Source: a virus. Taken from it: DNA of 32,409 bases. Below the pieces are notes generated by a model. The model was not told the DNA's origin, ran no database searches, and was given only the letters and a program-made list of their open reading frames with translations. Each line of letters opens with the position of its first letter. The first letter of the stretch is position 1. Shown piece after piece: positions 1-32,409 of the stretch. Position numbers and translations under genes: made by a program. The DNA is taken from positions 1-32,409 of the IMG/VR virus record IMGVR_UViG_3300006916_000028; one strand, given 5' to 3'.

Positions 1-123
1 AATGTTACTTCGGTTGCTGGAAATGCTTCTAATATTAATACTGTTGCTGCTGATGGATCAGACATTGGAACGGTGGCAGGTTCGATTTCAAATGTAAATA
101 CTGTTGCTGCTGCTGATAGTAAT
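1..123 (+). repeat. Terminal 123-base overlap, left copy
   Basis: Identical to 32287-32409. Both copies lie in the middle of the fibre gene and joining them restores one open frame, so they mark circular closure of the assembled genome rather than a natural end. Confidence 0.9.
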
Positions 124-321
124 ATAACTGTAGTTGCTGGAATAAACTCTGATATTACAGCTGTTGCTGCTGATGCAACAGATATAGGCAATGTAGCTGC
201 TAGTATAGCAAATGTTAATTTAGTAGCATCAAGTTTAAACTCAGGGGCATTAACTGCTGTTAATGATTATGGAAGTGTTGCAAATGCAACTGTTACAACT
301 ACCGATTATGGGAGCGTATAA
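1..321 (+). CDS. T7-type tail fibre/adaptor protein, C-terminal part (continues from the right end)
   Basis: The frame is open from base 1 and ends with TAA at 319-321. It is the C-terminal part of the fibre gene that starts at 31657. After closing the circle over the 123-base overlap, the full protein is 316 residues. This part is built of short repeats such as VAGNASNINTVAADGSDI, with N-[IV]-x-x-V-A spaced roughly every 10-11 residues. That pattern is typical of extended trimeric fibre shafts. The stop directly touches the ATG of the next fibre gene, so the two are probably translated together. An ATG at 73 is internal and not the true start. Confidence 0.85.
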   Translation, partial: NVTSVAGNASNINTVAADGSDIGTVAGSISNVNTVAAADSNITVVAGINSDITAVAADATDIGNVAASIANVNLVASSLNSGALTAVNDYGSVANATVTTTDYGSV

Positions 322-2547
322 ATGGCTATTCAGGTACAATTAAGAAGAGGTACTGCAACGCAAAACAATGCGTTTACTGGTGCAATAGGCGAACTTAGTT
401 TCGATACAACCGCTAATCAAGTTAGGATTCACAATGGATCAACAGCTGGTGGTTTTAAAATAGGTGTAGGAAACTTTCCTACTGGAACAAACAATGTTGC
501 TTTAGGAAACACGCCACTAGATAGTCTCGATGCAAGCAGTCCAGGCGGTAATAACACAGGAGTTGGTCATGATGCTTTAACCGCAACTACAACTGGTGAT
601 GATTTAGTAGCGATTGGTAAAGATGCTTTAAAAGCAAATACAACAGCAAATAGTAATGTAGCTGTTGGTAGTGGTGCATTATCAACATCGACTACAGCAA
701 CAGATAATACTGCGGTTGGTTTTCAAGCTTTAAAGGCTAATGATTCTGGCGTAGATAATGTAGCTGTTGGCGATGAGGCTGGACATGATATTACATCAGG
801 TAGCAGAAACACTATTGTAGGATCTAAAGCTGGTGATGCTGCAACAACAACAGATGATTCAACACTAATTGGTTATGGTGCTGGTGGCGGTGCTATAATG
901 ACAGGTCATGACAATGTAGCTGTTGGCGCAAATGCTTTAGCTGCTGCTACATCAGGAAATAGTAATGTGGTGATAGGCAAAGATGCTGGTCTTGCAATAA
1001 GCACTGGCAACAATAACGTAGCCGTTGGGCATGAAGCATTAGAAACTGAAGATGGTAATGGTAATAATGTTGCTATTGGCTTTCAGGCACTAAGAGTACA
1101 AAACGCTGGTGCTGATGCTCATAACGTGGCTGTTGGATATCAAGCTGGGGTAGCAATTACAACAGGTGATTCAAACACCCTAGTCGGTGCAAATTCAGGT
1201 GATGCTTTAACTGTTGGAAATAGTAATGTTGCGATCGGTTTAAATTCATTAGGCTCCGACACAAAAGGTGACAGAAGCGTAGCTATTGGTATGGCAGCAT
1301 TAACTGCACAGAACTTTACAACAACTACAGATGCTTACAATACTGCCGTTGGTTTTGCGGCAGGGTCATCAGTTACCACAGGTACGCATAACACATTTAT
1401 CGGTGGTCAAGCAGGGGATGCAATCAATACATCTAACTCAAATACTGCTGTTGGTAAATCTGCACTATCAGCAGAAACATCTAGTAATGGTAATACAGCG
1501 GTGGGTGAAGCAGCACTTGGAGTACAAAATGTAGGTGGTAGTGGTGATGCTAGAAACACTGCTGTTGGGTTGTTAGCAGGTGGAGCAATTACAACTGGCT
1601 CAGCAAACACTCTTATTGGTGCTCTTTCTGGAAATGCTATAACATCAGGTCAGAATCATTCTATTTTAGGTAAGTTTAGTGGTAATGATAATAACCTAGA
1701 TATAAGAACTAATACCAATCCTCACATTGTTTTATCGGGTGGTGATGGTAGACCTGCATTATTTTTTAATGAAGCCCAAGGCAGTTTTGGCAGTTGGTTT
1801 GCAGGAAATTATGCTAGTGATTCTTATTGGCCTATTTCTGGTACAAATAACGGTCACAATGCTATTTCGCAAAACCTTTCTGCAGGTCAATTAGGAATAA
1901 CAACAGATAGTTCAGCGGCAATATATATAAATAGAAACAATGCTGATGGTTCATTAATTTATTTTTATCAAGCAGGTACTCTTGAAGGTCATATTTCTGT
2001 TTCTGGTACAACTGTTTCTTATGTTGGTGGTCACTTAGCAAGATGGTCGCAACTATCAGACGGATCAAAAGATGCTTCTATACTTAAAGGCACAGTAATG
2101 ACTAACCTTGATAAGATGTGCGTTTGGGAAGTCGCTGCCGTGGCTGAAGGTGATACAGTCAAATCAGCGTCAGGTGATGAAAGAACTGCAACTGCTGATG
2201 ACGTTGCTGATGCATACACAGAAAACAATGAACAGTTAAACTGTATGGCAGTATCATCTGTGGAAGGTGATCCAAATGTTGCTGGTGTGTTTGTTAATTG
2301 GGATACAGAAGACGATGGTTATAATGACATGAACATAGCAATGACAGGCGATATGGTTATTCGTGTTGCTAAAGGAGTTACTATAGCTCGCGGTGATTTG
2401 CTTATGTCTGCTGGTGATGGCACAGCTAAACCACAAGATGATGACATTGTTCGAAGCAAAACAATAGCAAAAGTAACATCAACAAATGTAAGTCATACAT
2501 ACGACGATGAATCATTTTGTGTACCATGCGTATTGATGGCTTGTTAA
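322..2547 (+). CDS. Large tail fibre / receptor-binding protein with YadA-like head repeats
   Basis: The product has 741 residues. The N-terminus (about 1-48; RRGT, then GAIGELSFDT and RIHNGSTAGG) resembles the Mtd_N-type domain found at the start of many phage tail fibres. Residues about 50-465 hold around 23 copies of a degenerate motif, [NS]-x-[AT]-[VI]-G-x-x-A-[LG], as in the left-handed beta-roll head of YadA-type trimeric adhesins. The last about 150 residues (DKMCVWEVAAVAEGD, NDMNIAMTGDM, ending CVPCVLMAC) match a C-terminal module I recall from many marine phage structural proteins. It directly follows the T7-type adaptor fibre, so the likely arrangement is adaptor plus distal receptor-binding fibre. 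The receptor is unknown. Confidence 0.82.
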   Translation: MAIQVQLRRGTATQNNAFTGAIGELSFDTTANQVRIHNGSTAGGFKIGVGNFPTGTNNVALGNTPLDSLDASSPGGNNTGVGHDALTATTTGDDLVAIGKDALKANTTANSNVAVGSGALSTSTTATDNTAVGFQALKANDSGVDNVAVGDEAGHDITSGSRNTIVGSKAGDAATTTDDSTLIGYGAGGGAIMTGHDNVAVGANALAAATSGNSNVVIGKDAGLAISTGNNNVAVGHEALETEDGNGNNVAIGFQALRVQNAGADAHNVAVGYQAGVAITTGDSNTLVGANSGDALTVGNSNVAIGLNSLGSDTKGDRSVAIGMAALTAQNFTTTTDAYNTAVGFAAGSSVTTGTHNTFIGGQAGDAINTSNSNTAVGKSALSAETSSNGNTAVGEAALGVQNVGGSGDARNTAVGLLAGGAITTGSANTLIGALSGNAITSGQNHSILGKFSGNDNNLDIRTNTNPHIVLSGGDGRPALFFNEAQGSFGSWFAGNYASDSYWPISGTNNGHNAISQNLSAGQLGITTDSSAAIYINRNNADGSLIYFYQAGTLEGHISVSGTTVSYVGGHLARWSQLSDGSKDASILKGTVMTNLDKMCVWEVAAVAEGDTVKSASGDERTATADDVADAYTENNEQLNCMAVSSVEGDPNVAGVFVNWDTEDDGYNDMNIAMTGDMVIRVAKGVTIARGDLLMSAGDGTAKPQDDDIVRSKTIAKVTSTNVSHTYDDESFCVPCVLMAC

Positions 2548-2559
2548 TAGGATGATGTT

Positions 2560-2850
2560 ATGGATAACCTCAAACTACCAATAGTTTTGGTTGTTGCTTT
2601 AGGAGCGCAACTAGCTGGCGGTGTGTTCTGGGGTGCTAATATCTTACGAGATATTAATGACAACACAGAGCGCACAGATGCATTGTTAGAAATTTTAGTT
2701 GAGACTGAAGAAGCATTGCAAGAAGTTGACGAAGAAATCTGGAATGATGTCGATGGTTTAGCTGGTATTATGACTGACTTGATAAAGTTGCAAGCTCGTA
2801 TTTCTATTCTTGAAAAAACAGTAGAGTTTTCCAGACGCGATGGTATGTGA
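2560..2850 (+). CDS. Small membrane-anchored coiled-coil protein of the lysis block
   Basis: The product has 96 residues. It has an N-terminal hydrophobic segment (about 6-27, LPIVLVVALGAQLAGGVFWGA) followed by a charged, heptad-like helix rich in Glu, Leu and Asp. The layout suggests an inner-membrane anchor with a soluble coiled coil. It opens a run of membrane proteins between the fibre and the endolysin, so a role in lysis or its timing is plausible by context. It resembles small unassigned proteins in other marine phages. No catalytic motif is seen, and it is too short and lacks the lipobox expected of a classical o-spanin. Confidence 0.7.
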   Translation: MDNLKLPIVLVVALGAQLAGGVFWGANILRDINDNTERTDALLEILVETEEALQEVDEEIWNDVDGLAGIMTDLIKLQARISILEKTVEFSRRDGM

Positions 2851-2852
2851 TC

Positions 2853-3311
2853 ATGGTCGATCCTATCACGATTCTCAGTGGAATAAAGTTAGGTTTACAA
2901 ACAGGCAAATCTATAGCTGGTCTTAGCAAACAGATAGGACAATTCTTTGACGCAACTGACCACGCTAAGAAAACGCTACAGAAAAAAGGTATATCGGGAA
3001 AAAGCTCGAATGCTACGGCGTTGGATCGCTGGGCTAAACTCCGACAGGCTGCGGAAGCTGAAGAAGAACTCAAAGAATGGATCACTCAAACCTACGGACG
3101 AAGTAAATATCTAGAACTTCTAAAGATTCGTAGGGAAGTTTTAGCTGAGAAGCGTGAGGCAGAGGCTCAGGCGAGGCGTGAAGCTATAGAACGTCAAGAG
3201 TTAGCTGTTACCCTAGCTGGGATCTTTTTCTTACTCACAGCCTCTGCTATTGGAGCCATTGCTTATCTTCATCATATGAAGTGGATAGACTTCTGGGATT
3301 ATTTTTCATGA
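2853..3311 (+). CDS. Tail-anchored membrane protein of the lysis block
   Basis: I take the ATG at 2853 rather than the GTG two codons upstream, giving 152 residues. The N-terminus is soluble. A long charged helix follows (about 85-117, with IRREVLAEKREAEAQARRE), then one membrane segment at about 118-138 and a short tail. The same plan, a long basic/acidic helix ending in a C-terminal membrane span, occurs in unassigned marine phage proteins placed near holins. The gene overlaps the next one by ATGA. A role in membrane disruption or as a spanin-like linker is inference from position only. Confidence 0.65.
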   Translation: MVDPITILSGIKLGLQTGKSIAGLSKQIGQFFDATDHAKKTLQKKGISGKSSNATALDRWAKLRQAAEAEEELKEWITQTYGRSKYLELLKIRREVLAEKREAEAQARREAIERQELAVTLAGIFFLLTASAIGAIAYLHHMKWIDFWDYFS

Positions 3312-3478
3312 TTTATGTTTTAGTATTCTTACATTTTATAAACACAGATCGTTTAAAGTATTATCAAATACAAACATTCTCTGACAAAGAGGAGTGCGAG
3401 ATCGAAGCAAAGAAAGCAGAGATCATTGTAACCCATTCAAGTATGGCGGTAAAATGTCTTGAGATTAGTGGAGATTAA
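3308..3478 (+). CDS. Small secreted/membrane protein with a Cys pair
   Basis: The ATG at 3308 overlaps the stop of the previous gene (ATGA) and gives 56 residues; a longer start at 3281 would overlap more. A short hydrophobic N-terminus (MIYVLVFLHFI) could be a signal or anchor. The rest has two cysteines 20 positions apart, ending in CLEISGD, which could form a disulphide in the periplasm. The gene at 4744-4950 on the other strand shows the same C-x20-CLE layout. Function is unknown. Confidence 0.55.
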   Translation: MIYVLVFLHFINTDRLKYYQIQTFSDKEECEIEAKKAEIIVTHSSMAVKCLEISGD

Positions 3479-3611
3479 ACACGATAAGTTTGTTGTATAT
3501 ACAGATGATGGTAAATTAGTTATACAAACAAGTGAAAGGCGAATAGCGAAAGGAGTTTGTGATGGTAAGATTAACAGCAAGCGCGATAGATCAACTGAAA
3601 CTACTACCTAG
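3468..3611 (+). CDS. Possible tiny protein overlapping both neighbours (GTG start)
   Basis: A 47-residue reading frame starts at a GTG (3468) inside the end of the previous gene and stops at TAG 3609-3611, inside the start of the next. The first part reads like a small beta-hairpin protein (FVVYTDDGKLVIQTSERRIA), a pattern I associate with tiny unassigned proteins in lysis blocks of marine phages. It fills an 80-base gap that would otherwise be empty in a very compact genome. The start codon and ribosome site are weak, so this is only a probable gene. Confidence 0.4.
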   Translation: MEIKHDKFVVYTDDGKLVIQTSERRIAKGVCDGKINSKRDRSTETTT

Positions 3612-3786
3612 ACTGGCGTTTCTCTGCCAAATTATTTTAACTTGGAAGGTTTGTTTATGGTTTATGACCTTGCCCGATCCCACAACTCAGCAAAGCGCCT
3701 TTGTTTCGCTGGTCACTGCAATGCTCAGTGCATCGTTTGCATTGTGGTTGGGCAAGGAAGCTAAGACAGATAGGATTGCAGAATGA
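3562..3786 (+). CDS. Two-TM holin-like membrane protein
   Basis: The ATG at 3562 sits six bases after AGGAG, better placed than the adjacent GTG at 3559, giving 74 residues. Two hydrophobic helices are visible, at about 16-36 and 46-63, joined by a short Pro-rich loop (LPDPTTQQ). A charged C-terminus (GKEAKTDRIAE) follows. Size and topology fit a class II-type holin, and the next genes are a GTA-type holin and the endolysin. With two candidates side by side, one could be a holin and the other an antiholin or pinholin. The sequence alone cannot tell which. Confidence 0.6.
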   Translation: MVRLTASAIDQLKLLPRLAFLCQIILTWKVCLWFMTLPDPTTQQSAFVSLVTAMLSASFALWLGKEAKTDRIAE

Positions 3787-4124
3787 TTGGTATACTTTCA
3801 AGTGTAGCAAACTTAGCTACAACATTTATTGACAGCAAAGCAAAGGTTAAGGCTGCTGAAGCTGAGACTAAAATGAAGATTGCTACTGGTGAAATCAGTT
3901 GGGAGCAAGCTGCTATAGAGGCCAGCGCAGATAGCTGGAAAGATGAGGCTTGGACTCTTTGCTTTATTGCCATAGTGCTAGGTTCATTCGTGCCTTGGCT
4001 ACAGCCGTACATGAAAGAAGGTTTTGAAAATCTTTCTACTGCGCCCCAGTGGTTTAGTTGGGCCATGTATGCTTCAATAGCTGCATCTTTTGGTATAAGA
4101 ACAATGAAAGGATTTAAGAAATGA
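3783..4124 (+). CDS. Holin of the GTA 3-TM type
   Basis: The product has 113 residues and overlaps its neighbours by ATGA on both sides. After an amphipathic N-terminus and a charged helix (KAAEAETKMKIATGEISWEQ) comes a W-K-D-E motif at about 52-55. Hydrophobic spans follow at about 57-75 and 88-106, with a terminal R-T-M-K-G-F-K-K tail. This order (charged helix, W-K-D-E, membrane spans, S-F-G-I-R) is characteristic of the 3-TM holins of gene transfer agents and related alphaproteobacterial phages. It would let the downstream endolysin reach the cell wall. Confidence 0.72.
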   Translation: MIGILSSVANLATTFIDSKAKVKAAEAETKMKIATGEISWEQAAIEASADSWKDEAWTLCFIAIVLGSFVPWLQPYMKEGFENLSTAPQWFSWAMYASIAASFGIRTMKGFKK

Positions 4125-4579
4125 GTTTTAAATTAGGCAAAGGAAGTTTAGCAAAGCTCGAAGGTGTTGATGAGCGCATGGTTGCAATAGTTAAATACGC
4201 TATTGGTGTTTCTTCTCAGGACTTTTCTTGTATCTGTGGATTAAGAACCATCGAGGAACAAAGAGCATTGGTTGCTAAAGGTGCATCTAAAACTATGAAG
4301 TCAAAACATCTTGAGGGAAATGCTGTTGATCTTATGGCATACATAAAAGGTGTTGGTGATCGATGGGAACTAAAACTTTATGATGAGATTGCTGATGCTA
4401 TGAAAGAGGCAGCTAAAGATATTGGTGTCCCTATTAGGTGGGGAGCAGCTTGGCACATCAATAACATTGCTGAGTATGATGGTACAATGGAAGATGCTTT
4501 GAAAGAATACTGTGATCTTCGAAGGTCTCAAGGGAAGCGCCCATTTATAGACGCTCCTCACTTTGAGTTAAGGGTTTAG
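4121..4579 (+). CDS. Endolysin, M15-family metallopeptidase (D-Ala-D-Ala / L-Ala-D-Glu type)
   Basis: The product has 152 residues. The M15 signature is clear: a G-L-R-T-x-E-E-Q segment at 40-47, then S-K-H63-L-E-G-N-A-V-D70-L. I-R-W-G-A-A-W is at about 105-111 and D-A-P-H147-F-E-L lies at the very C-terminus. H63, D70 and H147 are the expected zinc ligands. Such phage enzymes cut peptide stems of peptidoglycan. No signal peptide is seen, so export should depend on the holin encoded just upstream. It is the last rightward gene; its end overlaps the end of the first leftward gene by 12 bases. Confidence 0.88.
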   Translation: MSFKLGKGSLAKLEGVDERMVAIVKYAIGVSSQDFSCICGLRTIEEQRALVAKGASKTMKSKHLEGNAVDLMAYIKGVGDRWELKLYDEIADAMKEAAKDIGVPIRWGAAWHINNIAEYDGTMEDALKEYCDLRRSQGKRPFIDAPHFELRV

Positions 4580-4747
4580 AATATTTATCAATACTTTTTG
4601 TGCTGATTCCATAGCTCTTAATTGTTTTTTAGTGAATCCAGAATCTTCTGGATCTGGAGAATCATCACGATACATTTCATGTCTCCAGTCTTGTATTGCA
4701 TTGAGTACCATAAATATTTCATCTTCAGTAAGTTGAACCTTTTTCAT
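4568..4747 (-). CDS. Small acidic helical protein, last gene of the leftward block
   Basis: A 59-residue frame with a good ribosome site (AGGAG, six bases before ATG 4747). Its ATG overlaps the stop of the upstream gene (ATGA). The protein reads as two helices around an acidic turn (DDSPDPEDSG) and is rich in Asp and Glu. Its stop lies inside the tail of the endolysin gene on the other strand, so the leftward and rightward transcription units collide here with no terminator that I can see. Function is unknown. Confidence 0.65.
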   Translation of the reverse strand: MKKVQLTEDEIFMVLNAIQDWRHEMYRDDSPDPEDSGFTKKQLRAMESAQKVLINILNP

Positions 4748-4950
4748 TCTGGTCTCCTCTTTGGTCTGACACTTGCTGACACTATGTCACTTTCTAGGCA
4801 GAACATCTGAACGCCCTGCGCTAAATGATATAGATCATCAGCTACATACTGTGCTTCATAACAGGTTTCATAGTTTTCAAACCATATCATGAACTCAGTC
4901 TCAGTATTTCTAAGCTGATAAACTAAAACTAGTGCTGTGAAAAAATCCAT
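4744..4950 (-). CDS. Small hypothetical protein with hydrophobic N-terminus and Cys pair
   Basis: The product has 68 residues. The start at 4950 overlaps the stop of the upstream gene (TAATG), so translation is probably coupled. An N-terminal hydrophobic stretch (FFTALVLVYQL) could be a signal segment. The middle (ENYETCYEAQYVADDLYHL, then FCLES) carries two cysteines 21 positions apart. It resembles in layout the rightward gene at 3308-3478. Function is unknown. Confidence 0.55.
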   Translation of the reverse strand: MDFFTALVLVYQLRNTETEFMIWFENYETCYEAQYVADDLYHLAQGVQMFCLESDIVSASVRPKRRPE

Positions 4951-5156
4951 TAGGATCTTCTACCCTGCTCTTTGACAGGCCAGCTAATCGAATTGAGTTG
5001 TATAAATCTATTTAAGGTTTGCAGAGAAACACCCAGTTCCTTTGCGGCTTTGGTTTGAGTTGACCCAGAAGTAGCAAAGGCCTGAACTTGGTCAAGCCTT
5101 TCCTTTTTCTGTCTGTCTCGTAACCCATACCATGATTCAAAATGGTATTTCGTCAT
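4950..5156 (-). CDS. Small helix-turn-helix protein
   Basis: I choose ATG 5156, which has AAAGGAGG eleven bases upstream, giving 68 residues; a start at 5189 would overlap the previous gene more. Residues about 13-52 read as a DNA-binding helix-turn-helix (QVQAFATSGSTQTKAAKELG, then VSLQTLNRFIQ). This matches the pattern in which a helix with T-x-x-x-A-A-x-x-L-G leads into the recognition helix. The remaining tail is basic. It is probably a phage transcription regulator, or a DNA-binding accessory of the recombination genes just upstream. Target unknown. Confidence 0.6.
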   Translation of the reverse strand: MTKYHFESWYGLRDRQKKERLDQVQAFATSGSTQTKAAKELGVSLQTLNRFIQLNSISWPVKEQGRRS

Positions 5157-5505
5157 CGAGTTTATTGCCTCCTTTATTTTGCTTTTCACTGATAGAAAGG
5201 CTCATGTACTTGTTATCACCCTTCACTCTTTTCCAAGCAGCAATACGCATATTCTTGTCTGTAGCATAATCCTCAACTGGCCCTGAGTAATCAGGTCGTT
5301 GTTCATTATCACCTTTGTCATCCTCGAACAGGACGGCTACCTTTTGATACACCTCAATAATTTTTTTATCTTGTTTAGTTTTATCAGCAACAAGAACAAT
5401 CTTTCTTTCGTTGCCTTCAAGATTTACTTTGCCTTGAAGTATCATCTTCATAGTTTCGAATGGTTTAAATACTGCACCCGAATTTGTATTGTCATATTCT
5501 GCCAT
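5137..5505 (-). CDS. SSB-like protein with acidic C-terminal tip
   Basis: The product has 122 residues and ends in D-D-E-I-P-F, the protein-interaction tip typical of bacterial and phage single-strand DNA-binding proteins. The body has alternating beta-strand segments (KIVLVADKTKQDKKIIEVYQ, AAWKRVKGDNKYMSLSISE) compatible with an OB-like fold; part also recalls the DUF736 group. It lies directly downstream of the annealing protein and exonuclease genes. A role protecting ssDNA during recombination and replication is therefore likely. The ribosome site is AAAGGAG, 8 bases before the ATG. Confidence 0.65.
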   Translation of the reverse strand: MAEYDNTNSGAVFKPFETMKMILQGKVNLEGNERKIVLVADKTKQDKKIIEVYQKVAVLFEDDKGDNEQRPDYSGPVEDYATDKNMRIAAWKRVKGDNKYMSLSISEKQNKGGNKLDDEIPF

Positions 5506-5536
5506 GCTTCTGGCTCCTTTTGTTAAGATTGGTGAG

Positions 5537-5553
5537 GGGTTCTTAGGGAACCC
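5537..5553 (-). repeat. Intergenic hairpin between the annealing-protein and SSB-like genes
   Basis: Six-base arms GGGTTC / GAACCC with a 5-base loop lie in the only 97-base gap in this part of the leftward block. There is no T-run after it on either strand, so it is not a standard terminator. It may protect the message or tune expression of the SSB-like gene. Nothing else is evident in the gap besides the ribosome site. Confidence 0.5.
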
Positions 5554-5602
5554 GCCCCTCGATCAGATTATGAAAGGTTTTGTACAAACCTATCCCCAAG
5601 AA

Positions 5603-6040
5603 TTAGAAATCATCATTGTTCTTTGCTGTATACTTATTGCCATCCATCTTACCAAGGAAGACATCAGCATCACAACCAATATGTGAAATTGCTTTTGTTA
5701 GTCCATCAGTGATAGCCATCTTCGGTGCATCTTCAGCAGTCCGACCATTGGTAGCATTGAAGAACTTTCGGCAGCCAGTGAATGGCCCAAACCTATGATG
5801 GTTATCTGTATGCCATACAGTAACATGAGCCATCACAGCACTGTCACCATTACTAAAGTGAACAACCTCAGTAACATTATCCCATCCCCAACCACAACCA
5901 ACTGGCCCAAACTGTTCAGTCATTTTCATAACTTGATACTGTGGATCAATAGCTGAAAAAGATCTGGAACCAAATGATACTGGCTTTAGATACTTTGGAT
6001 CAGTCGGGGCAAGCTTGTCCCATATTTTCATATTACTCAT
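5603..6040 (-). CDS. Probable single-strand annealing protein (Rad52/ERF-superfamily-like)
   Basis: The product has 145 residues. Conserved-looking features are an aromatic core (FGPVGCGWGWD), beta-strands around VTVWHTDNHH, and a C-terminal block T-A-E-D-A-P-K-M-A-I-T-D-G-L-T-K-A-I-S. That block is followed by G-C-D-A-D-V-F-L-G-K-M-D-G-N-K-Y. The A-x-T-D-x-x-x-K-A-x-x-x-x-G-x-x-A-D-V-x-x-G pattern matches phage annealing proteins of the Rad52/ERF/Sak type as I know them. The neighbouring YqaJ exonuclease gene, overlapping by 8 bases, makes a two-component recombination pair analogous to lambda Red. Assignment to one specific subfamily is not certain. Confidence 0.6.
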   Translation of the reverse strand: MSNMKIWDKLAPTDPKYLKPVSFGSRSFSAIDPQYQVMKMTEQFGPVGCGWGWDNVTEVVHFSNGDSAVMAHVTVWHTDNHHRFGPFTGCRKFFNATNGRTAEDAPKMAITDGLTKAISHIGCDADVFLGKMDGNKYTAKNNDDF

Positions 6041-6827
6041 CTTTCTTACTCCTCTTTGAAATTCTGAGTGAACCGCGTTTATCGCGTCTGATTGTTAGGT
6101 AATCACAAAACACTTCACGTTCATTACTACCTACCATATTTTTGAGATCCTTCTTGGCATTCTCAAATACTTTGTTTTGCTCAAGGCCATTGATGTATGT
6201 AATCGATGCATCAACAAATGCATTGTCCATACTAGCGTCTCGAACAACCATGTTATCAACAGGTATGTGATTAATACTGATATCTTCTGGGGCATCTATA
6301 CCAACAGGTTCTTTGTCATTGATAACGTGCCACCAAAAGTCATTGATAAAGACCATCATCTTATTGAAGTAGTCTTTATCGTAATGCACGAATGCACTTT
6401 GCCACTTACTGTTACCAAATATTACAGATAGATGGCATCCTTCAGCACCAGATATATGACAGTATAGTTGGATCTGTGGCATATATCTTTCGATCATGTC
6501 ATTCATATCATTGAATGGATTGGTGTGCTTGGCTTCAATAATTTGTTTAGTCTTAGCAAGAACACCATCAACAGTACCGACCAATGGTACAACACCAACA
6601 GTTTTCTTAAATTGTTTTTGCTGACTAGTTAATGGAACAAAACATCCAGTAAATTTTTCAAACCATTTGATGTTGAAATCTTCAGTATGAGATCCAAGTT
6701 GAACAGCTATGTTGTCGGACAGATCTTCTGATTCTGCCCTGCCAGTTTTCACCAACCATAAATCGTACCACTTGAATTGCATGATGGTAGTTGCATCACT
6801 GCCACCAATAAACCCTTGTCTTTGCAT
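6033..6827 (-). CDS. YqaJ-type viral exonuclease (recombination)
   Basis: The product has 264 residues. The family hallmarks are visible: I-G-G-S-D-A at 7-12 and an acidic residue at E49 (G-S-H-T-E-D). The nuclease core follows as T-V-D87-G and I-I-E98-A-K100-H, then Y-M-P-Q118-I-Q-L-Y. D87, E98 and K100 form the expected metal-binding core of this PD-(D/E)xK-type fold. It would resect double-stranded ends to give the ssDNA used by the annealing protein encoded just downstream. The basic tail (RRDKRGSLRISKRSKKDE) could hold DNA. The ribosome site AGGAGG lies well before the ATG. Confidence 0.85.
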   Translation of the reverse strand: MQRQGFIGGSDATTIMQFKWYDLWLVKTGRAESEDLSDNIAVQLGSHTEDFNIKWFEKFTGCFVPLTSQQKQFKKTVGVVPLVGTVDGVLAKTKQIIEAKHTNPFNDMNDMIERYMPQIQLYCHISGAEGCHLSVIFGNSKWQSAFVHYDKDYFNKMMVFINDFWWHVINDKEPVGIDAPEDISINHIPVDNMVVRDASMDNAFVDASITYINGLEQNKVFENAKKDLKNMVGSNEREVFCDYLTIRRDKRGSLRISKRSKKDE

Positions 6828-6854
6828 AGTAAATCCTCCTAAGTTTACTTATCA

Positions 6855-7337
6855 TTATCTGTTTATAGGTGCAAGGTATTTCTCAAAATCTTTATCAGAT
6901 AATAAACCAGTTGATATAAGTTGTTGTCGATATGGTGAGTCGGGATTCAATAGGTAATCAGGAATCTCCTCACCATCAATAATTCTATTTATTATTATCA
7001 TTGAGCTTCGATCATTTGTCGTGGTCGATGTTACCTTCGGAACTGTAATAGCTCTGGAGTATTCGTTCACCGCTTCCTTGGTTGCTGTTATGAAGGTCTT
7101 GATAGTCGGCCACGTCCGTCCGCTCTGTATGGCGCGAACGTGACCGTCTATCTTTCCCAAGGTTTGATCGAAGTCCACATCTTCAAACTGTGATGGGATA
7201 TTTTTATTGATGTCTTTGACAATCAAATCCATTTCTTCACGCAGTGTTTCATCATCCATCGTTGCAGGTGGAGAATATCTTTTAAGTATCTTGACTAACC
7301 AAGAGCCAAGTTTGCGTGTGCGTTCTTCGTATTTCAT
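6855..7337 (-). CDS. Hypothetical replication protein; possible helicase loader
   Basis: The product has 160 residues. It follows the O-like initiator gene with a four-base ATGA overlap, the place where phages with this replication style usually encode the helicase loader. The sequence is helical with a G-R-T-W-P-T-I-K-T-F-I-T-A segment, recalling the P-T-x-x-x-F/I pattern of small loaders such as the SPP1 G39P group. There is no Walker motif, so it is not a DnaC-type ATPase. The loader role rests mainly on position. Confidence 0.4.
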   Translation of the reverse strand: MKYEERTRKLGSWLVKILKRYSPPATMDDETLREEMDLIVKDINKNIPSQFEDVDFDQTLGKIDGHVRAIQSGRTWPTIKTFITATKEAVNEYSRAITVPKVTSTTTNDRSSMIIINRIIDGEEIPDYLLNPDSPYRQQLISTGLLSDKDFEKYLAPINR

Positions 7338-7996
7338 TTCTTATCCTCGATTGCTTCTGGTTTCCATTGAAGAATATTCTTAAGGCGATCTGTATTTGTA
7401 CCTTCCTTCGGAGCAACGTCTTCGATCTCATCATCCCACCGTTCACCATTCAACCATGTGGTAGGGTGAGGGATGAATTGTTTTTCCTTATGCTCCATGA
7501 CTTTGATAAACTTATGAAGAGCAACCAGTATTACAGACGCCTCTTCTTTCTCACAAGCTTTCTTAAATGCCAAGCGAGCATGACCTTTGCTAACTTTTCT
7601 TGGGTACAATTCCCAGAACTCATCAAAGGGTAGTGTCTCTGAGACACCCGAAGGATGTATATAATCTACTATATCTATAACCTTATTACCTTTGTGTGTC
7701 TGTGTGACACTAGTTTTCTTCATTTCAGTCTCCTTTACTATTGAGAATTGATACAGTGATGACCTTCCCTTGCCTCCACTGTGCCTGATTATGATTTGAT
7801 TTTCTACCAACCAGTTGATAGATCGAATGACAGATGACCTGCTCATGCAAGACAGCTTAGTCATCCGTTCGATGCTTGGGTAACAGACACCGTATGAGTC
7901 CGTATGATCAGCTAAGATCAGTAAAATTATTTTGATCTGAGCATTTGGTACTTGCCAAGACATAACTTCATCAAGTAGAATACCATTATAACTCAT
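7334..7996 (-). CDS. O-like replication initiator with N-terminal winged helix
   Basis: The product has 220 residues. Residues about 1-85 form a winged-helix domain of the HTH_36 type (G-V-C-Y-P-S-I-E-R-M-T-K-L-S, then MSRSSVIRSINWLVENQII). The C-terminal part (about 123-190) has F-D-E-F-W-E-L-Y-P-R-K with a helix H-A-R-L-A-F-K-K-A and F-I-P-H-P-T-T-W-L-N-G-E-R-W. This signature is common to phage replication proteins of the O/DnaD-like kind. It should bind the phage origin and recruit host helicase with the product of the next gene. The main ribosome site appears to serve a 7-codon frame overlapping this start. Confidence 0.75.
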   Translation of the reverse strand: MSYNGILLDEVMSWQVPNAQIKIILLILADHTDSYGVCYPSIERMTKLSCMSRSSVIRSINWLVENQIIIRHSGGKGRSSLYQFSIVKETEMKKTSVTQTHKGNKVIDIVDYIHPSGVSETLPFDEFWELYPRKVSKGHARLAFKKACEKEEASVILVALHKFIKVMEHKEKQFIPHPTTWLNGERWDDEIEDVAPKEGTNTDRLKNILQWKPEAIEDKK

Positions 7997-8009
7997 GTGG
8001 TTTTTGCAT
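7986..8009 (-). other. Seven-codon leader frame overlapping the initiator start
   Basis: On the minus strand a perfect AGGAGGAG (8024-8017) lies seven bases before an ATG at 8009 that opens MQKPHEL-stop. The real initiator ATG (7996) lies inside this frame, 20 bases from the same ribosome site and without one of its own. In-frame extension of the initiator upstream is blocked by TAA. This suggests either a translated leader that sets initiator levels or looping of the ribosome to the second ATG. Confidence 0.45.
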
Positions 8010-8059
8010 AGTTATACTCCTCCTGTTTCCAGATTTTGGCTGGTTACATATCGACACTG

Positions 8060-8091
8060 ACCCCTAGGCTATCACACCTAGGGGTTTTTTT
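8060..8091 (+). terminator. Strong rightward intrinsic terminator inside the leftward block
   Basis: ACCCCTAGG and CCTAGGGGT pair perfectly around an 8-base loop and are followed by seven T on the plus strand. It has textbook form, but for transcripts running opposite to all surrounding genes. On the minus strand no T-run follows the hairpin. It would stop readthrough or antisense transcripts coming from the left. Confidence 0.8.
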
Positions 8092-8321
8092 CAAAAAGAT
8101 AATTCTTGTTGACCCTTACCCATCCAATATTCTTTGATGCGCTTACCTGAATCTGTCTTGACCCACTGGCTTTCGATTGGGAAACCAGTTTCTTTTATAT
8201 CACAGATTCTTCGTGGCAAAGACCAGCACCCAAACTTATCGAGCGCTACCATACCACTAATAGTATTACCTTCTTCAAGAAACTTCTTGATCATCTGACT
8301 TTGATTTGCAAACTCTTGCAT
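8091..8321 (-). CDS. Small HTH protein (HTH_39-like)
   Basis: The product has 76 residues. The layout Q-S-Q-M-I-K-K-F-L-E-E-G-N-T-I-S-G-M-V-A-L-D-K-F-G followed by L-P-R-R-I-C-D-I-K-E-T-G-F-P-I is that of small phage helix-turn-helix proteins (HTH_39 type). A short winged part K-R-I-K-E-Y-W follows. These often sit beside resolvase genes, as here, where it overlaps the end of the resolvase gene by 47 bases. It has AGGAG six bases before its ATG. It is likely a DNA-binding regulator or replication accessory. Confidence 0.65.
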   Translation of the reverse strand: MQEFANQSQMIKKFLEEGNTISGMVALDKFGCWSLPRRICDIKETGFPIESQWVKTDSGKRIKEYWMGKGQQELSF

Positions 8322-8637
8322 TACTCTCTCCTAATAGTTGTGCAAACAATTCATCAGGTATGATGACTATCGTTTGCGGTTTGCCACTGCGCCTTTTGTA
8401 GAACGCAATGTCTCTGTTATCCAAGACCGTGAATGGACTTGGAAATCCTGACTTGTCTCTGTACTTAACTTCACCTACCAAATGTCGTCCGTCCAATGTG
8501 AGGTGGATATCTCCTGACCATTCTCCTCCAAGCGATCCTGAGAGGGGGACTCTTTTTGCTTGGATGCCTTGGTCGTTGAGCCACTGGGTAATTTTTCTCT
8601 CATGGTAACTGCCTTTCGACTTATTTTTGTTTGCCAT
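8275..8637 (-). CDS. Hjc-like Holliday junction resolvase / PD-(D/E)xK nuclease
   Basis: The product has 120 residues. The core of archaeal-type Hjc and related phage nucleases is seen: K-G-S-Y-H-E13-R, then R-V-P-L-S-G-S-L-G-G-E-W-S-G-D43-I, then V-G-E56-V-K58-Y-R. E13, D43, E56 and K58 are the expected catalytic set. It would resolve recombination or replication branches before packaging. That fits the exonuclease and annealing protein of the same block. The ribosome site is GAGG, seven bases before the ATG. Confidence 0.78.
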   Translation of the reverse strand: MANKNKSKGSYHERKITQWLNDQGIQAKRVPLSGSLGGEWSGDIHLTLDGRHLVGEVKYRDKSGFPSPFTVLDNRDIAFYKRRSGKPQTIVIIPDELFAQLLGESNARVCKSKSDDQEVS

Positions 8638-8801
8638 CTGTCATCCTCATAACAACTCATACATATAGTATGGTAAGTTGCTTTCTTTATTGACGCTAAA
8701 ATTTGTACAAAATATTCTACTCTGTTACCACACGCATCACATTCATGGTGAGTTTTATTCAGAATCTTTCGCGCGGACTTCGATCTTACAGCCAAGTGCA
8801 T
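8475..8801 (-). CDS. Possible zinc-ribbon protein overlapping the resolvase gene
   Basis: A 108-residue open frame carries C-D-A-C-G-N-R and, 22 residues later, C-M-S-C-Y-E-D-D-R-W, a convincing four-cysteine zinc ribbon. This sits in the 117-base stretch between the resolvase and the XRE gene that no other gene explains. Both ends overlap neighbours: the first 47 bases lie in the XRE gene and the last about 160 in the resolvase gene. The overlapping tail looks low-complexity. The zinc-ribbon part is probably real, but the exact start and end are uncertain. Confidence 0.45.
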   Translation of the reverse strand: MHLAVRSKSARKILNKTHHECDACGNRVEYFVQILASIKKATYHTICMSCYEDDRWQTKISRKAVTMREKLPSGSTTKASKQKESPSQDRLEENGQEISTSHWTDDIW

Positions 8802-9006
8802 CTAACCAGCACGTTAACATGAAACCAGATGGCACACGTTTGTACTGCTCCCATTTATGAATCAAAGACGAAGCGCACCCCACAAGATCAGCTAACTTTT
8901 CCTGTGAATAACCAAGTTCATTTCTTCTATGCACTAACTGATCGATAAGATCTGCGTAACTATCTGTTACTTTTATCTCAGTTACATAGTGAGAGAACGT
9001 TGTCAT
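8755..9006 (-). CDS. XRE-family (Cro/CI-type) DNA-binding protein
   Basis: The product has 83 residues. A standard XRE helix-turn-helix is seen at about 20-62: Y-A-D-L-I-D-Q-L-V-H-R-R-N-E-L-G-Y-S-Q-E-K-L-A, then V-G-C-A-S-S-L-I-H-K-W-E-Q-Y-K-R-V-P. It is followed by a short dimerisation-like tail. There is no LexA-type cleavage domain, so it is Cro-sized. It overlaps the gene upstream by ATGA, so both regulators share a transcript. Confidence 0.75.
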   Translation of the reverse strand: MTTFSHYVTEIKVTDSYADLIDQLVHRRNELGYSQEKLADLVGCASSLIHKWEQYKRVPSGFMLTCWLDALGCKIEVRAKDSE

Positions 9007-9221
9007 AGCACACGCTTGTCTCTTCGTTTACATTTACCAGTTCTAATTATCTCAATCATGTTAGCTATCTTGATTGATGTATCATAAGATAGTTGAGTAT
9101 CACCTTTAACTGTTCGGTAATATGTTGAGCTAGGGATACCTGCCTTATGAAATATTTTCTTGAGAGGTATCTCTAGCCCACTGCTCAACGCCTGTAGCTG
9201 TTCAAAATAATTGATTAACAT
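9003..9221 (-). CDS. Second small repressor-like HTH protein
   Basis: I choose ATG 9221 (72 residues); the upstream TTG at 9236 overlaps a promoter -10 element. The middle (LKKIFHKAGIPSSTYYRTVK, then D-T-Q-L-S-Y-D-T-S-I-K-I-A-N-M-I) is a lambda-repressor-like helix-turn-helix. The tail is strongly basic. There is no ribosome site before ATG 9221. A good promoter predicts a transcript start at about this ATG, so a leaderless message is likely, as with lambda cI from PRM. It probably controls early genes, but no divergent partner gene is present. Confidence 0.65.
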   Translation of the reverse strand: MLINYFEQLQALSSGLEIPLKKIFHKAGIPSSTYYRTVKGDTQLSYDTSIKIANMIEIIRTGKCKRRDKRVL

Positions 9222-9223
9222 AC

Positions 9224-9257
9224 TGCATTTATGCAACAGTGCCTTTTATTTTGTCAA
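9224..9257 (-). promoter_or_regulatory. Internal leftward promoter with operator-like palindrome
   Basis: On the minus strand TTGACA (9257-9252), an 18-base spacer and CATAAA (9233-9228) form a sigma70-like promoter just before the repressor-like gene. The -10 lies inside TGCAT-AA-ATGCA (9235-9224), a palindrome suitable for binding by an HTH dimer. Autoregulation by the adjacent gene product is a natural inference. Confidence 0.55.
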
Positions 9258-9460
9258 CCTGTTGGATCAATATCTATTGGTATAGAATTATGATCAGAGA
9301 ATAAACTGTATTCAATACAAGTATTATTATCTAGATATAATACTATATCAGTTATCCAATACTCTTCACCAGTTGGCGAATCATCGGCTTCATGTACACG
9401 CCTTTGGATTTTAATCCTTTCGACATTGTGCATTTGACTTGTTTGAATATTCTTATGCAT
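9254..9460 (-). CDS. Small hypothetical early protein
   Basis: The best start is ATG 9460, with GGAGG nine bases upstream (68 residues); ATG 9469 would touch the ribosome site. The sequence reads as beta-strand-rich (RIKIQRRVHEADDS, YWITDIVLYLDNNTCIEYSL). It has no recognisable domain. It overlaps the stop of the Cys-rich gene upstream, so the two are co-translated. Role unknown. Confidence 0.6.
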   Translation of the reverse strand: MHKNIQTSQMHNVERIKIQRRVHEADDSPTGEEYWITDIVLYLDNNTCIEYSLFSDHNSIPIDIDPTG

Positions 9461-9659
9461 CCCATTCATCCTCCATAAATGCTAAGACTTCACCACTACC
9501 ATCACAGTTATCACAGTCTGCGCGGTATTCTTCCAGTTCACCAATGTCACTTGCGCTCCATCGTTTCACTGGACGTTCATAATAATTGTGACCATCACCA
9601 TCACATTCAGGACAAGTTACAAACTCATCCGTTACCATAGTATCTTTTACTCTTCCCAT
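9453..9659 (-). CDS. Small zinc-finger protein with DnaJ-like CxxCxGxG repeats
   Basis: The product has 68 residues. Two motifs, C-P-E-C-D-G-D-G and C-D-N-C-D-G-S-G, about 32 residues apart, are the CxxCxGxG units of DnaJ-type zinc-binding domains. There is no J domain. Many phages encode such tiny single-ribbon proteins in early regions without known function. The GAGG ribosome site is eight bases before the ATG. Confidence 0.7.
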   Translation of the reverse strand: MGRVKDTMVTDEFVTCPECDGDGHNYYERPVKRWSASDIGELEEYRADCDNCDGSGEVLAFMEDEWDA

Positions 9660-10012
9660 TAATCCATCCTCGTTGAAAAATGTGTGTTGCCAGTAGGTAT
9701 TCCCATCACAGAAGAAGGATAGAAATATACCTTACCTTCACGAGTATCCCATGTCATATAGGGATACATTGGTGGATCTTTTGGGTATCGATAAACACCT
9801 TCGGCATCGATCTCACCACCCATTGGTCTGTCTTTGATAGTCATACCTGCTCGTTGAGCATAGCATTTATCAAGATGATCTAACAAAGTTTCTTCACTAC
9901 CCATTGTGTAATGTAGATTCCATTGCATAACCCAGAGTGGAACGTATCCACCCCAAGCCATCATATCATCGGTAGTCATATCGTACCGTTTTTTATTATA
10001 AGTTATTTGCAT
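9659..10012 (-). CDS. Hypothetical early protein
   Basis: I choose ATG 10012, with GAGGAG seven bases upstream, giving 117 residues; the longer frame to 10045 lacks this site. It is rich in Tyr, Met and Trp (D-D-M-M-A-W-G-G-Y-V-P-L-W-V-M-Q-W). Its C-terminus has several Pro-Tyr pairs. No family is recognised. The stop abuts the start of the Cys-rich gene, so it belongs to the same early operon. Confidence 0.6.
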   Translation of the reverse strand: MQITYNKKRYDMTTDDMMAWGGYVPLWVMQWNLHYTMGSEETLLDHLDKCYAQRAGMTIKDRPMGGEIDAEGVYRYPKDPPMYPYMTWDTREGKVYFYPSSVMGIPTGNTHFSTRMD

Positions 10013-10025
10013 AATTGCACTCCTC

Positions 10026-10241
10026 TCAATAAGGGATTTCATCACGACAGGTAAACCTTTCGCTGTCTATGAATGCTTTATCCCAAGATTCTTTTGCCCT
10101 ACGTTTGAACTTATCACTGTCAAACCTAGGATTCTTTGAGGCGATTCTCACCGCCTCAGTTAAAGCGTCTAGCTGATACACATCACATAGTGGTGCAATC
10201 TCTTTGGCTATAAACTCAAAGTGTTGTCTACTTAATTTCAT
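10026..10241 (-). CDS. Small conserved-type phage protein
   Basis: The product has 71 residues. The N-terminus (MKLSRQHFEFIAKEI) and the N-P-R-F-D-S-D-K-F-K-R segment match a short helical protein I recall from several phages that starts with the same M-K-L-[ST]-R-x-H-F. Its function is not known. The start overlaps the gene upstream by 14 bases. Confidence 0.6.
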   Translation of the reverse strand: MKLSRQHFEFIAKEIAPLCDVYQLDALTEAVRIASKNPRFDSDKFKRRAKESWDKAFIDSERFTCRDEIPY

Positions 10242-10533
10242 TTTTGGATACTCCCATTAACTCATGAACATCTACTGGCGAACCATGTTCTTCAAGATGA
10301 TCGACAAGACTGCTTAATGAATCGCGCAAGTCTATCATCCCTTCGATCAATTCCGCAGCATTTGATTTAGTCAAAGGCATTGGAATTGTAGATGTAAGAT
10401 AGTCACCTTTACCTTTTGGTGACTCACCATCAACCTGAAGTTTCTTAACTTTCAGGTCAAAGATTTCTGCGGCAACATCATTCAACTTCCAAAGTTGTTT
10501 GACTGTTGCAGGTTGTTTGTCTCTATCATACAT
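10228..10533 (-). CDS. Hypothetical early protein
   Basis: The product has 101 residues. The N-terminus reads Q-P-A-T-V-K-Q-L-W-K-L-N, recalling the P-x-T-x-K-Q-L-x-x-I/L motif of small helical proteins of unknown role. The C-terminal half is a leucine- and acid-rich helix (IDLRDSLSSLVDHLEEHG). It is the second gene after the main leftward promoter. No enzymatic motif. Confidence 0.6.
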   Translation of the reverse strand: MYDRDKQPATVKQLWKLNDVAAEIFDLKVKKLQVDGESPKGKGDYLTSTIPMPLTKSNAAELIEGMIDLRDSLSSLVDHLEEHGSPVDVHELMGVSKNEIK

Positions 10534-10543
10534 AGCTATCCTC

Positions 10544-10807
10544 CTAGTCTATGGTTGAAGTTATGGTTACATTGTATCGAACCCAATCACCTACGATGTC
10601 TTCGATCTCACCAGTATAATCATTGATATCAAAGCTTGATGATTCCTCATCTTTAATATTATCTAAATGCAAAGCCACTTTACTTATAATAAGTTTTTCT
10701 AGTTGTGGTTTCATTAATTCAAACAAGACTACTGCTAATCTTGATTCTCTTGCTGATAATACTTCAGTCGTGTTTTGATCAGCCACCGCTGTTTCTTGGT
10801 TTTGCAT
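10544..10807 (-). CDS. First gene behind the main early promoter, hypothetical
   Basis: The ATG at 10807 has GAGGAG seven bases upstream and lies just below a consensus-like promoter, giving 87 residues; the longer open frame to 10975 crosses that promoter and is discarded. The protein is helical and acidic (R-L-A-V-V-L-F-E-L-M-K-P-Q-L-E-K-L-I, then D-D-I-V-type acidic turns near the end). As the first early product it could act on host functions, but nothing in the sequence shows how. Confidence 0.6.
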   Translation of the reverse strand: MQNQETAVADQNTTEVLSARESRLAVVLFELMKPQLEKLIISKVALHLDNIKDEESSSFDINDYTGEIEDIVGDWVRYNVTITSTID

Positions 10808-10831
10808 ATTGTTACTCCTCTTATAAAACAA

Positions 10832-10860
10832 TTTATACAATTCATTGGGAAGAAAGTCAA
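10832..10860 (-). promoter_or_regulatory. Main leftward (early) promoter
   Basis: On the minus strand TTGACT (10860-10855), exactly 17 bases, then TATAAA (10837-10832). This is close to the sigma70 consensus. Transcription should start near 10825, giving a leader of about 18 bases with GAGGAG before the ATG at 10807. It would drive the whole early block down to 4.57 kb using host RNA polymerase. Confidence 0.75.
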
Positions 10861-10960
10861 ATTCATTTACAACTTTCTTGTTAGGTTTTTGACACACACA
10901 CTCAAACCCCAACCCCACTCGAGGACGGGCGGTGAAACTTGGTGCATGTATCAAATGGTT

Positions 10961-10980
10961 AGCTAGTTTAGACACTAGCT
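10961..10980. repeat. Inverted repeat upstream of the early promoter
   Basis: Seven-base perfect arms AGCTAGT / ACTAGCT around a 6-base spacer. It lies between the early promoter and the 3' end of the 11060-11581 gene. It could be an operator or a weak hairpin; neither strand shows a T-run behind it. Just beside it is an iterated GCGAGCGAAGCGAGC block. Confidence 0.5.
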
Positions 10981-11012
10981 TTCAAGCGAGCGAAGCGAGC
11001 GTCGAAATTTTT

Positions 11013-11036
11013 GAGGGGCTGATTTCTCAACCCCTC
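11013..11036 (-). terminator. Hairpin behind the 11060-11581 gene (probable mRNA 3' end)
   Basis: Ten-base stem GAGGGGTTGA / TCAGCCCCTC on the minus strand, capped by a GAAA tetraloop. One pair is G-U on the minus strand but would be a C-A mismatch on the plus strand, so the leftward RNA is the better fold. AAAAATTT follows instead of a T-run, so termination may be inefficient or the hairpin may serve stability. Confidence 0.5.
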
Positions 11037-11059
11037 TAACTTTCTTGCTGCTTCTTGTG

Positions 11060-11581
11060 TTATGAAGCTTTCTTTGCTCGCTTAAGTACTTCAGTAGGTA
11101 TAGCTTCGTTAGTTCTCTCAGCTCTTGCTACATCTAAAGCGTCCATCTCTTTGAGAGTTGCCGCAATATCTTCTGGCATCTCTGCGTCGGGCTGGTCTTT
11201 AACAGTGGTAAAAGTATTACCTGTCATTTCTTTGTAAGCTTTCTGAAATGAAGCTAGCTCGGCTTGCATTACACGCAATCCGAATGCTTCAGCCTTCCAA
11301 GATGCGAGGCTAGATTGAAGGTTAGTTGTGGATATCTCGTCACCGTTATACTGGTTACGGTATTTCTTTGCCCATCGCTGAGCGTTGGCCTCGCGGTCTG
11401 CTTGACGTGGAATCCAGAACTCAAGATCTCCTATCTCTCGTTCTAGCTTACGTCTAGCATGAAAGGCCAGTGTATCAATGTGTTTCCAACCGTCTTCTTT
11501 GCCATCAATGTTGTTTGAGTGAATGTATAACTCTGTTGGGTTTGTGTAAGTTTCAACGATTGCTTTTGCTAATTTAGTCAT
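11060..11581 (-). CDS. Hypothetical early protein next to the structured region
   Basis: ATG 11581 has GGAG eight bases upstream and gives 173 residues; the longer frame to 11680 crosses a strong hairpin. The protein is charged and mostly helical, with E-F-W-I-P-R-Q-A-D-R-E-A-N-A-Q-R-W-A-K-K-Y and a Lys/Arg-rich end. No family is recognised. It has its own transcript start somewhere in the structured region to its right and is followed by a hairpin, so it is separate from the main early operon. I could not find a convincing promoter for it. Confidence 0.65.
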   Translation of the reverse strand: MTKLAKAIVETYTNPTELYIHSNNIDGKEDGWKHIDTLAFHARRKLEREIGDLEFWIPRQADREANAQRWAKKYRNQYNGDEISTTNLQSSLASWKAEAFGLRVMQAELASFQKAYKEMTGNTFTTVKDQPDAEMPEDIAATLKEMDALDVARAERTNEAIPTEVLKRAKKAS

Positions 11582-11623
11582 TTTATATACTCCATAAGTT
11601 TTGTTACTATTTTTATTAGTGTG

Positions 11624-11900
11624 AACCGACCAAGGTAGGGTGGTCGGTTGAGTCCGTGAAAAATAACTAACAAAAGGCACACGCGCGGCTTAGTCCGCGC
11701 CAAGTAAACTGCAATGGCATTACCAGTGCCGACCGTTACAACTTGAATCGCGGAAGGTTCATACTCGCGGATGCCCTGCCACTATCAGGCAGGTTAACAG
11801 CATCCGCAAAGGCAAAGGTGCATGAAGGCCGCTATTCCTGTTGTAACTGATTTGATAGATATTTTACACGAGTGAGACCGTCCACCCTACCGACTCGGTC
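11624..11900 (+). ncRNA. Candidate structured RNA with kissing loops (no coding)
   Basis: Nested inverted repeats fill this gene-free stretch. Hairpin A: AACCGACC/GGTCGGTT (11624-11631/11642-11649). Then GCGCGG/CCGCGC (11683-11688/11695-11700) and GGCAT/GTGCC (11716-11720/11726-11730). A closing stem GTTACAAC/GTTGTAAC (11735-11742/11840-11847) encloses TGAATC/GGTTCA (11744-11749/11756-11761) and a long stem GCGGATGC/GCATCCGC (11767-11774/11800-11807) capped by CCTGCC/GGCAGG. Hairpin B: GACCG/CGGTC (11876-11880/11896-11900). The loops of A and B are complementary over 10 bases (GGTAGGGTGG 11634-11643; CCACCCTACC 11882-11891). Two stems contain U-G pairs on the plus strand that become C-A mismatches on the minus, favouring a rightward RNA. 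A packaging or origin site is the alternative. Confidence 0.5.
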
Positions 11901-11939
11901 ACACTTCCCCCCCTTCGAGGGGGGGTTAGGGGGGGTGAC
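11898..11939. repeat. REP-like poly-C/poly-G palindrome
   Basis: C7 (11907-11913), TTCGA, G7 (11919-11925), then TTA and another G7 (11929-11935), inside GTCAC (11898-11902) / GTGAC (11935-11939). The pattern C(n)-TTCGA-G(n)-TTAG(n) resembles short palindromic repeat units scattered in bacterial chromosomes. Here it is single-copy. It is hyper-G/C against an A+T-rich genome. Confidence 0.6.
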
Positions 11940-11976
11940 AGACCTGTAATCTCAATCTTCTTCAACTTTAGGGGGT

Positions 11977-12119
11977 TTGGGGCATAACGAAATGCCCCAA
12001 GGACAAGTCGGTACTCACCGCCCACTGGCGGCAGAGACCCTTGAGGCTCTGTCCTCTTGGATGAGTGGCGCGGTTTCCGCAAAAAAAAGAGCAGCTCTGC
12101 TGCACAATAATCGCGGAAA
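11977..12119. other. Second cluster of inverted repeats before the terminase promoter
   Basis: TTGGGGCAT/ATGCCCCAA (11977-11985/11992-12000) is a perfect 9-base hairpin. CCAAG+GACA (11997-12005) can pair with TGTC+CTTGG (12050-12060), enclosing CCGCC/GGCGG (12018-12022/12027-12031) and CAGAG/CTCTG (12032-12036/12047-12051). TTTCCGC/GCGGAAA (12074-12080/12113-12119) encloses GCAGC/GCTGC. AATCGCGGAA occurs here (12109-12118) and in the upstream element (11746-11755). No gene is supported. It could be part of the same RNA, a packaging site, or an origin. Confidence 0.5.
12081..12103 (-). terminator. Possible leftward terminator
   Basis: On the minus strand GCAGC-AGA-GCTGC is followed by TC and eight T. 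The stem is only five base pairs with a three-base loop, so it is modest. It would stop transcripts running antisense to the terminase gene before they enter the structured element. Confidence 0.35.
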
Positions 12120-12127
12120 TGGCCCAT

Positions 12128-12167
12128 AATGTGCGTTGACAAAGGTATATTTTGGCGTGGTATAGAT
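12128..12167 (+). promoter_or_regulatory. Late promoter before the terminase genes
   Basis: AATGTGCGTTGACA includes a consensus TTGACA (12136-12141), followed after 19 bases by TATAGAT (12161-12167). The extended element TGTGCGTTGA recurs upstream of the portal block and the fibre gene. It would start the late transcript about 35 bases before the small terminase ATG. Confidence 0.6.
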
Positions 12168-12190
12168 GGGGGGAGAGAGGGAGAGGGGGG
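12168..12190 (+). promoter_or_regulatory. Purine-only G-run tract in the terminase leader
   Basis: 23 bases of G and A only, with G6, G3 and G6 runs, lie between the promoter and the AAGGAG ribosome site. If transcription starts about 12173, the message would begin in this tract. It has enough G-runs for a G-quadruplex, which might tune small-terminase expression or mark DNA for packaging. Confidence 0.4.
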
Positions 12191-12206
12191 CATCAAGGAG
12201 TAACAG

Positions 12207-12584
12207 ATGAATACATTAGCAAACCGTAAACTAACGCCAAGACAGACAAAGCTAGTTGATACGCTTGTAGCCACTGGGTGTTCGATCAGACAAGCAGCAG
12301 CTGACGCTGGATACGCACAGGGTGAATCTGGAAGAGTAAGTGCAAGCAAAACGATACGGCTCCCACATGTGCAGCAGTATATGATGTCGCGTATCCAAGA
12401 CCAGTTAGGATTGAACGCTACGATGGCAGCATCGAAGGTGATGACGTTGGCTCAAGGTGCTAGATCAGAGCATGTACAGTTGGAAGCAGCCAAGGATATA
12501 CTGGATCGAGCAGGGTTCAAGCCAATAGATAGAGCGCAGGTACAGGTAGCTGGAGATATTACAGTGAGCATAGACCTTGGCTGA
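12207..12584 (+). CDS. Terminase small subunit
   Basis: The product has 125 residues. The N-terminal helix-turn-helix (L-T-P-R-Q-T-K-L-V-D-T-L-V-A-T-G-C-S-I-R-Q-A-A-A-D-A-G-Y) and the later A-A-K-D-I-L-D-R-A-G-F-K-P segment are the usual pattern of phage small terminases that recognise the packaging site. The tail ends D-I-T-V-S-I-D-L, as often seen. AAGGAG lies six bases before the ATG. Unusually, it is separated from the large subunit by eight tiny genes, and its upstream region is the structured element, a plausible target for binding. Confidence 0.75.
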   Translation: MNTLANRKLTPRQTKLVDTLVATGCSIRQAAADAGYAQGESGRVSASKTIRLPHVQQYMMSRIQDQLGLNATMAASKVMTLAQGARSEHVQLEAAKDILDRAGFKPIDRAQVQVAGDITVSIDLG

Positions 12585-12808
12585 TGGGATACGGAGTGCT
12601 ACCGCACACATTATGCTGAGTAGCTATATGCCCTTCGGGACATCACGCTACGTCAGATACAGTTCCTGCGTAAGTGCTACACAGATTCGGATCGCAACAA
12701 TAGGGGGGGGCCAAAACTTATCACCCAAAACTTGCTAGTGATCTACCACAAACATTTTTTTCTAAAAAGTACGATGCAAAAAATATTTTTATATGTTAAG
12801 GGTCGAAT
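12585..12808 (+). other. Gene-poor gap after the small terminase gene
   Basis: No convincing gene; only short frames, the longest from an ATG being 36 codons. It holds a hairpin GTAGC/GCTAC (12620-12624/12647-12651) around ATGCCC-TTC-GGG-A-CAT, a small GTGC/GCAC hairpin near 12594, and a G8 run (12703-12710). An A+T-rich stretch (12745-12800) lies before the next ribosome site (AAGGG). No clear promoter. Confidence 0.5.
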
Positions 12809-13108
12809 ATGAGTTTACCGAGTCCAGATAAAGTTAAGAGTTTATTGAAGAGGGTTGGCGTTAGTGGTGTTAACAAACCCAAGCGAACTCCTAGTCATCC
12901 TACGAAGAGTCACGTTGTTGTGGCTAAAGATGGTAATACAGTAAAGACAATTAGGTTTGGTCAACAAGGAGTGTCGGGTGCTGGAAAGAATCCTAAGTCT
13001 GCAAAGGACAAGGCAAGAAAGAGAAGTTATTACGCTAGGCATAACGCACAGGATAGTAATCCGAGTAAGTTAAGTGCTAGGTATTGGTCGCATAAGGTGA
13101 AGTGGTAA
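12809..13108 (+). CDS. Small basic protein of the terminase-gap cluster
   Basis: The product has 99 residues and is strongly basic. The C-terminal part (K-A-R-K-R-S-Y-Y-A-R-H-N-A-Q, then K-L-S-A-R-Y-W-S-H-K-V-K-W) matches a short motif I recall from many T4-like and podo-like marine phage proteins of unknown function. The N-terminal half has V-V-V-A-K-D-G-N-T-V-K-T-I-R-F-G-Q-Q-G, a beta-hairpin. Function unknown; the charge suggests nucleic-acid binding. Confidence 0.65.
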   Translation: MSLPSPDKVKSLLKRVGVSGVNKPKRTPSHPTKSHVVVAKDGNTVKTIRFGQQGVSGAGKNPKSAKDKARKRSYYARHNAQDSNPSKLSARYWSHKVKW

Positions 13109-13362
13109 TGGCAGATAAGAAACCTAACATTCCTTCGTTGCAAAGGGAGCTTCAAACTATTTATAAGAAGCTTGGTTTAAATGAGGATGGTGAGCGTATA
13201 AAGGCTCGAACAAGAACTTTATTGTTTAGAAATATTACTGGTAAGAACAGACGTGGTTTTTCTGGTTCTATGTCTGAAGAGAAAAAGAAGTTAAGAAATA
13301 GAATGCAGGACATCCAAACAATACTTTTGGATCAGGAAGATACTGAGGGGACTTATCCGTAA
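13108..13362 (+). CDS. Small basic hypothetical protein
   Basis: ATG 13108 overlaps the upstream stop by one base (TAATG); a GTG two codons earlier is less likely. The product has 84 residues, with helices rich in Lys/Arg (R-I-K-A-R-T-R-T-L-L-F-R-N-I-T-G-K-N-R-R-G-F). No family recognised. Translationally coupled to its neighbours. Confidence 0.6.
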   Translation: MADKKPNIPSLQRELQTIYKKLGLNEDGERIKARTRTLLFRNITGKNRRGFSGSMSEEKKKLRNRMQDIQTILLDQEDTEGTYP

Positions 13363-13529
13363 TGGCGGTTAATGCAGCAGGTAATTATACAAAGCCTAAG
13401 ATGAGAAAGACTTTGTTTCAAAGAATTAAAGCAAGGGCTGTACAAGGTACGGGTGCTGGTCAGTGGTCTGCTCGAAAAGCGCAGTTACTTGCAAAACAAT
13501 ATAAAGCTAAGGGTGGTGGATACAGATGA
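13362..13529 (+). CDS. 55-residue basic protein with GQWSARKAQ motif
   Basis: The ATG at 13362 overlaps the previous stop and the frame ends by ATGA overlap with the next gene. The protein contains Y-T-K-P-K-M-R, A-V-Q-G-T-G-A-G-Q-W-S-A-R-K-A-Q-L-L-A and ends K-G-G-G-Y-R. This G-Q-W-S-A-R-K-x-Q-x-x-A motif with a G-G-G-Y end is one I know from tiny proteins of many marine phages, which supports it being a real gene. Role unknown. Confidence 0.65.
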   Translation: MAVNAAGNYTKPKMRKTLFQRIKARAVQGTGAGQWSARKAQLLAKQYKAKGGGYR

Positions 13530-13753
13530 AAAAAACACTTTTAAAAAAAGCAAATCCTAAAAAAGAAAAACAAATAGAAATTGCTATAGAAAGTACAAAA
13601 AAATACGATAGTCTTTTTGGTGATGGATATGCAAAAGAACTTTTTGATGATTACATAAAAGGCGGTATGCCACCAAAGTCTGCTGCTCGTTCTACGCTTC
13701 GAATGTTAAAGAAGTTGGAGTTTGATGAAATTATGGACAGGTTTAACGCTTAA
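13526..13753 (+). CDS. Small basic hypothetical protein
   Basis: The product has 75 residues. The N-terminus is almost all Lys-rich (MKKTLLKKANPKKEKQ); a helical part follows (F-D-D-Y-I-K-G-G-M-P-P-K-S-A-A-R-S-T-L-R-M). It overlaps both neighbours by start/stop codons. No family recognised. Confidence 0.6.
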   Translation: MKKTLLKKANPKKEKQIEIAIESTKKYDSLFGDGYAKELFDDYIKGGMPPKSAARSTLRMLKKLEFDEIMDRFNA

Positions 13754-13992
13754 TGAAACAGTCACAGAAATCTTTACTAAACTGGGGAAAACAGAAATGG
13801 AGAACCAAGTCTGGGAAGAAGTCTAGTGAAACTGGTGAACGGTACTTACCTAGCGCAGCTATTGCTTCTCTTAGTGATGCTGAATATGCAGCTACAACCA
13901 GAGCTAAACGAGAGGGTAAGGCTAAGGGTAAGCAGTTTGTGGCTCAACCGAAAAAGATTGCTAAGAAAGTAAAACCATATAGGAAAGGATAA
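13753..13992 (+). CDS. Small basic protein of a widespread unknown family (DUF5872-like)
   Basis: The product has 79 residues. S-L-x-x-W-x-K-Q-K-W-R-T-K-S-G-K, then G-E-R-Y-L-P-S-A-A-I and K-G-K-Q-F-V-A-Q-P-K-K-I-A-K-K form a pattern I recall well from a conserved family in marine phages and bacteria. I believe it is catalogued as DUF5872, though I cannot check here. The family has no established function that I know of. Its start overlaps the upstream stop (TAATG). Confidence 0.7.
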   Translation: MKQSQKSLLNWGKQKWRTKSGKKSSETGERYLPSAAIASLSDAEYAATTRAKREGKAKGKQFVAQPKKIAKKVKPYRKG

Positions 13993-13995
13993 AAC

Positions 13996-14124
13996 ATGCC
14001 TATGGGAAAAGGAACCTACGGTTCTCAAGTTGGAAGACCTAAGAAAAAGAAAAAGACTTTATTAAGTAAGAAGCAGAAGTCTTTGCCAAAAGATCTACAA
14101 AAGAAAATTATGGATTCTAAGTAA
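13996..14124 (+). CDS. 42-residue basic protein (MPMGKGTYGS type)
   Basis: The frame starts MPMGKGTYGSQVGRPKKKKK and ends S-L-P-K-D-L-Q-K-K-I-M-D-S-K. The opening M-P-x-G-x-G-T-Y-G-S-x-x-G-R-P is a recurring feature of tiny marine phage proteins. Half the residues are Lys, Ser or Gly. It begins shortly after a GGAAAGGAT stretch that can serve as ribosome site. Role unknown. Confidence 0.6.
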   Translation: MPMGKGTYGSQVGRPKKKKKTLLSKKQKSLPKDLQKKIMDSK

Positions 14125-14345
14125 TGCCTTGGGTAATAGCAAATAGTAATGAAGCTTATGACGGTGATACTCATGAGCTTGCTGGAAGAACTTGGTCGGG
14201 TGCAACAAGAACGTCTGAGTCTCGAAGACTAGAGTGGGTAGATCTTGTTGTTAAGCCTAAAAAGAAACGTGCAAGAAATAAAGACGGTACTTTAAAAGCT
14301 GATGATCCTTCTACGCCTGAAGTTAACGAGGCTTGGGAAGAGTGA
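14124..14345 (+). CDS. Small hypothetical protein
   Basis: The product has 73 residues, with the ATG overlapping the upstream stop (TAATG). It contains D-T-H-E-L-A-G-R-T-W-S-G-A-T-R-T-S-E-S-R-R-L, a pattern seen in short phage proteins near head genes. A basic patch K-P-K-K-K-R-A-R-N-K and an acidic end follow. Function unknown. Confidence 0.6.
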   Translation: MPWVIANSNEAYDGDTHELAGRTWSGATRTSESRRLEWVDLVVKPKKKRARNKDGTLKADDPSTPEVNEAWEE

Positions 14346-14542
14346 GTTTTGTTAATACGTTAAAGCCTGAAGAGCTTACTATGCTTCGAGGGATAGTTAA
14401 GAAGGTACACTTTAAACACTTTGATGAAAAACACGGTGCTAGTTACGTTACGAATTACATGCTGGACAATGTTATTGATAATATTGGTCCTGATGTGGCA
14501 GAGTGTATGATCAAGGCTGGAGTAGATAAAGGTCTTAGATGA
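14342..14542 (+). CDS. Small hypothetical protein directly before the large terminase
   Basis: I choose GTG 14342, which overlaps the previous stop as GTGA, giving 66 residues; a TTG three codons earlier is less likely. The product is helical (T-M-L-R-G-I-V-K-K-V-H-F-K-H-F). Its stop overlaps the large terminase ATG by ATGA. No family recognised. Confidence 0.55.
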   Translation: MSFVNTLKPEELTMLRGIVKKVHFKHFDEKHGASYVTNYMLDNVIDNIGPDVAECMIKAGVDKGLR

Positions 14543-16062
14543 CTGAGTTTAAGTATAAGCCTGATGGCGATGTGCTAAAGGCTTTTATGAAAGATGATAC
14601 TTTCTTTCGTGGCATTCGAGGGCCAGTAGGTTCGGGTAAATCTGTTGGTTGTTGTGTTGAGGTTTTTCGTAGAGCCTTAATGCAAAAGAAAAACGATAAG
14701 GGTATTCGAAGAAGCCGATGGGCAATCATTCGTAATACAAACCCACAGCTTCGAACAACAACTATAAAGACTTGGCTTGATTGGTTTCCCGAAGAAACAT
14801 GGGGAAAGTTTACTTGGTCAGTTCCTTATACTCATAACATTAAAAAGAATGACCTAGAGCTTGAGGTTATTTTCTTAGCATTAGACAGACCTGAAGATGT
14901 CAAAAAACTTTTATCACTTGAGTTAACTGGCGTCTGGGTTAACGAAGCTAGAGAAGTTCCGAAGTCTATTATCGATGCGTGTACAATGCGTGTTGGTCGA
15001 TTTCCTTCTATGCGTGAAGGTGGGCCTAGTTGGTCAGGGGTAATATGTGATACTAATGCCCCTGAAGAAGATCACTGGTGGCCTATTATGTCAGGTGAAG
15101 TTCCTGTTCCTGATCATATTCCTAGAGAACAGGCACGAATGTTAGTTAAACCTGATAACTGGCAGTTCTTTAAACAACCGTCTGGAATGGTTGAAGTAAG
15201 GAACGAAGATGGTGAAGTTGTAAATTATAAACCTAATAAAGACTCTGAAAACATAAAACATATGCTGAAAGGCTATTACCCTAATTTAATTACAGGTAAA
15301 ACAAAAAGCTGGATTGATGTGTATGTTATGAATAGATTGGGAAGTATCCAAGATGGAAAGCCCATATATCCAATGTTCGCTGCAGAAGTACACATAGCCA
15401 AAGAAGAAATAGCAGTAGCTGCAAGCCTACCGCTATACGTTGGTTTGGATTTTGGGTTAACTCCAGCAGCCACTCTTGGACAAAAAATCAGAGGCCGCTG
15501 GCTTGTGCAGTCTGAAATAGTAGCTTTTGATATGGGGATTGTTAGATTTGCCGAGGTGTTGCGTGAGGAAATATCCTCCCGATTTTCCCAAGCATCTGAG
15601 GTATTTATATATGGCGATCCTGCTGGGGATTTTAGAGCGCAGACGGACGAAAGTACCCCTTTCCATATTCTGCGTGGTGCTGGTTTGAGGGCATTCCCAG
15701 CCCCTTCGAACTCTGTAGATCTTCGATTGGAAGCTGTGTCTTCCCAGCTAACTAAGATGGTCGAGGGCAAGCCAGCATTTTTAATTGATAGAAGATGCCA
15801 ACAACTTATTAAGGGTTTTGAAGGTGGGTATCAGTATAGACGAATGGAAGTATCTGGTGAACGTTATGCAGATAAACCCGATAAGAATATGTTTTCTCAT
15901 ATTCACGATGCGTTACAATACATGATGCTAGGCGCTGGTGAAGGTAGAGCCTTGTTAAATAATCAGAAACCTGCAAAGGCTGTAGTTGCAAATAGAAATT
16001 TTGACTTGTTTTCTAAGCATAAGCCAAAACAAAGAAGGCAAGGATTTTGGGCGCGTATGTAA
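14539..16062 (+). CDS. Terminase large subunit (packaging ATPase/nuclease)
   Basis: The product has 507 residues. Walker A is G-P-V-G-S-G-K-S at 28-35; Walker B ends V-W-V-N-E136. The RNase H-like nuclease core shows Y-V-G-L-D304-F-G, I-Y-G-D360-P-A-G and H-I-H-D457-A-L-Q-Y, all three expected acidic residues present. It drives DNA into procapsids through the portal and cuts the concatemer. It overlaps the previous tiny gene by ATGA and is followed by a late promoter, so head genes get extra transcription. Confidence 0.93.
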   Translation: MTEFKYKPDGDVLKAFMKDDTFFRGIRGPVGSGKSVGCCVEVFRRALMQKKNDKGIRRSRWAIIRNTNPQLRTTTIKTWLDWFPEETWGKFTWSVPYTHNIKKNDLELEVIFLALDRPEDVKKLLSLELTGVWVNEAREVPKSIIDACTMRVGRFPSMREGGPSWSGVICDTNAPEEDHWWPIMSGEVPVPDHIPREQARMLVKPDNWQFFKQPSGMVEVRNEDGEVVNYKPNKDSENIKHMLKGYYPNLITGKTKSWIDVYVMNRLGSIQDGKPIYPMFAAEVHIAKEEIAVAASLPLYVGLDFGLTPAATLGQKIRGRWLVQSEIVAFDMGIVRFAEVLREEISSRFSQASEVFIYGDPAGDFRAQTDESTPFHILRGAGLRAFPAPSNSVDLRLEAVSSQLTKMVEGKPAFLIDRRCQQLIKGFEGGYQYRRMEVSGERYADKPDKNMFSHIHDALQYMMLGAGEGRALLNNQKPAKAVVANRNFDLFSKHKPKQRRQGFWARM

Positions 16063-16100
16063 TTGTGCGTTGATGTTTTTTAAATTATGTGCATATGGAT
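16061..16100 (+). promoter_or_regulatory. Late promoter before the portal block
   Basis: TAATTGTGCGTTGA at 16060-16073 is identical over 14 bases to the site at 31601-31614, and in both cases it includes the stop codon of the preceding gene. TTGATG (16070-16075), 18 bases, then TATGGAT (16094-16100). The start would lie about 14 bases before the 16121 ATG and its AGGAG. Confidence 0.62.
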
Positions 16101-16120
16101 AAAAAAACTAGGAGCTAATA

Positions 16121-16441
16121 ATGTGTGGCAGAAAAAGAGACCCGAAGATAGATGAGCAACTTAAAGAAAACAAAGCGGAAGCCGAAGCTGCAAAAGAAAC
16201 AGCCCAAGCCGATCTTAAAGAAGCCAAAGAAGAGTCTTTGGAAACGGCTATTGATATGGCTCCGTCTGACCAAACAGTAACTGAAGGTCAGTTAGATCGC
16301 CAAGGCGAAAACATCTTTGATGATCCTAAAATGAAAAGCATGGCTGCTTTACGCAGATCAAGACGTGCAGGTGGTAGAGGTAGAAGAAGCCTACTTACTG
16401 CTAAAACAGGTCAAGGATACTTTTCAAGGTTTGGTATGTAA
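16121..16441 (+). CDS. Small head-region protein between terminase and portal
   Basis: The product has 106 residues. It starts M-C-G-R-K-R-D and is followed by a long charged helix (E-N-K-A-E-A-E-A-A-K-E-T). The C-terminus is G-G-R-G-R-R-S-L-L-T-A-K-T-G-Q-G-Y-F-S-R-F. That G-R-x-S-L-L-T end is common to a small protein next to the portal in many marine podoviruses. It is probably a virion or assembly protein; function unproven. The stop overlaps the portal ATG. Confidence 0.65.
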   Translation: MCGRKRDPKIDEQLKENKAEAEAAKETAQADLKEAKEESLETAIDMAPSDQTVTEGQLDRQGENIFDDPKMKSMAALRRSRRAGGRGRRSLLTAKTGQGYFSRFGM

Positions 16442-17973
16442 TGGATGAAATCGCCAAGAATTATCTTCAAAGGTATGACAAAGCTAAAGCTAAACGTGAA
16501 AACTTTGTTCCTCTTTTTGAAGAATGTTATGAATATGCTTTACCCCAAAGGGAAAGTTTTTATCACGAAACTATAGGTCAAAGACGCGACGATAAAATAT
16601 TTGATGAAACTGCTGTAGTTGGCGTTCAGGAGTTTGCATCAAGATTACAATCAGGTCTTGTCCCTAACTTTGCTCGATGGGCTGATCTTACAGCAGGATC
16701 AGAAATACCTAAAGAAAACAGAGAAGAAATAAATAATGAGTTAGATGAAGTAACTGATTATGTATTCGAGGTAATTCAGAACTCTAACTTTGCTCAAGAA
16801 GTTCATGAGTCTTTTATGGATTTGGCAGTAGGTACTGGTATTTTAGCTTGTGAAGAAGGCGATGCAATTAATCCAGTACGTTTTGCAGCTATACCTTTGC
16901 CTCATGTTATACTTGATACTGGCCCTGATGATAGCATCGATCATGTCTTTCGAGAGCGTAAGAACATAAGATTTAATCAACTAGAACAGTTATATCCTAA
17001 AGCTAAGTTTTCTCCTGAAATAAATTCTATGGTTCAGGGTGCTGGAGATAAAACAACAACAGTATTAGAAATTGTTTGTCGTAATTATCAATCTCCAAAC
17101 GTAACTGCAAACTTTCATTATGCAATATGCATGACAACTAAGTCTGTAATATTTAAAAGAGAAATGGAAGGTTTAGGATCTAATCCTTTTATTTGTTTTC
17201 GTTGGTCTAAATGTGCTGGTGAAGTGTATGGTCGTGGTCCATTAATTAATGCGCTGTCTTCTATTAAAACAACCAACCTTACTATCGAGTTAATATTAGA
17301 AAATGCTCAGATGTCTATCTCTGGTATATATCAAATGGAAGATGATGGGGTAATAAATCCTGATACAATTAATCTCGTTCCAGGGACTATAATTCCTAAA
17401 GCTATGGGATCTGCTGGGTTGCAACCTATACAAGCTGCTGGTCGCTTCGATGTTGCTCAATTGGTTTTGGGAGATATGAGAAACAATATTAAACGTGCTT
17501 TGTATAATGATATGCTTGGAGATCCTAATAAAACTCCTGCATCTGCAACAGAAATAGCAGAACGTATGGCAGACTTATCAAGACGTATTGGATCTGCATT
17601 TGGAAGATTGCAAGTAGAACTTGTTCAACCTGTGTTGCAGAGAGTTATTCATATCTTAAAGAAGCAAGGTCGCATCGAAGTACCTGTTCTTAATGGTAGA
17701 GAAATAAAAGTTAAGTCTGTTTCTCCATTGGCACAGGCACAAGCTAACCAAGATATTACTGCTATATCAAGATTCCTTGAATTAACTCAAGGTGCATTTG
17801 GCCCTGAGACTTTACAGCTATTGGTAAACAGTGAAGAGACTGCTGCTTATCTTGCTAAGAAGTTTGGAGTTCCAGATAATTTAATAAGGGATGAGTCTCA
17901 AAGAAAAGAAATAGTTGCATTAATGCAGCAAATGCAGCAAAGTCAGGCTCAAGCACCACAACCAATGGAGTAA
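16441..17973 (+). CDS. Portal protein (T7-type head-tail connector)
   Basis: The product has 510 residues. The N-terminal part (R-E-N-F-V-P-L-F-E-E-C-Y-E-Y-A-L-P, then V-G-V-Q-E-F-A-S-R-L-Q-S-G-L-V-P) and the later F-R-W-S-K-C-A-G-E-V-Y-G-R-G-P are hallmarks of T7-like collar/portal proteins. So is P-A-S-A-T-E-I-A-E-R-M. Length is close to the usual 500-540. The twelve-subunit ring would be the motor channel for the terminase and the attachment point of the tail. The end is Gln-rich (M-Q-Q-M-Q-Q-S-Q). Confidence 0.92.
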   Translation: MDEIAKNYLQRYDKAKAKRENFVPLFEECYEYALPQRESFYHETIGQRRDDKIFDETAVVGVQEFASRLQSGLVPNFARWADLTAGSEIPKENREEINNELDEVTDYVFEVIQNSNFAQEVHESFMDLAVGTGILACEEGDAINPVRFAAIPLPHVILDTGPDDSIDHVFRERKNIRFNQLEQLYPKAKFSPEINSMVQGAGDKTTTVLEIVCRNYQSPNVTANFHYAICMTTKSVIFKREMEGLGSNPFICFRWSKCAGEVYGRGPLINALSSIKTTNLTIELILENAQMSISGIYQMEDDGVINPDTINLVPGTIIPKAMGSAGLQPIQAAGRFDVAQLVLGDMRNNIKRALYNDMLGDPNKTPASATEIAERMADLSRRIGSAFGRLQVELVQPVLQRVIHILKKQGRIEVPVLNGREIKVKSVSPLAQAQANQDITAISRFLELTQGAFGPETLQLLVNSEETAAYLAKKFGVPDNLIRDESQRKEIVALMQQMQQSQAQAPQPME

Positions 17974-17976
17974 AGC

Positions 17977-18252
17977 TTGAGTAAACAACCTTATGTTGGG
18001 ATTGATGGAATACAAAGATCCCAAAAACTTGATGAACAAATAAGTCTAGATATTGCAGCTTTATTAGCTACACCTTCAGGTCAATCTGTAATGCAGTATC
18101 TAAGATCAATTACAACTGATATTGCTAATGGCCCAAACATTTCTAATGACGAGTTAAGACATTTAGAAGGTCAGAGATTTGTTGTTGGACTATTATCTTC
18201 CAGAGCCAATCATGGTTCTTCAATTAAATCTAAAGAGGGTAAGAATGGCTGA
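17977..18252 (+). CDS. Small head-region protein (Bbp19-like), TTG start
   Basis: A TTG start at 17977 has GGAG six bases upstream and no better start is near; 91 residues. The pattern L-L-A-T-P-S-G-Q-S-V-M-Q-Y-L-R-S-I and the end E-L-R-H-L-E-G-Q-R-F-V-V-G-L-L match a small helical protein found between portal and scaffold in other podoviruses, of the Bordetella phage Bbp19 type as I recall. Function not established. It overlaps the scaffold start. Confidence 0.65.
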   Translation: MSKQPYVGIDGIQRSQKLDEQISLDIAALLATPSGQSVMQYLRSITTDIANGPNISNDELRHLEGQRFVVGLLSSRANHGSSIKSKEGKNG

Positions 18253-18967
18253 AGAAACAACAACTGTAGAAGAAGTTGCACCAGTAGAAACTTCTGAGGC
18301 AACAGTAGATGAGGTAACAACATCTGATCGTCCTGAATGGTTGCCAGAAAAGTTTAATGATCCATCTGAATTAGGCAAAGCATATAAAGAGTTAGAATCT
18401 AAGCTTGGACAAAAAGAAGAAGATATAAAATCTAAGCTTATGGAAGAACTTGATAAACCTAAAGAGGGCGTTCCTGATTCTTTTGGTGATTACCAACTTC
18501 CTTCTGATATTGAATTTGATGAAGCTATGGGTACTGATTTACTTCAGGACTGGGCAAAGCATTGCCACGATAACAAATATTCACATGAAGAATTTCAAAA
18601 GGGTATTGAGTTTTACATGGCTGCTCAACCTGAAGAAATTGATATAGATGCCGAGGCTTCGAAGCTTGGCGAAAACTCTGAAGCTAGAATAGAAGCTGCT
18701 TCTTTGTTTGCAAATAAGTTCTTTCCTGAAGATATGTTACCTGCTTTAGAAAGAATGTGTGAAACTAGTGATGGTATTGTAGCGTTAGAGTTTATGATGC
18801 AACAAATGCAAGATCCATCTGTAGTTGATGGTAGCCCTGCTACTGGCGCTTTAAGCCAAGGCAGACTAGAAGAAATGATGAAAGATCCAAGATATCATGA
18901 TCGTTCACAACAGGATTCAAACTTTATCAAAATGGTAAATGAAGGTTTCCAAAAACTTTATGGATGA
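18245..18967 (+). CDS. Capsid assembly scaffolding protein (T7 gp9-like)
   Basis: ATG 18245 is preceded by AGAGG at good distance; 240 residues. It is strongly acidic, with P-E-W-L-P-E-K-F-N-D-P-S-E-L-G-K-A-Y-K-E-L-E-S-K-L-G near the N-terminus, the classical T7-like scaffold motif. The C-terminus is amphipathic (F-I-K-M-V-N-E-G-F-Q-K-L-Y-G), as needed for coat binding. Its place between portal and capsid genes fits. It should be absent from mature particles. Confidence 0.88.
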   Translation: MAEETTTVEEVAPVETSEATVDEVTTSDRPEWLPEKFNDPSELGKAYKELESKLGQKEEDIKSKLMEELDKPKEGVPDSFGDYQLPSDIEFDEAMGTDLLQDWAKHCHDNKYSHEEFQKGIEFYMAAQPEEIDIDAEASKLGENSEARIEAASLFANKFFPEDMLPALERMCETSDGIVALEFMMQQMQDPSVVDGSPATGALSQGRLEEMMKDPRYHDRSQQDSNFIKMVNEGFQKLYG

Positions 18968-19481
18968 ACTTAGAATAATGGAAAGAGGGGGTTATTATTT
19001 AACCCCTTTTAAAGACGATCATATATATGAATTTATCCATATTATTCATCCCGAAAATATTAAAGAGCTTTTAGAAACAGGTCTTTACCCAGATGTTTTG
19101 AGTGCCTTAAAAGATCTAGCTAGGAAAAGTGAAGTATATTTAGTTAGAGATAAAAACGATGAAATAATTTTTGTTGGTGGATTATTTTTTGATGAAGATA
19201 CACCTCAAATGTTTGCTATGTTTTCTACTAAAATTAAAGATAACTTCTTTGTTTTAGCTAGAGGATCAAAGATGCTAGTAAACTTTTTTGATAAAACTTA
19301 TCCAATGCTTTCTATGGTTATTAAGAGTGATTACGCTGATATGTTGCAGTGGGCAGCATGGTTAGGATTTGAAACAGTTGGTTGTTCTCAATACAAAAAT
19401 ATTAACTTTATTCATTTTGTGCGTTGCAATCCTGATGCAAATGATGTTGTAGATGAGTTATCGAGGCCCATAAAACACTGA
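18960..19481 (+). CDS. gp13-like internal virion protein / GNAT-like fold
   Basis: ATG 18960 overlaps the scaffold stop by eight bases (173 residues); an ATG seven codons earlier is possible. The pattern M-F-A-M-F-S-T-K-I-K-D-N-F-F-V-L-A-R-G-S-K, then Y-P-M-L-S-M-V and W-A-A-W-L-G-F-E resembles T7 gp13 and other phage proteins with an acetyltransferase-like fold. In T7 the gene lies after tail tubular B; here it lies between scaffold and capsid. The catalytic state is unknown. Confidence 0.6.
   Translation: MDELRIMERGGYYLTPFKDDHIYEFIHIIHPENIKELLETGLYPDVLSALKDLARKSEVYLVRDKNDEIIFVGGLFFDEDTPQMFAMFSTKIKDNFFVLARGSKMLVNFFDKTYPMLSMVIKSDYADMLQWAAWLGFETVGCSQYKNINFIHFVRCNPDANDVVDELSRPIKH
19418..19454 (+). 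promoter_or_regulatory. Possible fourth late promoter, before the capsid gene
   Basis: TGTGCGTTG (19418-19426) repeats the extended -35 element, with TTGCAA, 18 bases and TGTAGAT (19448-19454). It lies inside the end of the gp13-like gene, about 108 bases before the capsid ATG. It differs at the A of TTGA and at one -10 base, so it is weaker evidence. Confidence 0.35.
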
Positions 19482-19561
19482 GAAGCCCGTAAGGATACCT
19501 TCGTTGAGGATGTGGAATGGACACCCAAGATGCAAACATAACTTAACTTAGGAACTGTAAA

Positions 19562-20371
19562 ATGGCTAATACAATAGACCAAGCCTTTATTAAACAGTTT
19601 GAAACCGATGTGCATCTAGCTTATCAGCGCATGGGTTCAAAGCTGCGTAATACCATTCGTTCTACGAATGTGTCGGGCAATCAGGCAAGATTCCAGAAAA
19701 TAGGAACTGGAACTGCTTCAACTAAATCACGCAACGGTAATGTTACACCAATGGAACTTGCACATACTAATGTGGAAGTAACAATGGCTGACTTCTATGC
19801 TGCTGAGTACATCGATAAACTTGACGAGTTGAAAACAAATATCAACGAACGCCAAGCTATTGCTGAATCTGCTGCTGCTGCATTAGGCCGTAAAACAGAT
19901 GAGCTTATTACAACAGCTATGGATGCTGGCGCAAACTCAACTCAGTTGGGTGCTGGTGGTTCTGCTGTAAGTAAAGCTGACCTTCTAACAACATTTGAAA
20001 CATTTGGAACAGCAAGTATTCCAGAAGATGGACAACGCTATATTGCAATGTCTCCTGCTGGTTTTGCAGACCTGTTCAACATTACAGAATTTGCTTCAAG
20101 TGATTTTGTTGGACCACAAAACTTACCGTTTGCTGGCGGTATGACAATGAAAGAGTTCTTGGGCTTCAAGATCTTTTCAACATCAGCTGTAGCTGGTGGT
20201 AAGAACTTTGTTTACCACATGAGAGCAGTTGGAATTGGTGTGAACGCTGATGTTCAAACCGAAGTAAACTATGTAGCAGAAAAAGTATCGCACCTAGCGA
20301 CATCAATGATGTCAATGGGTTCTGTTGTCATCGATGACAACGGCGTATACGAACTGCTAGATAATAACTAG
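19562..20371 (+). CDS. Major capsid protein
   Basis: The product has 269 residues, with AGGA eight bases before the ATG. Position after the scaffold, size, and features such as A-F-I-K-Q-F-E-T-D-V-H-L-A-Y-Q and R-Q-A-I-A-E-S-A-A-A-A-L-G-R-K-T-D-E-L support a phage coat protein with HK97 fold. So does the long C-terminal beta-rich part. It is shorter than T7 gp10 and belongs to the coat group seen in many non-T7 podoviruses. The preceding 80 bases contain no gene. Confidence 0.85.
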   Translation: MANTIDQAFIKQFETDVHLAYQRMGSKLRNTIRSTNVSGNQARFQKIGTGTASTKSRNGNVTPMELAHTNVEVTMADFYAAEYIDKLDELKTNINERQAIAESAAAALGRKTDELITTAMDAGANSTQLGAGGSAVSKADLLTTFETFGTASIPEDGQRYIAMSPAGFADLFNITEFASSDFVGPQNLPFAGGMTMKEFLGFKIFSTSAVAGGKNFVYHMRAVGIGVNADVQTEVNYVAEKVSHLATSMMSMGSVVIDDNGVYELLDNN

Positions 20372-20383
20372 GAGGGTTAGAAA

Positions 20384-20647
20384 ATGGCTTATAGTGCAAC
20401 TGGACTAACTCGTATTGGTGGCGACTCAAATGGTAGTTTGTGGAGATACACAACTACTGATGCGATAGCTACAGTAAATACTGCTGGTTACTTTAACGAC
20501 TCAGCTAATATGCTTGCTGTTCGTGATATGATCATAGTGCATGATACTAATGCACCAACAACAAGTTTTGTAACAGTATTGTCTAATACTGGTACTGTTG
20601 TTGACGTATCTGATGGTACGGCAGTAGCTGAAACCGATAGCGACTAA
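20384..20647 (+). CDS. Probable head decoration/stabilisation protein
   Basis: The product has 87 residues, with AGGAGG eight bases before the ATG, one of the strongest ribosome sites in the window. The sequence is beta-rich (L-W-R-Y-T-T-T-D-A-I-A-T-V-N-T-A-G-Y-F-N). Similar small proteins follow the capsid gene in other marine phages, where they are thought to be structural. It is followed at once by a terminator, so capsid and this gene form a high-expression pair. Confidence 0.6.
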   Translation: MAYSATGLTRIGGDSNGSLWRYTTTDAIATVNTAGYFNDSANMLAVRDMIIVHDTNAPTTSFVTVLSNTGTVVDVSDGTAVAETDSD

Positions 20648-20648
20648 T

Positions 20649-20677
20649 AGGTTGGGGCTTCGGCCCCACCTTTCTTT
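20649..20677 (+). terminator. Intrinsic terminator after the capsid genes
   Basis: TGGGGC-TTCG-GCCCCA with extra G-C pairs beyond a bulged T, followed by TTTCTTT. The UUCG loop makes it very stable. It would reduce transcription from the abundant head genes into the tail genes; readthrough must occur because no promoter is seen before the tail genes. Confidence 0.8.
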
Positions 20678-20688
20678 AAGGATTAGAA

Positions 20689-21282
20689 ATGGCAGTAACA
20701 AGCACACCAGCAAACTCAGCTATAGATATTTGTGCAAGAGCTTTAATCCTAATTGGTGCTGAACCTATTACTTCTTTTGATGATGGAAACAATGAAGCTC
20801 TCGTAGCTTCTAATGTTTATGAAGACATAGCTAGAGCTACTTTAACAAGTACACGTTGGAGGTTTGCTACTAATCAAGCTATTTTAAACAGACTTACAGA
20901 TGCACCTACTGGAAGATATGATGCAGCTTATCAATTACCTGATGGATGGTTAATGACTCATGCTGTTACTGTAAATGATGTTCCTGTAGAATATCAAACT
21001 TACGGTAATAAAATATTTGCTAACGAAGATGCAAACTCAGTAGTTATACTTGATTATACTTATCGTGCAGAAGAAACAGATTTCCCATCTTATTTTACTG
21101 TTGCTTTGCAGTTTGAGTTAGCAAGAGTATTTGCATTTAGTATTGCAAGGGATTCACAGTTATCTACTCTAATGGGGCAGCAAGCTCAGATTTCTATGAT
21201 GAAAGCTAGAACAACAGACTCTCAACAACAAACAACAAGAAAACTTAATACATCAAGATTTATTGCACAAAGGCGAAGCTAA
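20689..21282 (+). CDS. Tail tubular protein A (T7 gp11-like)
   Basis: The product has 197 residues, the usual length. I-D-I-C-A-R-A-L-I-L-I-G-A-E-P-I-T-S-F, T-L-T-S-T-R-W-R-F-A-T-N-Q and Y-Q-L-P-D-G-W-L are hallmark segments of T7-like gatekeeper/adaptor proteins. It forms the ring below the portal and binds the nozzle. The stop is directly followed by the ATG of protein B. Confidence 0.92.
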   Translation: MAVTSTPANSAIDICARALILIGAEPITSFDDGNNEALVASNVYEDIARATLTSTRWRFATNQAILNRLTDAPTGRYDAAYQLPDGWLMTHAVTVNDVPVEYQTYGNKIFANEDANSVVILDYTYRAEETDFPSYFTVALQFELARVFAFSIARDSQLSTLMGQQAQISMMKARTTDSQQQTTRKLNTSRFIAQRRS

Positions 21283-23526
21283 ATGCAAAAGGTTCGCATT
21301 CCATTAACAAACTTCAAATACGGTGAAGTAAGCCCCTCTTTGTATTCACGAACAGATACAGAGCTATACAACCAATCAGCACAACGAGTAGAAAACTTCT
21401 TTCTTCGAGCGGAGGGTGGTGTAATAAAGCGACCAGCTTTAGAGCATATATATAAGTTTGATATAACTGTTGATGGTACTAAGGTTCAACAAGCTAGACT
21501 TTTGCCGTTTATTTTTTCTGATGATGAACAGTACATAGTTTCTCTTGAGCATCAAAAGATAAGAGTATTTTTAATTAATCCCACTACTGGTGTTGTTGCT
21601 TTAACAGCTACACTTACTCAGGATATAAATAGCCAAACATTAAAGTTCGATCATGATTTCTTACATGAGTATACGTTTGCTCAAGCTGGGGATGTTATGT
21701 TTATTTGCCATCCTACTTTTATGCCACAACAATTAATACGAACAAGTTTATCTAGTTTTCAAGTTGAGCCTTTTGTATTTGATCAGAAGTCTGACAATAA
21801 ACAAATATATCAACCATATTTTAATTTTCAGAAATCAGGAGTTACACTTGATGTTTCGGCTACTTCTGGATCAGGAGTAACTTTAACAACTGGTTCTGCG
21901 TATTGGGATACATCTAGTCCATCAAAGCATATTGGAACAACAATAAGATACAATGGCGCAGAGATTGAAATAACTGGAGTAACAAACTCAACAGTGGCAA
22001 CAGGAGATATACTAGATACGCTTACTGTAAGTTTAGATGTAGCACCATTTAGAACAACAGAAAGCTCTGCTGATGTTGAAGTAACTATGGTAAATCATGG
22101 TTTAAGTGTTGGCGATTCTATTGTTATAGCTGGCGCAGCTTCAGTTGGTAATATTTCTAATAGCAATTTAAATGGAACACGTTCTGTAGCTTCTATTGTA
22201 GATGATAATCGTTTTGTTTTTACTGCTGGTGGTAGTGCAAATGCTTCTGAAGATGGTGGTGGCGCTCCAAAGATTCAAAGCCATGCACCTATTACGACTT
22301 GGGATGAACAGTCTTTTTCCTCGCTTCGAGGCTTTCCTGCTGCTGTTACATTCCATGAAAATAGATTAGTGTTTGCTGGTACTGTTGCTCAACCAGATGC
22401 AATTTTTATGAGTAAGAGTGGTAAGTATTATAATTTTGATGTTGGCACTGCTGCTGATAATGATTCTATTCAGGTTACTGCAAGCATTGGTGAGATAAAC
22501 CAGATACGCCATGTAGTATCTAATAGGGATCTTCAGGTATTTACTGCATCTTCTGAAATGTATTTACCTGCATTTCAAAACCAGCCAATGACTCCAACTA
22601 ATGTTCAAGTTCGAAGACAAACATCTTTTGGGTGTGGGTTTGAAAGACCAGTTGTGTTTGATGGAGCAACTGTTTTTACTCAAAAAGGTGGAGCTATTAT
22701 AAGAGAGTTTTTATTTAGCGATGGCGAAGCTGCTTATGTTGCTAGCCCTATATCTACCGTTTCTTCGCATTTAATTAAAACTCCTATTGAGCAAAATGTT
22801 TTTAACGGTGCTTTGAATAGATCGGAAAGTTATTTGTTTATTACAAATGCTGATGGAACAATAGCTGTATTTAATTCTAATCGTGCTGAAAAAAGAGCAG
22901 GGTGGACTGAGTTTACTTGTGCTGGAACATTTGTTTCTACCTGCACTATTGATGATCGAGTGTTTGCTAATGTTGTTTTTAATCTTGGTGATGGCACAGA
23001 GAAGCATGTTCTTTGTGAATTTGTAGCTACTAAGAATACAGATATGTCTACTGTGTTTACTGGAACGGCTGGTGTGTTTGATGTATCAGCAGATTTTAAT
23101 AATGGTGCAGTTGTAGAAGTAGTAAATGGTAACAATTACATTGGGCAGTTTACTGTAGCTAGTGGGAATGTAGATGTATCTGCTGTGGATGCTACACTTA
23201 CTTCTGCTGAGATAGGTTTTGATTTTGATGTTACATTAACAACCAATCCCATTGATGCTCCAATAGCAGGTGGTCCTTTAACTGGTATTCCTAGAGGAGT
23301 TACTAGTGTTTTTGTAGATTTAAATAATACATTGTCTGTTAAGGTTAATGATACTAATTTAATAATTAGAAATGTTACAGATGATCTTTCTCTGCAACAG
23401 CAACCTTTTACTGGTAAACATGAGTTTAGATTGCTTGGGTATAGTGCAGATCCACAAGTAACAATAACACAGTCAGCCCCATTACCATTGCAGATTAATG
23501 GGTTAATAGCGGAGTTAGTATTTTAA
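21283..23526 (+). CDS. Tail tubular protein B (T7 gp12-like nozzle)
   Basis: The product has 747 residues. The N-terminus K-Y-G-E-V-S-P-S-L-Y-S-R-T-D, R-V-E-N-F-F-L-R-A-E-G-G-V-I-K-R-P is characteristic. So is a central region with E-N-R-L-V-F-A-G-T, F-T-A-S-S-E-M-Y-L-P and Q-T-S-F-G-C-G. This is the tail nozzle that closes the channel and carries the fibres. Coupled to protein A with no gap and to the next gene by a one-base overlap. Confidence 0.92.
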   Translation: MQKVRIPLTNFKYGEVSPSLYSRTDTELYNQSAQRVENFFLRAEGGVIKRPALEHIYKFDITVDGTKVQQARLLPFIFSDDEQYIVSLEHQKIRVFLINPTTGVVALTATLTQDINSQTLKFDHDFLHEYTFAQAGDVMFICHPTFMPQQLIRTSLSSFQVEPFVFDQKSDNKQIYQPYFNFQKSGVTLDVSATSGSGVTLTTGSAYWDTSSPSKHIGTTIRYNGAEIEITGVTNSTVATGDILDTLTVSLDVAPFRTTESSADVEVTMVNHGLSVGDSIVIAGAASVGNISNSNLNGTRSVASIVDDNRFVFTAGGSANASEDGGGAPKIQSHAPITTWDEQSFSSLRGFPAAVTFHENRLVFAGTVAQPDAIFMSKSGKYYNFDVGTAADNDSIQVTASIGEINQIRHVVSNRDLQVFTASSEMYLPAFQNQPMTPTNVQVRRQTSFGCGFERPVVFDGATVFTQKGGAIIREFLFSDGEAAYVASPISTVSSHLIKTPIEQNVFNGALNRSESYLFITNADGTIAVFNSNRAEKRAGWTEFTCAGTFVSTCTIDDRVFANVVFNLGDGTEKHVLCEFVATKNTDMSTVFTGTAGVFDVSADFNNGAVVEVVNGNNYIGQFTVASGNVDVSAVDATLTSAEIGFDFDVTLTTNPIDAPIAGGPLTGIPRGVTSVFVDLNNTLSVKVNDTNLIIRNVTDDLSLQQQPFTGKHEFRLLGYSADPQVTITQSAPLPLQINGLIAELVF

Positions 23527-23972
23527 TGATACAGTTAGTAATGGGAGCAATATCTGGTTTTGCTTCTTTATCAGCAGGTAGAGCAGCAAGAGGCCAAGCA
23601 GAGCAACAAGCAGAAGCAATGGAGATAAAAGGCATTGCTGATGAGGCTCAAGCTATAAACAATATGGCAATTCGTATTAGTGAATATGAAAAAGCTTTTG
23701 ATTCTAACGATGCTATCTTTTCTTTTCAAAGTGGTGGTGGTGAGAACATAGGCGTTTCCAAAGCTTTTTACGATGCTCAAGGATCTGAGCGTCAGGTATT
23801 AGTTAAAGACATTGCAACACTTAGTCAGGGTCTTGCTCTTGAGCGTGGACAAACAAAACTGGCTGGACTGATAGAAATTGAACGTGGCAAGCAAGCACAA
23901 AAAGCAGCTATGTTTGATGCATTAGGTTCGTTTGTTGGTGGTTATGCAAAATATAAAAGATTTCAAAAATAG
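23526..23972 (+). CDS. Internal virion protein B-like (T7 gp14 position)
   Basis: The product has 148 residues. It starts with a hydrophobic, glycine-rich helix (V-M-G-A-I-S-G-F-A-S-L-S-A-G) followed by Ala/Gln-rich helices (A-R-G-Q-A-E-Q-Q-A-E-A). Another G-S-F-V-G-G-Y segment sits at the end. Position after the nozzle gene and composition fit gp14-type ejection proteins that enter the outer membrane. The sequence is shorter than T7 gp14, so the assignment rests on context plus composition. Confidence 0.65.
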   Translation: MIQLVMGAISGFASLSAGRAARGQAEQQAEAMEIKGIADEAQAINNMAIRISEYEKAFDSNDAIFSFQSGGGENIGVSKAFYDAQGSERQVLVKDIATLSQGLALERGQTKLAGLIEIERGKQAQKAAMFDALGSFVGGYAKYKRFQK

Positions 23973-23982
23973 GTAATTAATC

Positions 23983-26900
23983 ATGGCTATTACGCGTCAA
24001 AAATTACAAGCAAGTTTGCCAAGAATAGGCGTGGTTAATGTTGATACTGGCGCAGATCAAACTTGGAGATCTGTAGCCAGAAATGCTCAAGGTATAGCAA
24101 ATGACTTTGCTCCTTTTGCACAAGCTGAAGCTGAAAAGGCAGGAGTAAATGCGGCTAAAGCTGTTAAGAGACAAAACTTAATAGATTTTGATGAGGATAA
24201 AAAACCTAAAGCTTTTAATGTTCCAAAACAATTTGGGCTAGTTGCTAGACGAGCATATGAAAGAGTTATTGAGCGTAGATTTGAAGAGTCAATGCTTGAA
24301 GAGCTTGAAGATAAATCTATTGAAGTTGCAATATCAGCTAAAAGTTCTGCTGAATATAATTCACAATTTGGTAACTATCTTAAGTCAATGGATAAAGCTG
24401 CTGATGGTAGATTCCAAGAATATATAGCAAACACTGGCGGTTCTATTTTATCTAAAACACAACTTAAATTAGAAATAAAAGAACAAGAAGTTGCAAGAAA
24501 AAAAGCAAATGAATATGCGGATACTACTTTTCAAAATAGTTTACAAAACTTAGAACACTCAGCAGCAATGACTGACACTACATCTGGTGTTCTTGAGTTA
24601 AGAACAATGGTATCTGATGCTACTATAAAAGCTGAAGAAAAATTTGCTCTTACTAAAAATTCAAAAGAATTCAAATCAGATATGCAAAAGGTAACTTTTC
24701 ATAGATCTTTAGCTTTAGTAAATTTAATTGAAAATCAATCAAAGTTTTTTTCTAAATCTCAAAAACTTATTATTGATTCTGCTTTAACTGATGCATCTGA
24801 AATAGCATCTGTACAAGATTCTGTAGTTAAGGATTTACTTTTAACTGTTCATCAATCTGGTTTGCCTATTAGTAAACTTGATGATTTATCAGATCATTAT
24901 ACAAAAAGAAAAAATAAATTTGATGATTTAAGAAATGCAAAGGTTGATGAATGGCCTGAACAAAATCAAAGTTTAATTGCTCAGTTTGAAACAACAGATT
25001 TCAATTCTGTATCTGATATATTAAATGTAACTACTTTTGACGGAGCTAAAGAAGATTTAAAAAACAACTATATAGATGCTCAGATAATAGATACTGTTCA
25101 GGATAAACTCTTAAATTTTCTTTCTACAGTAGATGAAGATACTTTTAATGCTGAAGAGTTTAAAATTAATGTATTTAAGGTACTGGCTCAAAGCAACGAA
25201 GACATTGATTTATCTTTTCTTCCTAAGGATTTGCAAGAAGACTTTAAGCAAATAATAAATTTAGACGATGATAGAAGAAATGACATTGCAGACGATATAG
25301 AAAAAGTTACTGATTTTGAAACTTCAATAATTAAACTTGAACAAATATCTAACAAAGAACAAAAAGAAGCTGACGAGTTAGAAGCAAAAACACAATCTAA
25401 AACTTTACATATTACTGCATTTAAAAGAATAGATAATTCTGTTCAAAACGATAATTTTACACAAGCTTCAAAAATATTCTTAGAATTACAAACTACAGAA
25501 GGTTTTAATTATTCTTTATTAAGTCCAGAGCAAAAAGGACAGTACGATTCATTTGTAAATATTTTAGCTGAAAAACAAAAGAAATTTAATTTAACAAAAG
25601 ATATTAAACAAATTGATAGATCTCAAATTCTTTTGTTTGAAGAAATAGAAAATGAAGCTAAAGAAAATTTAAGGCTAAAAGATTTTGCTAAGTTAGCTGG
25701 TAATATTAGTCAATTAGAAAATTTACTACCTCAATTAAAATCAAATAAAAGACATACAGCACCTACAATTAAATCTCTTTCAGGTGATTTGCAGAGCATT
25801 AAAGATGATTATTTAAAATTAAGTGGGGCAGAACAAAAGCAAATTAATTTAAATTTAGCAGATGAAATGGTGAAAGATTTTCAAAACCAAGCTGCTAATC
25901 CTACGGATCAAAATCCTTTTATTCCTGATTATAAATTTAAAGAAGCTAAAGAAAAAATAGAACAGATGTTTCCTGATGATATAGGGGCGCGTAATAATTA
26001 TATTCCTAGATTGCAAAATCAATTTGGGCTGTCTCGAATAGAAGCAGCTAAAAGAATGTTTAGTGAATTATATCCACAAGGTATAAATGAAAACATTTTA
26101 TCAGAAGCTTTAAATGCTATTGAAACTCAAGATCCTAACTTTTTAAAATCATTAAAAAAAGGTAGCAAAGAACTTCAGATGTATTCTTTGCTTTCTTCTG
26201 CAAAAGATATCTACGGTTTTAAATCTGAGTTTAGAACGCAGATTAGAGGTTTAATATCTTTAAATGAAAAAAGACAAGCTGCATTAATTTTAGATCAGCA
26301 AGAAGCAAACGCTATTAATATAGTTGAAACTAATCGAGGCAAATCTTCTCAGAAAAATATACAAATCTATGTAGATAAAAGACTTAAACCTTTACTTAGT
26401 TTGGATGAAAATGAAGTAATAGATTTTCGTGACGGTTCTAAATGGTTTACAGAAGATGGAAGACCTACAACAGCAAGTTTAGAACTTATGAAACTAATGG
26501 GGAAAACTATTATTCCTGAAAATCTTAAAATACAATTAGAGCAAGAAGCTCAAAGTCCTACTGGAAATGTTGGTACTCTTTTAAGTTTATTTATGTTTGG
26601 AATGGAACAAGAACCAGAGGGAGAAAGAGTAAATCTTTGGTCTAAAGAAGTTACAAATCAACTTTCTGAAACAGCTATAGCTAGATACACTACAGCAATA
26701 ATAAGATATCAACTTGGTCTTGAGCCAAGTGCGGCAGAAGCAATGAGGAATGTTGTTAATCAAGCTGCTGATGTTGGTGAAGGTGGAATTAAAGCTGACT
26801 TAGAAAAAATGCTAGACGTAGATAAACTTAGCGATTGGTTGAGAGAAACTTATCCAGAAGCAAATCGCAGGGCTATTAATATATTAGAAAGTGCAGCAAT

Positions 26901-27849
26901 AGCACTTGGATATAATACTGATGAAAACAATTTAAAAACAAGATTAAATGTATTTACAGATTTTCATTTTGGTATTGATGATAAAATTGCTTCAGAAGAA
27001 GTTCCTAATCTTGGGTTAGATACTTCTTTCTTTGGTCTTGGTGGTACTTTTAAAAGAATAGTTAAAGGCGCTAGAGATAAATATTTAAACAAATCTGAAA
27101 TGGAAAGCATGAACAAAGCAGGTGCAGAATTAATGTACCAGTATATGTCAGAAACCCAACGTGAAATGTTTTTTAGAACAGATATGAGAGATACATTTGG
27201 CAGAAGATTAAGAGATTCAATGGCTGCTGTTTCTGCAACAACTCCTATTTTTGGGTTGGCAACAGGTTCAGAATTTTATCCAGAGCTTGATGGAAAAGAA
27301 AGAGTAAAGACTCCTCTTACTAAATTAAAAGAAAGAGAGGAGCAATATGTTGTTTCAGATGGGCAACCTTATTTTTATGACGTTGATTATAGATTTAGAG
27401 AAATAGCAGATAACACAGGTTTGTATTATGTTTTAATCCCTAATAAATCAGGTGGATATAATAAATTAAGTGATCTTAGTACAAACGTTCCAGTAGTAAT
27501 GAATGTTCAAGATTTTGTTACTAAAGAAAAACAACATCCTTCTTTGCTTTTTTATAGCCGAGGATTAATGAACGAAAGAATGAACGACAGAACAGGTGGT
27601 CAGTTTTTACAGTTTAAAGGTTTTCAACCTGCCGTAGAAAAAATACCAACACTAAATTCTTTTGATAATGTTCCTGATGATTTTTTACCATTAGTAAAAG
27701 CTGAACAAGCTTATATGTTTGCTTTTAGGCCAGAGCTTTTGGAGATAGAAAGCAATAGAAGAAACTTTGAAATACTTATTAACGAAGGTGTTATTAGAGA
27801 TTTTGATATAGATTACTATGAAGACTTCTTGGAAGTAGAAGATGACTGA
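23983..27849 (+). CDS. Large internal/ejection protein 1
   Basis: The product has 1288 residues. It is almost wholly helical and charged with many coiled-coil-like stretches, no signal peptide and only weak hydrophobic segments. In T7-like genomes this place codes for gp15-type core proteins that leave the head to build the DNA-ejection channel; gp15 is about 750 residues, so this one is much larger. No lysozyme or transglycosylase motif was seen by eye. The stop overlaps the next ATG. Its A+T content seems higher than that of the head genes. Confidence 0.65.
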   Translation: MAITRQKLQASLPRIGVVNVDTGADQTWRSVARNAQGIANDFAPFAQAEAEKAGVNAAKAVKRQNLIDFDEDKKPKAFNVPKQFGLVARRAYERVIERRFEESMLEELEDKSIEVAISAKSSAEYNSQFGNYLKSMDKAADGRFQEYIANTGGSILSKTQLKLEIKEQEVARKKANEYADTTFQNSLQNLEHSAAMTDTTSGVLELRTMVSDATIKAEEKFALTKNSKEFKSDMQKVTFHRSLALVNLIENQSKFFSKSQKLIIDSALTDASEIASVQDSVVKDLLLTVHQSGLPISKLDDLSDHYTKRKNKFDDLRNAKVDEWPEQNQSLIAQFETTDFNSVSDILNVTTFDGAKEDLKNNYIDAQIIDTVQDKLLNFLSTVDEDTFNAEEFKINVFKVLAQSNEDIDLSFLPKDLQEDFKQIINLDDDRRNDIADDIEKVTDFETSIIKLEQISNKEQKEADELEAKTQSKTLHITAFKRIDNSVQNDNFTQASKIFLELQTTEGFNYSLLSPEQKGQYDSFVNILAEKQKKFNLTKDIKQIDRSQILLFEEIENEAKENLRLKDFAKLAGNISQLENLLPQLKSNKRHTAPTIKSLSGDLQSIKDDYLKLSGAEQKQINLNLADEMVKDFQNQAANPTDQNPFIPDYKFKEAKEKIEQMFPDDIGARNNYIPRLQNQFGLSRIEAAKRMFSELYPQGINENILSEALNAIETQDPNFLKSLKKGSKELQMYSLLSSAKDIYGFKSEFRTQIRGLISLNEKRQAALILDQQEANAINIVETNRGKSSQKNIQIYVDKRLKPLLSLDENEVIDFRDGSKWFTEDGRPTTASLELMKLMGKTIIPENLKIQLEQEAQSPTGNVGTLLSLFMFGMEQEPEGERVNLWSKEVTNQLSETAIARYTTAIIRYQLGLEPSAAEAMRNVVNQAADVGEGGIKADLEKMLDVDKLSDWLRETYPEANRRAINILESAAIALGYNTDENNLKTRLNVFTDFHFGIDDKIASEEVPNLGLDTSFFGLGGTFKRIVKGARDKYLNKSEMESMNKAGAELMYQYMSETQREMFFRTDMRDTFGRRLRDSMAAVSATTPIFGLATGSEFYPELDGKERVKTPLTKLKEREEQYVVSDGQPYFYDVDYRFREIADNTGLYYVLIPNKSGGYNKLSDLSTNVPVVMNVQDFVTKEKQHPSLLFYSRGLMNERMNDRTGGQFLQFKGFQPAVEKIPTLNSFDNVPDDFLPLVKAEQAYMFAFRPELLEIESNRRNFEILINEGVIRDFDIDYYEDFLEVEDD

Positions 27850-30800
27850 TAACTCTATAAAACCAACAGTTACTTTAAAACCATTTCCAGATAGAGATTT
27901 AGGTGTAAGATTACCCGATCCATCTTTTGCTGAAGTTTTTGCAGGGCAAACGCATAGATATGTTGGACCATTTTTTAATGCTCTTGGAGATATGTGGAAC
28001 ACTTTTGGTGTTGAAGAAGAAGGAGAAAAAAGAGATTTAGGTTTTGATTCTAAAGCTTTTATAGAAAGTAAAAACATTTCCTTAAACTCTCCACAAGGCC
28101 GATATATTTTAAATTATGCATCTAACCCTGAAAGCGCTCAAGAAGCTTATGATAAAGTTATTGAAGATGAGATGAATCAAAAATTAATCGAGCAAGGTGG
28201 TTTTGTTAAACAATTTCTAACTGATCCTATTCTAATTGCAGAGTTAGCAACTCTTGGTGGTGGCTATGCGTTAGTTAAAAAAATGGCTAGAGAAAAATAT
28301 GGCAAAGTATTAGGTGATGCTTTTCTATCAACAAATGATATAGCCAAAATAAAAAGACGTAATGCATTAGATGTTCAAAAAAGAATTGAAAAAAAGTTTG
28401 CTCAACAAAAAGATGAAGTTATTGAAGACGATCTTCTGATGGAGCCGTTCGAAGAAACCCTTAAAGATACAAAGACAGCTAAAAATTTTAAAGCAGCACT
28501 AGACGCCAAGTTATCTGAAACAATGGCTATGAAGGGATTTAAAATAGCAAATGCAGAAGCTTTGTTCTTCGAAGGATCTGCTAATGTTTTAATGTTGGCA
28601 AATGATTTATCAGGGCAAAAAGATGCAGATCAAGCTATACTAGATGCTCTTTCAAGACAGGCTGTTGCTCATGGGGTTTCTAGTGTTCTTGGCTTTGGCA
28701 TTGGTGCAGGGATAGATAAAATTAGAAAGCGACCACAGGCTGCTAGTCTTGAAAAATCTTTTGCTGAAACAATGAAAAACTTTGAAGATCTTTCTAAAGG
28801 AGTAAATGCAAACCCAAGAGTTTTGCGTGATGATTTAAAATTAAATGAATTAAAAGATGATGATTTAATATTTCAGGGGGAATGGTGGACAGAATCATTA
28901 TTCTATAAAGCTTTACCTACTCCAGTAAAAGCAGTCATGGGTAATAAAAGTTTAGCACCAAACTCAGTTAAACTTAGATTTATGAGATTAGTAAATGATG
29001 GAGGTGTATTATTTAAATTAAATCAACGTGGCGCAGGTTTTGGAACTTCTGTTTTTCAAGAAGCAGGTAGACTTTCTGGCAAGTGGGGTAACACCTATAA
29101 CAAAATTCATGAGCTTTGGGGTGAAGCATCAAACAGCGGAAACTATGCAATTGCTGATATGCAAATTAGTGACACAATAGAAACAATACAAAAACTTCGA
29201 GGTAAAGAAAGTTTAACTTTCGAAGATTTTGGTCAACATATAACAGATCTTTATATTCATAACAAAACTCCAACTACAGATGTAGAGAAAAAAGCTGTTC
29301 AAATTTTAAAAGAATACTTTGAAGAATGGGATAATTTATTAAATAATGCAGGTTTGCTTAGAGGTCACGGTTCTTTAATAGGACGAAAACTAAAAACAGA
29401 AATAGGCATTTCAGAGCAAGTTAATGTTTACAATGATATTCTTGAAAAAAACACAATGTTTTTAGAAAACAATATTATTAAAAAAAGAGAAAAGCTTGCT
29501 CAATATGATAAAGATTTTAAATCAAGAGGTCTTACTAAATCACAATTAGCTACAAGAAAAGCAATTCAAGAAGAACTTGATGAGTTTTCTGCTGCATATG
29601 AAGCATCACAAAGGGTAAGAACTTTTGAAGATGCTAGACGATATATTGAGAGAATGAAGTTAACAGATCCTCAAAAGAAAACATTACTAAGTAAACAAAA
29701 AATTATCACAGAAATGGAAGAAAGATTAGATAATCTTAAATCTTATCTTGATGGCACTGCTGTAGAAAAAGGATTAAAAGAAAACTTTTTCCCAAGGTAT
29801 TTTGATAAAAGAAAGATACTGGCTAATCGTGAAGCGTTTGAGCAAAAGATTATAAACCATTATTCTAGAAATCCTTTTATCTGGAGTTGGGATGATAAGA
29901 CTAAAAGATATACTCAAGTACGTTTAGAAATTGATGAAGCTTCTATCAAACGAAGAGCTAAAAAAACTACAGATGAAATACTAGACTTAGTAGATGACGA
30001 TGGTTTTACTGATGCATATTTTGGAAAAGGCAGATCAAAACATTTAATTCATAGGCAGTTAGATATACCAAATTCAGAATTAGCTGAGTTTATGGTTACA
30101 GATCTTAAACAAGTTCTTATTGCGTATAATGAAAAGGTTGCTCCTAAATTAGCATTTGCTCAAAAATTTCAAACAACTAAAGGATTACCTGCAACACTCG
30201 ATGATTTGTTAAATGCAAATACTACAGAAATGAAAAAGTTAAAGATTCCACAAAAAGAAATAGATAGGATTAATAAAGAGTTTACTGGATCATATGATAG
30301 AATAGTGGGTAGAGTTCTTACAAAACCAGATAGTCTTTCAACAAGAACTGCTCAATGGTTACAAGCCGCTACACAATGGACTTACCTAGGTGGTGCAGGA
30401 ATAGCTGCTGTAGCTGACTTTGCTAATATATTTTTAGATCACGAAATGAAAACTATATTTAAAGGTATTGTTTCATTAGCCCAAGATAATTCAATTACTG
30501 TTGCAAAAAAAGAATTGCAAAAAGCAGGTGATGGTTTTGAAATAATTGGCGGCAGTTATCACATGAAGTTTGTAGAAAGTTTAAGCAGTAATCCGTTTAG
30601 AAACGGTTTAACTGACAAAGTAAACGATGCTTTTTATAAATTTAATTTACTTGGTCAAATGACTATGACAGCAAAAACAATGGAAGGTATGTTTAGAAGT
30701 CATACTATTATTGATATGAGCAAAAAGTTAGCTTCTGGTAAAAAGCTTACAAAGTTTGAAACAAATTTTCTTAGCAGATATAACATTGATAAAATGAAAG

Positions 30801-31603
30801 CAAAAAGAATTGCTGCTCAACCTACGCAAGAAACTAAAAATGGTTTTATATTAGCAAACACAGATGCTTGGGATGATGAAATAGCATTAGAATCTTTTCA
30901 AAATGCTTTACGCTCTGGTGTAATGAATAGAATAATTATGGGTACACCTGCTGATAAACCACTAGTTATGTCTGGTAAAACTTATATGCCAATGCATCTT
31001 GCTAAAGAATTAGGACTAACAGAAAGTAAAAGAGTAAAGGGATATGCTGAGTTAGAGCATCCTTTCTTAGCATTACCATTTACATTTTATACATATACTG
31101 TTGGCGCATTGAATAAAGTTACAACAAACTATGCTCAAGGTGGTGTTCGAGGAGCAAACATGGCAATACATAGTGCTGTAGCTATGTTCTTTGGATACAA
31201 CATTGTTAAGTTTCGAACTCCAGATTTTGCATGGAATGAAATGGATGCTGAAGATAAAGTGCTTCGCGCATTTGATTTCTCTGGTTTGATGCCATTACAC
31301 AGTGATATGTTTTATAGATCATTAGAAATGGGTATGGCTTTTGATATTGAAAACCCTTTACCTTTTGAACCTAAATTTAAAGAAGACCCAGATGCTTTGG
31401 GTGGATTAGTTTCTGTATTTGGCGCTCCTGCTGATTATAGTTATGGCTTTGTTAAGGTATTAAAAGATTTTGCTAGTGGTGAATATAGTGATGCTACAGA
31501 ACAAACTGTTAAACAAATACCATTGATTTGGAATATGTTTCTTAAGCCTTATACTAATAGACTTAAAAATGCGCTTGGTGATTTTGCAGAGGAATATGAA
31601 TAA
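27842..31603 (+). CDS. Large internal/ejection protein 2 (T7 gp16 position)
   Basis: The product has 1253 residues. The N-terminus is Pro-rich (P-T-V-T-L-K-P-F-P-D-R-D), followed by a glycine-rich hydrophobic helix (LIAELATLGGGYALV). More such segments are A-H-G-V-S-S-V-L-G-F-G-I-G-A-G-I, Y-L-G-G-A-G-I-A-A-V-A-D-F and A-V-A-M-F-F-G-Y, able to insert in membranes. Charged coiled-coil regions lie between. Context and size (T7 gp16 about 1318) fit the inner-membrane ejection channel protein. The lytic transglycosylase domain of T7 gp16 is not evident. Confidence 0.65.
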   Translation: MTDNSIKPTVTLKPFPDRDLGVRLPDPSFAEVFAGQTHRYVGPFFNALGDMWNTFGVEEEGEKRDLGFDSKAFIESKNISLNSPQGRYILNYASNPESAQEAYDKVIEDEMNQKLIEQGGFVKQFLTDPILIAELATLGGGYALVKKMAREKYGKVLGDAFLSTNDIAKIKRRNALDVQKRIEKKFAQQKDEVIEDDLLMEPFEETLKDTKTAKNFKAALDAKLSETMAMKGFKIANAEALFFEGSANVLMLANDLSGQKDADQAILDALSRQAVAHGVSSVLGFGIGAGIDKIRKRPQAASLEKSFAETMKNFEDLSKGVNANPRVLRDDLKLNELKDDDLIFQGEWWTESLFYKALPTPVKAVMGNKSLAPNSVKLRFMRLVNDGGVLFKLNQRGAGFGTSVFQEAGRLSGKWGNTYNKIHELWGEASNSGNYAIADMQISDTIETIQKLRGKESLTFEDFGQHITDLYIHNKTPTTDVEKKAVQILKEYFEEWDNLLNNAGLLRGHGSLIGRKLKTEIGISEQVNVYNDILEKNTMFLENNIIKKREKLAQYDKDFKSRGLTKSQLATRKAIQEELDEFSAAYEASQRVRTFEDARRYIERMKLTDPQKKTLLSKQKIITEMEERLDNLKSYLDGTAVEKGLKENFFPRYFDKRKILANREAFEQKIINHYSRNPFIWSWDDKTKRYTQVRLEIDEASIKRRAKKTTDEILDLVDDDGFTDAYFGKGRSKHLIHRQLDIPNSELAEFMVTDLKQVLIAYNEKVAPKLAFAQKFQTTKGLPATLDDLLNANTTEMKKLKIPQKEIDRINKEFTGSYDRIVGRVLTKPDSLSTRTAQWLQAATQWTYLGGAGIAAVADFANIFLDHEMKTIFKGIVSLAQDNSITVAKKELQKAGDGFEIIGGSYHMKFVESLSSNPFRNGLTDKVNDAFYKFNLLGQMTMTAKTMEGMFRSHTIIDMSKKLASGKKLTKFETNFLSRYNIDKMKAKRIAAQPTQETKNGFILANTDAWDDEIALESFQNALRSGVMNRIIMGTPADKPLVMSGKTYMPMHLAKELGLTESKRVKGYAELEHPFLALPFTFYTYTVGALNKVTTNYAQGGVRGANMAIHSAVAMFFGYNIVKFRTPDFAWNEMDAEDKVLRAFDFSGLMPLHSDMFYRSLEMGMAFDIENPLPFEPKFKEDPDALGGLVSVFGAPADYSYGFVKVLKDFASGEYSDATEQTVKQIPLIWNMFLKPYTNRLKNALGDFAEEYE

Positions 31604-31639
31604 TTGTGCGTTGAGATTATAAAATCTAACTGTTATGGC
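31602..31639 (+). promoter_or_regulatory. Late promoter before the fibre gene
   Basis: TAATTGTGCGTTGA starts in the stop codon of the preceding gene. TTGAGA (31611-31616), 17 bases, TATGGC (31634-31639). A start at about 31646 would leave a leader of only about 11 bases, containing AAAGGA. It adds transcription for the fibre and lysis genes beyond the circle junction. Confidence 0.6.
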
Positions 31640-31656
31640 AAACAAAAGGATATTTT

Positions 31657-32409
31657 ATGACTATTACTATTGGAAATAACGATCCTCGTATATCGTATTC
31701 TGTAGCAGAAGGTGCTTCACAATCAGTTTTTGCTGTGCCTTTTGAGTTTTTTGATAATGGAGATTTAAATGTTTACGTTGATGGAACTCTTAAAACTATA
31801 ACAACTCATTATTCTGTAAGCGGTGGAAGTGGATCTACTGGTCAAGTTGATATATCTGTTACTGGTGCAACAGGTGGATCTACTGTTATTATTACAAGAT
31901 CTATTTCTCAACAAAGAACAACTGATTTTCCAACATCTGGTCCATTTAATATATCTTCACTGAACACAGAGCTTGACAGGTTTATGGCTATAGCTGCTGA
32001 TCTTCAAGATTCTGCTGATCGATCATTAAAATTAGTTGATTATGATAGTGAAGTAGACACTCAAATGCCATTGTTGGCTGCTCGAAAGGGTACTGTTCTT
32101 GGTTTTAATGCAAGCACTGGTGTTCCTGAAGCTGGCCCAACAATAACAGATGTTGGTAGTCTTGCTGCAATTACTGCTGATATTACAGCATTAGCAGATA
32201 TTGAAGATGGAACGGTAGCTACAGATGCAATCTCTGGATTAGCTGCAATAAAAGCAAACGTAACAACGGTTGCTGGTATAGCATCTAATGTTACTTCGGT
32301 TGCTGGAAATGCTTCTAATATTAATACTGTTGCTGCTGATGGATCAGACATTGGAACGGTGGCAGGTTCGATTTCAAATGTAAATACTGTTGCTGCTGCT
32401 GATAGTAAT
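31657..32409 (+). CDS. T7-type tail fibre/adaptor protein, N-terminal part (continues at base 1)
   Basis: 251 codons are open to the window end. Residues about 1-130 are a T7 tail-fibre N-terminal domain: N-D-P-R-I-S-Y-S-V-A-E-G-A-S-Q, F-A-V-P-F-E-F-F, R-T-T-D-F-P-T-S-G-P-F and L-N-T-E-L-D-R-F-M-A-I-A-A-D-L-Q-D-S-A-D-R-S-L-K are all typical. It binds the tail tube. After about 165 a repeat shaft begins. Joined over the end overlap the protein is 316 residues, too short to carry its own receptor tip, which fits an adaptor for the next fibre. Confidence 0.9.
   Translation, partial: MTITIGNNDPRISYSVAEGASQSVFAVPFEFFDNGDLNVYVDGTLKTITTHYSVSGGSGSTGQVDISVTGATGGSTVIITRSISQQRTTDFPTSGPFNISSLNTELDRFMAIAADLQDSADRSLKLVDYDSEVDTQMPLLAARKGTVLGFNASTGVPEAGPTITDVGSLAAITADITALADIEDGTVATDAISGLAAIKANVTTVAGIASNVTSVAGNASNINTVAADGSDIGTVAGSISNVNTVAAADSN
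32287..32409 (+). repeat. Terminal 123-base overlap, right copy
   Basis: Identical to bases 1-123. The unique genome length is therefore 32,286 bases. Confidence 0.9.

Follow-up and report, generated by a model that had tools for sequence, protein, structure and literature searches.

A Structured Phage RNA with a Long Closing Rod and a Branched Head, Encoded between the Early Genes and the Small Terminase Gene

Introduction

What is the folded stretch of about 290 bases that sits at the early/late gene boundary of an uncultured, marine-type phage? The window analyzed here is a 32,409-nucleotide stretch of viral DNA. In it, the segment 11618–11905 lies between a leftward ORF (11060–11581), the last of the early-gene block, and the rightward small terminase gene TerS (12207–12584), which matches PHROG 2538 and is the first gene of the rightward block. 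The large terminase gene TerL (14539–16062, PHROGs match) and the genes for a head-tail connector protein and a capsid protein all lie downstream of TerS. The segment has a G+C content of 51%, compared with 38% for the genome. A first-pass annotation had proposed that 11624–11900 harbors an undescribed phage-encoded structured RNA, or else a structured packaging site, with two hairpins joined through a 10-bp contact between their loops.

The two ends of the window are adjacent in a related contig, L007, within a repeated stretch (window 31600–32409 plus 1–100; L007 900–1805). Because the window's end runs into its start there, the genome probably has a circular map of about 32.4 kb, with the segment at the point where early and late genes diverge. 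The record is thus probably a near-complete, circularly mapping genome that was broken at the repeat.

Results

Folding and Architecture of the Segment

The segment 11618–11905 has a predicted minimum free energy (MFE) of −127.8 kcal/mol, compared with a mean of −81.3 kcal/mol for 200 dinucleotide shuffles (z = −9.45), none of which folds as stably, in agreement with the earlier view that such a structure is hard to get by chance. The individual pairings on which that view was built are also present: GGTAGGGTGG (11634–11643) is the exact reverse complement of CCACCCTACC (11882–11891), a complementary 10-mer at a distance of at least 100 bases being found in only 2 of 500 dinucleotide shuffles of the segment; 11735–11742 (GTTACAAC) and 11840–11847 (GTTGTAAC) form a perfect 8-bp stem; and the inner hairpins at 11683–11700 and 11767–11807 and the bulged stem are all there. 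G-U pairs appear upon rightward reading, as reported (for example, U11649-G11876), and the claimed lack of coding potential agrees with our finding no ORF of 60 amino acids or more on the + strand of the segment. The interval 11624–11900 falls within the structure, the true extent of which is slightly longer, at 11618–11905.

In the predicted structure, an RNA of about 290 nt is brought together at its ends by a long irregular rod and carries a branched head. The closing rod, P1, of approximately 38 bp interrupted by mismatches and bulges of 1 nt, takes in the reported 10-bp complementarity. Its outer part is seen in the MFE structure and is supported by compensatory changes; the 5′ strand of this part (11618–11649, + strand, as for all features below) comprises P1a (11618–11624), a bulged A (11625), P1b (11626–11629), a loop (11630–11633), and P1c (11634–11643 and, beyond a U-U mismatch, 11645–11649). 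The inner rod (11655–11674), consisting of CGTG (11655–11658), AAAATA (11660–11665), CTA (11667–11669), and CAAA (11671–11674), pairs with 11851–11870. The 3′ strand of the rod (11851–11905), likewise seen in the MFE structure and supported by covariation, returns through the inner rod (11851–11870), P1c (11876–11891), a GAC loop (11892–11894), P1b (11895–11898), and P1a (11899–11905).

The head has two arms. Arm P2 (11676–11730), closed by the covarying helix GGCAC (11676–11680)/GTGCC (11726–11730), contains hairpin P3 (11683–11688/11695–11700), the strongly conserved single-stranded segment CAAGUAAAC (11701–11709), and the small hairpin P4 (11710–11712/11717–11719); AAACUGCAA is invariant in this arm. 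The other arm is the long P5 (11735–11847), built from P5a (11735–11742/11840–11847), P5b (11745–11748/11834–11837), P5c (11750–11753/11829–11832), and P5d (11758–11762/11822–11826), with a conserved asymmetric internal loop (AAGG at 11754–11757 facing GG at 11827–11828). Its tip (11767–11807) is exchangeable: the window has a nested hairpin, GCGGATGC/GCATCCGC with CCTGCC/GGCAGG, and relatives have other hairpins.

Directly 3′ of the rod, a C7-UUCG-G7 hairpin is followed by a second G7 run (11907–11936), so that the C-run has two alternative partners. This hairpin occurs in many, but not all, members of the family described below, and also after several unrelated RNAs that occupy the slot just upstream of TerS in other phages.

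Covariation in Homologous Phage Sequences

TerS-anchored and pattern searches of metagenomic phage contigs brought the number of distinct homologous sequences to ten (the window, L083, L084, L089, which equals L007, L085–L088, L090, and L092); IMG/VR contains several hundred more TerS relatives. Folded separately, they share one plan, namely the closing rod P1, arm P2 with P3 and P4, and arm P5 with its variable tip. The rod and the P5 arm are given by every member's independently computed MFE structure; the exception to the plan is L087, whose unconstrained fold swaps P2 for another pairing. Even the distant L085, in which DNA similarity to the window is confined to short blocks, folds with a z-score of −8.95.

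For the covariation analysis, an alignment was made from sequence alone, and the window structure was scored on it against controls in which the structure was slid. In register, 86.6% of cells are paired (35–40% when slid), 13 pairs are doubly changed (at most 3 when slid), and the covariation score is 0.179 (0.033–0.058 when slid), with 0 of 500 shuffles scoring as high. Segmentation by hand reveals helices whose sequences are replaced wholesale while pairing is retained. The outer helix, which has compensatory changes in every member, goes from GUGUGA/UCACAC to AUUUGA/UCAAAU; the inner rod from CGUG/CACG to UGUA/UACA in L089 and GCGU/ACGC in L085–L092; P2 from GGCAC/GUGCC through GCCAC/GUGGC to GCCAU/AUGGC; P5b from GAAU/AUUC to CAAU/AUUG; and P5c from GCGG/CCGC to ACGG/CCGU. 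In L089, both strands of P1c are four bases shorter at once, which preserves the helix. Because the members form two main clades, the independent events are fewer than the cell counts, many pair changes tracing to few events. The covariation check in related phages that the first-pass annotation had called for was positive, and stems broken without compensating changes were not what these genomes contained.

Strand of the RNA

To compare the two strands without favoring either, we left G-U pairs out of the structure prediction. In the rightward reading, G-U then occurs in 85 pair columns and C-A in 28, taken over 13 groups of related slots. Counted per locus, the window lineage has single mismatches of the G-U and C-A types at 34.5 to 14.5, and the lineage of Pelagibacter phage EXVC031P Hodr has them at 47.5 to 11.5, whereas base composition predicts a ratio of about 1.15; the L085–L092 clade alone is balanced, with 2 G-U and 2 C-A. 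The excess of G-U over C-A favors a rightward RNA over either a DNA element or a leftward RNA, with the caveat that a strand-biased mutation process could bear on these counts. The segment thus combines covariation beyond controls with strand-specific tolerance of G-U pairs, and strong folding, covariation in homologues, and the rightward strand signal together uphold the original suggestion of a phage-encoded structured RNA. We consider it highly probable that 11618–11905 is selected as RNA and read rightward.

Continuous Rod versus Kissing Hairpins

The reported loop-loop contact would join hairpin H1 (11626–11647; CCGACC/GGTCGG, loop AAGGTAGGGT), which is mutually exclusive with P1b/P1c, to hairpin H2 (11876–11900; GACCG/CGGTC, loop 11881–11895). 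Rod and two-hairpin models share the same pairs for the 10-bp contact. These pairs covary, but they are better explained as a segment of the continuous rod. When the two-hairpin form is forced, it is 12–23 kcal/mol weaker than the rod with the contact not yet added, and the loop-loop duplex alone is worth −3.7 to −14.8 kcal/mol. Since 11642–11643 belong both to the H1 stem (11626–11631/11642–11647) and to the contact, the contact that can coexist with H1 is limited to 8 bp in the window, to 6 bp in L085, and to 4 bp in L089, whereas the rod segment P1c keeps 12–15 pairs in all members. Furthermore, the outer helix P1a, which is largely incompatible with H2, covaries in all members. Given the weaker hairpin form, the shrinking contact, and the covarying outer helix, the best read of the folding models is that the reported contact is part of one continuous closing rod.

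An arrangement in which H1 and H2 kiss through their loops, within or between molecules, with a four-way junction in place of the continuous rod, is accordingly improbable, though it has points in its favor. Both hairpins have arms that are conserved, though changed in sequence (H1, CCGACC/GGUCGG, becomes CCUGCC/GGCAGG in L085–L092, and the arms of H2 in L085 are UUGACCUG/CAGGUCAA), H1 would form first during transcription, and other slot RNAs also have self-complementary ends. Because the hairpin arms are conserved as well, a two-hairpin conformer is a possible alternative or co-transcriptional, transient form of the rod RNA.

A Slot of Exchanged Modules Upstream of TerS

Most related phages have strongly structured, mostly unalignable RNAs in the slot just upstream of TerS. 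With the sequence just downstream as control, the mean excess stability is −28 kcal/mol in the slot versus −2 in the control for the window lineage (41 distinct loci), and −47 versus −11 kcal/mol for the Hodr lineage (58 distinct loci). Slot structure is not universal, as L015, L076, L080, L128, and L166 have no excess stability there.

The modules take several forms. A different rod, similar at its 5′ end (CCGACCCRAAGG...), occurs in L004, L045, L050, L064, and L081; in all of these except L004, the outer helix changes in sequence and keeps its pairing. The P5 motif CGGAAGC-UUCAU/AUGAA-AACCG recurs, together with a rod, in L061, L044, and L072. In Hodr and its close relatives, the slot consists of an imperfect inverted repeat whose arms measure approximately 205–280 bases; the left arm and the start of the leftward gene overlap, and the right arm ends a few to about twenty bases from TerS. 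Such giant inverted repeats, at about 75% over 205–280 bases, lie upstream of TerS in L094 (3447–3660/3710–3914), L107 (935–1170/1267–1497), and L114 (888–1160/1218–1500). The right arm in the Hodr lineage resembles a degenerate inverted copy of the leftward gene's start, SD and ATG included. In the slots of L018, L049, L058, and L046, palindromes of the TGACGTNACGTCA type recur in folded elements and beside the TTGACA promoter, and may be an operator or modification site.

Comparison of the slot with its neighbors indicates that its RNA is exchanged as a module independently of both flanking genes. The window and L084 have RNAs with 98.6% identity next to leftward genes that are unrelated; between L004 and L089, the leftward genes are 85% identical and the RNAs differ; and the TerS of L004 is 98% identical to the window's while its slot RNA is unalignable. 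This independence argues both against a leader dedicated to the leftward gene and against a terminase-specific packaging site.

The former would be a structure in the opposite strand that controls the early gene 11060–11581. The segment is indeed directly upstream of that gene's start, and a leftward promoter-like site lies at 11607–11580; however, the strand test favors the other strand, and the same RNA precedes unrelated leftward genes in the window and L084, which makes this reading very improbable.

A DNA-level quasi-palindrome (a packaging site, origin, or recombination site), with a symmetry arising from template-switch repair or cruciform selection, would suit arms that are inverted repeats, more than 200 bases long in the Hodr lineage, and modules that are exchanged at their borders. 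Against it stand an excess of G-U over C-A beyond composition, conserved unpaired residues, and a multi-branched head. The packaging site that had been offered as an alternative to an RNA likewise lacks support: a pac or cos site would be co-inherited with its terminase, whereas here nearly identical TerS genes adjoin unrelated modules. The contigs run intact through the region, although assemblies cannot map real virion ends, and the window's own ends join in L007. We regard a DNA element as unlikely.

These observations suggest, as a tentative proposal to which we give somewhat less than even weight, that this lineage of abundant, marine-type phages keeps a dedicated RNA slot at the early/late switch, filled by exchanged and mostly unrelated modules (branched-head rods or giant hairpins of over 200 bases per arm), all rightward and all performing one shape-dependent job. 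The window's RNA may, with similar reserve, be one such module, with a job that rests on shape more than on sequence.

Comparison with Known RNAs

No Rfam 15 family matches the segment at its gathering threshold, and nothing relevant appears at E-values up to 10, GOLLD and ROOL included, so that the RNA, which the first-pass annotation took to be undescribed, has no counterpart in Rfam. Permissive thresholds added only chance hits with low scores; whalefall-1, for example, matched the C/G-run hairpin at 17 bits, with 37 needed. A DNA similarity search in phage records gave no match. A pattern search of 84,980 bacterial and archaeal genomes gave 11 matches, about the number expected by chance, of which none has the downstream motif and none is picked up by the covariance model. 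With the leftward neighbor protein as bait, only near-identical contigs were returned. Run over the related phage slots, covariance model R1 found only known members and the weak relatives L061 and L044 (E = 0.02), which proved on closer inspection to have the P5 arm and a rod in common with the window's RNA. A retron or CRISPR-type RNA was rejected, as no reverse transcriptase or RNA-guided nuclease is among the ORFs scanned.

Viral metagenomes have reportedly yielded a published catalogue of candidates for structured RNAs, and the window's RNA, of which we found no description in the literature, may already be an unnamed candidate in it. As far as we could find, a slot of swapped modules is undescribed.

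Among known RNAs, 6S RNA resembles the segment in its rod-like closing structure; the window's RNA, however, has no Rfam match to it, lacks a conserved large central bubble, and has a branched head. With the phi29 packaging RNA, the window's RNA has in common that it is a structured phage RNA near packaging genes and that complementary loops were proposed for it, but there is no Rfam pRNA match, TerS and the RNA module of these phages do not vary together, and phi29-like phages lack a small terminase, whereas this phage encodes both TerS and TerL. The nearest kinds are GOLLD and ROOL, large ornate RNAs of phages and prophages whose function is unknown and which assemble via kissing loops (PMC12286853). 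They share with the window's RNA a phage origin, a non-coding nature, and an elaborate covarying structure (PMC12286853). At about 290 nt, however, the window's RNA is much shorter than either, GOLLD members often having more than 800 nt; its architecture differs, it lies at the terminase junction rather than in tRNA islands, and it matches neither Rfam model.

Possible Roles at the Early/Late Boundary

As a whole, the data are probably best explained by a rightward structured RNA with a rod and a branched head, perhaps the leader of the late unit. We infer the transcription of the window's RNA and any role that it has. As a leader, the RNA would stand at the head of the late unit that begins with TerS and act in cis on rightward (late) transcription; it could alter the polymerase during elongation, as put-type RNAs do, or serve to protect or process late transcripts at their 5′ end. 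The put RNAs of phage HK022 are nascent-RNA antiterminators, double hairpins of about 70 nt in early operons. In such a role, the window's RNA would, like them, head a long phage operon as a structured leader and act on it in cis; it differs from them in size, form, and the kind of operon.

A cis-acting leader of late transcription is our first choice, held tentatively, because the position of the RNA, at the start of the late unit, is fixed and a scan of the + strand found no rightward intrinsic terminator after it. Its weak points are that position is its sole basis and that the likely late promoter is downstream of the RNA. Between the RNA and TerS, TTGACA (12136–12141), TATAGAT (12161–12167), and a G-rich stretch form a + strand element (12136–12190) in which TTGACA and the G-rich stretch are conserved in alignments, and the TTGACA/TATAGAT pair is, from its sequence, a likely late promoter. 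The RNA would therefore need an upstream promoter of its own, and we found no convincing rightward one upstream of 11618.

A phage RNA that stands on its own and acts in trans, perhaps assembling with itself as GOLLD and ROOL do, is nearly as likely as the leader, and thus also doubtful. A self-contained module that reassorts independently of both neighbors would suit it, as would conserved single-stranded and internal-loop residues that resemble binding or tertiary motifs, and it has a precedent in the assembly of GOLLD and ROOL through kissing loops (PMC12286853). Here, with the same degree of doubt, the rod would close the molecule, and the conserved head would bind a target, from host or phage, or further copies of the RNA. 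On the other side, the position upstream of TerS is fixed in all members whose contig reaches TerS, a free RNA would lack a visible terminator, and neither the size nor the models of GOLLD and ROOL fit.

Whichever role applies, this work adds a well-supported structured RNA family without an Rfam relative, and a single fixed position in a large phage lineage at which strongly folded, mostly unrelated RNAs are swapped like cassettes. Should the slot RNAs have a common job, the idea that the early/late switch is under a control that depends on structure and tolerates sequence change can be tested directly; Hodr, a relative available as an isolate, offers a system for such a test.

Two further elements lie close to TerS. 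GGGGGGAGAGAGGGAGAGGGGGG (12168–12190), which abuts TATAGAT just upstream of TerS, is near-invariant over much of the lineage and may be a G-quadruplex, a leader, or a terminase site. A second conserved folded element precedes TerS at 12000–12130 (ACTCACCGCC..., with GGTTTCCGC...GCGGAAATGGCC around A8GAGCAGC) and is common to phages whose upstream slot holds a different RNA; in the leftward reading, it has a terminator-like hairpin plus TCTTTTTTTT (12103–12091).
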